Origin: Bretschneidera sinensis
Taxonomy: Eukaryota; Streptophyta; Magnoliopsida; Brassicales; Akaniaceae
Direction: 5' to 3'
Assembly: GCA_023935145.1 (NCBI GenBank)
Contig: CM043698.1
Coordinates: 73,361,501 to 73,425,500, forward strand
DNA length: 64,000 nt
The notes beneath the pieces were generated by a model that saw only the letters and a program-made list of their open reading frames with translations, searched no databases and was not told where the DNA came from. Numbering within the stretch: the stretch's first letter is position 1; every line of letters starts with the position of its first letter. Of the stretch, positions 1-64,000 are shown piece by piece. The position numbers and the translations under genes are program-made.

Positions 1-790
1 CATAGCTAATAATGCAAAATCTTTTGAACCATGTTTTGTGTGTGGTGGGGTAGATCATCTCGCCCAAGAGTGTCCCACATTTGTTGAGATGATAGGGATG
101 TATAAGGAACAATGTAATGCCTTAGGCATGTACAAGAAGCCTTTGACACCCTTCTCTGATACTTATAATCCGGGATGGCGAAATCACCCCAATTTCAGTT
201 GGAAGTCTAAAAACCAATAGCTTGCACAAACCCCTGCACCATATCATGCACCTGTGTCTTCTAGGAGTTCTTTAGAAGACACTTTACATGCTTTTATTGA
301 GGCACAGGGTAAGACTAATAAAAGACTTGAATTGTTAATTGTGCAGGTTGTTGAAGAACATAAAGAGATAAAGAGCCAAGTGTCCAAGTTGATGAGCTAC
401 TTGAGTGTGACTGAGCGAGGTAAGTTCCCTTCTCAAGCTCAGTCCACACCCCATGGTTAGCACCTAGCATAAAAGAATTTGAAGGAGGTGAATGCCATTG
501 AGACACTGAGGGGTAAATCATTACACATCCCAACAATGGAAAAATCAGAGGATGTGGATGAAAGCCATCAAGCACAACCATACATGATTGACTTATTCAT
601 GGAAAAGGTCCAGCACCTTAATCCATTTGAGTCCACCCTCATCCATGGCTTCACCAAAGCATACATCGAGCCAGAATTTACGGGTGTTACTGATGACATC
701 CTTGAGGCCCCCCAAAAGCATAGAAGCACAGAATTTGGCAATGAAGCAGTGGCGGATGCATTCAACCTATGTTTTTCAAGGAGGGAATAA
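1..790 (+). pseudogene. Athila-like Ty3 gag remnant, 5' end outside window
   Basis: One frame runs from the window edge to 790 and is broken by stops at 218-220, 458-460 and 470-472. It encodes a zinc knuckle near 32-74 (CFVCGGVDHLAQEC, C-x2-C-x4-H-x4-C). The phrase YNPGWRNHPNFSW follows, which is typical of plant Athila/Tat gag proteins, then a coiled, Glu/Lys-rich stretch. No protease, reverse transcriptase or integrase follows, so the frame passes straight into the non-coding spacer. Gag forms the virus-like particle of the retroelement in the cytoplasm. The element was probably already non-autonomous, because the element at 26.9-40.5 kb has a similar layout. Identification rests on motifs only. 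Confidence 0.75.
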
Positions 791-2464
791 GAGTGTCTGG
801 CTGAAGACTTAAAACTTAGAGCTCATGGGAGGCAGCCCACAATGTATCCTTTTATTTTTATCGTTTTTCATATTTCTTTTTTCTCTTGTTTATTATTATT
901 ATCTTGCTGTTTTCCAGTTTTACTTTCGCATTTCTTTTTCAGGGACAAAAATACGAAGCAGTTCAAATGGTGGAGCACAATTTTCAGCTTTTGTGCACCT
1001 TTGGCTACAAGGGGAGTTTCTTTTACTCTTTCTTTTACATTGAGGTCAATGCAATTTTTAAGTTGGAGGTGGAAGAAACGCATCTCTTTGTTTCCATTTT
1101 CTTTATTTTCATACATTTTTCTTTTTCCATTGAACTGCTTGGTGTCATTTTCCCTCTCTTTTGTTTTAAGCATGCTTTGTGGTTGCCTTGGAGTTAAGTC
1201 ACATGTCAATGATATAAACTTAATTGAGATAGCAGATAGCATTTAGAAGGAGTTAAATTTTGTTTCGGTTTGAAATTAATTTAAATATCAATCTTCATTT
1301 GGTTTGAGACTCTAGTTTGTGGTAAGATTGTATGATTAGTCTATAACATCTAGAAAAATTTTATGTGTGATTATTTTGTGAATATTTTTGCGGTCTCAAC
1401 AAGCTCTAGAACTTACTTGATAATTACTTGAGGCGAATTCCTAGAATGCACACTACTTGGGATATGATATAGGCCATTTTTGAACCGTTTGAACCTTTCA
1501 AACCTACCATTGCTATATTTATCACTAGTCACCTATTTGAGCCTTTTTCTTGAAAAAGAATTTGAGTCTTGTTTCTTTCAATAGCCAATTTACTCACCTT
1601 TATGAGCCTAAAATATTTTATCCTTACCTTCCTTTTAAAAGAACTTAGTTATACACATTTGTTGAAGAAGCACTTAAAAGGAGTAAGGGTGGAAATATGA
1701 AACAAATATCACTAGCACAACCCAAGTACATTAAAGGAGATAAGTTGGGGGTTATGGAAAAGAAAATAAAAAAATGAATGATGAAAAAGAAGTTGAATGG
1801 TTATGTGCCAAAATAAATAAATAATTAATTAATTATGGTAAAGAAAGAAGAAGGAAAGAAAAAAATATGGTGATTTGTTGAAAGAAATGCTCGAAAAATG
1901 GTTGAAAGAGTTGGGTGTTGAAGTAAGGTTATCCAGTGCTTAAAGAGTTGTGTTTAAAACTACGAGATTAAGTTCTTCTACTTGTTGAATCCTTCCCATT
2001 CTTTCTTAACCTTTACCTTAGCCTAACGTTACAAGCTTATTAAAGACCTTTTGATCCAATGTAGTGTGATTTTTCTAATAGTGGAGAGTGATTTGAAAAA
2101 TGAGCATATGGAGCTTGTTTTTGTGATTGATGTCACGCAATTTATTATGTTTTTAGAGGCCAAGACTTGTATTCATGAATCTTATGCATAAAATCATCCG
2201 GATGTTCGGATTAATGGATTGTGGTAAGATGGATGTTAAGAGTTAGTAACGATTTTAAGATTGATGTTTGGATTACTTTTGGACTTGGGTGAAATTTAAT
2301 GGTTCTATGTGTTGTCTGTTAAGTGCAATTTTTGAGACAAAAAAAATTAATTACTCTTGGTTAACACTAATATTGCTTTTCATTTACTTTGATTCCCATC
2401 GTAGAATTCATCTCTTGTTTTCACTTGAATTGCTAGGGACTAGCAATAAGCTAGTTGGGGGTTG
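791..2464 (+). mobile_element. Non-coding spacer of the Athila-like element before its 3' LTR
   Basis: This stretch starts with a GTCTGGCTGAAGAC block and a CATGGGAGGCAGCCCACAAT block. The same blocks recur near 24800, 28690 and (minus strand) 51935-51975. Long T-rich and A-rich stretches follow. It ends in TAGTTGGGGGTTG, a plausible polypurine tract, directly before the LTR. Hydrophobic ORFs here (for example 842-1246) are artefacts of T-rich sequence. No gene is seen. Confidence 0.65.
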
Positions 2465-3930
2465 TGATGAGAGTCATAAAATGCATATGAACTGTACTTA
2501 ATTGTTAGCATGTTAGGGTTGATCTAGGTTTGAATTGCAGTTTTATACCTTAAAAACTCTAAAGTGTCATTCTTGGATCATTGATCAATTTCGATGCATT
2601 TTCAGGAACTTTAAATTCAAAAGATGGAAAAGCTATCATTGCTTGAAGCACAATGACTCGATGAACATCGGAGTGAAGGTTCACAAGCACTTGGAAAGGA
2701 GTTTCACTAAATTGCCAGAATTGTCTGTACAGATCAGTCATCTTTGCAGATTTAACTGTATTGATTTAGGGAGAACCAGGAGATGCATCATATATACTTA
2801 GAAAGACCCGGAAGTCTATTTTCTGGAAAATTTTACGGCTCGTAAAAATAATTTTTCTAGAGAAAGTTATGGCAGTTTAAGTAGACAAAGGTCAGCCTGT
2901 GCGGGCTGTGCGGGATTTCAGCGTGATTTTGGGCTTAAATCCCACATCCCACATTGGTTGGAAAACACATTTCTATATCCCATATCCCACATCGAATTGG
3001 AAACACACTGCACTCGTGGTATTTCTCTATAAAAATCCTACTCTACTTTAGCTTTGGGGCATCAATCGGAGCTCATCTGAAATCATCAGAGAGTGAATTC
3101 AGAGGGCCTTTAGGAGCAATCCAGAGGGCCTTTAGGACGAATCCGAAATATAATTTTGGAGGACAAGCTGAGGAATCGCCGAAGCTTTCGCTACCAAGGA
3201 GGAGATGATCGTTGAGAGGCCGGAGGCAACTCAAGGAAGCATGAGCTCCATGGCCGGCTAGTCTCCAAGCAAGGCGAAGGGATGAATCCCTAGGTGTAGT
3301 TGTTCTTATTTTCCTTTATTTGATTCAGTTGTAGTTTGGTATTATTTTCATTAAATATTGTTATGTTTTATTCTTTAATTTAATTAGTAGATTTTTATTA
3401 GTCTGGTGACTGCATGTTTCTTTTCCATATAAGTCTAGTCATGCTCTTCTTATATGTATTTGTTTGGGTGTGATTGAGTCCGGTAGATCTCTTTTATAGA
3501 TTTGTCCATTGCTGTGGTATTGTCATTTAGATATATCATCGTCTTTTGATAATTTATAAGTTAGGTCATGTGTACTTGAAAGTAAAGAATAATTCATATC
3601 AATTACATTAGGGTTTATACATGCGCTTTAACTGAATATTTGTCGATTGCCTGTTTGGGATGTAAAACTTGCAATCGAGATAAAAACAACTGAATCAAGT
3701 TAGAATTAAGGCAACGAACCTAGGGAGGATTTCCAAAACCTTGTTGTTTCTTTATTATACTATCCATCAATTATTTACACAATTTATATACAATCAACAA
3801 ATTAGATTTTGTCACTTTAACTTTTATCGTTTGTTTTGTGATTTATACCTTCTTTTGTAATTAACTTGTTTCCCTGTGGAATCGACACCCCAAAACTGTA
3901 CTATAACTACCGCGTTATGTTTTGGGTGCA
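2465..3930 (+). repeat. 3' LTR of the first Athila-like element
   Basis: It begins TGATGAGAGTC after the polypurine tract and ends near TTTTGGGTGCA, at the switch to an unrelated chromovirus reading frame at 3931. A TATA box (TATAAAA, 3028-3034) lies within it, preceded by repeated TCCCACAT blocks that may be promoter elements. The 5' LTR is outside the window, so no target duplication can be checked, and the right border is inferred from the change of sequence type. Confidence 0.6.
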
Positions 3931-4171
3931 CTCAAGCCCCTATAGGAGTTAGGGTCTCTTATGACCTAGATATTGAGAGTATACTGGCTGACCGAGTTTT
4001 GAGACGGAAGAACTACAAGCTGAGGCATTAGTACTTGAAACAATGGAAGGGACAACCCGAGAGTGAGACTAGTTAGGAACCAGCCGAGATCTTGTGGCAA
4101 TTTCAAACGAAGATCGACCAGTTTCAGGCCGAGAGTGCGATGAGGACATCACCAGATTGAGTGGGGGAGAA
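3931..4171 (+). pseudogene. C-terminal end of a chromovirus (Ty3) polyprotein with chromodomain
   Basis: The frame reads APIGVRVSYDLDIESILADR and then a YLKQWKGQPESET block and EPAEILWQFQTKIDQF. This is the signature of the integrase-linked chromodomain at the end of plant chromovirus Pol. Several in-frame stops are present. The sequence ends in GTGGGGGAGAA, a polypurine tract touching the next LTR. In active elements the chromodomain directs integration to marked chromatin. Only the last 60-80 codons remain, cut on the left by the LTR ending at 3930. Confidence 0.75.
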
Positions 4172-4609
4172 TGTCATAACCCACGTGAGACCTGCGTGTT
4201 CGAGGGTTTCCTAGTACACTTTTTTATTATAATGTACAACATTATATTGCACATGCACTACATGGTAGTACCTTGTACTTTCGTACTACACTTGTAGTAC
4301 ACTTGTAGTGCACTTATAGTATTGTAGGATTGTGACACTTAGCAAGATGTCAGCCATGGATGTAAGGGAGCTCTCCCTATATAAAGGGGCCTCCCCCTCA
4401 CTTGTAAATCATTCAATCATTCAAGCAATAGCAAGCTCTCTAGCTTTGTCTTATATTCTCTCTTGTGTTGGCTTATTTTCTTTGAGTGGGTCTAGCTTCA
4501 AGGGTGGTTCTCTTGAGTAGCCAAGAGGAAGGCTGACTTAGGCATTCCAAGGAGGTGTTTCCGAGGCTAAGGCCGAACGATTAGCAACTTGAGCTTGCAG
4601 CTTGTGACA
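4172..4609 (+). repeat. 3' LTR of the chromovirus
   Basis: A 438-bp block starts TGTCATAACC straight after the polypurine tract and ends TTGTGACA, giving TGTCA/TGACA inverted ends. TATATAAA at 4378-4385 is a good TATA box with a short pyrimidine-rich leader after it. At 4610 the sequence switches to a branched-chain aminotransferase exon, so this LTR forms the border of that duplicated fragment. Confidence 0.75.
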
Positions 4610-5460
4610 CTGACACCATGCCTAGAACAGTGCCACTCCCTATGAGCAAAGGCCTAACATATAGTGACCCTTTCCTTGGAGGAGGTGCCTATAGTTTTTC
4701 CAAGATTGAAACCCAAATGTTTTTTTAGACATTCATAAAACATAGAAGAAGCTAACGAGGATGATTACAGTGAATACCCAGTTCTTATTGGCGAGGAAAG
4801 TTTGCTTCACACTTTAACTGAATTGCTCAATAGATGGTGAAGGCATGCACATTCTCTCCACGCCCATCTTCTTCATTTGCAAGGTGTTCTGTTCGGGCCT
4901 GAAGAGCATAATTCCTCCGTCTTCAGTCCTGTACGCCTTCAGCCCTTCTAACAATCCCTATATATGCATCCGTTGTCTATAGTAATGATTGAATCTGATA
5001 TGTTTAACTTTAACGATTGAATCGAACATGTTTAACTTATTTTTGATTCATTCAAAGGGTGTATTTAGTAGGAAAAAGAAGGTAAGGGGAAAGAGGAATG
5101 GACTTTTCTCTTGTTTAGTATGAGAGAAAAGTGAGAAAAGAAAACTAAAAAGATTGATGTTTTCCCCTTTGCATGTACAAATCATAATCTTTCAAAAATT
5201 AAAAGGATTGGCGAGTGTAAAATGGAAGAGGAAAGAAATGATGTTATCAATTTACCCATTAATCTCTATCTTATCTCTCACTTTAATATCCAAAGGATAT
5301 AATGATAAAAGTAATACCAATTGTTTTCTTTAGAGCATTTCATTACATACATGTAATATATTGGTGTTAAAACAAATCCAAGTTCATCCCAGTTGACATT
5401 AGCATAATTTCATTCACTACCACTGTTTTCTCGAACCAAATTGAAAGAAAATGTAAAATA
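4610..5460 (-). pseudogene. Duplicated branched-chain aminotransferase fragment, 5' LTR-proximal part
   Basis: Minus-strand sequence parallels the BCAT gene at 20505-23854: part of exon 5 (about 4621-4690), exon 4 (4778-4957, including a 3-nt insertion) and about half of exon 3 (about 5335-5430), with intron between. Exon 6 onward is missing; the chromovirus LTR ends where the homology begins. The AG before the first codon of the exon-5 copy is intact (ATAG/GCACC), unlike the main gene, which has AA there. The fragment was later split in intron 2 by a copia element and continues at 11015. It cannot encode an enzyme. Confidence 0.85.
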
Positions 5461-5465
5461 CAATC

Positions 5466-6421
5466 TGTTTTTAATCACCTTGACAAGATGCCCAGGTGGT
5501 GATCTTCCAAACACCCAAGTCTTGAATGACTTGTAGAAAGAATTTCAGCAATCGAACACAAGAACAGAAAATCAAAGAAAGAAAGAAGACAAGTAATTTG
5601 TTGTCGAGGTTCGGCAATGAGCCTACGTCCCCGTGAGTTCCTCCGAATTCTCCGAACTATCCCAATGGTTCTTACAAAGTTACAGCAATCCCCTTCAAGA
5701 ATCCAAGTTCTTGAAGAAACAAGAAGAGAAGGAAGAAGATGAGAACTCAACAATGTTCTCTAATCTAATCTAGACTCTCTCTATCTTATTACAACCAACC
5801 TCACTACAAGAGTCCCTCTTGTGTTTATGTCTCTCTACACAATTCTCTCTTAGTGTTTACAATGATCTCACAATGTCACAAAACTCTCTTGTATGTGTGT
5901 TTTTGTATCTTGTATTATCTTCTGAAATGAGGCCTTGAGAACCCCTTTTATAGCCTCTTAATTCTTGGACATTCTTGTGAGTCATTATCCTCCCTTTGAT
6001 CATGTTCTTCCTTTAATCTCAGCCCTACATCACTCTCCAAGTGATGCTGTGCGTTTTGGTGTGGTGCACACATGATTGGAGAGGTCTTATGCATGCTGGA
6101 TCATGTGTGCACACATGTGTTGTGTACTGCAGCACTAGTGCTTTGTGCTGTGGCACTGGGGCAGGGATGGAAGCATGGCTTGCTGTGTGCTGCGGCGCTG
6201 GTGCTGTGTGCTGTGGCGTGACTTGATGCTGTGCGCACACCTCCTGCTTGTGTGCTGAAACTTGCACAGCAGTGTGTCTGACCTTCCCATGCTCAAAACT
6301 TAAGCACACACTTGTGTGCAACATTTTAACTTGCTGAACTTTGATATTCCACAACTGGTTTGGACTTTAACCAACTTTAGACCATGTTTGGACATGTTTG
6401 AAACTTAGACAAATAACAATA
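5466..6421 (-). repeat. 3' LTR of copia copy 1
   Basis: This is about 956 bp and matches 10064-11014 along its length, with small differences in the GC-rich repeat block (about 6110-6240). The first bases (TGTTTTTAATCACC) have diverged from the TGTTGGAAATCACC of the other copy. The ORFs read inside it are Cys-, His- or Ala-rich and come from repeats of GCACACAGC-like units, so they are not genes. Confidence 0.9.
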
Positions 6422-6504
6422 ATCTCTACCTTTGTCTAAGTGTTCAAAAAACCTGAACCATTGTGCAGAAAGCTTCGGGATCCAAACTCATATTGAGTTA
6501 CCAA

Positions 6505-9500
6505 TTAACCAACTCCAATCCTAAGTAATTCAAGGTAATGATTGAACTTACTTAGAGGTAGAACCTTGGTGCCTAAATCTGTAGGACTTTTCTCCGTGGT
6601 CTTCTTGTCAACCTGAATGCTTCCTTCCGTACCATTTTCCAAAATGTAATGATACCGAACATCCATATGCTCTGTCCCCTCATGGAACTCCGGATACCTC
6701 CACAAGTGCCCCGCACTTTGGTTATCCAAAGATACCACCACCTGCTCTTTTAGGACCTCCTACTCGTCCAACAACCCTTTGCACCCCATAGCCTCATTTA
6801 TGGCTTCCGTAGCTGCTATGCATTCTGCCCTGGTTGTTATGAGTGCTACCACTGGCTGCCACTGAGCCTCCATGTACCTCAACAACCACTTCATCCCAAG
6901 CCAATGCTCTTTTCTGGGATTACTCACACATTTGCTGAAAACATCCATTGCCCAAGAAACACTTGACCTGTTTCTCTTCCTTTCCCGGATGATTCTCCTC
7001 ATCCCAAGGATCTTTTGTGCAAGGCTGAGATCCTTCCTCTCGAACTCCTCACTAAGTTGAGATGTAAATCTTTCCATCCTCTTCCTGCTGTTCCAAACTA
7101 ACAGCCCATCAATGACATAGGTGAGGATACTCACCATCTTCTCCACCTTGTATCCAGGTGAGAAAGTTTCTGTGAAACCTATGTCTTCTCTTCTTGTGAA
7201 CTCATTCGCCACCAGCCTAGCCATATTCCAGACTTCATCTCTTGGAGGGCACCCTTCTTTGATCTTGTAAGTGCACTTACATTCCACAACTTTCTGATTT
7301 CCTGGAATTTTCACCAATTCCCAGAAGTTGTTCTTCCTCAAAGAATCCATTTCTTCCTCCATAACTAGCTGCCACTTTGACGAATCCTTACACTCCATGG
7401 CATCCGTGTAAGTTTCTGGTTCATCCATCCCTCCTTCTTTCCAAGGAGCTGCTGCATCCGCAGCATTTGCAAACCCATATCTCAAGGGTGGTCTAACCAC
7501 TCTTCTTTCCTGGTCTCTTATGAGCTGGTAGTTGTTTACTGCATCAACCACTTCTTGTTCAGCCTCTTCTTGAGTTTCTTGAGCTTCTTGGCCTTCTTCC
7601 AAGGGCTCTACCTGATCCGAACCCTCTTGCCTTCCTTGCTCTACCTGAACTAAATCTTTCTTTATGCTATGCTCCACAAGAACCAAACTGGTTTGCTCAC
7701 TAGCCCTTGCAGGGTTAGTTTTCTCCAAATAGGGAAATAACAATTCATTAAAATTAACATCCCTACTTATTATGAGTTTTAATCCTTCTTTTTCTAAGGA
7801 CCAAAACCTATATCCCTTAGCCCCTTCCCCATATCCTAGAAACACACATTTTCTAGATCCTGGGCTAAGTTTTTCATCCTTTTGTTGTGCATACGCAGCA
7901 CACCCAAAAGTCCTAAGGTTATCCAACTCAGGGGGTTTTCCACTCCACATCTCTATGGGAGTCTTTTGGAACACAATCCTAGAGGGTGATCTATTAATCA
8001 AATATGCAACTGTAGCTACAGCTTCTCCCCAAAAATATTTTGGTAACCCGGATCCATCTAACATGCACCTAACCTTTTCAATAAGGGTCTTATTCATCAA
8101 CTCAGCAACTCCATTTTGCTGAGGAGTTTCCACAACTGTCCTATGTCTTAGAATACCATTTAACCTACATAATTGATCAAGTTCTTGGTTAAAAATTTCT
8201 AAGCCATTATCGGTTCTTATCCCCTTAACTACTCTACCCATTTGAGTCTCAACCAGCCCTTTCCACATCACTAATTTATTCAAGGCATCTAATTTATTCT
8301 TAACCAAATAAACCCATACTTTTCTTGAATAATCATCAATTAAAGACAGAAAGTAAATGTTACCTCCCTGTGTTGGTGTCCTTGCTGGTCCCCAAAGGTC
8401 CGCATGAATGTAGTCAAGAATGCCCTTAGACTTGTGCACTCCGGTGTTGAAGCTGACCCGATGTTGCTGCCCAAGAACACAGCTCTTACAGAAATCCAGT
8501 TTTTCTACTTTGTCACCACCAAGTAGACCTTCCTTGCTAAGCCCCTGCAGGCCCTTTTCGCTAATGTGTCCCAAGCGAGTGTGCCAAAGGGCTGCCTTGT
8601 CCAGCTCAGCCATCAAGCTTGCTGCTTGATCATTGGTTTCTGTTTCTCCGATCATCTCATAGAGTCTATCGTTTCTTGCTGCCTTGATCACTACCAAAGA
8701 TCCCTTGGCCACCTTGATCTTTCCTCCCTCTATATTGCATGTATAGCCCATAGAATCCAGCTGCCCCAATGAGATCAAGTTCCTCTTCAAATCTAGAACA
8801 TACCTCACATTTTCCAGCAGCCTTGTGACTCCATCAAACATCCTCAATTGGATGTCTCCAATCCCTCTCACTTGGCAAGAATTGTCATTCCCCAATAAGA
8901 CTCTTCCCTCATTGATCCCCTTGAAATTCTTGAACCATTCTTTGTGAGGGCTCATATGATGAGTGCACCCAGTATCCAAGATCCATTTTTCGCTGCCTTC
9001 TTACCCCTTGCTCACACTTGAGCACACAACAAGAACATCATCATCTTGCTGTTCTGTTTTGGCAACCGAAGCCTCTCCATTCTTGGTATGGCTTCCTCCT
9101 CTATCTCTTGTCATCTTCTTGCAATCTTTCTTGACATGACCCTCCTTATGGCAGTAGTAGCAGCTCTTCCCTCCAAATCTCAATTTGGAATGCATTCTCC
9201 CATGGCTTTCTCTTCTACCTCTGTCCCAGTAGTAGCCATGCATACTGTTGTGCACTCTCCTATGGCTCTCTCCTCTACCTCTGTCCCGGTAGTTGCCATA
9301 CATGCTGCCGTGCACTCTCCCATGGCTCTCTCCTCTACCTCTGTCTCGGTAGTAGCCATGGTTGCTGCCATACCAAGTTGCTGGCCTTCTTTTAAAGAAC
9401 AGCCCTTTACCACTTGATGCACTCCTTTTCTTGGCATCAAGATTATCTTGCAACTCTTTCTTAGGATCAAATTTAAAAGCAAAGATTCGTTTCCGAAGAT

Positions 9501-9801
9501 ACCTCTTATGTGGGAGAGTCTTGGCAAGAAACAATTCATCTAGTTTCTTCCATAAAGCAGCTGGATCTTCCGAGTCTCTGTACTCCCTTGTGACATTGTC
9601 CGACATGTGCAAGAAAATGGTGCTGTAGGTCATCTTCTTCATCTCGGTCCGCTGGTCCTCCATGACACTTGCTGGAAAAGCATCATCTTCTCCAATAGCC
9701 AAGTCCACTTTCCGCTGCATTAGAACCGCCTTGATCTTCCACTTCCATAGGGTAAAGTCCCCCTTTCCATCAAACTTCTCCACACAGAAATTTGAAGCCA
9801 T
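6505..9801 (-). pseudogene. Copia gag-pol of copy 1: one frame with two premature stops and a gutted RT
   Basis: A single minus frame starts at ATG 9801 and ends at 6505, with two nonsense codons: TAA at 9001-9003 (between gag and protease) and TAG at 6760-6762. Gag is followed by three to four repeats of a GYYRDRGRGESHGRVH-type unit and a zinc knuckle CYYCHKEGHVKKDC (about 9122-9163). Protease has DTGC (about 8975). The integrase region has an HTRLGH...CKSC zinc finger and the core residues in HADLWGP, IRTDNG and NGVAE. The frame then goes from ETFSP to YVIDGLLVW (about 7105-7140), so most of the RT palm is gone. A second deletion removes the front of RNase H (about 6860). Gag is also shortened before AKKRSASSGKG. 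Copy 2 shows the same junctions. Confidence 0.92.
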
Positions 9802-10029
9802 CTTTTGCGGACAAGATCCCAGATTTGTGCACTAATCACAACTACTTTCTTCGACCTCAAGAACACAGATCGAAGATGGATCTTTAACACCGTTCTTGAA
9901 TCAACCTTCAAGAACACGACCGGATCTTGATCTTTACACCGTTCTTGAATCACCCAAGAAGTTTGATCTTTGATTCTTGGAGTCTTGGCTCTGTACCTTC
10001 TACTTCTTGTTCTGGTAACCAGCTGCTGT

Positions 10030-10063
10030 GCTCTGATACCACTGACCAAAGCTCTTATACCAC
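10030..10063 (-). other. Primer-binding site of copia copy 1, doubled
   Basis: Just inside the 5' LTR the minus strand carries GTGGTATAAGAGC and, about 20 bp further in, GTGGTATCAGAGC. The second is a perfect match to the usual initiator-tRNA-Met complement TGGTATCAGAGC. The first, at the canonical position next to the LTR, has one C-to-A change. Copy 2 has both repeats intact. Confidence 0.8.
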
Positions 10064-11014
10064 TGTTGGAAATCACCTTGACAAGATGCCCAGGTGGTGA
10101 TCTTCCAAACACCCAAGTCTTGAATGACTTGTAGAAAGAATTTCAGCAATCGAACACAAGAATAGAAAATCAAAGAAAGAAAGAAGACAAGTAATTTGTT
10201 GTCGAGGTTCGGCAATGAGCCTACATTCCCATGAGTTCCTCCGAACTCTCTGCACTATCTCAATGGTTCTTACAAAGTTACAGCAATCCCCTTCAAGAAT
10301 CCAAGTTCTTGAAGAAACAAGAAGAGAAGGAAGAAGATGAGAACTCCACAATGTTCTCTAATCTAATCTAGACTCTCTCTATCTTATTACAACCAGCCTC
10401 ACTACAAGAGTCCCTATTGTGTTTATGTCTCTCTACACAATTCTCTCTTAGTGTTTACAATGATCTCACAATGTCACAAAACTCTCTTGTATGTGTGTTT
10501 TTGTATCTTGCATTATCTTCTGAAATGAGGCCTTGAGAACCCCTTTTATAGCCTCTTAATTCTTGGACATTCTTGTGAGTCATTATCCTCCCTTTGATCA
10601 TGTTCTTCCTTTAATCTCAGCCCTACATCACTCTCCAAGTGATGCTGTGCGTTTTGGTGTGGTGCACACATGATTGGAGAGGTCTTATGCATACTGGATC
10701 ATGTGTGCACACATGTGCTGTGTGCTGCGGCACTGGGGCAGGGCTGGAAGCATGGCTTGCTGTGTGCTGCGGCGCTGGTGCTGTGTGCTGCTGCGTGACC
10801 TGATGCTGCAGCCTCCTGATGCTGTGCGCACACCTCCTGCTTGTGTGCTGAAACTTGCACAGCAGTGTGCCTGACCTTCCCATGCTCGAAACTTAAGCAC
10901 ACACTTGTGTGCAACCTTTTAACTTGCTGAACTTTGATATTCCACAATTGGTTTGGACTTTAACCAACTTTAGACCATGTTTGGACATGTTTGAAACTTA
11001 GACAAATAACAACA
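10064..11014 (-). repeat. 5' LTR of copia copy 1
   Basis: This is 951 bp; on the minus strand it starts TGTTGTTATTTGTC and ends GGTGATTTCCAACA. A TATA box (minus TATAAAA, 10544-10550) lies downstream of a GC-rich block (about 10700-10840) built from GCAGCACACAGC-like repeats, which is probably the U3 enhancer region. It abuts the CAATC target duplication on its right. Confidence 0.92.
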
Positions 11015-11350
11015 CAATCAAAACACAGAATGACTAGATTGAATTATGAATGCGATTAAACTAGTATAATTTTGATCAATTACTGATTTCGAAATGGGCT
11101 TTGAAAGCAAATCAAAATGAAATTCAAGATGCAGAAGTGCGAAATGTACACTCCAATTTCACAACCCAATTTTAGCTACTCACGAATTTCAATTATCAAG
11201 CTAGAAGGGCAGTAGTATTATACCTGTTAACAGCATGTTCACAAGTTGGTTGAACAGAAGGAGCCATTGATATATTGATGCAAAAAATCAAACAAAGTTC
11301 TTAACTGCAACCAATGAATCAGTCAGTCGTGTAACTAGGCCTCCCATATT
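11015..11350 (-). pseudogene. Duplicated BCAT fragment, continued
   Basis: After the copia element the minus strand resumes homology with the BCAT intron and its second coding exon. Roughly 11224-11315 corresponds to 23281-23353, including the splice donor region TTAACAG/GTATAA. Homology to the main gene fades by about 11350. It belongs with 4610-5460 as one interrupted gene fragment. Confidence 0.75.
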
Positions 11351-12943
11351 GCTTATTTTTATAAACCTTGACATGGCTCACAACATTGGAGAAAAAAAAA
11401 AAAAAAATTGTAATGGAGACATGTAAATTACTCTACTTATTGGCATGTCTCTATTACTGATTCAACCAACCGATCGATGGACTTTTACAAACATGCATAA
11501 TAGAAATTTGAAGGGAAGGGAAAGATAAGGGAGGGGAAAGGAAACCCTGTTTGGAGTTGTTTTATTAAGAGGGAGGGGATTTAATTCCATATATTCTATT
11601 CCCTCCAACTCTTTACTTTTCATACCCGTGATATGATTTCCATTGTGTTTGAGAGCTAGAAGGAGAACGGAGAGAGAGGTATTTAAAAGGAGGGATGAGA
11701 AGGCATGGGAAGGAATGGTAGTGTGGTTACCACCTTTGGGATGTGATTTTTTCTTCAGGAAAATGAAGTGTCATATATAATAATTTTGTCTCACATTAAA
11801 AAGTGGCCACAAAAAATAAACGGGTTTATAAATAAATTAACTTGATAAAATTATATTTATATAAATGTGGGTACACTATAAGTTGAGTGTTCTAACACGT
11901 TATAACATAGAATTGCAATGTTTTTTGAGAGTTTGTGATTTAAAGGGTCACAATTAAAAACTCACTATTTTATGTGTCAATAAAAAAACATGTGGACAAA
12001 ATTCAATTAAGCCTAAAAATAAGTTCAAGGAAAGTCTATTGGAGATGTGAAGTGTGAACTTCTGATAGTTTTTTTTTTTTTTTTTCCCCATCAAAGATAG
12101 TTGCTATAGCTAGTGAAGGATTATTCATATGAAGATATTAGCTTTAGCCTTTACCAAGTCAACAAACAAACAAGGAAAATGTGCAAACTTATCGTTTAAG
12201 GGTAAAGATTATGAAATACTCGCAATTGCATAACTCATTAATTAAACTATTGTATCATCACATATAGATTTGAATTCTTTAAATTTGGAGATATGGTTGG
12301 AACGACTTTATAAACAAAATATATGTGTACTGCAAGCTTTTCTTTACAATTTTTTATAACAGATGAGTTGATCTTGTCTAAAAATCATAAAGAGATGCAT
12401 TGACTGAGTAATTAAACAATAAAAGAAGTGCATTCATTCTTTCATAGGCGAGATTATTTAGTTTGGTTTAATCAAAACACTTAAATGGGAAAAGTAATTC
12501 ATTTCAATTTCAAATTCTAGATGAGGTGATGATACTTGACAAAGTAATTCATTTAATAACATGTCATCAATAAGAACCAGCGCTTAATGCATGTTGGCTC
12601 GAGGATACTACAGAATTGTGGATTTGGTTTGCCTCACGAGGACGCGAGGGACTAAAGTGGGTGAGATTGTGACATTCCAAAAAACACCATGACTGAGTGC
12701 CTGAGAAAATAGTGTAATTGTAACTCAGTTGCTGATCCATTGCCAACTTGATGAACAAATGGTAAGAATGTCAAATATACAATTTTACTGAAATGATATT
12801 ATCAGTAAAATTGAATTTTCACTACAAGAAATACTACTGTACAAGATAGATTATCTCAAATTGGAGAAAGGGGGCAAAAACAAAAGAAACTATACTGCTC
12901 AATTTCCCTTCAAGTTTCCATGATCTTGTTTCCATATATATAA
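11351..12943. other. Intergenic AT-rich DNA, no gene recognised
   Basis: This stretch contains poly-A and poly-T runs (11390-11407, 12069-12085) and AT-rich unique-looking sequence. I see no ORF with recognisable motifs, no RNA gene and no LTR ends. The ORF at 12567-12758 (minus) has no recognisable feature and is probably random. Confidence 0.6.
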
Positions 12944-13599
12944 TCAATTACAAGGTGCAGCTCTGTAATATGCAGGCACGGTTATAGGGAAGAACATCTG
13001 TCTAAATCCTTCAGCCTTGAGTATGGCAAAATGATACCTGATGCACCCTGAAAATTTAATGGGAAAACAAATGATTCGGGTGAGATTACCCTGTTTATAT
13101 ATAATTACAGGTTAAAAGATCAATCAATCAGAAACTATTTTGGCAATAAAGAGAGGAAGAATTGAATTCTGATTAAAATTTAGAAGATACAAGAAAAAAG
13201 CAGATAAACAATACCAAAATCAATCTAGCACCAATACGAGCACGATTAAGTGAGGGAAATGGAAGTATTAAGCGTCCAACACCATAGATTACCATGCGAA
13301 GAAATGGAGAACCAAGTTCAATGGATGTGGATCTAGACCAGAAAGCAGAGCTCTTGGTCCATTTGAAAATATTCCTCCAAGGCTCAAGTAGTCAAAACAA
13401 GCGTCACGCATTTCCATACTTGCTAGATCAGTTGATGAACTGAAGACCTTGTATAGGGCACCAGCCAATGTGTTTCTCGTAGATGCCACAGGCTGCAAGA
13501 GAAATCATACAATATGAGCTACAAATTTAATGTAACTTTTTGCAGAAGTAAGCCCCAAATTTAGATGCCTATTGAACTAAATCTTTTACTTCTACAAAA

Positions 13600-13745
13600 T
13601 GAATTGTGCAGAGGCCTGAGAAGATCCCCAATATCAGATAGAGTAGGATGGGGATCAGTAGGCATGCATCTATTATGCATTGTCCTTATGTCTCCTTTAT
13701 CAATTGTAGATATGAAAGCATTGTACAGCTCCGACGGAATCTGCA
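13600..13745 (-). pseudogene. Shrunken duplicate of squalene epoxidase exon 6
   Basis: The minus strand reads IPSELYNAFISTIDKGDIRT then MPTDPHPTL...SDIGDLLRPLHN, a second copy of exon 6 (13781-14056) lying in the intron before exon 7. Its own TTTGCAG acceptor is kept. About 24 residues are missing, including the GD motif and TGGG block that bind FAD. It looks like a tandem exon duplication that then suffered a deletion. Confidence 0.85.
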
Positions 13746-14590
13746 AACATGAATTTTGTTTTCAGAGATCTGTCTCTTACCTTACGAATAGTGTAGAAGG
13801 ATTCAAGATGTTTGCAAAGGGCAGAGGCATCATTAAGATTGTGTAAAGGCCTGAGAAGATCCCTTAGTACAACAATATCAGATAGAGCCACAGTCGTCCC
13901 ACCTCCTGTTAGAGGGTGTCGCATGTTGAATGTGTCACCCAGTAGAAGTGCACCTGGAGTAGGATGGGGATCTGCAGGCATACTTCTATTTGGCATCGTT
14001 CTTATGTTTCCTTTATCAATTGCAGATATAAAAGCAGTAGGCAGCTCATGAGGAATCTGAAAAATCATAGGTCCCTCAATTGGTCAGAAGTACTGGAAAG
14101 TAAGCACACACAAATTGGGATTATGAAGTGACTTATATATGGACAAGTATTTTTAATCAAGTTCATTCATTATTAAAATTACCAACCATAGTTAAAAAAA
14201 TAATGAATAGAAATTCTTTTGATAGAAGGAGATAGAAATCAAAATCATTTTAATGGCAGTAAACAAAAAGAACTTGAGTCAGGCATCATTGTATATGTAC
14301 TTAAATGTATAGAAATCATTTCAAGTAATTCTGTACAAACCTGGGGAGCCACCATGGTTTTCAAGTAGTTGGCCATTTCACCATTAGAAACGGAAGGCAC
14401 CCTTTTGCCAGGTACATCGACCAAACAGCGAATCTCTGTGCTACTGAGACGATAAAACAAGATGGGTGAAGGGTCTGCCAGTATGACATGCCCATGATTG
14501 CATATGGAAGCTCACAGTTCTCCAGGATCAAACCAACAAAGCAAGAGGGGATATCGACTTGCAATTTTTTTAGAAAACTGCTATTAATCT

Positions 14591-15012
14591 TGTTGGTGAT
14601 TTGCATCAGGTGCTGCTGCACCACTCTGCCCATGTGTGCAGCTGTACCACTACTCCTTGTTAGATGCTACACCACTACTCTATGTTTTCTGAATTGCTAC
14701 CATGTTCTCTGCCCATACTACCTCATGTGTGCAGCTGTACAACTACTTGTTAGATGCTGCACCACTACTCTATGTTTTCTGCATTACTACCATGTTTGTG
14801 CTGTACCATGTTTGTGCTGTACCATGTGCATTTGTTTTTTGTTTATTTTTCTGCAGCTTTACTTTACAGCTTGTTATATAATGTAAGCTTATGCATTATG
14901 ATAAATGAATTCAGCAAGTTAGAATTCCAGATTACATTTTTTTGTGTATCTTCCTCCATTCTCTCCTTGTCCTAAGAAAAAATTCTTGTTCTTTCATTCC
15001 TTAAAACTAACA
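14591..15012 (+). repeat. 5' LTR of the chimeric copia element
   Basis: This is 422 bp, TGTTGGTGATT...AAAACTAACA. TATATAA at 14875-14881 is a likely TATA box. It is nearly identical to the 3' LTR except for an extra 16-bp tandem copy of a GTTTGTGCTGTACCAT unit near 14790-14825, which explains the 422 versus 406 bp. Confidence 0.93.
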
Positions 15013-15014
15013 AT

Positions 15015-15026
15015 TGGTATCAGAGC
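15015..15026 (+). other. Primer-binding site (initiator tRNA-Met)
   Basis: TGGTATCAGAGC is complementary to the 3' end of plant initiator tRNA-Met. It is two bases from the LTR end, the normal place for minus-strand cDNA priming in plant copia elements. Confidence 0.9.
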
Positions 15027-15066
15027 TATATTCTTGAGGGATCTGTGAGTTCATTTGAGTGTTCTA

Positions 15067-17343
15067 ATGGAAGGAGAATCCAGTTTTTCATCAATGACTC
15101 CACCAGTTTTTGATGGAGACAACTATCAAATTTGGGCTGTGAGAATGGAGACCTATCTAGATGCAATGGATCTTTGGGAAGCTGTAGAAGAGGACTACGA
15201 AGTTCCTCTTCTGCCAAACAACCCCACAATGGCCCAGATCAAGAATCACAAGGACAGAAAAACAAGGAAGTCAAAAGCAAAAGCCTGTTTGTTTGCTGGC
15301 GTCTCTTCGACTATCTTCACCCGAGTCATGTCACTCAAATCAGTAAAAGCAATTTGGGATTATCTCAAAAAAGAGTATGAAGGAAATGAGAGGATCAGAG
15401 GAATGCAAGTGCTGAATTTGATCAGAGATTTTGAACTGCAGAAAATGAAGGAATCAGAAACCATTAAAGAGTATTCTGACAAACTTCTAAGCATTGCCAA
15501 TAAGGTAAAACTGCTTGGTTCTGATCTACCTAACTCGAGGATTGTCCAAAAAATCCTAGTAACGGTGCCTGAAAAATTTGAGGCAACCATTACAACCTTG
15601 GAGAACACCAAGGATCTGTCCAAGATTACCTTGGCAGAGCTCGTAAATGCTTTACAAGCACAAGAGCAAAGAAGGGTCATGAGGCAAGAAGGAGTCGTTG
15701 AAGGAGCGCTTCTAGTCAAGCATCAAGAAGGCTGGAAAATGAGGAAGAAGAACAAAAAGATTTTTGTTGCAAGTGGCGATGCTACAGCAAACACCAACAA
15801 GAACAAGACTGGAGGTACGAAGGGAAATCATCCTCCATGCCAACATTGTGGCAGAAAGGGTCATCCTCCTTTCAAATGCTGGAGGAGACCTGATGCAAAA
15901 TGCAGCAAGTGTAACCAACAAGGTCATGAAGCTGTGATTTGCAAAAGCAAAAATCAGCAGCAAGAAGCAGATGCTCAAGTTGCTGATCAAGAGGAGGAGG
16001 ATCAGCTCTTTGTTGCTACTTGCTTCTCAGGCAATGATTCAAGTAAGAGCTGGTTAATTGATAGTGGTTGCACTAACCATATGACACATGACAAGGAGCT
16101 GTTCAAGGAATTAAGAAGCACGGAGACTTCAAAAGTCAGAATTGGCAATGGACAACATATAGCAGTCAAGGGAAAAGGAACCATTGCAATTGCAAGTTGT
16201 TCAGGTACAAAACTTATCTCTAATGTTCTCTATGTTCCAGAAATTGACCAAAATCTGTTAAGTGTTGGTCAGTTGATAGAGAAAGGCTTCAAAGTACATT
16301 TTGAAGACAATTACTGCCTGATAAAAGATGCATCTGGTCAAGAGATGTTCAACATCAAGATGAGAGGAAAGAGCTTCACACTTAACCCACTTAAGGAGGA
16401 GTCGGACAGTGACCAAGAAAGGGCCAGAAACATGGAAGAAGCAGAGATCCTAGAGCTATACGAACTCAGTTACTCAGATCTCATGCTCTTATCATCTTCA
16501 GGTGGATCATCATATTCACCAGAAGATGAAGAAAGGCTGGAGAAGGCAACAGATGTGCATGGTGCATTTGCAGAGGAGAAAGAATCTGGTGATGTTCCAG
16601 TGGGGGTCTCAGATCATGTTTCTCCTGTAAAACCTGCAATGCTCCAAAAGATTGAAAATTTGGATCAAGTGAAGCCATCTCCACTGCCTGACAGCTGGAA
16701 ACTGAAGAAGATTTTCTCTACTGGTATTGTGCTTGGAGGTTACTTGGTGCTAATGACTGTTTTATTCTTTTGGGCAATGATAGACACCAACTTCTTCACA
16801 GACAAATTTGGTGTTAAAGCACTAAGGAATCATAATGAGCAAATGATGGCAGCTTTATATCTGCAAGTCAGTATTGTGAGCCAGGCCCTTATTTTTGTTA
16901 CAAGGTCTCGCAGCTGGTCCTTCATTGAGCATCCAGGTCTGTTAGTTGGTGCTTTCATAAGAGCACAGCTGGTAGGCACTTTAATAGCAGTTTATGCAAA
17001 ATGGGGTTTTGCTCGTATAAAGGGCTGTGGCTGGGGATGGGCCAGAGTAATCTGGTTTTATAGTGTGGTAACATATATCCCACTTTACTTGCTCAAATTT
17101 GCAAACTACTATATGCTGAGTGGGAAGGCGTGGGATAATCTCCTAGAGAGCAGGACCGTGTTTACCTCTAAGAAAGACTATGGCAAAAATGAGAGAGAAG
17201 CACAATGGGCTGCTGCACAAAGAACCCTACATGGTCTTCAACCACCTGAAACCAGCAATTTTTTTTTAATGATAAGAATAGCTACAGGGAACTTTCAGAG
17301 ATTGCAGAACAAGCAAAGAGACAAGTTGAGGTGGCAAGGCTGA
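15067..17343 (+). CDS. Gag-protease fused to plasma-membrane H+-ATPase C-terminal membrane domain
   Basis: This is an uninterrupted 758-codon ORF. The ATG at 15067 is preferred because it begins MEGESSF, as copia gag proteins do. Residues 1-250 are copia gag (UBN2 type). Two zinc knuckles follow: [14 protein letters not shown] (from 258) and [14 protein letters not shown] (from 279). Protease has [11 protein letters not shown] with the catalytic Asp at 332. Residues about 440-534 are acidic, Ser-rich and of unknown origin. From 535 ([12 protein letters not shown]) to about 733 ([13 protein letters not shown]) it matches plant P3A proton pumps: helices M7-M10 and the start of the regulatory tail, with motifs [20 protein letters not shown] and [18 protein letters not shown] 9-T run (17259-17267) then shifts the frame. 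In another frame the pump tail continues to a stop near 17380. The pump part lacks the P, A and N domains, so it cannot transport protons. Product and membrane location are inferred. Confidence 0.9.
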
Positions 17344-17382
17344 GAGAGCTTCTTAGGCAGAGACATGGAGTTTGCAGCTCCT
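16669..17382 (+). other. Captured H+-ATPase segment without introns
   Basis: About 710 bp encode the end of an autoinhibited plasma-membrane proton pump, from the M6-M7 loop through M10 to the first helix of the C-terminal regulatory region ([19 protein letters not shown], then [14 protein letters not shown] in the shifted frame). The distal part of the regulatory domain, including the C-terminal 14-3-3 site, is absent. No GT...AG interruption is visible, although plant pump genes have many introns, which suggests capture from spliced mRNA by template switching. Confidence 0.88.
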
Positions 17383-17396
17383 AATGCAAGGAGGAG

Positions 17397-17802
17397 TGTT
17401 GGTGATTTGCATCAGGTGCTGCTGCACCACTCTGCCCATGTGTGCAGCTGTACCACTACTCCTTGTTAGATGCTACACCACTACTCTATGTTTTCTGAAT
17501 TGCTACCATGTTCTCTGCCCATACTACCTCATGTGTGCAGCTGTACAACTACTTGTTAGATGCTGCACCACTACTCTATGTTTTCTGCATTACTACCATG
17601 TTTGTGCTGTACCATGTGCATTTGTTTTTTGTTTATTTTTCTGCAGCTTTACTTTACAGCTTGTTATATAATGTAAGCTTATGCATTATGATAAATGAAT
17701 TCAGCAAGTTAGAATTCCAGATTACATTTTTTTGTGTATCTTCCTCCATTCTCTCTTTGTCCTAAGAAAAAATTCTTGTTCTTTCATTCCTTAAAACTAA
17801 CA
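17397..17802 (+). repeat. 3' LTR of the chimeric copia element
   Basis: This is 406 bp, beginning TGTTGGTGATT after GCAAGGAGGAG and ending AAAACTAACA, followed by the duplicated AATCT. It is almost identical to the 5' LTR apart from the 16-bp unit, which implies recent insertion. Confidence 0.93.
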
Positions 17803-18585
17803 AATCTCGTGCAGAAACTATGAATTCTATGGTTTACGACTCATGCATCTGGATAGATTCTGTTTTTAAGTATGATCACCTTAGGATTACAGAGAGAACG
17901 TCCCAAATTTGAAAAACAACCATCACATACTATTGTGAGGGGAGCATAAGCTGTCAACTCTTGTCCAGTCTTGGTTTTGTATTGCACTCCTTTTATAGTC
18001 CCCTTTTCTTTAATGAGAGATGTTACTGTCTCTTCTTCCATTCTTACACTAATGAAATTAAAATCAAGAAAGAGTATGTAAATAAGAATATATAAAACAC
18101 TGGTACTTGATATGATGAAGATAACAATGAAAATCTTCTTATATAATATAATTGAGTTAGATAAACCCAATGTAATATGATGGAAGAATTGAGAATCTTC
18201 TTATATAATATAACTGTGCTAAAGTACAAAAATCTAACGATTATGGCACCAGAACAATAAATTGAAATGAACGTTTTTTAATGGATTAAAGAAAATATAT
18301 ACTTGGATAGGGATGTGGATTTTTCTCGCATCTATTGTGTGAAACGCCCGCTATGAAAGATTCTACCAGCCACATCTGAATGAAAATTTTGCAATGGATA
18401 AGATAGTTTGGTATATTTCTCATCCTTGTAAATAGCGTAACCGAACACTCTCTGAGCATCAATATCATTTACACAATCTGCAAATTACAGTTAATTAGTT
18501 ATGTGTAATTGTGAGAAAAAACTATAAATTCACCTTAATTTTCTCAGGCTCACAGAAGGTGAACATAATTAAATTAGATGTTTTA

Positions 18586-18726
<141 letters not shown>

Positions 18727-19299
18727 TTATATATACTGGAAAACAATAATGCAAACCAATATTCTTGATTTATCGTATGATATAATTGGAAATTTTAAAA
18801 CTGCAAAACAGAATTTTTTAAGATATTCCACCAGAACCTTTGAATTTGTTTTTTTGTATAAAATGAAATCCCACCAACAGTAAGGAAGAGTACTTTTAGA
18901 AAGAAGAGAGGATATTGATGATCACCTTGGCAAGAGTGTAAGCAAGTGCAGAACCAGCAACACCAGCTCCAACAATGATTATATCTGCAGTGGCACAAGT
19001 TATGTCCATCTCTGATTAGCCTATTCCATTTCCAGAGCTCTTCAAAGACTCATTTCTTTGAACCTTCATTGAAGAATTAACACTACTGATCTTCTTGTTC
19101 GCTACTCTTGAACTGTACAACAAAAGAAACCCCAAAAGAGAAACTGCGTATACTATTGTTCCCAGTATATACATTGAAAGCATTTTCGAAGATCAAGTCT
19201 GTTCTCTGCTAACGAATTTCTCACTCTCTTCCTCTTGAGCTGGACTTGTTTTTACTTTTATGTGTAAGTTGATGTATTATTGAAATTAAACTTTGTGCC

Positions 19300-19306
19300 A
19301 TTTATA
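19300..19306 (-). promoter_or_regulatory. TATA box of the squalene epoxidase gene
   Basis: The minus strand has CTATAAATGG about 117 bp upstream of the ATG at 19183, a plausible plant TATA distance. It is a remnant of the promoter of the decayed gene. No other promoter element is clear. Confidence 0.5.
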
Positions 19307-19319
19307 GACCAACAAATAG

Positions 19320-20504
19320 GAGGTAGAAAATGGACTTGGCTAGAGAGCCTAACACTTTTAATTTAACCTTCTATTCAAGGGGTTGTGCTAGTGTTCAACA
19401 AAAGGAGAAAATTATTTATTAGAAGTCACAACTAATTAACTATTGTGGTGTCAAATAGTTGGTCAAGAAGTTGCATTGGAATAGTACTCCAAATAAGAGT
19501 ACTGTAAATTGGTCAAGGTTCTGAAAAGACCCAATTAAATTGGTCAAGAAGTTGTTTTTACATACGGCAATTAATTAATGTAATAGAATTATTTTTTAGT
19601 AATTGATGCAAGACAGGTGGACAGAACAGAACAAATAGCCATGAACTACCTAGAACGGTTAGATCGTTCCAAATCTAAGGGCATGGTTTACATCGTTTTG
19701 CATGCCACGGGCTCGGATCGGGCCCTGGAGACCCTAGTTTGATTGGAAACGGGCCCCCATGCAAGACTTAGGAATTTTCCCTGAGCATAGTTGTTTTTTA
19801 GCTAAAAAACGACATTTAGGCCTTCAATTTTGCAGCTTTCAGTTTTTAAGAAACTTTCCATTTTCAATTTCTTTTGTATTCAAATTAGAATTGACTACTG
19901 TTAATTCTGCCTTAATCAGAACACTTAATTTTAGTATTTTCCATAGTTTTCCCCAAGTTTATGCTTTCGGGGATTTTTGCCTTTTTTAGCTTTAATCTTA
20001 TAAATAAAGAGTCCACGTATGGAAAAAGGAGATTATTATTATTGAATAAAAATTAGGGTTTCTTTTCTCTTCGTGAGAGTTTATCGTATTGAAGGTTGAA
20101 GACACAGTTCTTCTTCCTAGTTCTTTCTTCCGCTTGCGTTTTACGTCAGTAATATTTTCAGATTTTCTCATGTTTACAAGTAAATAAACTTGCCCAATCT
20201 TCAAGTAGTAGCAGACAAAACAATAGGATATAACTTTGACGGTAGATGAGACTATATACGCAAAAGAGGAATATTTAGTTTAAAAAAAATAATTGTAAAC
20301 CGGATTACCTCAAGATCATTCAATGAGTACAACAACTCAAACCAGAATAAAACATCATTCACCGAAAAAACACCACCTTCTCGAGATAACAGCCCATTAT
20401 GAAAACTCAAACAAAAGGAAATTCTTAGGTAAAAAACAATGCTGTACAATGTAGCCAATGTAAAACTGAAAGAAAGACCAGAACATATAAGTATGAATTA
20501 TCAA
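19320..20504. other. Intergenic DNA between the SQE and BCAT loci
   Basis: AT-rich sequence with a short GC-richer patch around 19680-19760. ORFs at 19759-19989 (plus) and 19998-20204 (minus) show no recognisable motif. It probably includes BCAT 3' untranslated sequence and the SQE upstream region. Confidence 0.55.
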
Positions 20505-23500
20505 TTAGTTTGGGTATTTTAGAAAAATAGAATTTTCAACAGTTACAACAATCAATTTTGACGGTCCATCCCATCTTGTCCTCAGTTTCTGGGACACTGA
20601 CTCTGCTCCTGTTCTGTATTCAACCCTACGTTGACAAAGATCAATTAGCGCACAAAGACCCAGAAAACAAAAACAAAATGTTGCGAATTGTACCTTTTAT
20701 CATGAAAGGTTATACTTCCAACAGGAGTGACAACAACTGCAGTTCCTGTGCAGAAAACTTCATCAGCACCAATCAAGGCCTCCACTGGGACAACACGTTC
20801 CTCAACCTGAACAAATTGGAGGAACACGTTACATTTTGCTGGAAAATGTCATACATTGTCAAAATTCGAATTACATGTTTCTATTCTTAATCATTGCTAG
20901 ACTATCTAAGCCTTCACCATACATTATTTTTATTTGTAACTCCTCCTATTTCCCCATTTCCTCTTACTGCTAAGGATTCAACGGTTTGGCCATACTAACT
21001 CAAAATTATCAATCGAAAAGGGAGAATACAATGCGCATGATTTTGTGGTGCATCAAAATGTATAAAGCTTTCTAGAATGCAATACAAACTTCAAGCATAT
21101 GATTATTCATTGACTCAATATATCAGACACATAAATCACCTGGCAGCCAAAATCACAAGCAAGGTCAATGATGCTTTTTCGTGTGATTCCAGGCAGAATA
21201 GTACCATTTGTTACTGGAGTTGAAATCACATTTCCCTGCGAAAGATAGATAATGTATTCAATAGCCAATCCACAAAAAAAAACAAATTATTTGAGTTAGA
21301 GAGGGAGAAACAAAGAGAGAGATGCAACATCAGTTCTGCCTAGTGCATAAATAGTAAATTAAGGCAACACCTTTACAATGAATATGTTACATGCAGAAAC
21401 CTCCTCGATATTTTTTCCAGTCACTGCATCCAATAATAAGACATCAGAAAACCCTTTGGCCTTTGCTTGAGTTATTGATTGTATAACCTATGCAAAAAAA
21501 AAAAAAAGTAAAAAAAGGGGGAGAAAATTAACATAAGCAAATACTATAGTTAATAATATCCACTAGAATCAAAATCAATTAAGAGATATTTTTGCTGATA
21601 ATTTGAGCCATAATGCAAATGTTATTAGTACAAATCTGGCTAAAGAAGGATGCCATGATTCATGTCATACTTACCGGAGAATAATTGGTGGCACTTTTCA
21701 CACCACTAGTTCCGCCAGGAGTACCACGATTGAGCTTATACTCTACTATCAAGTTCAAGGAAGATTGACCCTGTGTCATATAACAAAAGCCAGTATCAGT
21801 AAAACATGAAAGATTAAGTGAATTTATGTATATATCTTTCTGTCTATGCGTATAGTTTATATCTACCAGCAAGTACTCAATAAGAATATTGCCTCCATAA
21901 TCTTTTATGGTACGTTTAGTGGACAAGATGAAGTGGCAATAGGATGAGATAGATAAGTAGTTGGGTGGAATGTCTCATCCCACCCCTCTCCCCCCAAAAG
22001 CCGGATGACTATCATATCATTTCTACCCGGATCATTGCCAAACTATCCCTATCTGTACAATAGCTAAAGCAAAAAGACAGGAGCATTGCTTTCTCTAAGA
22101 TACATTTCCTCTCTACAAACAAACTCAACATCTTTAATTAACCAGCATCTTTATTTATATTATTTTTTTGACTTTGGAAAGTCAAAGATTGGAATACAAT
22201 AGAAGAGATATTTCAAGCAGAATGATTCATAAATTTATCTTTTTTTTTTTGGTTTTCTTTTTTCTTTTGGGATAAAAAGCATAGCGACTCACCTTGTGGT
22301 AGTTGCCAATAGGAGAAACATACACTAAGAATGTGTATTCAGGTGCCGGCCCCAACCCTAAAACAGGGCCACTCCCTATGAGCAAAGGCCTAACATACAG
22401 TGACCCTTTCCCTGGAGAAGGCACTTATTTGCAAGATTCAAAACACAAATATTTTTAGACAATTCATTAATGTGCATAAAACATAGCAGAAGCTAAAATG
22501 ATTCAATGCAGTGAGGCTTTGAATACCCAGTTCTTGTTGGCAAGGACAGTTTGCTTCACAGCTTCAATGAACTGCTCAACAGATGGTGAAGGCATACACA
22601 TTCTCTCCGCGCCTGTCTTCATTCGCAGGGCGTTCTGTTCAGGCCTGAAGAGCAAAATTCGTCCGTCTTCAGTCCTGTAGGCCTTCAACCCTTCAAACAA
22701 TCCCTATATATAAAATACAAAATCATGAATTGTCTGTATTTGTTATTTGTCATTTTTGATTCATACTAACAGTAACTAACCAAAATAAATCAATTTGTAG
22801 CTTAATTACCTGACCATAATTTAAAATTCCAGAAGAAGGGCTCAGCTCAATGTTCCCATATGGAGTAATTTTACCTTGTGGAAAGCTATCTTCTTTCAAG
22901 CATTTCATCACATACATGTAATCTGTTGGAGTTAATGTAAATCCAAGCTCATCCCAGTTGACATTGGCATATTTTGCTTCGCTTCGACTGCTTTCTTGAA
23001 TTAAATAGAAAGAAAATTAAGGTAAAATACAAAAAATCAAAAAAAGGGAATCAAGTAGCAAAGCAAAAACAAATAAGAAGCAGAAGCAGAGGCAGAAGCA
23101 AAATATAGAAACTGTTATAATGTTAGTGATTAAAAGTGTGTTAATCTTGCTATAGAAATTAAGTAAAAATCCAAATGAATGTCAAGATGCAAAAGTGAGA
23201 AAATATACTTCCAGTTTGATAAACAAATTTTAGCTACTCATCAATATCAAGCTAGAACGGAGAGTATTATTATTAATTACCTGTTAATAGCAGGTTCACA
23301 AGTTGATGGAGCCATAGATGGATGCGAAAAATCAAACAAGGGTTTGATTGTAGCTGTAACCAATGAATTTATTAGTCAGTCAAAAACTAGTCCTTCCATT
23401 TGGACTTATTTCTTAATTTTTTTTGAAAGGATAATAAAACAACTTAAAATTAAAATAAGGCAAAAATGGATGTTTGGAACTGATTAAAACATTCTTAAAT

Positions 23501-23854
23501 TACTAAATTTAAAGTGATTCAAAGCAAAAACTGTTTAAATTTTCTAATTTAAATATGCTTTAATCAGTTCTCAAATATCGTTAGGAGAAATTTGTTGAAA
23601 ATATTCACCTGTGAGTGAGACAATGTAAAAGACTAATTCTATATGAAAAAGAAATTAAATAAGTGAACGCACCATTGATATTCACCTGCTGCCATATTGA
23701 AGGCATGTTTTACAAGTGCAATTTGAGTTGCCTTGCATGTTATACAGCAAGGCAACAACGTGGAAATTTTTTGGGCAGCTGATTCTACAAACTGAAGCTG
23801 TCGAAATTTTGCAGCAAATATATATATATATATATATATATAATGCGTAAACAT
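20505..23854 (-). CDS. BCAT: Branched-chain amino acid aminotransferase, ten exons, with possible damage
   Basis: PLP enzyme of fold type IV that interconverts Leu, Ile or Val with their 2-oxo acids, using glutamate/2-oxoglutarate; plant forms act in plastids or mitochondria. Exons: 23686-23854, 23281-23353, 22810-22987, 22527-22703, 22293-22424, 21675-21770, 21371-21487, 21140-21235, 20694-20806, 20505-20625, totalling 423 codons in a continuous frame. Motifs: [64 protein letters not shown] (with the PLP lysine), [28 protein letters not shown]. The usual plant length is roughly 380-420. Two oddities: the base pair before 22424 is AA, not the expected acceptor AG, and the last exon departs from the family after SVSQKL because of an out-of-frame deletion that removes the usual end. 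The first exon is uncertain; its ATG lies beside a TA microsatellite. It may be a recent pseudogene or have an altered end. Confidence 0.85.
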
Positions 23855-24506
23855 AAATAGATACGTATTAAATTTCGTTTAAATTTTCTTTAATTACTCT
23901 ATTTCCTTAAACATTTGGGGACCCAAAAAAAATATGAAATAGAAAAATTTTGAAAGAGTTTATTGCGGAATTTTATAGAGAGTCACGAATAGCTATCAGA
24001 AAAGCAGAAGGTAATAATGTAATGTTTATTTTTGAATTTTTAGCATTCATGAAATTTTTCCTAATTTAAAGTGGGAATTTTCAAAGGGTGTGGTTTATGA
24101 AGAAATGAAGAAATAACTAGAAATTTAATACAAATATTATGTCAGGTGTTGACGATCAGCAACCGGGAAAAATTGCTGAGAGGAACAGGAAAGGCAAGGA
24201 GGTGATCCACGGGTAGCTTTAAGTGCTACGTGGTGAGTGAGATTTACTTTGGGTAGTCTAAATAAAAATCAAATATATAGCAATAATATTAAAATAAATT
24301 ATTAGCTTATGCTTTGGTGGTAGATAAAATTAAATTGATATATATGATATGAATATTGGACACATAAAAAATTATTATGTGAAAAAAATATTATTGGTAT
24401 AATGAGTTAATTTGATAGTGATGGTGATATATAAATTCTTGACGCGTTTTGGTTAATAAATTGATGTGATATATGAGGAGAAGAAAACTGTGAAATTTAT
24501 CAAGTA
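23703..24506. repeat. BCAT exon 1 and upstream region, copy A of an 0.8-kb direct repeat
   Basis: About 804 bp here matches 41849-42673 in the same orientation, starting at GGCATGTTTTACAAG and ending at TTTATCAAGTA. It contains most of the putative first exon and the upstream region of BCAT. At 24507-24510 the upstream region is cut by the Ty3 palindrome, so the natural distal promoter is missing here. Confidence 0.85.
23818..23842. repeat. (TA)n microsatellite
   Basis: About 12 TA units next to the putative BCAT start. The duplicate copy near 41968-42016 is longer, about 24 units. Confidence 0.9.
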
Positions 24507-25482
24507 AAAGACCGAGGACCCAGCAGCCGGCTAGACTTGGGAGGAAGACCATGCTGACATGGGACCCATAAAGTACCAACACATCCTTGAGGAGATGTCC
24601 TCCTTCTGGTGTGAGCTATTTGATATTCGACGGGAGGATCGGGAGGCTACATTACTAGTTCATCAGCGCATCGACGGTTTAGAGGCACACTTTGCGAGGC
24701 AGAAAGTGATGCTCCAGGCCATTCTCGATCGACTACCTCCCGCCTCGGGTGCCTCATCTTCAACACCACATGGAGACCAGCAGTGAGAGAGAGGTGCACG
24801 TCTGGCTGAAGACGTAAAACTTAGCACTAATGGGAGGCACCCCACAACATATCCTTTTAATTTTATTGTTTGTCATATTTCTTTAACTGTTTATTTTTAG
24901 CATTTTGTTGTTTTCCAGTATTACTTTAGTATTTTATTTTTCATGGTCGATATGTGTATCAGTTCAAGTTTGGGGGTGGGCTATGAGCCAACCCAGCTAG
25001 TTTTCCATCTCCCAGGTCAACTCTTTCCATGATTTTCACACATTGGGGACAATGTGTAAATTAAGTTTTGGGGTATGGGAGACACATTCACACAAATTTC
25101 CACACACTATTGTCCCAGCTTTTACATTTGGCCTAGTTTTTTTTTATTGTCTAAAAGATAAATGCATGTTCATGTTGTTTTGAATTTTGGTTGATCTTAA
25201 CAAATACTGTGATATTATTTCATTAGTAAGCTTAAAATCTTGAACAGGTGATGTGATAAATAAAGTTTTAAAGCTTAATACTTACTTTAGACATTTAAGG
25301 TTTCACATTTTTGTTCTAATTTGACACGAGCACATTAGCACATAATTGTGTGGGTATGACATGTGATTTTAATATGTATGTTTCCATGGCTTAACTGTAA
25401 CCGTATGACTTGTTAGATGAACACTTTGGCATAGAAAAGTAAAAAAAATAAAATAAAATTGCACAAAAAGAGAAAAAAAAAT

Positions 25483-25664
25483 GCTCATGATGATCATTAA
25501 TAAACTTTCCACTGAGTAACTGGACCTTTTGCCTCAATAAGCAGTGAGTGTTCACGTCAAAAGGTGGGAATTTTGCTCATAATGATCATTAATAAAGTTT
25601 TCACTAAGTAACTGGACCTCTTGCCTCAGTAAGCAGTGAGTGTTCATGTCAAAAGGTGGGAATT
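25483..25664 (+). repeat. 91-bp tandem duplication in the Ty3 spacer
   Basis: Two adjacent units start GCTCATGATGATC (25483) and GCTCATAATGATC (25575), each running through AGCAGTGAGTGTTCA and AAGGTGGGAATTT. The right palindrome arm carries the same doubled block (about 27845-28035), while the related element at 49-55 kb has one copy (about 51265-51340). Confidence 0.8.
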
Positions 25665-26400
25665 TTGCTTGGTAGCATTAAGACAGTTTAGTTTCGTAGC
25701 CTTGTTGGCTCGAGTTAGTAAGTCCTTACAGGTGTCTTTACACCTAATGCCTTAAAACCATCTGGTTTGGGAGTCATTGACTCAACACTCGCTACATGGG
25801 TCAATTAAAAAGCTTAAAGGAACTAAACATAGCAAAGTCTCATAATAAAAGAAAGAAGGAAATAAAACTATGCCATTATTGTTCATTCTGATAGGAAATT
25901 CGGTGAATCTTAAGACATGGAGACATTACACATTAAAGTTATTTGGAAGCTTCATGTTTTATGTGTTAGATCACTTACACTGAGTCAGACTTGTGATGCC
26001 TTAGCCTACCTCTCGTAAGTAATTGAATTTTAGAAACTTCTATTTATTGCAAAAAATGGGTTTGTATGTTAAGCTTGCTCATGAATGAATATCATGGTTT
26101 TGTGTACGATCTAAACTTTTGGATACCATGAATGATGGATCTATCTTTGTGTTATTTGTTTTTCATTTAGTTTTTAAGTTTTGTATTGCTAAGGGACTAG
26201 CAATATGTAAGTTTGGAGGTCTGATAAGTGCTTAAATATTCGTATTTAAGCCCTTGAATTTACTTTTGTTAAGTTCCGAGTTGTGTTATTTCATGCTATT
26301 TTATGTCCTTTCTATGTTTTTTGTGTTTTCCTAGGTTATTGAAGAAAATGGAACATCATCTGGATTAGAGAACAAAATTGGAAGAACTGAAAGCTATTTA

Positions 26401-26514
26401 GTGCGATCGAGCACAAAAGTGTGCGATTGAGCGCACCAGTGCTCGTGCAGGCAAGAAGCAGGCTTGAGCGCACCTGCACTCGAGCGCACTAGTATAAGAT
26501 CGAGCGCACACGTG
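26401..26514 (+). promoter_or_regulatory. CGATCG/CGAGCG-centred motif cluster in LTR U3 (left arm)
   Basis: At least five copies of motifs such as GTGCGATCGAGCAC, GTGCGATTGAGCGCAC and TAAGATCGAGCGCAC precede the TATA-like stretch CTTATAAATAGGC (about 26598-26610). The same cluster occurs in the other LTRs of this group. An upstream promoter role is inferred from position. Confidence 0.5.
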
Positions 26515-26862
26515 CAGTAAAACGGCAGAACTTATTTTAGAAAGTAGGGGTAGGGTTTCATTTTACAATTTAGGGTTTCCAAAGGTCTCTAAACCTTATA
26601 AATAGGCCTGTAAACACAGAAAGAGGGAGGAGGATTCGGAGAGAGACTTGGAGACGAATTGATGACTTTTCTCCTTAGTATTTTTGGGTTTCTTCTTTCC
26701 TTTATTTTATTTTATGAAGATGTTTAGCACTGATGAGTACCCACCCGAGGGCAACCAGTTGGATGAGCAGCCGAAGTCCTTCTCCCTTTCCACCATCATA
26801 GAGGACATGTGTGCTGGGTAGTATGCCGATGGGCACAACAATATTGGGAGCCGGTCCAAGTT

Positions 26863-29003
26863 AATACTAAGGAGAAGAGTCGTCAATTCGTCTCCAAGTT
26901 TCTCTCTGAATCCTCCTCCCTCTTTCTGTGTTTGCAAGCCTATTTATAAGGTTTAGAGATCTCTGCAAACCATAACTTGTAAAACAAAACCCTACCCCTA
27001 CTTTCTAAAATAAGTTTTGCCGTTTTACTGCATGTGTGCGCTCGATCTTATACCAGTTTCTTCTTGCATGCACGAGCGCTGGTGCGCTCAATCGCACACT
27101 TCTATGCTCGATCGCACAAAACAGCTTTCGGTTCTTTCAATTTTGTTCTCTAAACCAAATGATGTTTTATTTTCTTCAATAACCTAGGAAAACATAGAAA
27201 ACACAAAAAAGACATAAAATAGCATGAAATAACACAACTAGGAACTTAACAAAGGTAAATTAAGGGGCTTAAATACGAATATTTAAGCACTTATAACACC
27301 CCCAAACTTACATATTGCTAGTCCCTTAGCAATACAAAACTTAAAAACTAAATGAAAAACAAATAACACAAAGATAAATCCATCATTCATGGTATCCAAA
27401 AGTTTAGGTCACACACAAAACCATGATATTCATTCATGAGCAAACTTAACATACAAACCCATTTTTTGCAATAAATAGAAGTTTTTAAAATTTAATTACT
27501 TCTGAGAGGCAGACTAAGTCATCACAGGTCTGACTTAGTGTAAGTGAGCTAACACATAAAAGATGAAGCTTCCAAATAACTGTAATGTGTAATGTCTCCA
27601 TGTCTCAAGATTTTCCGAATTTCCTATTAGAATGAACAATAATGCATAGTTTTATTTCCTCATTTCTTTTATTATGAGACTTTGCTATGTTTAGTTCCCT
27701 TAAGCTTTTTAATTAACCCATGTTGCGAGTGTTGAGTCAATGACTCCCAAACCATATTGTTTTAGGGCATTAGGTGTAATGACACCCCTAAGGACTTACT
27801 AACTCGAGACAACAAGGCTATGAAACTAAACTGTCTTAATGCTACCAAGCAAAATTCCCACCTTTTAACATGAACACTCACTGCTTACTGAGGCAAGAGG
27901 TCCTGTTACTCAGCGGAAAGTTTATTAATTATCATTATAAGCAAAATTCTCACTTTTTTACGTGAACACTCACTGCTTACTGAGGCAAGAGGTCCAGTTA
28001 CTTAGTGAAAAGTTTATTAATGATCATCATGAGCATTTTTTTTCTCTTTTTGTGCAATAATGTTTTTTAATTTTCTAATGCAAAGTGTTTATCTAACAAG
28101 TCATACAGTTACAGTTAAGCCATGAAAACAAATATATTAAAATCATAGTTATACCCTACACAATTATGTGCTAATGTGCTTGTGTCAAATTAGAACAAAC
28201 ATGTGAATTCGTAAATGCCTAAAGTAAGTACTAAGCTTTAAAACATTTTATATCACATCATGCATTCAGGATTTTAAGCTTACCAATGAAATCATATCGC
28301 TGTATTTGTTTAGATAAACCAAAATTCAAAACAACATGAATATGCTTTTATCTTTTAGACAATAAAAAAAACTAGGACAAATGTAAAAACTGGGACAATA
28401 GTGTGTGGAAATGTGTGTGAATATGTCTCCTATACCCCCAAACTTAATTTACACATTGTCCCCAATGTGTGAAAATCATGGAAAGAGCTGACCTGGGAGA
28501 TTGAAAACTAGCTGGGCTGGTATGGCTCATAGCACACCCCCAAACTTGACCTGATACACATATCGACCCTGAAAAAGAAAATACTAAAGTAATACTGGAA
28601 AACAATAAAATACTAAAAATAAACAGTAAAAGAACTATGACAAATAATAAAATTAAAAGGATATGTTGTGGGGTGCCTCACATGAGTGCTAAGTTTTACG
28701 TCTTCGGCTAGACGTACACCTCTCTCTCACTGCTGGTCTCCATGTGGTGCTGAAGATGAGGCACCCGAGGTGGGATGTAGTCGGTCGAGAATGGCCTAGA
28801 GCATCGCTTTTTGCCTCACGAAGCGTGCCTCTAAACCGTCGATATGCTGATGAACTAGTAATATAGCCTCTCGATCCTCCCGTCAAATATGAGATAGCTC
28901 ACACCAGAAGGAGGACATCTCCTCAAAGTTGTGCTCGTACTCTATGGGTCCCATGTTAGCTTAGTCCTCCTCCCAAGTCTGGCTGGCTGCTGGGTCCTCG
29001 GTC
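26863..29003 (-). repeat. Right arm of the 4.5-kb palindrome
   Basis: Inverted copy of 24510-26683: partial LTR, spacer with the 91-bp tandem duplication, GGGGTGCCTCACATGAG block and end of the extra ORF. The arms differ by scattered substitutions and small indels. The central spacer (26684-26862) is under 180 bp. Confidence 0.85.
27035..27118 (-). promoter_or_regulatory. CGATCG motif cluster in LTR U3 (right arm)
   Basis: Includes GTGCGCTCGATC, GGTGCGCTCAATCGCACAC and TGCTCGATCGCAC. It lies upstream of the LTR TATA-like stretch (about 26940-26955) when read on the minus strand. Regulatory function is inferred. Confidence 0.45.
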
Positions 29004-29464
29004 TCCATAGGGTCGTCCTGTACCTTCTTAGCAACTGGTGCTTACCCCTAGAGTCCTTTGGGCATGTGCGACTGGCTTTGGGTCCACTGACTCTTACCAA
29101 AGAAGGGGTTCTCCTTGACCAGTCGATCGATGGTGGAGCCCTTAATTCCCTTCTTCTTGAAAATGTAGCTAAGGAGGAACGGGAACGGGAGTCCCCAAGC
29201 ATTAGTAGTGGTGACCTGGTGTGCATAGACATGATCCCAAAACTTATGGATCTGACTCCAGATGATCATAGGGATGGAATACCAATGACCTCTATGGAAG
29301 GCATACAATGCTTGGAGGAACTGGTCCCGCCTCTGAGTCTTGTTTCCCAAAGGGCACACATTACACTGTAAAATAGAATCCATATGCTATAGTTGTGGAG
29401 GCAACTTGGACCGGCTCCCAGCATTGTTATGCCTATCGGCATACTACCCAGGACTCATGTCCTC
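28727..29464 (-). pseudogene. Extra ORF of the Athila-like element, 3' half
   Basis: Minus strand, continuing from 35161-35782 once the copia element is ignored. Readable pieces include LQALYAFHRGHWYSIPMIIW, WDHVYAHQVTTTNAWGLPFP and VHQHIDGLEARFVRQKAML, with several stops; the frame ends at 28727. Plant Ty3 elements often carry an additional ORF of this general composition, sometimes catalogued as a plant transposon protein of unknown function. I cannot assign a biochemical role. The C-terminal part is a predicted coil followed by a Ser/Pro-rich tail. Confidence 0.6.
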
Positions 29465-30457
29465 TGTTGGTTTTTTGTCTAAGGTTTAAACATGGTTCAA
29501 ACATGGTCAAGGTTTGAACAGGTCCAAACATGGTTCAAGGATGGTTAAAATCCAAACCAAACATGGAGTATGAAAGTTCAGCAAGTTAAAAGGTTGCACA
29601 CAAGTGTGTGCTTAAGTTTTGAGCGTGGGAAGGTCAAGCACACTGCTGTGCAAGTTTCAGCACACAAGCAGGAGGTGTGCGCACAACATCAGGAGGCTGC
29701 AACATCAGGTCACGCCGTAGCACACAGCACCAGCGCCGCAGCACACAGTAAGCCATGCATCCAGCCCTGCCCCAGCGCCACAGCACACAGCATCAGCGTC
29801 GCAGCACACAGCACTTGGCTGCACACATGATCCAGCATGCATAAGACCTCTCCAATCATGTGTGCACCACACCAAAATGCACAGCATCACTTGGAGAGTG
29901 ATGTAGGGCTAAGATTAAAGGAAGAACATGATCAAAGGATCAAGAATGAGTCACAAAATTGTCCAAGAATTAAAAGGCTATAAAAAGGGTTTCCTAGCCT
30001 CATTTGAAGTGGTGGAAAAGGTGTGTGAGAGAACCACACAGGTTGTGACATTGTGAGATCATTGTAAACACAAGAGAGAATTGTGTGAGAGACATAAACA
30101 CAAGAGGGACTCTTGTAGTGAGGCTGGTCGTAAAGAAGAGAGGTTAGTAAAGAATTGATAGAAAGCATTGTAATAGGTCTATCACTTTCTCGTTCTTTTC
30201 TTGGTTCTTCAAGAACTTGGATTCTTGAAGGGGATTGCTGTAACTTTGTAAGAACCATTGAGATAGTGCAGAGAGTTCGGAGGAACTCACGGGGATGTAG
30301 GCACATTGCCGAACCTCGACAACAAATTACTTGTCTTCTTTCTTTCTTTGATTTTCTGTTCTTGTGTTCGATTGCTGAAATTCTTTCTACAAGTCATTCA
30401 AGACTTGGGTGTTTGGAAGATCACCACCTGGGCATCTTGCTAAGGTGATTTCCAACA
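29465..30457 (+). repeat. 5' LTR of copia copy 2
   Basis: It begins TGTTGGTTTTTTGTC and ends GGTGATTTCCAACA. The U3 has repeated CAAACATGGTTCAA blocks and a GC-rich CAGCACACAGC array (about 29690-29825). TATAAAAA at 29979-29986 is the likely TATA box. ORFs within it are repeat artefacts. Confidence 0.93.
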
Positions 30458-30500
30458 GTGGTATCAGAGCTTTGGACAGTGGTATCAGAGCACAGCAGCT
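30458..30500 (+). other. Doubled primer-binding site of copia copy 2
   Basis: GTGGTATCAGAGC occurs twice, at 30458-30470 and again about 21 bp later after TTTGGACA. Each contains the complete TGGTATCAGAGC complement to initiator tRNA-Met. The first touches the LTR. Confidence 0.88.
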
Positions 30501-30808
30501 GGTTATCAGAACAAGAAGTAGAAGGTACGGAGCCAAGACTCCAAGAATCAAAGATCAACTTCTTGGATGATTCAAGAATGGAGCTAAGATCTATATATGA
30601 TCGTGTTCTTGAGGTAAATCAAGAATGGTGTTAAGATCAATATCTGATTGTGTTCTTGAGGGTGATTCAAGAACGGTGTAAAGATCAAGATCTGGTCGTG
30701 TTCTTGAAAGTGATTCAAGAACGGTTAAGATCCATCTTCGATCTGTGTTCTTGAGGTTGAAGAAAGCATTTGTGGGTACTGCATAAGACAAGGGATCATC
30801 TCCGCAAG

Positions 30809-33800
30809 ATGGGTTCAAATTTCGGTATTAAGAAGTTTGATGGAAAGGGAGATTTTTCCCTATGGAAGCGGAAGATCAAGGAGGTTCTTGTGCAACAAAA
30901 AGTGGACTTGGCTATTGGAGAAGATGATGCTTTTCCAGCAAGTGCCACGGAGGACCAGCGGACCGAGATGAAGAAGATGGCTTACAGCACCATTTTCTTG
31001 CACATGTCGGATAATGTCACAAGGGAGTGTGGAGACTTAGAAGATCCAGCTGCATTATGGAAGAAACTAAATGAGTTGTTTCTTGCCAAGACTCTCCCGG
31101 ATAAGAGGTATCTTCGGAAACGAATCTTTGTTTTTAAATTTGATCCTAAAAAAGAGTTGCAAGATAATCTTGATGCCAAGAAAAGGAGTGCATCAAGTGG
31201 TAAAGGTCGATTCTTTAAAAGAAGGCCAGCAACTCAGTATGGCAGCAACCATGGCTACTACCGGGACAAAGGTAGAGGAGAGACATGGGAGAGTGCACAG
31301 CAGCATGCATGGCTACTATCGGGACAGAGGTAAAGGAGAGAGCCATGGGAGAGTGCACAGCAGCATGCATGGCTACTACCGGGACAGAGGTAGAGGAGAA
31401 AGCCATGGGAGAATGCATTCCAAACTGAGATTTGGAGGGAAGAGCTGCTACTACTGCCATAAGGAGGGTCATGTCAAGAAAGATTGCAAGAAGATGACAA
31501 GGGATAGAGGAGGAAGCCATACCAAGAATGGAGAGGCTTCGGTTGCCAAAACAGAACAGCAAGGTGATGATGTTCTTGTTGTGTGCTCAAGTGTGAGCAA
31601 GGGGCAAGAAGGCAGCGGGAAATGGATCTTGGACACCGGGTGCACTCATCACATGTGCCCTCACCAGATTTGGTTCAAGAATTTCAAGGAAACCAATGAT
31701 GAAATGGTTTTCTTGGGGAATGGAATTTCTTACCAAGTGAGAGGCATAGGAGACATCCAAGTGAGGATGTTTGATGGAATGACAAGGCTGCTGGAAAATG
31801 TGAGGTATCTCCCAGATTTGAGGAGGAATTTGATCTCATTGGGGCAGCTGGATTCCATGGGCTATACATGCAAGATAGAGGGAGGAAAGATCAAGGTGGC
31901 AAAGGGATCTTTGGTAGTGGTCAAGGCAGCAAGAAACGATGGACTCTATGAGATGATCAGAGACATGGAAATCAAGGATCAAGCAGCAAGCTTGATGGCT
32001 GAGATGGATGAGGCAGCCCTTCGGCACACTCGCTTGGGACATATGAGCGAAGAGGGCCTGCAAGTTCTCAGCAAGGATGGCCTACTTGGTGGAGACAAAG
32101 TAGAGGAACTTGATTTCTGCGAGCGTTGCGTTCTTGAGAAGCAACACCGGAGTGCACAAGGCTAAAGGCATTCTTGACTACATTCATGCGAACCTTTGGG
32201 GACCAGCTAGGACACCAACACAGGGAGATAACATTTACTTTCTGTCTTTAATTGATGATTATTCAAGAAAAGTGTGGGTTTATTTGGTGAAAAATAAATC
32301 AGATGCATTGAATAAGTTAGTGGTGTGGAAAGGGCTGGTTGAGACTCAAATGGGTAGAGTAGTTAAGGGGATAAGAACCGATAATGGCTTAGAAATTTTT
32401 AACCAAGAACTTGATCAATTCTGTAGGTTAAATGGCATTCTAAGACATAGGACGGTTGTGGAAACCCTTCAGCAAAGTGGAGTTGCTGAGTGGATGAATA
32501 AGACCCTTAGGGAAAAGGTTAGGTGCATGTTAAATAAATCCGGATTACCCAAATGTTTTTGGGGGGAAGCGGTGTCTACAGCTGCATATTTGATTAATAG
32601 ATCACCCTCTAGGATTGTATACCATAAGACTCCCAAAGAGTTGTGGAGTGGAAAACCCCCTGAGTTTGACAACCTTAGGACTTTTGGGTGTGCTACGTAT
32701 ACACTCGAAAAGGAGGATAAGCTTAGCCCAAGATCTAAAAAATATGTGTTTCTAGGATATGGGGAAGGGGCTAAAGGGTACAGGTTGTGGTCCTTAGAAA
32801 AAAAAGGATTTAAACTCATAATAAGTAGGGATGTTGTCTTTAATGAATTATTATTTCCCTACTTGGAGAAAACTAACCCTGCAGGGGCTAGTGAGCAAAC
32901 CAATTCAGAAATTGTTGAGCATAGCATCAAGGGAGATTCTGTTCAGGTAGAGCAAAGGAGGCAAGAGGGTTCAGACCAGGTAGAGCCCTTGGATGATTGC
33001 CAAGCTCAAGAAACTCAAGAAGAGGCTGAACTAGAAGAGGATGCTGCAGCAAGTCAGAAGGACTTTCAGCTCATAAGAGACCGAGAAAGAAGGCTGGTCG
33101 GACCACCTTCAAGATGTGGGTTTGTGGATGCTGCGGATGCAGTAGCTCCTTGGGCAGAAGGAGAGATGAGTGAACAAGAAACTTACACGGTGGCCATGGA
33201 GTGTAAGGATTCGTCAAAGTGGCAGCTAGCTATGGAGGAAGAAATGGATTCTTTGAGGAAGAAAAACTTCTGGGAATTGGTGAAAATTCTAGGAAATCAG
33301 AAAGTTGTGGAATGTAAGTGCACTTACAAGATCAAAGAAGGGTGCCCTCCAAGAGATGAAGTCCGGAACAAGGCTAGGCTGGTGGCGAATGGGTTCACAA
33401 GAAGAGGAGACATAGGTTTCACAGAAACTTTCTCACCTGGACACAAGGTGGAGAAGATGGTGAGTATCCTCACCTATGTCATTGATGGGCTGTTAGTTTG
33501 GAACAGCAGGAAGATGATGGAAAGGTTTACATCTCAACTCAGTGAGGAGTTCGAGAGGAAGGATCTCAGCCTTGCACAAAAGATCCTTGGGATGAGAATC
33601 ATCCAAGAAAATGAGAGAAGTCGGTTGAGGGTTTCTTGGGCAATGGGTGTTCTCAGCAAAATTGTGAGTAATCCCGGAAAAGAGCATTAGCTTGGGATGA
33701 AGTGTTTGCTGAGGTACATGGAGGCTCAGTGGCAGCCAGTGGTAGCACTCATAACAACCAGGGCAGAATGCATAGCGGCTACGGAAGCCATAAAGGAGGC

Positions 33801-34086
33801 TATGGGGTGCAAAGGGTTGTTGGATGAGTGGGAGGTCCTAAAAGAGCAGGTGGTGGTATCTTTGGATAGCCAAAGTGCGGGGCACTTGTGGAGGTATCCG
33901 GTGTTCCATGAGGGGACGGAGCATATGGATGTTCGATATCATTACATTCTGGAAAATGGTACAGAAGGAAGCATTCATGTTGACAAGAAGACCACGGAGA
34001 AAAGTCCTGCAGATTTAGGCACCAAGTTTCTACCTCTAAGTAAGTTCAATCATTGCCTTGAATTACTAAGGACTGGAGTTGGTTGA
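30809..34086 (+). pseudogene. Copia gag-pol of copy 2, frameshifted, RT deleted
   Basis: Gag starts at ATG 30809 (MGSNFGIKKFDGKGDFSLW). A 2-bp loss near 31288 shifts the frame in the first GYYRDRG repeat. The zinc knuckle CYYCHKEGHVKKDC and protease DTGC follow. A 17-bp loss near 32145 between two CAACACCGG repeats shifts the frame again. The integrase core has HANLWGP where copy 1 has HADLWGP, an apparent loss of the first catalytic Asp. ETFSPGHK runs into YVIDGLLVW (about 33455-33495), so the RT palm is absent. TAG at 33688-33690 interrupts SNPGKEH/LGMK. The RNase H end closes at 34086 with FNHCLELLRTGVG. It cannot supply RT, RNase H or integrase itself. Confidence 0.93.
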
Positions 34087-34167
34087 TTGATGACTCAAGA
34101 TGAGTTTGGATCCCGAAGGTCTCTGCACAAATGGTTCGGGTTTAAATGCTTAGACAAAGGTAGACAT

Positions 34168-35160
34168 TGTTGGTTTTTTGTCTAAGGTTTAAACATGGTT
34201 CAAACATGGTCAAGGTTTGAACAGGTCCAAACATGGTTCAATGATGGTTAAAATCCAAAAAAAAGGTGGAGTATGAAAGTTCAGTAAGTTAAAAGGTTGC
34301 ACACAAGTGTGTGCTTAAGTTTTGAGCGTGGGAAGGTCAGGAACACTGCTGTGCAAGTTTCAGCACACAAGCAGGAGGTGTGCGCACAGCATCAGAAGGC
34401 TGCAGCATCAGGTCACACCGCAGCACACAGCACCAACGCCGCAGCACACAGCAAGCCATACTTCCAGCCCTGCCCCAGCGCCACAGCACACAGCATCAGC
34501 GCCACAGCACACAGCACATGGCTGCACACATGATCCAGCATGCATAAGACCTCTCCAATCATGTGTGCACCACACCAAAACGCACAGCATCACTTGGAGA
34601 GTGATGTAGGGCTGAGATTAAAGGAAGAACATGATCAAAGAGTCAAGAATGATTCACAAGATTGTCCAAGAATTAAGAGGCTATAAAAAGTGTTTCCTAG
34701 CCTCATTTCAAGTGGTGGAAAAGGTGTGTGAGAGAACCACACAGGTTGTGACATTGTGAGATCATTGTAAACATAAGAGAGAATTGTGTGAGAGACATAA
34801 ACACAAGAGGGACTCTTGTAGTGAGGCTGGTTGTAAAGAAGAGAGTTTAGTAGAGAATTGATAGAAAGCATTGTAATAGGTCTATCACTTTCTCGTTCTC
34901 TTCTTGGTTCTTCAAGAACTTGGATTCTTGAAGGGGATTGTTGTAACTTTGTAAGAACCATTGAGATAGTGCAGAGAGTTCGGAGGAACTCACGGGGACG
35001 TAGGCACATTGCCGAACCTCGACAACAAATTACTTGTCTTCTTTCTTTCTTTGATTTTCTGTTCTTGTGTTCGATTGTTGAAATTCTTTCTACAAGTCAT
35101 TCAAGACTTGGGTGTTTGGAAGATCACCACCTGGGCATCTTTCTAAGGTGATTTCCAACA
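34168..35160 (+). repeat. 3' LTR of copia copy 2
   Basis: This is 993 bp and matches 29465-30457 closely. It is preceded by GACAAAGGTAGACAT, the likely polypurine region, and followed by the TCCTC duplication. Confidence 0.93.
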
Positions 35161-35782
35161 TCCTCTATGATGGTGGAAAGGGAGAAGGACTCTGGCTGCT
35201 TATCCAACTAGGTCCCCTCGGGTCGGTACTCGTCATTGCATTTGAGGGTAGTCGTTATATTTGAAGATGTCAAGTCAATGTACTTTTCTAGAACTAATGA
35301 GGACAAGATCCCTGGCCTGCTGCAGTCGAAAAAGAGGTTATCATAGAATTGATAAATGAAGCTGGTGTATGCAGTAGAGCAGAAAGGCTTGAATAACCTC
35401 TTCAAACCATGACATTTGAATTTCTTGACGGCCCTTTGAGAGGCTTCAAAGTTTTTGAAATCGCTGTCTATGTTAAATGTGGTTTCGAATAAATTTCCCA
35501 TTGCTCAAAAGTAGGCCCGGATGCATGTGGTTGGCTTCTCGAGGCACGGGATTTGGAAGTAGTGTGCTTAGACATGCTGGATATAATCTGCAGAAATGCT
35601 GTGACACTGTGCTGTGCTCGCTCACACTGTGCAGCTGCACTCGATCGCACTACTCCCTGCGCTCGAGCGCAATGAGTTAGGATTTTTAGTAAACAGGTGG
35701 TGTGTGACCCATAAACCAAGTTGTGCTCAACACGTCCTAAAGTGTTCCAACTTCTTGCAAAGCACCCATAAAATAACCACAA
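35161..35782 (-). pseudogene. Extra ORF of the Athila-like element, 5' half
   Basis: The minus strand is readable as FEQWEIYSKPHLT in one frame and MGNLFETTFNIDSDFKNFEA, GLKRLFKPFCSTAYTSFIYQ and RPGILSSLVLEKYIDL in another, so it is frameshifted near 35490. It joins 28727-29464 once the copia element is removed. A short piece of the same ORF (DEYPPEG...LDEQPKSFSLSTIIEDM) occurs in plus orientation at 26730-26862. Function unknown. Confidence 0.6.
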
Positions 35783-36620
35783 TAGAAGAAAAACAAATTG
35801 TATATGAAATTATAATGGTTAGAACTAACAACAACGTAAGGAGATAGTGAAAATGGTATAGTTGTATATGCAATGATTACGGGATTTAAGAAGAAACTGT
35901 GGCTATGCGGTGTGTGGTTGGTGAAGCTGTGGTGAACGATGGTGGGTGGTGGCATGTGATGGTTGTGCTGAGTTGGGAAATTGGGGTTGTTGGTTGTGAT
36001 TAGACGAAGTACAGGGGAGGGTTGGGTTGTACACTGTTCAGAGAAAAAATGAGGGAAAATAAGGGAAGAAGGGAAAAAATGACCTGAAATAGGTCACGTG
36101 ACCCTCTGTCCCGTGTGCACTTGATCGTACTTATGCGCAGGTGTGTGCATGTGACTGTGCTTGCATGCCATTGGGCGCATAGCGAGAGTGCGCTCGAGCA
36201 CACTGTGAAATGCACTCAATCGCAAGGACAGAATGTACCATATTTCTAAACTAACTAAAGTAAAGACAAAAAAAGTTAAAAATAATGAAGAATAATAAAC
36301 AAAAACAAAAATAAAGAAAAATGTACTGTACTTAGTGGCCTCAGTGCCACTGACCAAGGTGCTTGAGCTATATGTTTATCAAAGCATAGACTGCTCAAAC
36401 GCCCTCTACAGTAGCTTTAGTGCTAGTCTTTTGGCAAGGAGTACCTAAAGTCCACTATATGTGGCTCAAGTGCTCTTGGTGTTGCTGCATATTCATCATG
36501 CCTCAATTCTCCCAACACATTCTAATGTAACTTCCTCTTATCTCCTGATCTTGGATGCATTGGATAGGCCTTAGGGAGGTGCACACCTTCAAAGATGTCA
36601 TCAGTAACATCTTCAGATGC
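35783..36620 (-). mobile_element. Non-coding interior of the Athila-like element
   Basis: Between protease and the extra ORF, where RT and integrase would be expected, there is only AT-rich sequence. CGATCG-type motifs lie around 36112-36222 (GTGCACTTGATCGTAC, GTGCGCTCGAGCACAC, TGCACTCAATCGCA). A similar patch is at 35640-35672 within the ORF region. No pol motif was found on either strand. Confidence 0.6.
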
Positions 36621-36623
36621 AGG

Positions 36624-37221
36624 CTAAATATCCAATCTTTTGAAACTCTGGGTTAGGATGGTCTCCAATGGATTAATGTGTTGGACCTGAAAAACTTGCT
36701 CAATAATACCTTGCATCATACAGACATTAAAACATTCCATATCATCCCGGAGTAATTTTAATGCAACAAATATTTTGAATTCTATTTTCTCACCATTTAT
36801 CTTCATACTTACAATCCCCTTTTTCACATAAATTTTTGTATCAACAGTTCTCATAAAGGGTCTTCCTAAGATGATGGGTAAAGGTAATGGCATAAGGAAT
36901 TCTTCCATATCTAATACAATAAAATAAGCAGAGTAAAATAAATTCACCTACCTTCACTAAGACATTCTCAAGAATACCTCTTGGTCGTTTAACGCTTCTA
37001 TCTGCTAATTGCAAGGTGATGGAAGTCGGTTGAAGCACCCCTAAACCTAGTGTTTCAAATATCGAGTATGGCAACAAATTGACACCCGCCCCTATATCCA
37101 GTAATGCCCGCTCAAAAAGCTGGTTACCTATCCTGCATGGAATGATAAAACTACCTGGGTCTTTTAGCTTTGGTGGAAGTTTCCTTAACAATACCGCACT
37201 TACCTCTTCAGTTAAAGCCAC
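36624..37221 (-). pseudogene. Athila-type aspartic protease
   Basis: Minus strand: LRKLPPKLKDPGSFIIPCRI, then ALLDIGAGVNLLPYSIFETL (the active-site loop, DIGAG here), LQLADRSVKRPRGILENVLV, and after a frameshift near 36945 FIVLDMEE and PLPIILGRPFMRTVDTKIYV. This order is characteristic of Athila/Tat proteases. It releases Gag and Pol during particle maturation in intact elements. After FKRLDI at 36624 the frame stops and no RT follows. Confidence 0.85.
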
Positions 37222-37717
37222 TGTTTTATGCTCCTAAAACTTCCTTTTATTAGTGCAACAATCTTTCAAAAATTTAGCATATGCAAGAATTTGTTTAATT
37301 GCATATAATAAAGGAATGTTAATCTCTACTTTTCTCAAAGTTTAAAAAATATCAAGCAATTTATTTATTTTTCTTTGGCTTTACTAACCTTTGAGGGAAA
37401 GGTGGTGCATTCACCTTCTCCATTTCACTTACCTTTGATGTGGATGTTTTAATTGGAGATGTTTGTGCAGGCTCATCAGTTCCTATGATATTACCATTTC
37501 TGAGAGTTGTAACAGCCTTCAATCGCTGGTGTCCTCCTGGATTAGTTAGTGTTTAGGCTGAAAACTCACCCTGTTTTCTTCCACTCAGCTCCTTAGCCAA
37601 TTGCCCCACTTGGACTTCCAGTCTTTAAATAGCTTGCTCATGCTTTGCATTGGTTTGGCTTTGCTTAGTCTGAAATTGTCTTGCTTCTGCCATAAATTGA
37701 TCTTGTGACGTCATCAG
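37222..37717 (-). mobile_element. Degenerate gag-protease linker
   Basis: Low-complexity, Gln/Ser-rich and stop-filled sequence between the gag C-terminus and the protease. Gln-rich peptide fragments are readable on the minus strand but no open frame persists. Nothing else is seen. Confidence 0.5.
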
Positions 37718-38968
37718 CTACTGTTGTTGAGTGGCCAATTGCATTACAAGACTCTCTAGGTCACTCTTCTTTGATTTTGGAACTAGTTGGGCTACTTGTT
37801 GGGAGTTCCTTTGCTGCCCTTGAAGGTTCAAGGCATTTTGATTGTTTCTCCATGAGAAGTTGGGGTGGTTTTGCCATCTAGGATTGTATATATTTGCATA
37901 TGGATTGTTCTTGGTTGGATAGTTGTTTGGTCCCACATAGTTTGCTTGCTCTGGATCTGCAGATGAATATAAAGGGAAAGTTTCATTTGTGTGATCAAAA
38001 TGAGAACATATAGCACATACCTGGAGTGGTGTAGCTTATGGACTTGGTGAGGTGTTTTGAGCAGTTATGGATTTTATAAGCATATCTAGCTTCCTTTCCA
38101 CAATAGCCATCTGATTTGAGGATCCACCATTTAAAGGTACCTCATACATACCTTTGCTCTTAACTCATTGTCTACCTCTAGAGGAGAATTGTTGGGTGTG
38201 CTCACTTAATGTCTCAAACAGCTCCATGGCTTCTTCACTGCTCTTTTCCAACAGCACACCTCCATAACCTGAATCCATAATACCTTTATTTAGGTCATTC
38301 AGACCTTCATAGAAAGCCTGTACCAGTTCATCTTGAGATAGATTTTGACGTAGGCATTTGAGTAGCAGTTCATTGAAGTGTCCTCATGCTTCGAAGTAAA
38401 GGTCTCTATCCTTCTACTAGAAAGATTGAATCTCTTTCCTCATTTGTCTTGTCTTTTGTGCTGGGAAAAACTTTCTTAGGAACTTACTGAATAGTTCTTC
38501 CTAGGTATGGATGGACACTACAGGCAATGAAGTATACCACAACTTAGCACTATCTTTTACTGAAAAAAAGAAAATAATTAACTTGATTCCCTCTTGATCT
38601 AGGCCCCGGATGTGCTAAAACTTGCAGAGATCAAAGAATTCCTGAAGGTGCAAGTGTGGGTCCTCAGCAGGTGTACCCCTGAAACGAGTCAAAGCACTGA
38701 GTATCTGTGGAGATATGTAATAATTTCCTTCCTCTTTAGGTTGATAAGCAATGCATGAGGGCTGGTCGAGGTTTCGTGGAATTAAGGATTGCTTCATGGG
38801 TCTTTCACCCTGGTGACGGTTGGTTGTCAAGCTGTTCCGCCATTGGTGTTTCACCTTCGAATTTTTCTTCTACCTCTTCAATGTTGTCTCTAAGCCTTTG
38901 TCGAATGGTCCGCTCAAGCTCTGTATCGAGTGGAAAGAAGGTTGGATTCCAGGATCAAAGCCCTTGCA
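37718..38968 (-). pseudogene. Athila-like gag, degenerate
   Basis: Starting from about 38968 the minus strand gives LERTIRQRLRDNIEEVEEKF, then after a frameshift CIAYQPKEEGNYYISPQILS, EDPHLHLQEFFDLCKF and (with stops) further gag helices such as FYEGLNDLNKGIMDSGYGG. It ends with YNPRWQNHPNFSWRNNQNAL and a Gln-rich tail at 37718. Both the retrotransposon-gag domain and the PNFSW motif match Athila-like gag. Several stops and frameshifts are present. Confidence 0.8.
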
Positions 38969-39029
38969 TGAATTAGCTGAAACACTTTAGTGCAGCAGCT
39001 TCAGTACTGCTGCTCGAGTAGTCTTTTCC

Positions 39030-39075
39030 CCGAGTGCACTCGATCGCACCCAGAACTGCGCTCGATCACAGTGCC
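39030..39075 (-). promoter_or_regulatory. CGATCG-type motif pair upstream of gag
   Basis: GTGCACTCGATCGCAC and TGCGCTCGATCACAG lie in the leader between the primer site and gag. These are internal copies of the motif clustered in the LTR. Role unknown. Confidence 0.35.
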
Positions 39076-39218
39076 AAAGATTATTTTGTTGCACACCTGA
39101 AATAGAAAAACAGAAAACAAAAAGAAGGAATAACTCAGATATTTGATGAAACAAAATAAAATAGAACAGAAAAATAAAACTGAATGAAAATTAATTCTAA
39201 ACAGAAATTTAGTGCAAT

Positions 39219-39240
39219 CCCTGGAAACGGCGCCAAAAAC
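39219..39240 (-). other. Primer-binding site of the Athila-like element
   Basis: The minus strand reads TTTTTGGCGCCGTTTCCAGGG next to the LTR end. It is related to the TGGCGCCGTTGCCGGGG site used by plant Athila/Tat elements (tRNA-Asp type) but with TCC for GCC, so it is somewhat mutated. Confidence 0.75.
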
Positions 39241-39241
39241 T

Positions 39242-40464
39242 TGTTGTGCAAAAATCTACCTAAATTAATAAGCAAATAACTGAACGGTTTTACTTGCAAG
39301 TGCACAAGGTCAACAGAGTAGTATAGTGTGTAAATGCGAGATCATCTCCACAGGGATTGGTAAACTTTGATTTAGAATTAAATTCGTAATATAAAATGAG
39401 AGAAATAAATATTGAGTTTGAATCGATAATGATAAAACATAGGGACATGATATCCACCACTAATCATGCTACCACAATAAAACAATATGCCAATACTTTA
39501 CTCATGCCATGAATACCTAATGTTTGTCAATCTAAGGGCATGGTGTATACTCCTTAAGCTATTAATTTCCCTTAGGCATGGTGTGTACTCTAACTCTTTT
39601 CTTTATTAAGGGATTCAGCTTGGTGTATGCTAAGTTGTTCCTTAAGAGAGCATAAGATCTGTGGAAATCGACAACCACATGAGACCTAAGGCATGGTATA
39701 TACTCCTGGTTTCCATGTTGATTAACCCAAGAACCCTACGTGGATTTCTTTTGTTACTATTGTTAAACCAAGGACTCGGTCATTCAAATTGATTCAACAA
39801 ACTAATCCATGCCACAAGCATATGTCGATCAGGCAAACACAAATGAGGAATTTAAAGAAAAACAGGCATTAATCAAGTTAAGCATCACAACATAAATATC
39901 ACAAAGGCGCCAATACTGAATTATTGAGTAAACATAATTAGGGCTTCAATAAATCCCTTACTAAGAAGTTAGTTACACATGGTTTTGATGCTAAACATCT
40001 TCATAAAATAAAATAAAGGAAAGAAAAAACCCAAAAATACTAAGGAGAAGAGTCGTCAATTCGTCTCCAAGTCTCTCTCCGAATCCTCCTCCCTCTTTCT
40101 GTGTTTACAGGCCTATTTATAAGATTTAGAGACCTCTGGAAACCCTAACTTGTAAAACGAAACCCTACCCCTACTTTCTAAAATAAGTTATGCCGTTTTT
40201 CTGCACGTGTGCGCTCGATCTTATATTGGTGCGCTCGAGCCTTCTTCTTGTGCGCTCGATCGCACACTTCTGTGCTTGATCGCACTAAATAGCTTTCAGT
40301 TCTTCCAGTTTTGTTCTATAATCCAGATGATGTTCCATTTTCTTCAATAACCTAGGAAAACATAGAAAACACAAAAGAGACATAAAATAACATGAAATAA
40401 CACAACTCGGAACTTAACAAAGATAAATTAAGGGGCTTAAATACGAATATTTAAGCACTTATCA
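39242..40464 (-). repeat. 5' LTR of the Athila-like element
   Basis: This is 1223 bp; on the minus strand it starts TGATAAGTGCTTAAATATTCG and ends TTGCACAACA. TATAAATA (40124-40131 on the minus strand) is the likely TATA box. The CGATCG motif cluster at 40209-40285 lies just upstream. The first part equals the partial LTRs at 26222-26729 and 26863-27296. Confidence 0.88.
40209..40285 (-). promoter_or_regulatory. CGATCG motif cluster in LTR U3
   Basis: Four motifs within 77 bp: GTGCGCTCGATC, GTGCGCTCGAGC, TGTGCGCTCGATCGCACAC and GTGCTTGATCGCAC. The cluster begins about 80 bp upstream of the TATA box (minus strand). The third copy is a near-perfect inverted repeat. Confidence 0.55.
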
Positions 40465-41586
40465 CTTGTCAACGGGTGAAATCTAAGAATAGACATCCAG
40501 CAGGTTTATTACAACCTCTTCCAGTACCTGAGTGGCCATGAGAAAATGTGAGTATGGATTTTGTCTCTTATTTTCCCCGTACCCAGAGATGGCATAACGC
40601 TGTGTGGGTTATAGTGGATAGACTTTCCAAGTCTTCACATTTTCTTCCTATTAAAAATACTTGGAGTCCAGAAAAATTGGTTGAGTTGTATGTAGCTGAG
40701 ACAATAAAATTACATGGAGTACCTTTGAGCATTGTTTTTGATAGAGATTCTAGATTCATCTCTAGATTTTGGAGGGGTTTCCAAGAAGCTATGGGTACTC
40801 AATTACAGTTTAGTACAGTCTTTCATCCACAAACTGATGGGTAGACAGAGAGAACCATCAGAATACTAGAAGATATGCTGAGGGCAAGTGTATTGAGTTT
40901 CTCAGTGAGCTGGGATGCTTATTTGTCTTTGATTGAGTTTGCATTTAGTAATCAGCATCAAACTAGTATTGGGATGGCACCCTTCAAGGCTTTATACGGT
41001 AGAAGGTGTAGAACTCGTGTATACTGGGAAAAAGTTGGAGAGAGAAAGATATATGGTTCATAAATGATAGACTTGACTATCAAACTGGTTAGGGAGAACC
41101 TCAGAGCAGCCCAAAACAGACAGAAGAGATATGCTAATAAAAGAAGATGACCTCTTTGAGTTCCAAATTGGTGATTGGGTATTTTTGAAGATATCTCCAT
41201 GGAAGGGAGTGTTGAGATTTAAAAAGAAAGGAAAGTTGAGCCCGAGATTTGTGGGGCCATATGAGGTGATTGAGAGAATTGGGCCTGTAGCATATCTTTT
41301 GGATTTGCCTCTAGAATTAAAGCAATTACATAACGTGTTTCATGTGTCACTGTTGAGAAAGTACTTACACGATGAATCTCATAGTATCTCGAATCAGGCA
41401 ATAGAATTTCAGGAAGATTTGACTTTTATGCAAGTACCAGTCAAAATCCTAGACAGAAAGGATCAAGTCTTGCGCAATAAAGTCATCCCTTTGATTCAAG
41501 TATTATGGCGAAATAAAGCTGTCAAAGAAATCACGTGGGAATATGAAGCAAGAATGAGGAAGGATTACCCCCAACTCTTTTCTTGA
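40465..41586 (+). pseudogene. Tekay-type chromovirus integrase and chromodomain-like end
   Basis: The frame starts CQRVKSKNRHPAGLLQPLPV and continues with VSMDFVSYFPRT, IVFDRDSRF and HPQTDG/TERT, which hold the integrase D, D and E positions. Stops lie at 40842-40844 and 41061-41063, and a frameshift at about 41100. Later come GDWVFLKISPWKGVLRF, LSPRFVGPYEVIERIGPVAY and LHNVFHVSLLRKYLHDESH, ending in a chromodomain-like EITWEYEARMRKDYPQLFS. This is the usual C-terminal half of Tekay/Del Pol. The N-terminal half is cut off by the Athila-like LTR at 40464. Confidence 0.9.
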
Positions 41587-41635
41587 TTTTAGTAAGAAAA
41601 TTTCGGGGATGAAATTTTTATAAGGTGGGTAGAAT

Positions 41636-41966
41636 TGTAATAACCGTATTTGTAAAGTAAGGGTAAAGAAGTATTTTAATAAATATGGCATAGAGTTAAA
41701 AATAATACAAATGTATTTTAAATGCAAAAATCAAATTATTAATTAAAAAAAACAAACAAAACCGTCCACAACATCCCAGGGTGACAGCAGAAAAAAAAAA
41801 TTTAAGTTTACAAAAAAAAAAAAAAAAAAAGTAAACCAAAATGTGGGCATGTTTTACAAGTGCAATTTGAGTTGCCTTGCATTATATGTTATACAGCAAG
41901 GCAACAACGTGGAAATATTTTGGGCAACTGATTCTACAAAGTGAAGCTACCAAAATTTTGCAGTAA

Positions 41967-42017
<51 letters not shown>

Positions 42018-43564
42018 GCGTAAACATAAATAGATAGGTACTAAATTTAGTTCAAATTTTGTTTCAATTACTCTATTTCCTTAAACATTTGGGGACCCAA
42101 AGAAATGTTGAAATAGCAAAATTTTGAAGAGGTTTATTGTGGAATTTTATAGAGAGTCACGAATAACTATCAAAAAAGTATAAGGTAATAACGTAGTGTT
42201 TATTTTTGAATTTTTAGCATTCATGAAATTTCCCCAAATTCAAAGTGGGAATTTTCAAAGGGTGTGGTTTATGAAGAAATAATTAGAAATTTAATACAAA
42301 TATTATGTCAAGTGTTGACGATCAGCAACCGGGGGAAATTGTTGAGAGGAACGGAAAAATCAAGGAGGTGATCCACGGGTAGCTTTAAGTGTTACATGGT
42401 GAATTGAATTTGCTTTAAGTAGTCTAAATAAAAATCAAATATCTAGCAATGATATTAAAATAAATTATTAGCTTATGCTTTGGTGGTAGATAAAATTAAA
42501 TTGATATGTATGATATGAATATTGGACACATAGAAAATTATTATGTGAAAAAAAATATTATTGGTATAATGAGTTAATTTAATAGTGATGGTGATAAATA
42601 AATGCTTGACGAGTTTTGGTTAATAAATTGATGTGATATATAAGGAGAAGAAAAATGTGAAATTTATCAAGTACAAAGTTAAGGGAAAACTAGATAGTTA
42701 ATTTAATATTTTAAATTCATGTGGTTTTATATTATTATTCATGTGCATGTGCATTAAATAAGAGAACCGAAAGAACTGGGAAGGGGCTTGTCTAATTGAA
42801 AAACTGTGACAGCCGGTATATGCTGGAAATAAAAGGGACACCGTGACAGCCGATATATGCTGAAAATAAATGTCGTAACAGCTTGGATAAGCTGTAAAGA
42901 AAAGAACCAGGAAGGGGCCAGTCTAAGATAATAAAAACATGTCGACATGTGGGAAGACGTTCCCATAATAATAATTCATGCATTGCATCTGCTTTACATG
43001 TTATTATTTTATTACTGAAATGTTGTGGATATGGTGCAATTATTTGTAGATAAACGACTCTCATAGAGAGAGAGAGAGACTGTTACAGTGAGAAAAAGAC
43101 GTAGAAGTATGATGTGATAGTAATTATTTAAATGTTAAGACTATATGTTATTATCTAGTTGTATAAAAGATAAATGTTTAAATATAAATGGACTGACTAT
43201 GCAGATAGAATACTTTTAGTAAATTAAATTAACTGAGCTTGTGAAGCTCATCCCTCATCGTACAATGATTTCTGGTAGCAGTCAGGACAAGTAGTCTGGT
43301 GGGTTAAAAGTTAGACGAAAACATTTTCTGTAAGCGACGTACTTGTCAATATCCTTAGACAAACAAGAAAAATGAAATACAAAAATTTTATTTGTAAATA
43401 TTTATGCATTTTGCACTGTATATTATGTTTAAATTAATATCAGAATGATATAAAAGAAATTTCTGTTAGTATTATTTTTATTGTTGCATAAATATGTCGT
43501 GTCGTGATTTTCAAAATGTGATGACACCGTTTCTAGGGTGGCCAACTTGGGACGGGTCATTACA
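41636..43564 (+). repeat. Tekay 3' LTR containing a BCAT-derived insert
   Basis: It starts TGTAATAACCG after the purine-rich TAAGGTGGGTAGAA and ends CGGGTCATTACA. Between 41849 and 42673 it contains a copy of the BCAT exon 1/upstream region. LTR-type sequence resumes at 42674, with short tandem repeats of GTGACAGCCGRTATATGCTG (42806-42865) and paired GGAAGGGG...GTCTAA blocks. TATAAAAG at 43163-43170 is the likely TATA box. Without the insert the LTR would be about 1.1 kb. Confidence 0.75.
41849..42673. repeat. BCAT exon 1 and upstream region, copy B of the direct repeat
   Basis: Matches 23703-24506 in the same orientation with small indels and a longer TA run (41968-42016). It lies inside the Tekay LTR. 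No clean target duplication is evident at its edges (left flank CCAAAATGTG, right flank CAAAGTTAAG). A poly-A run (41813-41830) sits 19 bp to the left. Confidence 0.85.
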
Positions 43565-43842
43565 AAAGCGTAGTCATGAAATTCTTGAAAAATGAGGTCT
43601 CTACCAAACGAAAAAATTTTGGTTGAGAATGTGTGCTCTAGAGGTGCTTCAAACCAAGTAGGCAGGATAAAATCAAAAATAGGAGCCTACACATCAACCA
43701 TTATCTCTTTTATGTCTTTAACCTTTTCATGAACTTTCTCAACAAGTGAAGGAAGAACTATGGCTAGTACAACCTTTTGATTAACTTCTTCAGCTACTGG
43801 TGCCTTATCTAAAAGAGCTTGACGCTCTCTTATCGAAATTTT

Positions 43843-44790
43843 CTTGAAAGATGGTCGAAAAGATGAATAGCTCGACACTCTTTCCTTGGAATTTGCTTGG
43901 AGGATGGTCTAGGAGGTGAAGAAATTGACTCTCTCCCCTCAAAATTTTCTTGAAAAATGGCCGATGAGATGAAGAGCTCGGTGTTCTCTCCTCAGAATTT
44001 TCTTGAAAGATGACCAAGAATGTGAAGAGCTTGACGCTCTTTTCTCTGAATTTGCCTAAAATATGGCCGAAGGAGTGAAGAGCTCAGGGCTTTCTCTTCA
44101 AATGTTTCTTGAAAACTGGCCGAGCAGGTGAAGAGCTCGACACTCTCAACTTGGAATTTACCTAAAAGATGGTTGAGAAGGTGAAGAGATCAGTACTCTA
44201 TCGAAATTCTTTTGGAAAATTGTCAGATGTCTTCAAATTATATAGAAACTAAGACCGTTTTAGGTTGTAGGGAAAATTTCCTAGTTAAGCGCCTAGCACA
44301 ATCCCAAGTGCCTAGGTAGGCGCCTAACGCACTCCTAAGCGCTTAGCACAGTCCCTGAGACCTAGACAGGCACTTAGCTCACTCCTAAGTTCCTAGGCAG
44401 GTGCCTAGTCCACTCCCAATTTCCTGTCTCCACAGATTTGCTTGAAAAATGGTGGAGGATATGAAAAACTCGACGTTGTTTCTTCGAAATTTGCTTGAAA
44501 AATTACCGAGGAGGTGAAGGTCTCGGGGCTTTCTCCTTGGACTTTGCCTAAACAATGAACGATGAGGTGAAGTGCTCAGAGTTCTCTCCTTGGACTTTAC
44601 TTGAAAAATGGTCGAAGAGGTGAAGAGTTTGATAGTCTCTCCTCAAAATTTTCTTGAAAGATGGCCAAGGAGGTGAAGAGCTCGATGCTCTCTCCTTGGA
44701 ATTTAATTGAAAGATGGTCGAGGAGGTGAAGTGCTCAGGGCTTTGTCCTTGGAATTTTCTTGAAAAGTGAGCAAGGAGATGAAGAGCTTA
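43843..44790 (-). repeat. 53-bp degenerate tandem repeat, two blocks
   Basis: Units beginning CTTGAAAGATGGTCGAGGAG and continuing GTGAAGAGCTCG recur at about 43843, 43894, 43947, 44000, 44052, 44107, 44159 and 44212, and again at 44438, 44491, 44545, 44599, 44651, 44706 and 44758. Spacing is 51-55 bp. The two blocks are separated by a different repeat (44284-44420). Confidence 0.85.
44284..44420 (-). repeat. Short CCTAGGC-type tandem repeat
   Basis: Several variants of a unit of about 31 bp (GCGCCTAGCACAATCCCAAG-like and GTGCCTAGGTAG-like) lie between the two blocks of the 53-bp repeat. Confidence 0.65.
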
Positions 44791-44879
44791 GGGCCCCTCC
44801 TCGAAAATCTAAAGGAGAAATTGTCAAGATCTTTTCTTTGTATTTCCTTATGAATCTTTTTGGAGTGATGGGCTCTTTT

Positions 44880-45065
44880 GGTCATAGGTTGATAGGCTAT
44901 GGGAATGTTCTTTTGGTCATAGGCTGACTGGTTATGGGAGTGCACTCTTTTGGTTATAGGCTAGTAGGCTATGAGAGTGTTCTTTTGGTCATAGGCTTAT
45001 TAGCTATGGGAGTGTTTTTTTGGTCATAGACTGATAGACTATCAGAGTCTTCTTTTAGTCATAAG
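44880..45065 (-). repeat. 35-bp tandem repeat
   Basis: Six units of a GGTCATAGGCTGATAGGCTA type start at about 44880, 44915, 44952, 44988, 45022 and 45057. Confidence 0.8.
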
Positions 45066-45251
45066 TAGACCTGCTTTGTATTACACCATAGATTGGCGAC
45101 TTTCTATTGTGCCAAAGGCTAGAGGCTTTCTTATGTATTTTTATGGAGAATTAAAAAATAACTGCTTTATTGATAAAGAATGCAAAAGTTACAAAGTAAA
45201 TATTTAAAAGCAAATGTATTATTGGTAAAACTTGCAGAGGTTCTCGGCATT

Positions 45252-45991
45252 CTAGGTCTGACGCATTAAAGTTCTATTAAGCTCTTCAGGTAAATTAGAC
45301 CCAATCTGTACCATATTTTGATATTCTTTCTTGTTCAGGGGGATGATTACTGGCTCTTCGACCAGTTGTCCCCTCAGAGCTTTAAGTTTGTTTCTTAGGT
45401 TTTCAGTCTCAAGAGGCAAGGTCTCGGCTTTCTTATGTCCCTTTATGGAGCTGAGGAAGCAAGATCGGGATGTAATTTGATTTTGCGAAACTTCTATAAT
45501 TCTATTTTCAGTAGGGAATTTCATCTTCAGGTGATATGTAGACACAACCTCCTTCATGGAGTTTTGACTCGATCTTTCAAAAATAGCGTTGTAAGAGGAT
45601 AGGTGCTTGACGACTAGGAAGATGGTCATAAAATGGTTTGCTTAAGGGTAAAACCTACAAATACAGGTAGGACTATACTAACTTCAAAGAGTATTAGCTC
45701 TCACGAAAATCTATAGATTGGATATACCACAGGCTTAAGCTGATCGTCACTGAGCTTTATTTTTTGGGAGGCATCGTAGTAAAGAATATAGGTCGAGCTC
45801 CCATTTTTGACCAATATCCTTTCCACGTTGTAATTTTTTATCAGTAAGGTAATGACTATAGTGTTATCATAAGGTATTTTTAACCTTTCCATGTCGTCAT
45901 CAGTGAAGGAGATTATTTGATCGGTTCTTACTTTCTTGTTGGGCCTGCTGGTGAAGGCTACCAATTTGGAATAGGCTTTCTTAGCTTGCAA
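45252..45991 (-). pseudogene. Tat-type protease region
   Basis: Minus strand: IISFTDDDMERLKIPYDNTI, VERILVKNGSSTYILYYDAS and QLKPVVYPIYRFS, then after a frameshift FLVVKHLSSYNAIFERSSQN and STYHLKMKFPTENRI. These are conserved blocks around the Tat/Retand protease. NGSS replaces the usual DNGSS-type loop (preceded by VK), so the catalytic Asp appears to be lost. No RT follows; tandem repeats start within about 200 bp. Confidence 0.8.
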
Positions 45992-46671
45992 TGAATTTTC
46001 GTCAGTTGTTGGGCCTCCGAAGATGGTTTTTATGATTCCGACTATGGTGGTCCGATCTTCTTTGTTACCTTATCAGCGTTTGTTCTCTCGCGTATCTCTT
46101 CTCGGACTTCGCTTGGGGCTGTGCCTTGGGCTTCTTCTATGAAAATGTCAAGACTTTGTCCTGACCATTTTATTTCATCAATTCAGAGTGTGGGAGCCTA
46201 TGTGTATTCCTTCAAATATCCTCAGTGGATAAGTGATTCTATTTGGTTCTTGCGGGCCTTGTACTTTTCGGTGTCATACTGATGGTCTCTACGGACGTGA
46301 CACTATCGAGACCTATCTTTATTTCCATAGGTGTTGATGGGATTCTAAGGCCAGCGAATAAAGTCTTGATCTCAAATGTTCATTAGGATGTTAGCCCTAA
46401 GGGAGTTGAGAGATGTATAGCTATTGAACATCTGAGATGTTTTTCCACTTTTGTCCTAGCAAGGCTTCTTTCTCGAGTCATCATTCGGTTCAGATTGTTC
46501 TCATTTTCTCTTTTCTCTGCCCTCTTTTTGTTCCCTTCGAAATACCTGGTCTTCTTCTACGAGTATTTATTCCTTGACTTGAGTGAGGATCTTATTCATG
46601 TCCTTGTCTGGACACCTGGTGAGTTTGAAGTTGAAGGATCCTGACTTGAGTCCGTTTTTGAATGCAATAGT

Positions 46672-47781
46672 CTAGATCATCAAGTCAAGGTCATGGATTT
46701 CCCATGCTGTTGTATTGAAGGGAAAAATATACTCGCAGAGCTTTTCACCTCTCCATTGGATGATATTGAAGAGGCTTTCCCATGTCTTCCTTGTCCTCTT
46801 ATTACTGAGGAAGTGCACGGCAAAGGCGTTGCTGAGTTTCTTGAAGGAGCTGACGCTTTCGGGTTTCAAATGGTAATACAGGTATTGGTAGGTTTTTCCA
46901 ATGTTAGTGAGAATTCTCGACATATAATCGCATCTGGGTGGCAATACATGAACATCGTGGTCTTGTAGAGCTGAAGGTGATCTATGGGGTTGGTGGTGCT
47001 GTCATAGGCTTTGATGACAAGCATTCTGAAGTAACAAGGGAGCGGGGCATCTAGGATTTCTTTGGTGAAATGAAGATTTTGGGAGTCAAGCTTGTTTAGG
47101 ACATTGGTTCCCTGATACTTGAAGGCCTCATCTATTTTCTTGTCCATCTCTTCTAGCTTCCTATCGAAGTTAGTGTGGTTTTTGGTGACAGAGTAGCCTC
47201 CGAACTTAGGCTTGTGGTTTGGAGAAGATTCTGTGGTAAACTTGCGATCCTAGGTATGAGCATAGTGGTTGGAGTTTTGATGTCTCGTTGGCTGAGGGCT
47301 TTGTTGTGACGCTTGAGGCTAAGAGGAAGAGGCTTGCCCCCCAAGTTGAGTGCTAGGTCAGCCACCAGCTGGTTAAGTTCCATGAATTGTCCTTGTGTGA
47401 TTTGGGCATCCAGGTTTGCCTAGCCTTGGTGAACCGGTGGTTCGATTAAGATTGTTGATCTTACCGCGATTGCTCGCCAGATGACTCATGGGGATTCTAG
47501 TCGATTGTGAAATGTTCAAGGATGGCTGGGAGTTCAAGACCAATGCATAGGCCGCGATTGGTTGAGATCTAAGTGGTAGAGGTATTTGTAGCAGTGGCAG
47601 CGGTAGTGGTGGCAGTGGCAACGACGATGTTTTTGGAAGCATTCTTGGGTGGCATCATGACAGATAAGTTCTCTTTCTGGTATCCCACAAACGAAGCCAA
47701 TCTATTGATGTCGAACATCTGCCAAGTGAATGGACGAACGTAATGGGATACCTGTGCATACAAAGACAGAAGAAACCACAA
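46672..47781 (-). pseudogene. Tat-type gag, frameshifted
   Basis: The minus strand gives a start region (MFDINRLASFVGYQKENLSV), Ala/Thr- and Pro/Leu-rich low-complexity segments, then FTKEILDAPLPCYFRMLVIK, NPIDHLQLYKTTMF and, after a shift near 46900, SSFKKLSNAFAVHFLSNKR and KLCEYIFPFNTTAWEIHDLD. These blocks match the retrotransposon-gag domain of Tat elements. Several stops are present. Confidence 0.8.
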
Positions 47782-47790
47782 GGAGCCGTC

Positions 47791-49034
47791 GGAGGACCAA
47801 AAGGGTTGTGCCTCTGAGGGACTCTCTAGTGCCTAAGTCAGTAAATTGAAAGCTTATAAAAGTAAAGAGCAAGAGACCTAGAGAATTTGAGAGTAAATTT
47901 TGTGTGTGTATTTATGATAATGAAATTTGGGAGCACCGGAACAGGTGCATTAATTGGTGGGGGCTGCAATGGGGCCCTTCAAATACTATAGTTAATCTCT
48001 ACCATCAAAGGGAATTTCTATGTACTAGTAGAATTAAGCTTTCTGAAGCTTGAAAGATTAAGGTGAAAAATGGATCATGTCCCCATGGATGATGCTTTGG
48101 CAAAACAACATAGAATTGTTCATTTTGTAGGCTAATGGGGATATTGATCTTATTCCGGGCACACAAGGAATTCATGTGCTTACACGATGGGGATGGGGAT
48201 GGGGCCAAAGATAATTTTTATTTTATTTTCTCTTCATTATCGATTGTAAATGCTTCTAACACATTAATACTTTGTTTGCTGTGCTGTTCGGAATTTGGAA
48301 CACCTAAATTTTTTTCCAAATAGATCGTAAATATATAGCAGGCTATATCAATTATTTTATTTTTTTTTACTGCAGGGAAGCTATAACAATTATTGAATAC
48401 TCTCTTTTAAAAAAATTTATTAAATACTCATTTATATAAATTTATAGAGGAATAAGAAGGTGACGACACCTATGAAAAAAATGTTTCGGTTTTGATTTGA
48501 GGTATCCTCACTTTATTTTATTTTTTTTCAAACAAATATGATGATTTTTTCGCAAGAAATTAAAAGGACAATCAATAATCCCCAAATCCTACTAAATTTT
48601 CTGTGGCAAAGGATTGAGAACTAGTAAATATATTTAATTTTTTTGACTAAAAAAAGAGGAAAATGAATTTAGATTTGAAAGAATAAAGCAATGTGTAACC
48701 AGAGGTTTGGCTACAAAAGCCAACCTCCTGCTAAGAAAAACAATTTTTTTTAAAACAAATGAATGAATTAGAATTGTTGAACAAAACGCAGCATTTATAA
48801 TTATTGACAAATAGAATCATAATCCTTAATAACATTAAATTTAAAATGTGACAATATGTAACACTTGAGATCAAGTCAACTATAAAAAATTGTGAAGCAA
48901 AGCTTGTAATACACATAATTTTTTTTATTATAAAGTGGTCTCTACTAAATCCTAAAATTTAAAGATTTCAAATCCATGGGTAAAAGTAGTGTATTGCAGA
49001 CTTTACTTTACAATTTTTACTTTAGATGAGTTGA
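47791..49034. other. Unassigned DNA
   Basis: It may include the end of the Tat-like LTR (to about 48000). Then comes AT-rich sequence with poly-T/A runs (48355-48370, 48520-48532). No ORF with a recognisable motif and no RNA gene is seen. Confidence 0.45.
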
Positions 49035-49464
49035 TCCCATCGTAAAATCAGTTTTTGCATCACTTATGAAGGACAATCGACTGCCATAAGTGGACAATTG
49101 ACTAGGCAAGTTATACCAACTATATTTTTGAATTTAAAAAACTATAATCTTGTCTCTAACAACTTTATTTTGTCGCCAACAGCTAGAAGAATTCAAGACA
49201 CTATAAATAGAGCCTCAAAGGTCATTTGAAAGATAAGAGAAACATTCTACAACAAAAGATTAAAGCAAAATCTTCATTCTCTTCTTCTTGAGCCAAAAAC
49301 TCCATTGTTAAGCTATAAGCTTTTGAGAGAGAAAATATTGAGTTGTAATATTCTTTGAGAAATCTCTCTTGTTTGTTTGTTTCAAACTTTCCTTTCATCA
49401 TCATATTAAATGAGTTGGATAACTCTTGTGAGTTAGTGAATGTTCGGTATATACACTTAGGTAA
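49035..49464 (+). repeat. Copia-type LTR fragment, left half
   Basis: Matches 61550-61970 (GCCATAAGTGGACA, AGACACTATAAATAG, GGTCATTTGAAAGA, CTCTTGTTTGTTTGTTTC) and continues at 54946 beyond the inserted Athila-like element. TATAAATAG at about 49204 is a likely TATA box. The style resembles Maximus/SIRE-type LTRs, but no internal region is attached. Confidence 0.65.
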
Positions 49465-50713
49465 TGTTGTGAGTTTTAATTTACTCGCAAGCGCACGAGT
49501 CGTTTGCAGTATAGCGTTGTGCAAGTGCGAGGTCGAATCCACAGGGAATTGCGTTGTGAAAATATATTTTTTAATCTAAATTAACTCTATCTTAACCTAG
49601 TTCCGAATTTTGAATGATAATTTGCAAAACAAATTAAAACTAAATTAAATTGATTTAAAATCTAATAATTAAAAGCACTAAGGTTTCCGAATCCACCCCA
49701 CCGAAATTGAGCATACATGTTCTAAAAATATAGCCTATCAAAACATTCAATGAATCCAACTATAAGACAAAAAACAAAGAATATCCCAACTAAATCAAAA
49801 GCACCCGATGTATCCGCTCTTAACAAATCACAAAGGGAATCCAATTTAATCGAAAAGCATTCAATGTATCCATCAGATGAAACACAAAGAAAATCCAACA
49901 GACAATTTAAACTCAATCAATTATAAGATTAACTCAAATAATTGACAAAACATTTATACTAAAAATTGTCAGATTTGTACAAGCAAATCTGAACTACTAT
50001 GCCAAACAACGGCGGGGCTTCATCTTCAACCTTAGCTGAAGAGTCTAGCCACTCATAACTATAAAACAATAATAAAAAGTGCTAAACATTTAAACTAAAA
50101 CAACTGAATATAAAGAAATAAATAAACAACTTTACATGGGAGAAATTCCACTCGCTGACGGGCGGCGCTTCCCCTCGTGGTAGCAATGCCTTCGGGATCC
50201 ACCAGAATGCTGACGGACGTGCACCGGTAAACACCAAAGTGGCTCAGGAATTGTACATTGAATTATGAAGCCAAATGGTGTTTATATAGGGGAAGTCACG
50301 GAGCACTGCAGGTTTCAAATTCGATGTGGGATACTGGCCCGAGTGCGCTCGATTGCAGAATGGTGCGATCGATCGCATGTGCGCTCGATCGCATGTCTCG
50401 TGCGCACGATCGCATGTGCGCTCGATCGCATGTCTGTTACGATCGATCGCAGGCGCACTGAACAGCAACTATTTCGATGTGGGATGTTGACCTTGCGCTC
50501 GTTCATAGGCAGGTGCGCTCGATCGCATATCTCGTGCGATCGAGCGCAATGTCTCCAGAAGCTTCAAATCTCCTGAAATGCTTCATTTTCTCCACAAACC
50601 TGTAAAAATACACAAAACACAAGAAAAATGTAAAATAAAGTAAAATACTACTAACTAAGAGCATAACAAATATAAGTTAAGGGTCTAAAATATGCAATAT
50701 TTAAGACTCATCA
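49465..50713 (-). repeat. 3' LTR of the 49-55 kb element
   Basis: On the minus strand it runs TGATGAGTCTTAAATATTGC...CTCACAACA. It differs from the 5' LTR at only a handful of positions. ORFs inside (about 50258-50576) are readings of the CGATCG motif array and are not genes. Confidence 0.93.
50343..50550 (-). promoter_or_regulatory. CGATCG palindromic motif array in LTR U3 (3' LTR)
   Basis: About eight copies of TGCGCTCGATCGCA-like motifs, including perfect palindromes such as TGCGATCGATCGCA, are packed into 208 bp. They are upstream (minus strand) of TATATAAACACC near 50280. Spacing between neighbours is about 15-30 bp. Confidence 0.6.
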
Positions 50714-51980
50714 AATACCCCCAAACTTATATTTTGCTAGTCCCTTAGCAAAACAAAATAAAAGACTCAATGAAAAACAAAGAACATAAAGATAAAGTCA
50801 TCATTCATGGTATCCAAAAATTTAAGGAGCACACATCACCATGATATTCATTCATAAGCAAGCTTAAAAAGATAAACCAATCTTCGCAATGAATAGAAAT
50901 GTTAAAATCTAATTACTTACAAAAGGAAGGATAAGGCATCACAAGCTTGAATCAGTGTAAGGTGAACTAGCATATAAAAATGAAGCTTCCAAATAACTCT
51001 AATGTGTAAGGTCTCCATGTCTCAAGATTCACCGAATTTCCCATAAGAAATGAACGAAAAGGCATAGTTTTTTTTTTTTTTTTTTAAGGCACGGCTATGT
51101 TTAGTTCCCTTAAGCTTTCCAATTGACCCATGTAGCGAGTGTTGAGTCAATGACTCCCAAACCAGTTGGTTTTAGGGCATTAGATGTAAAGACACCCCTA
51201 AGGACTAACTAACTCGAGTCAAAAAGGCTACGAAAATAAACCAGCCTTAATACTACCAAGCAAAATTCCACCTTTTGACGTGAACACTCACTGCTTACTG
51301 AGGCAAGAGGTCCAGTTACTCAGCGAAAAGTTTATTCATAATTTTTTTTCTTTTTTTTATATATTTTCCTATGCCCAAGAGTTCATCCAACAAGTCATCC
51401 AATTTCAGTTAAGATAAGGAAAAATACACATTAAAATCACGTGTCATACCTCACATAATTTGTGCTAATGTGCTCATGTTAGATTAGATCAAACATGTGA
51501 ATTCTCAAAATGCCTAAAGTAAGTAACTAAATTTTAAAAATTTATCACCAGATCATGTGTTCAAAATGTTAAGCTCACCAATGACATCATATCACAGAAA
51601 ATGTTTAGATCAACTAAAATTTCACGATAACATGAGCATGCATTTATCTCTATGATGAAAAGACAACAAATTAGGACAAAGTGTGTGATGTGTCTCCCAT
51701 ACCCCCAAACTTAAATTACACATTGACTCCAATGTGTGACTAATATGGAAAGAGCTGACCTGAGATATGGAGAACTATCTGGACTGGTATGGCTCATAGC
51801 ATACCCCCAAACTTGAACTGAAGTACACTTTGTCCCTGAAAAATAAAAACTGGAAAACAAAAAACACTAGAAACAAACATTAATCATAAAAATACGAAAT
51901 AATAAATAAACAAAAGAAAAGATAAGCTGTGGGGTGCCTCCCATGAGTGCTAAGTTTAACGTCTTCAGCCAGACCCAACA
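50714..51980 (-). mobile_element. Spacer between RT remnant and 3' LTR
   Basis: Homologous to the spacers at 24830-26221 and 27297-28700. It has the conserved GGGGTGCCTCCCATGAG and GTCTTCAGCCAGAC blocks at 51935-51975 and AAGTTTGGGGGTA polypurine sequence beside the LTR (50714-50728). No coding sequence is seen. Confidence 0.75.
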
Positions 51981-53581
51981 TTAGTAAACAGGCCCAACTA
52001 AGCTCTCCACCATCTGATCAATAAATGGGAATGGAAAATGATCAGGCCTAGTGGCAGCATTCAATTTACGGTAGTCTAGACACTTTCTCCATCTTGACTA
52101 CACTCGAGTTGGAACCAACTCGTTGTCTTTATTTACTACTGCAAATTCAGCACGTTTGGGCACGACTGAAATCTGGCTCACCCACTTGCTATCAGAGATG
52201 GGATAAATGATCCCTGCCTCTAACAGCTTAATATCGTGTGTATTACCAACGAGGGGTTGATTCCCTTGATATCCTCAATAATCCAGCCTATAGCTTCCTT
52301 ATGCTCTCTTAAGATGTCCAATAATTTCTCCTCTGGAGCATCACCCAAATCGGAAGGTATAATCACAGGCAAACTATCGACTGAACCTAGGAACTTATAC
52401 TTACTATTATCTGGTAAAGGCTTAAGTTCCTTCTTGGGGGTTTCAGGTGTGGCGGTCTCCTCCTTCTCATTGCTTTCTCGAGGATCAGACTCCAAAATGA
52501 CATTTACTTCATCGAATAACTTATCTAAACCCAAGTCCTCTCCAAAGTGAGCAAAGCATGCTTCCAAGGGATCCTCAATACGGGATTCATCCATAGTCTC
52601 CTCTGTCCTACTACTCTCCCGAGGAGCAGACTCCACGATAGTATTTGCTTGCTCAAGTAACTTATCTAAATCCAAATCCTCTTCAAACTGAGCAAAGCAT
52701 GCCTCCATAATGTCCTCAGACTTCCCTTCTTTCTTGGGCACTTGTAGTCTCTTAGGGTAAGGCGCTTTAGGTAAAAACGACCTAGAGAGATCATTAATAA
52801 TAGGTGTGGCTGTAGATGGCTCAGCATCTCTCTTCTCATTGTTGCCACTTTCTTGCCCTTGGTGCATAGCAGGGTTCTCTTCCACTTGATTGTGCACTTG
52901 TTCCTGCCAATGCATTGGAGTTGAAGAATTTCCCACCGCAAACTGTTCCTTTGGGTTAGGCTCAGTTTGACTGGGGAACGCTCCTTCCTCTCCTTCACCC
53001 ACATAACTTGCGATTTGATCAATTTGACTCTCTAGTGTGACAATCGCTTGGGTGTTTTCTATTGTTGCACTCATCACTTCACTCATAGATTGGCTAGTCG
53101 TTTTCATGAAATCATTGAGATCGTCCTCCAATGATTGTGAAACCGACGCTGGCACTTAAATGGGAGCTTGGTAAGCGGGTGATAGTGCTGGATAAGCTGA
53201 GTGACCATAATTTGGAATTGGTGGAGGAAATTCCGGAGTGTATTGATTGTGAGCATGGTAAGGGGCTCCTCCCTGATTCATTGGTTGGTTCTGCTCCCAC
53301 GAAAAATTAGAGTGGTCCCACCACCCTGGATTGTATGTTTCGGAGCAAGATCCATTTGATTGCCAACAACAGTCATTGAAAGCATTCATTTGTTCCATAG
53401 GATACTCGGCACAAGCCGGCATTGATGGGCAATTCTGTGCTAGATGCATGGGACTAGCACAGATGGAACAGCTTTCAACATTGAAAGTGTTGGCAGCATT
53501 GAGGGACGGGCCGGTCATTTTAATGAAATCCTTTAGGGCGTCCTCTAAAGACTGTGAAACCAGCGCTGGATTCATCCGCAT
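51981..53581 (-). pseudogene. Truncated Athila-like gag fused to the start of reverse transcriptase
   Basis: One minus frame from 53581 to 52220 is broken by a single TAA at 53156-53158. It begins in the middle of gag: ALVSQSLEDALKDFIKMTG, the zinc knuckle CSICASPMHLAQNC, and YNPGWWDHSNFSW. Two internal duplications are evident: SQSLEDxLxDFxK twice, and CFAQFEEDLDLDKLL with CFAHFGEDLGLDKLF. The end, ILREHKEAIGWIIEDIKGIN, is the linker before RT. Beyond a deletion, SKWVSQISVVPKRAEF and [20 protein letters not shown] (about 52190-52030) are the first RT motifs. No RT catalytic centre remains. Confidence 0.88.
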
Positions 53582-53669
53582 GATTTTTTTTTTTTTAACA
53601 AAAAAGATAACTAACTAGTAGAAAAATAAAATCATTTTAGACCAAAAATTTTCACAAACCAAACAATTC

Positions 53670-53691
53670 CCCGGCAACGGCGCCAAAAACT
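53670..53691 (-). other. Primer-binding site of the 49-55 kb element
   Basis: The minus strand has TTTTTGGCGCCGTTGCCGGGG close to the LTR end. This is the canonical plant Athila/Tat site, usually assigned to tRNA-Asp. Confidence 0.88.
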
Positions 53692-54940
53692 TGTTGTGAG
53701 TTTTAATTTACTCACAAGCGCACGAGTCGTTTGCAGTATAGCGTTGTGCAAGTGCGAGGTCGAATCCACAGGGAATTGCGTTGTGAAAATGTATTTTTTA
53801 ATCTAAATTAACTCTATCTTAACCTAGTTCCGAATTTTGAATGATAATTTTCAAAACAAATTAAAACTAAATTAAATTGATTTAAAATCTAATAATTAAA
53901 AGCACTAAGGTTTTCGAATCCACCCCACCGAAATTGAGCATACATGTTCTAAAAATATAGCCTATCAAAACATTCAATGAATCCAACTATAAGACAAAAA
54001 ACAAAGAATATCCCAACTAAACCAAAAGCACCCGATGTATCCGCTCTTAACAAATCACAAAGGGAATCCAATTTAATCGAAAAGCATTCAATGTATCCAT
54101 CAGATGAAACACAAAGAAAATCCAACAAACAATTTAAACTCAATCAATTATAAGATTAACTCAAATAATTGACAAAACATTTATACTAAAAATTGTCAGA
54201 TTTGTACAAGCAAATCTGAACTACTACGCCAAACAACGGCGGGGCTTCATCTTCAACCTTAGCTGAAGAGTCTAGCCACTCATAACTATAAAACAATAAT
54301 AAAAAGTGCTAAACATTTAAACTAAAACAACAGAATATAAAGAAATAAATAAACAACTTTACATGGGAGAAATTCCACTCGCTGACGGGCGGCGCTTCCC
54401 CTCGTGGTAGCAATGCCTTCGGGATCCACCAGAATGCTGACGGACGTCCACCGGTAAACACCAAAGTGGCTCAGGAATTGTACATTGAATTATGAAGCCA
54501 AATGGTGTTTATATAGGGGAAGTCACGGAGCACTGCGGGTTTCGGATTCGATGTGGGATACTGGCCCAAGTGCGCTCGATCGCAGAATGGTGCGATCGAT
54601 CGCATGTGCGCTCGATCGCATGTCTCGTGCGCACGATCGCATGTGCGCTCGATCGCAAGTCTGTTACGATCGATCGCAGACGCACCGAACAGCAACTATT
54701 TCGATGTGGGATGTTGACCTTGCGCTCGTTCATAGGCAGGTGCGCTCGATCGCATATCTCGTGCGATCGAGCGCAATGTCTCCAGAAGCTTCAAATCTCC
54801 TGAAATGCTTCATTTTCTCCACAAACCTGTAAAAATACACAAAACACAAGAAAAACGTAAAATAAAGTAAAATACTACTAACTAAGAGCATAACAAATAT
54901 AAGTTAAGGGTCTAAAATATGCAATATTTAAGACTCATCA
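53692..54940 (-). repeat. 5' LTR of the 49-55 kb element
   Basis: 1249 bp, TGATGAGTCTTAAATATTGC...CTCACAACA on the minus strand. TATATAAA is at 54508-54515. Bordered by the GGTAA duplication. Confidence 0.93.
54570..54777 (-). promoter_or_regulatory. CGATCG palindromic motif array in LTR U3 (5' LTR)
   Basis: Same array as in the 3' LTR, with two or three base differences (for example GATCGCAG here, GATTGCAG there). It lies about 55-260 bp upstream of the TATA box, the expected enhancer position of this LTR. Confidence 0.6.
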
Positions 54941-54945
54941 GGTAA

Positions 54946-55415
54946 CAAACTTAGGACTCTTGTGAAAAAGGTAGAAGCAACACCCTTAAAGTTGCTTGCT
55001 TGTATTCGGTTTGAGCAACACCCATGAAGTTGCTTATATTAGTGAAAGGCTTCAAGGAGGATCCTTGAAGAGAGTGGATATAGGATTGGAAGGATTCTGA
55101 TATTGCCGAATCACTATAAATCGAGTTTGCATCTCTCCAACTCCATCTCCTTAATTACTTGCCTAGAATTATTTATCATTCAAGTAAGTGAGATTAATTG
55201 CTTAATTATTTTATAATTCAATTATCTTTTCTATATTAAGCAATAAACTCAATCATCTTTGTGCTAGTAATTTAGAAAGATTGATTTGATTTAATTCTAC
55301 ATATGTTTTTATTTTTGAGATTACAAAAATAGTTTTGAAAAATTCTTAATTCCAAATTCACCACCTCTTAGGTATTGCCATAGTGTATTTTGGACCAACA
55401 ATCTCTCAATTTGAT
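54946..55415 (+). repeat. Copia-type LTR fragment, right half
   Basis: Resumes the sequence stopped at 49464 (AACTTAGGACTCTTGTGAAAAAGG, AGCAACACCC), parallel to 61970-62050. It ends around TTCACCACCTCTTAGGTATTGCC, which resembles the end of Maximus/SIRE LTRs. No internal coding sequence is attached. Confidence 0.6.
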
Positions 55416-55689
55416 ATTGATTTTCATGCTCTTGCAATTTACTAGGCACCAAGATGTTTTTTGGGTTAAATTTTTTTTAAATGGTTGTTGTATTTATGAT
55501 TATTGTTGTCAAATAGAGATTAAGTATTACTCTCCAAGGGAACAACTATGTCCAAAGATGAGTTACTCAATCTTCAATAGGTACTTGATAGGGTTTTAAG
55601 AGAATAGTAAGCATCACTGCCAATTTTTCTTGCAATAATGGTTTCATTCCAGACGCATCAAAGTAGGATAAGGTTAATGATGCTCAACT

Positions 55690-56002
55690 TTAACATAAGA
55701 ACCAAGAAGATGAAGCATCCAAGATCATTGACTCTGAGACACCCCAAGACAATCCGAAAGTCTTTGTCGAGCAAGTTGAGACCACGGATTGCATGCACGA
55801 CTATGACAAGATTGAAGACATGATTGAGGCAGTAGTTGATATGCATCCTCCTACTTTTGATTTTATCCTCCCTATTTGGTCTAAAGCACCTCCACAACAG
55901 GCATTCTTAACTAAAAAAATTTCCTTTGGTAAAGAGCTCGTTCTTCAAGAAGACGTTCCGTATATGAGCCTCCTCAAACATTACTTATTGCTATTGATTT
56001 GA
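55690..56002 (+). CDS. Unidentified ORF (possible exon or relic)
   Basis: One frame gives about 100 codons, beginning inside [20 protein letters not shown] and continuing [20 protein letters not shown], then [16 protein letters not shown] and [20 protein letters not shown] to a stop at 56002. The first Met in frame is at 55793. Codon use and the acidic-then-aromatic composition look coding, but I recognise no family. It may belong to a retroelement, because a Ty3 3' end follows at 56240. No signal peptide or membrane segment is evident. Confidence 0.3.
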
Positions 56003-56244
56003 TGATCTCGGTAGGACGTGGGCAGCGAGAATAAATTAATGAGACATAAAAACCGATAAAACAGCAGTAACCACAGATACAATTATCAATCAACATGGGC
56101 AAAATGTAATATGTGTTTATGTAGCTATTGGCCAATCCATACGCTTCATTATTAATAAGATTCAAGCGAGAAGCATACAAGTACTGTAATATGCCTCTCC
56201 ATGGGTTTCTGGTAACATGACTATACTATATTTTTATAAGCATC

Positions 56245-56308
56245 ACAGATAGTGCTACTTCGTCACTTCAAAACCGAGGTCGAGTTTTTTCTAAGTAGTG
56301 GAGAATGA
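56245..56308 (+). mobile_element. Ty3 polyprotein end and polypurine tract
   Basis: CTTCAAAACCGAGGTCGAG and TAGTGGAGAATGA have the style of the last codons and polypurine tract of plant Ty3 elements, directly before an LTR-like block. Confidence 0.5.
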
Positions 56309-56676
56309 TGGGGTACAGAAGGGTATGAAATTTTTTTTTGTAATCTTAAAAGAATTATATTTTAGTAGGGATCTTAGGACATAATAATAGATTAGGATTT
56401 AATTTCTTGGGATAGGATTAGGAGATCGTATTTGATTAGTGTTGATTTTTTTATTTAAAGTGTTGTAGTAGGACTAGGATTCTTAAAGATCTCTATATAA
56501 GAGAGGTCCCTCTTAATTTTCAATTAACTTTGAATGAAAAAAAATTATTCATATTGAGTGTCAATTTCTTCTCAACCTTCAAGTAACCTAGATTATTTTT
56601 CAATCCATAGGGTAGACTAGTTTCCATTTCTTTATCTCTTCTTTTCTATTTCTTTCTTACTTTATGTTCTACATCA
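56309..56676 (+). repeat. LTR-like block, copy with polypurine tract
   Basis: It runs from TGGGGTACAG to GTTCTACATCA, about 368 bp, with CTATATAAGAGAGG as a possible TATA box (about 56496). It is homologous to 60108-60448. Confidence 0.65.
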
Positions 56677-57436
56677 CTTACCTTTTGGTTGTCTACTGTC
56701 CATTCTTGCCTAAGAAGATGTGCATGCTTACAAGCTGTTTTTTCCCATATTGAGCAAGTAATGATTACATAGACTATCCTTACGAATTTTTTTAAAAAGA
56801 AGAAGAAGATGATTTGGAGTCTATGTAGGAAAGAGTGTCCCATTCTAGAAATAAGATGATAAGTATCCTATTATGGTAAAAATGATATTTCCTTTTTCAC
56901 AAAAAATGTTATTTAAATCTTTCTATTTTGGAAAAAAAAATCCAGAAATCAGTGAAAGTACATGCATGGATGATGTGTTGTTATGCAATACTTGTGGTCG
57001 ATATGTATAATGGTGTGCATATTGGAACTAGTAACTATTAAGCATCATCCTATTAGATCAACTTTACAAAAATATCTTTAATTTTAAAGAAATTATCATA
57101 AATGAATCAAGCCCTAAATATTTAATCATAAATTAGACAAGAGTTAGGAGCTATATATATACCATGTAGATGGACCTATTGTTAGATAGAGTAAATCCTA
57201 TAGTTCTTTATTACGAGATACAATTTCATTACAGCTTTGTTGTTTTGGCCATGAAAACCAAAGAAACTGAAGAAGATGACGATGACGATGATAACAATTA
57301 TTTTCTTTAAAGTTGAAATCGTGGTTTGTTATGAAACTTTATTTTTCTCTTCTTTTGATTATTTGTTGTGAACTACTCGTTTGATCTAAAACATGCATTT
57401 TTTAAAAATAAATAAATTTAATTTACTTTTATATGG

Positions 57437-57759
57437 TGATTAGGACTTCAAATCGGATCGATGATTTACCAGTAAAAATAGGTGGAGATATTGTCAACAG
57501 GCTGCAGCCGATATTGGTTACACCTTATGACATCGTGAGGGTCATGATAACATTATCCCACATATTGACCTGACTGATGAGGGAAGGACAATTGTCATAT
57601 ACTTATTGTAAGGAAACTGACAAAATTGACCCTTCAAATTTATCAAATGATGCCAACAACTACACTGTACTTGTTGAAGGAGCAACCCAAGAAAATTTTC
57701 GAATCATGAGGAGCAACAGCACGGTGTATGACAATTTAGATCAGTTTGACACAAATTGA
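57437..57759 (+). CDS. Unidentified ORF remnant
   Basis: Two readable pieces are separated by a stop near 57570: TSNRIDDLPVKIGGDIVNRL... and, from 57577, SYTYCKETDKIDPSNLSNDA with VLVEGATQENFRIMRSNSTV, ending at 57759. The composition looks protein-like. I do not recognise the family and no neighbour gives a clue. It could be a decayed gene fragment. Confidence 0.25.
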
Positions 57760-57894
57760 TACAGTGAGTACGTAATTTGAAGTTTAGAGAATTTTCTTTA
57801 CTGTGATTCTCTTTTTCATGTTTTTATGGACAAGTTTATTGTACTTAATAATGACAGTATGCAATTTTAGGTGCTGCAAATGTATTGGTACTCT

Positions 57895-57995
57895 TTTCAG
57901 GTCAAAATGACCTGTTCATTTGTGAATAAAAGGAAAAATGATTTGATGCAACCATAAATGGGAGATAGATAGCATAGAATTTATATTTTTTTAAA
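57895..57995 (+). repeat. Small dispersed repeat, copy 1
   Basis: AGGTCAAAATGACCTGTTCA and GTGAATAAAAGGAA are repeated at 62415-62515 in the same orientation. AGGTCA/TGACCT is a short palindrome at the start. Confidence 0.55.
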
Positions 57996-57999
57996 TGTT

Positions 58000-60107
58000 T
58001 CGATGCCATTATGTACCACCAGATAGAAACCTTGGTCCAACCATGACATAAGTTTTGCAAATCCTAAACTAACCAAACTCATAATTTGTAAATTGTAATA
58101 TTATTGATCAATATGAGATACATGAACTATACTATTTTTGTGTAGATATCTTTAAAAAACGTATGATCGTCAAACATGACAAACCTAGGATCTTAAATAA
58201 GCCATATATATAATTAAATATTTAATTTTGCGAGTATGTATTTCTTGGTGAAATTTAATGGATAATAATTAAATAAAAGTTTATTAGCAATGGCTAAAAT
58301 AACCAAAAAAAATGATAAGAAATAATTTTACATGAGATTTATTGAAACTTTGAACCTAAAAAACAACTCTTTTAACTATGTTGAACAATTCTAGCCCCAT
58401 TTTGGAATAGATAGGCAGGGTCATAATATTATTTTAAATTTAACTCATTGAGGGTTTATATTTTGTGGCTTAAAAATTTCAAATAACGTAAATCTTTATT
58501 TTCAACTATTATTTTATTGTGAAAGAAAATATGAGCATGTCTATGCAAAATAGACAAAAATTAAAACGTGTCATACATAGATGGGTCGAAGACCGGGAAG
58601 TAATAAAATTATTTCCTATCTACAACTTAGTTTATTTTAGGTCCGTCATACTATTTGAATCATCAATGAAAATTACCACCAAAATAAACCACACAGAAGT
58701 TTATTAGTTACACAATGACACGTGTAAAAAAATAAGCTTGTAACTTCTCAAATTTACCGTAAAAGGCTAATGTTGTATTGAGTGACCGTGTGTCGTGATT
58801 CAAAGCGATAATTGTGATCTGTTTTGATGGTTTATCTTAGTTGTTCAAATAGTAGCGTTCATTTTAGGTGGTTAATAAATTAGATGATAATACTATTCTC
58901 TTTGCTGTTAAAAAAATAGTCAAACTATATATAAACTATATGTGGATGTGAGACTTGGTCCTTAAGATCTCTATCTTCTATATAGATTTGTCTTCGAGAA
59001 ATGCTTATCTTTTCAGGTTTCAAATTGTTGCACACCAAGAATGCTATGGAGCTAGCAACCTTAAGGATTTTACTTCATTGGTTTGTAGACCATGTGAAAC
59101 ATAAAATGTTGATCGAGAGTGTATGGATTGCAACACCTGGTTGAGGGATCTTTTAATGTTTTTCTAGTTCTGCACGAGGGAGCTTTTAGAGTTTTTGTCT
59201 TTTGCCTGTACGTTTGGAGTATTGTTCTCTTTTGGTCTCCGTTCCAATGATTCTTTTTACTGTTTTCCATGTGCCTAGTCAACCACGAGGCCTTTTAATA
59301 TACAATTGTAGTATATATGATATCAATGACGTCAATTATTTTTCGGTTGATGAAACTTCTCATTTATTTACAATAACCAACTTGCTTTAGAAGTTAATAC
59401 ATAAAATTAATTGAGAAGCACATATTACGATTGAATTTATTAAGAAGCCTCGACTAAGTGCATGGAGTGTTAAAGTATAAAGAAATAATTGATCTCTTTC
59501 CTATCAATTTAGACTTTTAAATTAATTTGTTACTCAGTTATTTCTTAACATGGTATTAGAAGAGCTCATGGGGATGCCCCTTTTTCATTATTATTACTTG
59601 ACTCAGTTTGTTTCCCTTTCAGATAAGGCTTTCTTTCATTTGGGTTTCATGTGTAAAGCATTTAATCATTTTTTCAGCTTACACGTGAGAGAGTGTGTTC
59701 AAATATAAAACAATTATGAGGTAATTTCCCATCAACTTTAACTTTTGGGATAATTAGTAACTCATTCATTTCTTAACATGAAGAAGATTTTAAAGAATCG
59801 TTAGAACGCACCGAAAGAGAAAGCAATAATATGTGTTTCTTAATATTTTAGTTCTACCTATTAACTTCTAAGGTAAGTTTGTGCTTCCTAATTAATTCTA
59901 TGTATTAACTTCTACGGCAAGTTTCATCAACTGAAAAGTAATCGACGCTATTACCATCAAATATAGTAATACTCAATTCTATTATAGAAATTTATATAAA
60001 AACAATGCAATTCATTTGTTAGGGTTAAAAAGAGTTACTCAATCTTTACCCCTATATAAAAGAAATAATCTACTATCATGCAACAAATTTCTATAGTTCA
60101 CACTTAT
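58000..60107. other. AT-rich DNA, nothing recognised
   Basis: No ORF with motifs, no LTR border and no RNA gene. Short ORFs such as 58519-58707 have no recognisable features. Confidence 0.5.
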
Positions 60108-60448
60108 TTTTTTGTAATCATGAAAAAATTATATTTTAGTAAAGATCTTAAGACATAGTATTTGAATAGGATTTAATTTTTTGGGATAGGGTTAGAACAT
60201 AGTATTTTATCATTATTGAATTTCTTTAGTTAAAGTGTTGGATTAGGACTAGGATTCTTAAAGGTCTATATATAACAGAGGTCTCTGTTAATTTTTAATT
60301 AGCTTTGCATAAATAAAAATTATTGATATTGAGTATAAATTTCTTCTCAACCTCAAGTAGCCTGGCCTCTTTTCCAATCCTGGGTAGACTAGTTTCCATT
60401 TCTTTATCTCTTCTTTTCTATTTCTTTCTTACTTCTTGTTCTACATCA
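60108..60448 (+). repeat. LTR-like block, copy with primer site
   Basis: Homologous to 56330-56676 and ending GTTCTACATCA. It is followed by TTTGGTGTTAGAGCC (60450-60464), a near match to the TTGGTATCAGAGC initiator-tRNA-Met site. The left end is truncated. No gag is recognisable downstream. Confidence 0.6.
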
Positions 60449-60464
60449 GTTTGGTGTTAGAGCC

Positions 60465-61339
60465 TAGACCAAGCCTAGACCCAAATCACCATACATCCAC
60501 TAAACAAACCTTAACCCAAATCAGTGAAGAAAGAAATCTAAAAAAAATTGCTTTCGGTGTCGTGAACGGTGTTCTACAATTTTTTTTTATATTTATTTTG
60601 CTTTATGTAATTTATGAGACAAAAAGAAAAATCAGAACAAAAATTAAAGTTTTAAAAAAATTATATCCACTTTATGAGTGATGGGTTCAATTGAGCTAAC
60701 CTGAATCCTTTGCGTGATCATTCGTTATGTATTATATCTAGTCACATAGGATGTGTTGCATAAGGTTTTTTGATCCACATGGGTTTGTTAAGAAAAATTT
60801 TATCTATGTTGATCAAGTGTTTGTTGACCCTAAATCACTAATGATATTACTTAAGTGATAGAGATTGTTAATAGTGCTTACACATTAAAGGAGATCAAGA
60901 CTGTAGAATATGGTCAATCAAATTTGAAGATCTCAAAAGTCAAGAAGCTCTCCAAAAGATCAAATTCAAGGATAATAATTGAAATGCAACTTCAAAAACA
61001 AAAGAGCTAAATTATAGGTTTGAATCCGAAGATACACTTTGTAAGCATTTCAATTTTTAGGAGCTAATTAAATTTGCATTGCATTTTATTACATAGCCTT
61101 AATTATTTAAAGATATATAATCTCTACATGATTTTATTAAATGAAAATATTAAATTCTTTGGGCTCAATACTTAACATGATCTATTTGAACTCAAGAAGA
61201 ACTTACATTGACATAGAAAATTATTTGAACATTTGTAATATATTATTTTTTATATATATTGCACACACATTATGCTTAAATTTTTTATATGTCTTGTCAT
61301 CATCAAAAAGGTCTCAATCGAGAAATTTTTAAAAATAAT
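60465..61339. other. AT-rich DNA, nothing recognised
   Basis: Low-complexity stretches and short ORFs (60436-60681, 61141-61332) without motifs. It may be decayed retroelement leader sequence after the primer site. Confidence 0.4.
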
Positions 61340-62045
61340 TTTGATGTTAACAAAACACTCTTGAAGTGTTTAACTTGTGTGTTAAATGTGCAAGAAAGTT
61401 TGATTCAATTGGAAGATTTTTAGGAACTCAAAAATAAAATAAAAAAGAATGAAGAAAATTGATGCTGAAAACACTGTAGAAACGGTCAGAAATAATACAC
61501 AATAGGCTGTGCAAAATGGACACTCAACTGTGGGTTCAAAAACTCAAGTTTTGCATCAGTTACAAAGGACATTCTAATGCCATAAGTGGACAGTCGACTG
61601 GGCAAGTTACAACAGCTATATTTTTTAATTTAAAAGGCTATAAACTTGTCTCTAAAGGCTCTATTTTGTCTCCAACGGCTAGAAGACTTCAAGACACTAT
61701 AGATAGTGCCTCAAAGGTCATTTGAAAGACAAGAGAAACATTATATAACAAAGCATTAAAGAAAAATCTTCATTCTCTTCTTCTTGAGCCAAAAATTCCA
61801 TTGTTAAGCTATAAGCTTTTGAGAGAGAAAATTTTGAGTTTTAATTTTCATTGAGAAATCTCTCTTGTTTGTTTGTTTCAAACTATCCTTTCATCATCTT
61901 GTTAAAAGAGTTGGTGTAACTTTTGTGAGCTAGTAAGTGTTGAGTATATACACTTGGGTAGAAAACTGAGGACTCTTCTGAAAAAGGTTGAAGCAACACC
62001 CTTGAAGTTGCTTGTTTGTTTTTGGTTTGAGCAAGACCTGAATGC
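61340..62045 (+). repeat. Copia-type LTR fragment, second copy
   Basis: TTTTGATGTTAACAAAACAC (61340) is typical of Maximus/SIRE LTR starts. The block then parallels 49035-49464 plus 54946-55020 without interruption, which shows the pre-insertion arrangement for the 49-55 kb element. TATAGATAG near 61697 is a likely TATA variant. Confidence 0.65.
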
Positions 62046-62049
62046 CTTC

Positions 62050-62400
62050 AAAGAGGATTCTTAAATAGCGACCAAGACGCGATATAGAGGCCACTATACA
62101 GCGGTAGCGACGTGTGTCACAATTGCTTTTCACTATTATTTGCAGAAGAGTGGAATTCACGGTTATATAGCAGCATGTCACAGCCACGAAGAGCTGTATA
62201 ACTCCATGAACACTATGCCCTCCACAGCTGCTATTCATTGTTGTGATGCCCGCGACTTATATTTTAAATTTTTGCAAAGTTATGAAAATTTATGACTGCG
62301 ATATATACTTGTGATCCACATTTTAACACCTGTAATATCAACAACCGTGATAAACACTATGCAATGGTATTTGCTATCGCAATCGCAATTTAAAACCTTG
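62050..62400. mobile_element. Possible small inverted-repeat element
   Basis: The left edge CTTAAATAGCGACCAAGACG and the reverse complement of the right edge, GTTTTAAATTGCGATTGCGA, share an imperfect terminal inverted repeat (TTAAATnGCGA). The interior is GC-richer than its surroundings. It interrupts the copia-type LTR homology. A non-autonomous DNA transposon is plausible, but no target duplication was confirmed. Confidence 0.3.
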
Positions 62401-62414
62401 ATCGATACCTTTTT

Positions 62415-62515
62415 AGGTCAAAATGACCTATTTATTGGTGAATAAAAGGAAGTCGATTTGATGCATCAATAAATGGACGATAGACAACAGAGAATCTATT
62501 TCAATTTTTTTATTT
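62415..62515 (+). repeat. Small dispersed repeat, copy 2
   Basis: Matches 57895-57995 (AGGTCAAAATGACCT, GTGAATAAAAGGAA, GAATCTATTT). Confidence 0.55.
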
Positions 62516-62997
62516 ATAAAAAATTGCCTCAATGTTTTTTTCCAAGACAAAAATAGAATTATATCTAATAATGAGCTAGCATCCACATATGCATTACATA
62601 CACACCAACCGCCCCAAAAACGCAGCACCAGCAAACCCAACCAAACAACTAAAAGAAAACTATATAACTATCCTACAATCACTAACATAAGACATAGACA
62701 ACCTGGCAACAGAACTCTAAGCAGCACCACCATGAATTCCGTCAGGTTAGCTAAAAAACTCAAGCCAACCTCAAACCCAAAAATAAACAAAAGTGCTTCA
62801 AATCCTACTACATTCCTCTCGATCTTTCAGCTCCAACCTCCAGTTGATATAGACTTTCAATAACCTCATCCTCATTTATATAAAAAGATAAGCCCATATT
62901 CTTGCTCAACTCCAATGTTTTAACTACCTCAACCCTTTTTTGTTTTTAAAGAAAACCTCCTTGAAGTGGAGGGACCCCTACCCGTTTATTAGCAAAA
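62516..62997. other. Unassigned DNA left of the last copia element
   Basis: No gene recognised. The ORF at 62428-62640 (minus) has no motif. Confidence 0.4.
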
Positions 62998-63858
62998 TGT
63001 TGGAAACTCATCTTCTTGTGAAATCCCAAGTTGTGATCTTTCCAAACACCCAAGTCTAGAATGACTTGTAATAAATAGCAAACAGCAATTAGACAATCAA
63101 AGAAAGAACACAAGCAATTGTTATCGAGGTTCGACAATGTTCCTACGTCCCCGTGAGCTCCTCCGAGCTCTTAGGACTAAATCAATGGAGTTCTTACAAT
63201 TACAGCAACACCTCTTCAAGAACCCTCTTGTTCTTAAAGAACGAAAGAAGAGAAGAAGAAAGTGATAAGAACTAAGTGTTTCCCTGGAATTTTCCCCAAG
63301 AAAATTCCAATTACAAAGCCCTTGAATCCCCAATCTATACTACTCTCTCTCTAAACAACCAGCCTCTCTTGAATGAGTCTCTCCTGTGTTTAGTATATTT
63401 GCACTCTCACACAACATGTGTTCTATTTCACACACATTCACTTGTCATCCTCTCTTGTTGAGATGATGATCTTCACTTGTTGTTAGAAGACCCTTTATAT
63501 AGAGCAATGACTTCCTCATCCAATCTTTGAGATCAATCTCAACTCTTAGATCTCAAGAACTAAAGACTCATGGCTCTTTAAGAGTTTAAGTAATCCTATG
63601 CGTTTTAACCAAGTCCCACGCACCATCACAAGAGGCTAAAAACCATGCTTCAGCTGTGCCTGGCGCCGCGGCCCAGAACAGGGCTGGTCGCAGCGCATAA
63701 TAGGGCAGCACTTCACTATCTTCTGGAGGCCGCGGCGCCCAAGGCTGAGCCGTGGCGCGACCTAGAAGGGAGGAGTCCTGGACTTTCTGGAGGCCGCGGC
63801 GCACACCAGGACCTGATGCTAAACTTCCATCTGTTTAATTCTTGGACAAATCCCAACA
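62998..63858 (-). repeat. 3' LTR of a third copia element, related to the 5.5-kb family
   Basis: Plus strand TGTTGGAAACTCATC...AATCCCAACA, 861 bp. It shares blocks with copies 1 and 2 (CAAACACCCAAGTCT, GAATGACTTGTA, TCGAGGTTCG, CCTACGTCCCCGTGAG) but has a different GC-rich U3 (63650-63815, GGAGGCCGCGGCGC repeats). The internal region follows at 63859, so the element continues beyond the window on the right. Confidence 0.88.
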
Positions 63859-63939
63859 ATCTCTACCTTTGTCGAAGCAATTAAACTCGAACTCATTATG
63901 CAGAGAACTCAAGATCCAAACTCAACTTGAGTCACCATA

Positions 63940-64000
63940 TCAACCGACTCCAATCCTAAGAAGTCCAAGGCAATGATTGAACTTACTTAGAGGTAGAACT
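63940..64000 (-). CDS. End of copia Pol (RNase H C-terminus), partial
   Basis: The minus frame VLPLSKFNHCLGLLRIGVG ends at TGA 63940-63942. It is the same C-terminus as in copies 1 and 2 (FNHYLELLRIGVG and FNHCLELLRTGVG). The rest lies outside the window, so whether this relative still has RT cannot be seen. Confidence 0.85.
   Translation of the reverse strand, partial: VLPLSKFNHCLGLLRIGVG

Follow-up and report, generated by a model that had tools for sequence, protein, structure and literature searches.

The locus described here raises the question of how part of a host proton pump came to lie inside a retrotransposon, in one open reading frame with gag, and whether it serves any purpose there. 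It was found in a window of 64,000 nucleotides from Bretschneidera sinensis (the whole stretch of DNA that was analysed), in which positions 14591-17802 form a complete small Copia element of 3.2 kb (Table 1). The element has LTR ends of the TG...CA type, a 5-bp target-site duplication, a primer-binding site and a polypurine tract, and all the terminal features listed in the first-pass annotation (intact LTRs, primer site, polypurine tract and AATCT duplications) have been located at the element ends. The primer-binding site is presumably of the initiator-Met tRNA type. The two LTRs differ by one substitution in 406 aligned bases and by one 16-bp gap, the excess of the 5' LTR being an internal tandem duplication. 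The element sits between squalene-epoxidase-like exons on the opposite strand; two of the flanking reading frames match Pfam SE (4e-35 and 3.4e-7) and a third one gives 0.046, under the cut-off.

Table 1. Features of the Copia element and its target-site duplications (window positions)
Feature	Positions	Strand	Basis
Left target-site duplication AATCT	14586..14590	.	sequence; same at 17803-17807
5' LTR, 422 bp	14591..15012	+	sequence comparison
Primer-binding site TGGTATCAGAGC	15015..15026	+	PBS-like sequence 3' of 5' LTR
Fusion ORF, 758 codons + TGA	15067..17343	+	ORF/translation (coding codons 15067-17340)
Native Copia gag, two zinc knuckles, protease	15067..16401	+	Pfam; 95.7% identity with pol-bearing L061
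Segment Y, 2OG-Fe(II)-oxygenase-like, first part of protein	16402..16543	+	sequence of relatives
Segment X, two spliced exons of C1:16034344-16035092 (-) gene	16538..16663	+	96% and 93% identity
Proton-pump cDNA, M7-M10 and start of regulatory tail	16662..17355	+	from gene C3:22317881-22319285
Native RNase H C-terminus, native TAA at 17382-17384	17346..17384	+	Copia relatives
Polypurine tract TGCAAGGAGGAG	17385..17396	+	sequence, directly 5' of 3' LTR
3' LTR, 406 bp	17397..17802	+	sequence comparison
Right target-site duplication AATCT	17803..17807	.	sequence

The earlier description of the fusion frame as one that holds gag, protease and helices M7-M10 of the pump is borne out by the domain searches. 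The frame matches Pfam Retrotran_gag_2 (1.5e-42) and Pol_BBD (1.4e-30), as expected for a Copia-type gag and protease, and its residues 535-682 match Arabidopsis AHA2 (PDB 5ksd, E 8.5e-64); two CCHC knuckles and a DSG protease motif are recognised by eye. The integrase, reverse transcriptase and RNase H domains needed for autonomy are absent from the fusion frame according to Pfam, and the RNase H remnant of the element consists of the last 12 codons only. A functional P3A H+-ATPase is not encoded either, since the catalytic domains and M1-M6 are absent and only the part after M6 is present. The pump frame is lost at nine consecutive T (17259-17267), the last 25 codons of the ORF being non-pump sequence; the copy L033 has ten T there and keeps the pump frame as far as the native stop.

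As judged from its sequence, the order of the element is gag-protease, Y, X, pump and RNase H end. This order does not agree with a direct fusion of gag to the pump, as had been proposed: native Copia sequence stops near 16401 and two further segments, Y and X, separate both parts. Likewise, the pump junction is not at 16669, the pump beginning at 16662-16664, where it adjoins X instead of gag. Just ahead of the pump, the 124 bases of 16538-16661 correspond to two exons, joined by splicing, of a gene with several exons on C1 (16034344-16035092; 45 and 81 bases, respectively). A 111-nt exon located between them is present in L027, a pump-less copy, and missing from the window element; two introns of the X gene are absent from L027 (splice sites read by eye).

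Segment Y is not Copia sequence, as the pol-bearing relative L061 continues at 16402-16543 into pre-integrase and integrase. In L059 and L060, Y runs on into a long protein that weakly matches 2OG-Fe(II)-oxygenases, and the Pfam match of Y itself (E 0.0032, 18.2 bits) falls short of the cut-off of 23 bits, so the name 2OG-oxygenase-like is tentative. The Y of the window element may perhaps include a stretch located upstream of the ATG of the oxygenase-like protein. Long versions of Y are present at a minimum of four places (40 of 51 candidates scored). Neither the DNA search (40 of 51 candidates scored) nor the protein search (5 of 5 scored) turned up its donor gene, and they returned four elements only; the PDB search with Y gave no match, and residues 444-534 (Y and X), used as a query for homologues, matched none of 216 candidates at E 0.001. 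Y is likely of host origin.

With regard to the pump, the first-pass annotation had noted the lack of introns, had ascribed it to capture from mRNA and had proposed to look for the donor among the host H+-ATPase genes. This donor has been found in the gene C3:22317881-22319285 (L043), which has five exons over the captured part and an open end up to the stop codon, and whose four GT-AG introns are cleanly missing from the element (splice sites read by eye). Ten bases, GAGCTTCTTA (17346-17355), are common to the last exon of this gene (GAGAGAGCTTCTTACTTTG) and to the end of native Copia sequence (AAATTTGAGCTTCTTAGGCAG), and it is at these bases that the chimera passes from one to the other. Another gene, C2:12259268 (L044), was rejected as donor: it has GAGCTGCATAC in the last exon at the place where the join calls for GAGCTTCTTA, and its exon identities (95, 88, 92 and 87%) are poorer than those of the C3 gene (98, 94, 94 and 92%). 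R88H, N112K, I147N, T168S and two silent changes are common to all pump copies with data, and because of these six changes the copies indicate that one pump capture founded them all. At seven pump sites (1 replacement, 6 silent) the copies agree with the C2 paralogue and not with the C3 gene, and we read these differences as later change of the donor.

The host genome (1.21 Gb, 550 contigs) was searched with window positions 16560-17400, which gave 70 matches from the 40 candidates scored out of 189, so that the counts are lower bounds. Gag-side sequence and pump occur together at at least 13 places; L039 and L040 belong to one duplicated 7.4-kb stretch, which leaves at least 12 insertions and confirms the repeated transposition that had been suspected. 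All 12 insertions contain the X-pump join, and all 11 that extend far enough contain the pump-RNase H join; the LTR ages vary, and the left flanks, compared over 300 bp in the 11 insertions with a 5' LTR, show no mutual similarity. An assembly artefact is thereby refuted at the level of the family, and its probability is negligible. The capture thus rests neither on a single copy, nor on a misassembled junction, nor on a pump part with donor introns, the outcomes that had been named beforehand as fatal to it as regards copy number, junction and introns.

Both LTRs are present in 10 insertions, and seven of these have exact target-site duplications, two have duplications with one mismatch and L039 is ambiguous. 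Besides that of the window element, the most similar LTR pairs differ at 0/407 (L034), 1/406 (L033), 2/406 (L032) and 2/407 (L035) positions, which agrees with the recent movement of the chimera put forward earlier from near-identical LTRs. The other pairs differ at 6/369 (L031), 5/322 (L039), 16/394 (L038) and 13/333 (L041) positions, and L037 at 12/180, a partial LTR being compared. The LTR clock commonly taken from rice is 1.3e-8 per site per year, perhaps too fast for Bretschneidera sinensis, and at this rate the insertions would be about 0 to 2.7 million years old. The alignable LTR pieces of L037, L038 and L041 are only 70-79% identical to the window LTR and their pump sequence 91-95%; on these figures the relationships among the elements are net-like.

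The route by which pol was replaced, and cargo exchanged, can be read from pol-bearing and pump-less relatives. L061 matches a full Copia polyprotein of 1306 amino acids (P0003) almost end to end between its LTRs, and L062, compared over part of its length, matches residues 1-1289. The pol frames of both are broken, the gag frame of L061 is open, and both gag sequences are ~96% identical to that of the window element; in the gag search, the 40 candidates scored out of 252 all had an identity of 92% or more along almost the entire query. In L060 a single frame, save for a few interruptions, runs through gag, nearly the whole of Y and the RNase H end. L058 retains part of integrase, followed by a methyltransferase piece with an internal frame change, the end of Y and the RNase H end, and the order in L026 and L030 is Y, X, methyltransferase, Y piece and RNase H end. 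The methyltransferase piece of L026 matches the NCBIfam models of uroporphyrinogen-III C-methyltransferase (1.8e-30) and siroheme synthase (3e-32), both scores being under the whole-protein cut-offs for this partial piece. This cargo, 674 bases long, is present over 600 bases or more at 18 or more places, and no intron-bearing methyltransferase gene was found (in both cases with 40 of 72 candidates scored); L057, considered as such a gene, is another element fragment with an LTR. In L025 and L028 the methyltransferase end is replaced by a third gene, followed by a short fourth piece. The donor of the third gene is C1:159667737-159668549, two introns of which have been removed in the elements (splice sites read by eye), and this gene is present at 12 element-like places (37 of 37 candidates scored); the fourth piece matches C7:4726461 and C2:28335291, which are putative genes at most. 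From these sequences it is concluded that integrase, reverse transcriptase and RNase H have been replaced by host cDNA and that the cargo has been exchanged repeatedly.

The joins between these pieces bear on the mechanism. Common runs of 10 nt are seen at the pump-RNase H join and at the join of methyltransferase to gene 3 (9 nt with L026 as parent), and shorter ones of 8 nt between gene 3 and the fourth piece, 6 nt between Y and X (TGGAGA, 16538-16543) and 5 nt between X and methyltransferase. The X-pump join has 2 nt (GG, 16662-16663) and the join of the fourth piece to RNase H no more than 3 nt. An AGTG match lies downstream of the X-pump break; the run at the break itself is GG. Hence five of the seven joins have 5-10 nt in common, the chance per random join being ~2e-5 for at least 10 nt, 0.008 for at least 5 nt and 0.19 for at least 2 nt; at the X-pump and fourth piece-RNase H joins the identity is no greater than chance. 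The points at which the pump and fourth-piece cargoes rejoin the RNase H end are only a few bases apart and lie ~40-50 nt inside the 3' LTR.

Template switching of reverse transcriptase, described for plant elements in a review, fits the common runs of 5-10 nt at five of the seven joins. The family retains LTRs, primer-binding site, gag-protease, the last RNase H codons and polypurine tract as they are in its pol-bearing relative, and spliced host sequence fills the gap. The element is therefore very probably a non-autonomous Copia retrotransposon that would have arisen by serial template switching, with host cDNA instead of pol. Host mRNAs would enter the gag particles along with element RNA, and reverse transcriptase would be provided in trans by the pol-bearing relatives. 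During minus-strand synthesis the enzyme would quit the element RNA ~40-50 nt inside the 3' LTR, copy a piece of host mRNA and then rejoin the element upstream; the chimera could be packaged and integrated as any other copy. Cargo might be swapped by repeated switching or by recombination between two members of the family. Points that weigh against this account are the two joins with runs at chance level, the broken pol frames of L061 and L062, the failure of the searches to find a donor of Y or an intron-bearing methyltransferase gene, and the seven pump sites that agree with the C2 paralogue.

Two other origins have to be weighed against template switching. Joins with 5-10 nt of identity are possible through end joining or replication-based repair as well, which favours recombination at the DNA level with processed pseudogenes of the donor genes. 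The one contiguous pump-like match outside the family that could point in this direction (C9:88310695-88311044, 76% over 351 query bases) is too diverged for a donor, no intronless match of near-donor identity was seen outside the family among the 40 of 189 candidates scored, and LTRs and target-site duplications speak for RNA passage after the capture; this origin is considered highly improbable. Hardly more credit can be given to read-through transduction, in which the element would have run into a pump gene and splicing and deletion would have built the chimera. It is named as a transduction route of retrotransposons in a review. However, the pump occupies an internal position, with gag on one side and the polypurine tract on the other, and is not past the 3' LTR; the 3' join falls on a 10-nt common run, and several cargoes at one site would demand equally many accidents.

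The annotation had also conceived a membrane-anchored gag, and it is against this idea that selection on the pump part has to be considered. On the branch that leads to the six young copies, 5 of 1284 gag sites changed (3 replacement, 2 silent) and, by the same rule, 17 of 668 pump sites (15 replacement, 2 silent); a stricter gag rule gives 3 + 2 and 14 + 2, respectively. The difference between gag and pump is significant for all changes (Fisher p 4e-5) and for replacements (2e-5), not for silent ones (0.61), and the replacement ratio of the pump is consistent with neutrality (0.72 expected, p 0.18), which answers the earlier call for a replacement/silent comparison among copies with a near-neutral result. 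Gag may have been swapped by recombination, and the silent rates show no detectable difference. Among the gag changes seen in single copies, those of older pump copies number 77 replacement and 55 silent, below the neutral ratio (p 0.0004), and those of pump-less copies (71 and 25) are neutral. Stops within gag-protease are absent from the six young copies and present in 8 of 8 older or pump-less copies tested. It seems from these counts that gag matters and the pump does not.

According to a functional reading of the fusion protein, four pump helices would anchor gag at the membrane and aid particle assembly, the pump being kept by selection. Three of the six young copies have frames of 758, 758 and 772 codons, four hydrophobic segments exceed 1.5 on the 19-residue scale, and, given the topology of P-type pumps, both ends would be cytosolic if the helices are even in number. 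Nevertheless, the fourth segment is marginal (1.51, and below 1.5 in the donor pump), the other three young copies have stops inside the pump at codons 605, 712 and 565, and the one that stops at codon 712 is L034, with identical LTRs. Gag, over about twice the length of the pump, has 3 replacements and 2 silent changes against 15 and 2. Retention of a membrane-anchored gag by selection was rejected as the main reading on account of the neutral-like pump changes and the in-pump stops, and we hold it very unlikely; any function of the pump part is unlikely on these data. The pump segment is in all likelihood a passenger, carried between working ends and not for pump function.

Frame could still have influenced which cargoes persist. 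Nine of the 10 joins that could be judged are in frame by hand count: gag-Y, Y-X, X-pump, pump-RNase H (in L033), X-methyltransferase, integrase-methyltransferase, methyltransferase-gene 3, methyltransferase-Y end and Y-RNase H; the fourth piece-RNase H join is out of frame, and the join of gene 3 to the fourth piece lies outside these 10. One third is expected by chance, which gives ~4e-4 by hand if the joins are independent, an uncertain premise. A tentative explanation, which we consider rather doubtful, is that pieces persist if they leave the frame open all the way from gag to the native stop, sparing the gag mRNA a long 3' UTR and nonsense-mediated decay. If this were true, the family would be a serial exon-shuffling machine, and gag-host fusion proteins a by-product of RNA protection.

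Among known systems, several database matches are named 'transposon TNT 1-94', and the best gag match among the 120 listed of 545 hits is from Nyssa sinensis (84%, across 58% of the query). The order from gag to pol in L061 and L062 is that of Tnt1-type Copia elements, which have pol where the window element has host cDNA. No gag-pump protein was seen elsewhere: the 120 listed of 545 hits cover at most 67% of the query, and no gag domain appears among the 120 listed of 4530 hits of a second search. Titles and abstracts of the open-licence literature gave no family with successive cargoes, in-frame cargoes or several host genes. For maize, Baucom et al. 2009 (PMC2774510) report gene fragments in 425 LTR elements, 36 of them Copia, which go back to at least 189 captures; under the conditions of that survey none held fragments of more than one gene; the window element, in contrast, carries fragments of two or three. 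Kim et al. 2017 (PMC5664825) describe many retroduplicated genes in pepper and the spread of spliced NLR mRNA in non-autonomous LTR elements. These resemble the window element in being non-autonomous and in carrying captured spliced mRNA, but ~72% of the NLR retroduplicates are in elements without gag or pol coding, whereas gag-protease is retained here.

The earlier statement that few plant elements are known with host exons in frame with gag is fair, yet maize Bs1 is a close precedent that involves the same gene family. Bs1 is small and is not known to carry pol or the ATPase introns. It is described as an LTR element in which three host segments, plasma-membrane H+-ATPase sequence among them, are fused to gag, and a short review of additional ORFs cites it together with hundreds of captured genes in cereals. 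Both elements join gag, an H+-ATPase segment and further host genes in one ORF, in the window element the pump and X by sequence and Y by protein resemblance only, and intronless host cDNA lies inside LTRs here too. As another plant retroelement with H+-ATPase sequence besides Bs1, the window element suggests that some host mRNAs are repeatedly taken up. In the window element the cargo is M7-M10 together with Y and X, sister elements bear other cargoes, and the pump and X donors and pol-bearing relatives are found in the same genome. How LTR elements capture genes (switch site, shared length needed and role of the reading frame) becomes directly readable here, since donors and pol-bearing relatives are preserved in one genome along with cargo exchange in several states. 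It is well supported that the window element is of the Bs1 kind, its cargo being from the same host gene family.

Nearly the entire Y cargo (the 2OG-Fe(II)-oxygenase-like segment) is found in a pump-less relative (L060, C2:142521600-142525900; element at 997-3456 of the locus), in frame with gag and the RNase H end, and the resulting reading frame stays open over 678 codons in this copy. An intron-bearing Y gene was not found in the host genome, either among the best 40 of 51 DNA candidates, which were scored, or among the protein candidates (5 of 5 scored). Within those same 40 DNA candidates, a Y-cargo piece of 46-47 nt (query 660-706) recurs at 96-98% at 12 or more other loci, one of which is listed in the table.

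The window element occupies an intron-sized gap between squalene-epoxidase-like exons and lies on the opposite strand to them. These exons may belong to a pseudogene, because a 107-bp stretch at window 13641 has a second copy at 13957 (81% alike) and the middle exon is apparently frameshifted, as judged by eye.

Coordinates of squalene-epoxidase-like exons and of an example of the recurring Y-cargo piece
Feature	Location	Strand	Pfam
Squalene-epoxidase-like exon	window 13700-14068	-	SE
Squalene-epoxidase-like exon (middle)	window 14361-14633	-	SE, below cut-off
Squalene-epoxidase-like exon	window 17841-18170	-	SE
Recurring 46-47-nt Y-cargo piece	C9:86357408-86357454		

Among the pump-bearing copies, L035 (C1:10991000-10998500) has some 235 bp of its interior duplicated in tandem (about 4069-4303), spanning the join between the pump and X, the spliced host exons. 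Two others, L039 and L040 (C8, 80.39 and 80.14 Mb), share at least 7.4 kb including the pump element with 99.9% identity and are spaced about 255 kb apart; this pair is either a segmental duplication or an assembly duplicate. Two methyltransferase-bearing elements are arranged in tandem 2.8 kb apart (L052, C9:83380800-83385500), possibly with one LTR in common. The LTRs of pump-bearing L037, L038 and L041 differ markedly from those of the window copy, which suggests LTR exchange among family members.
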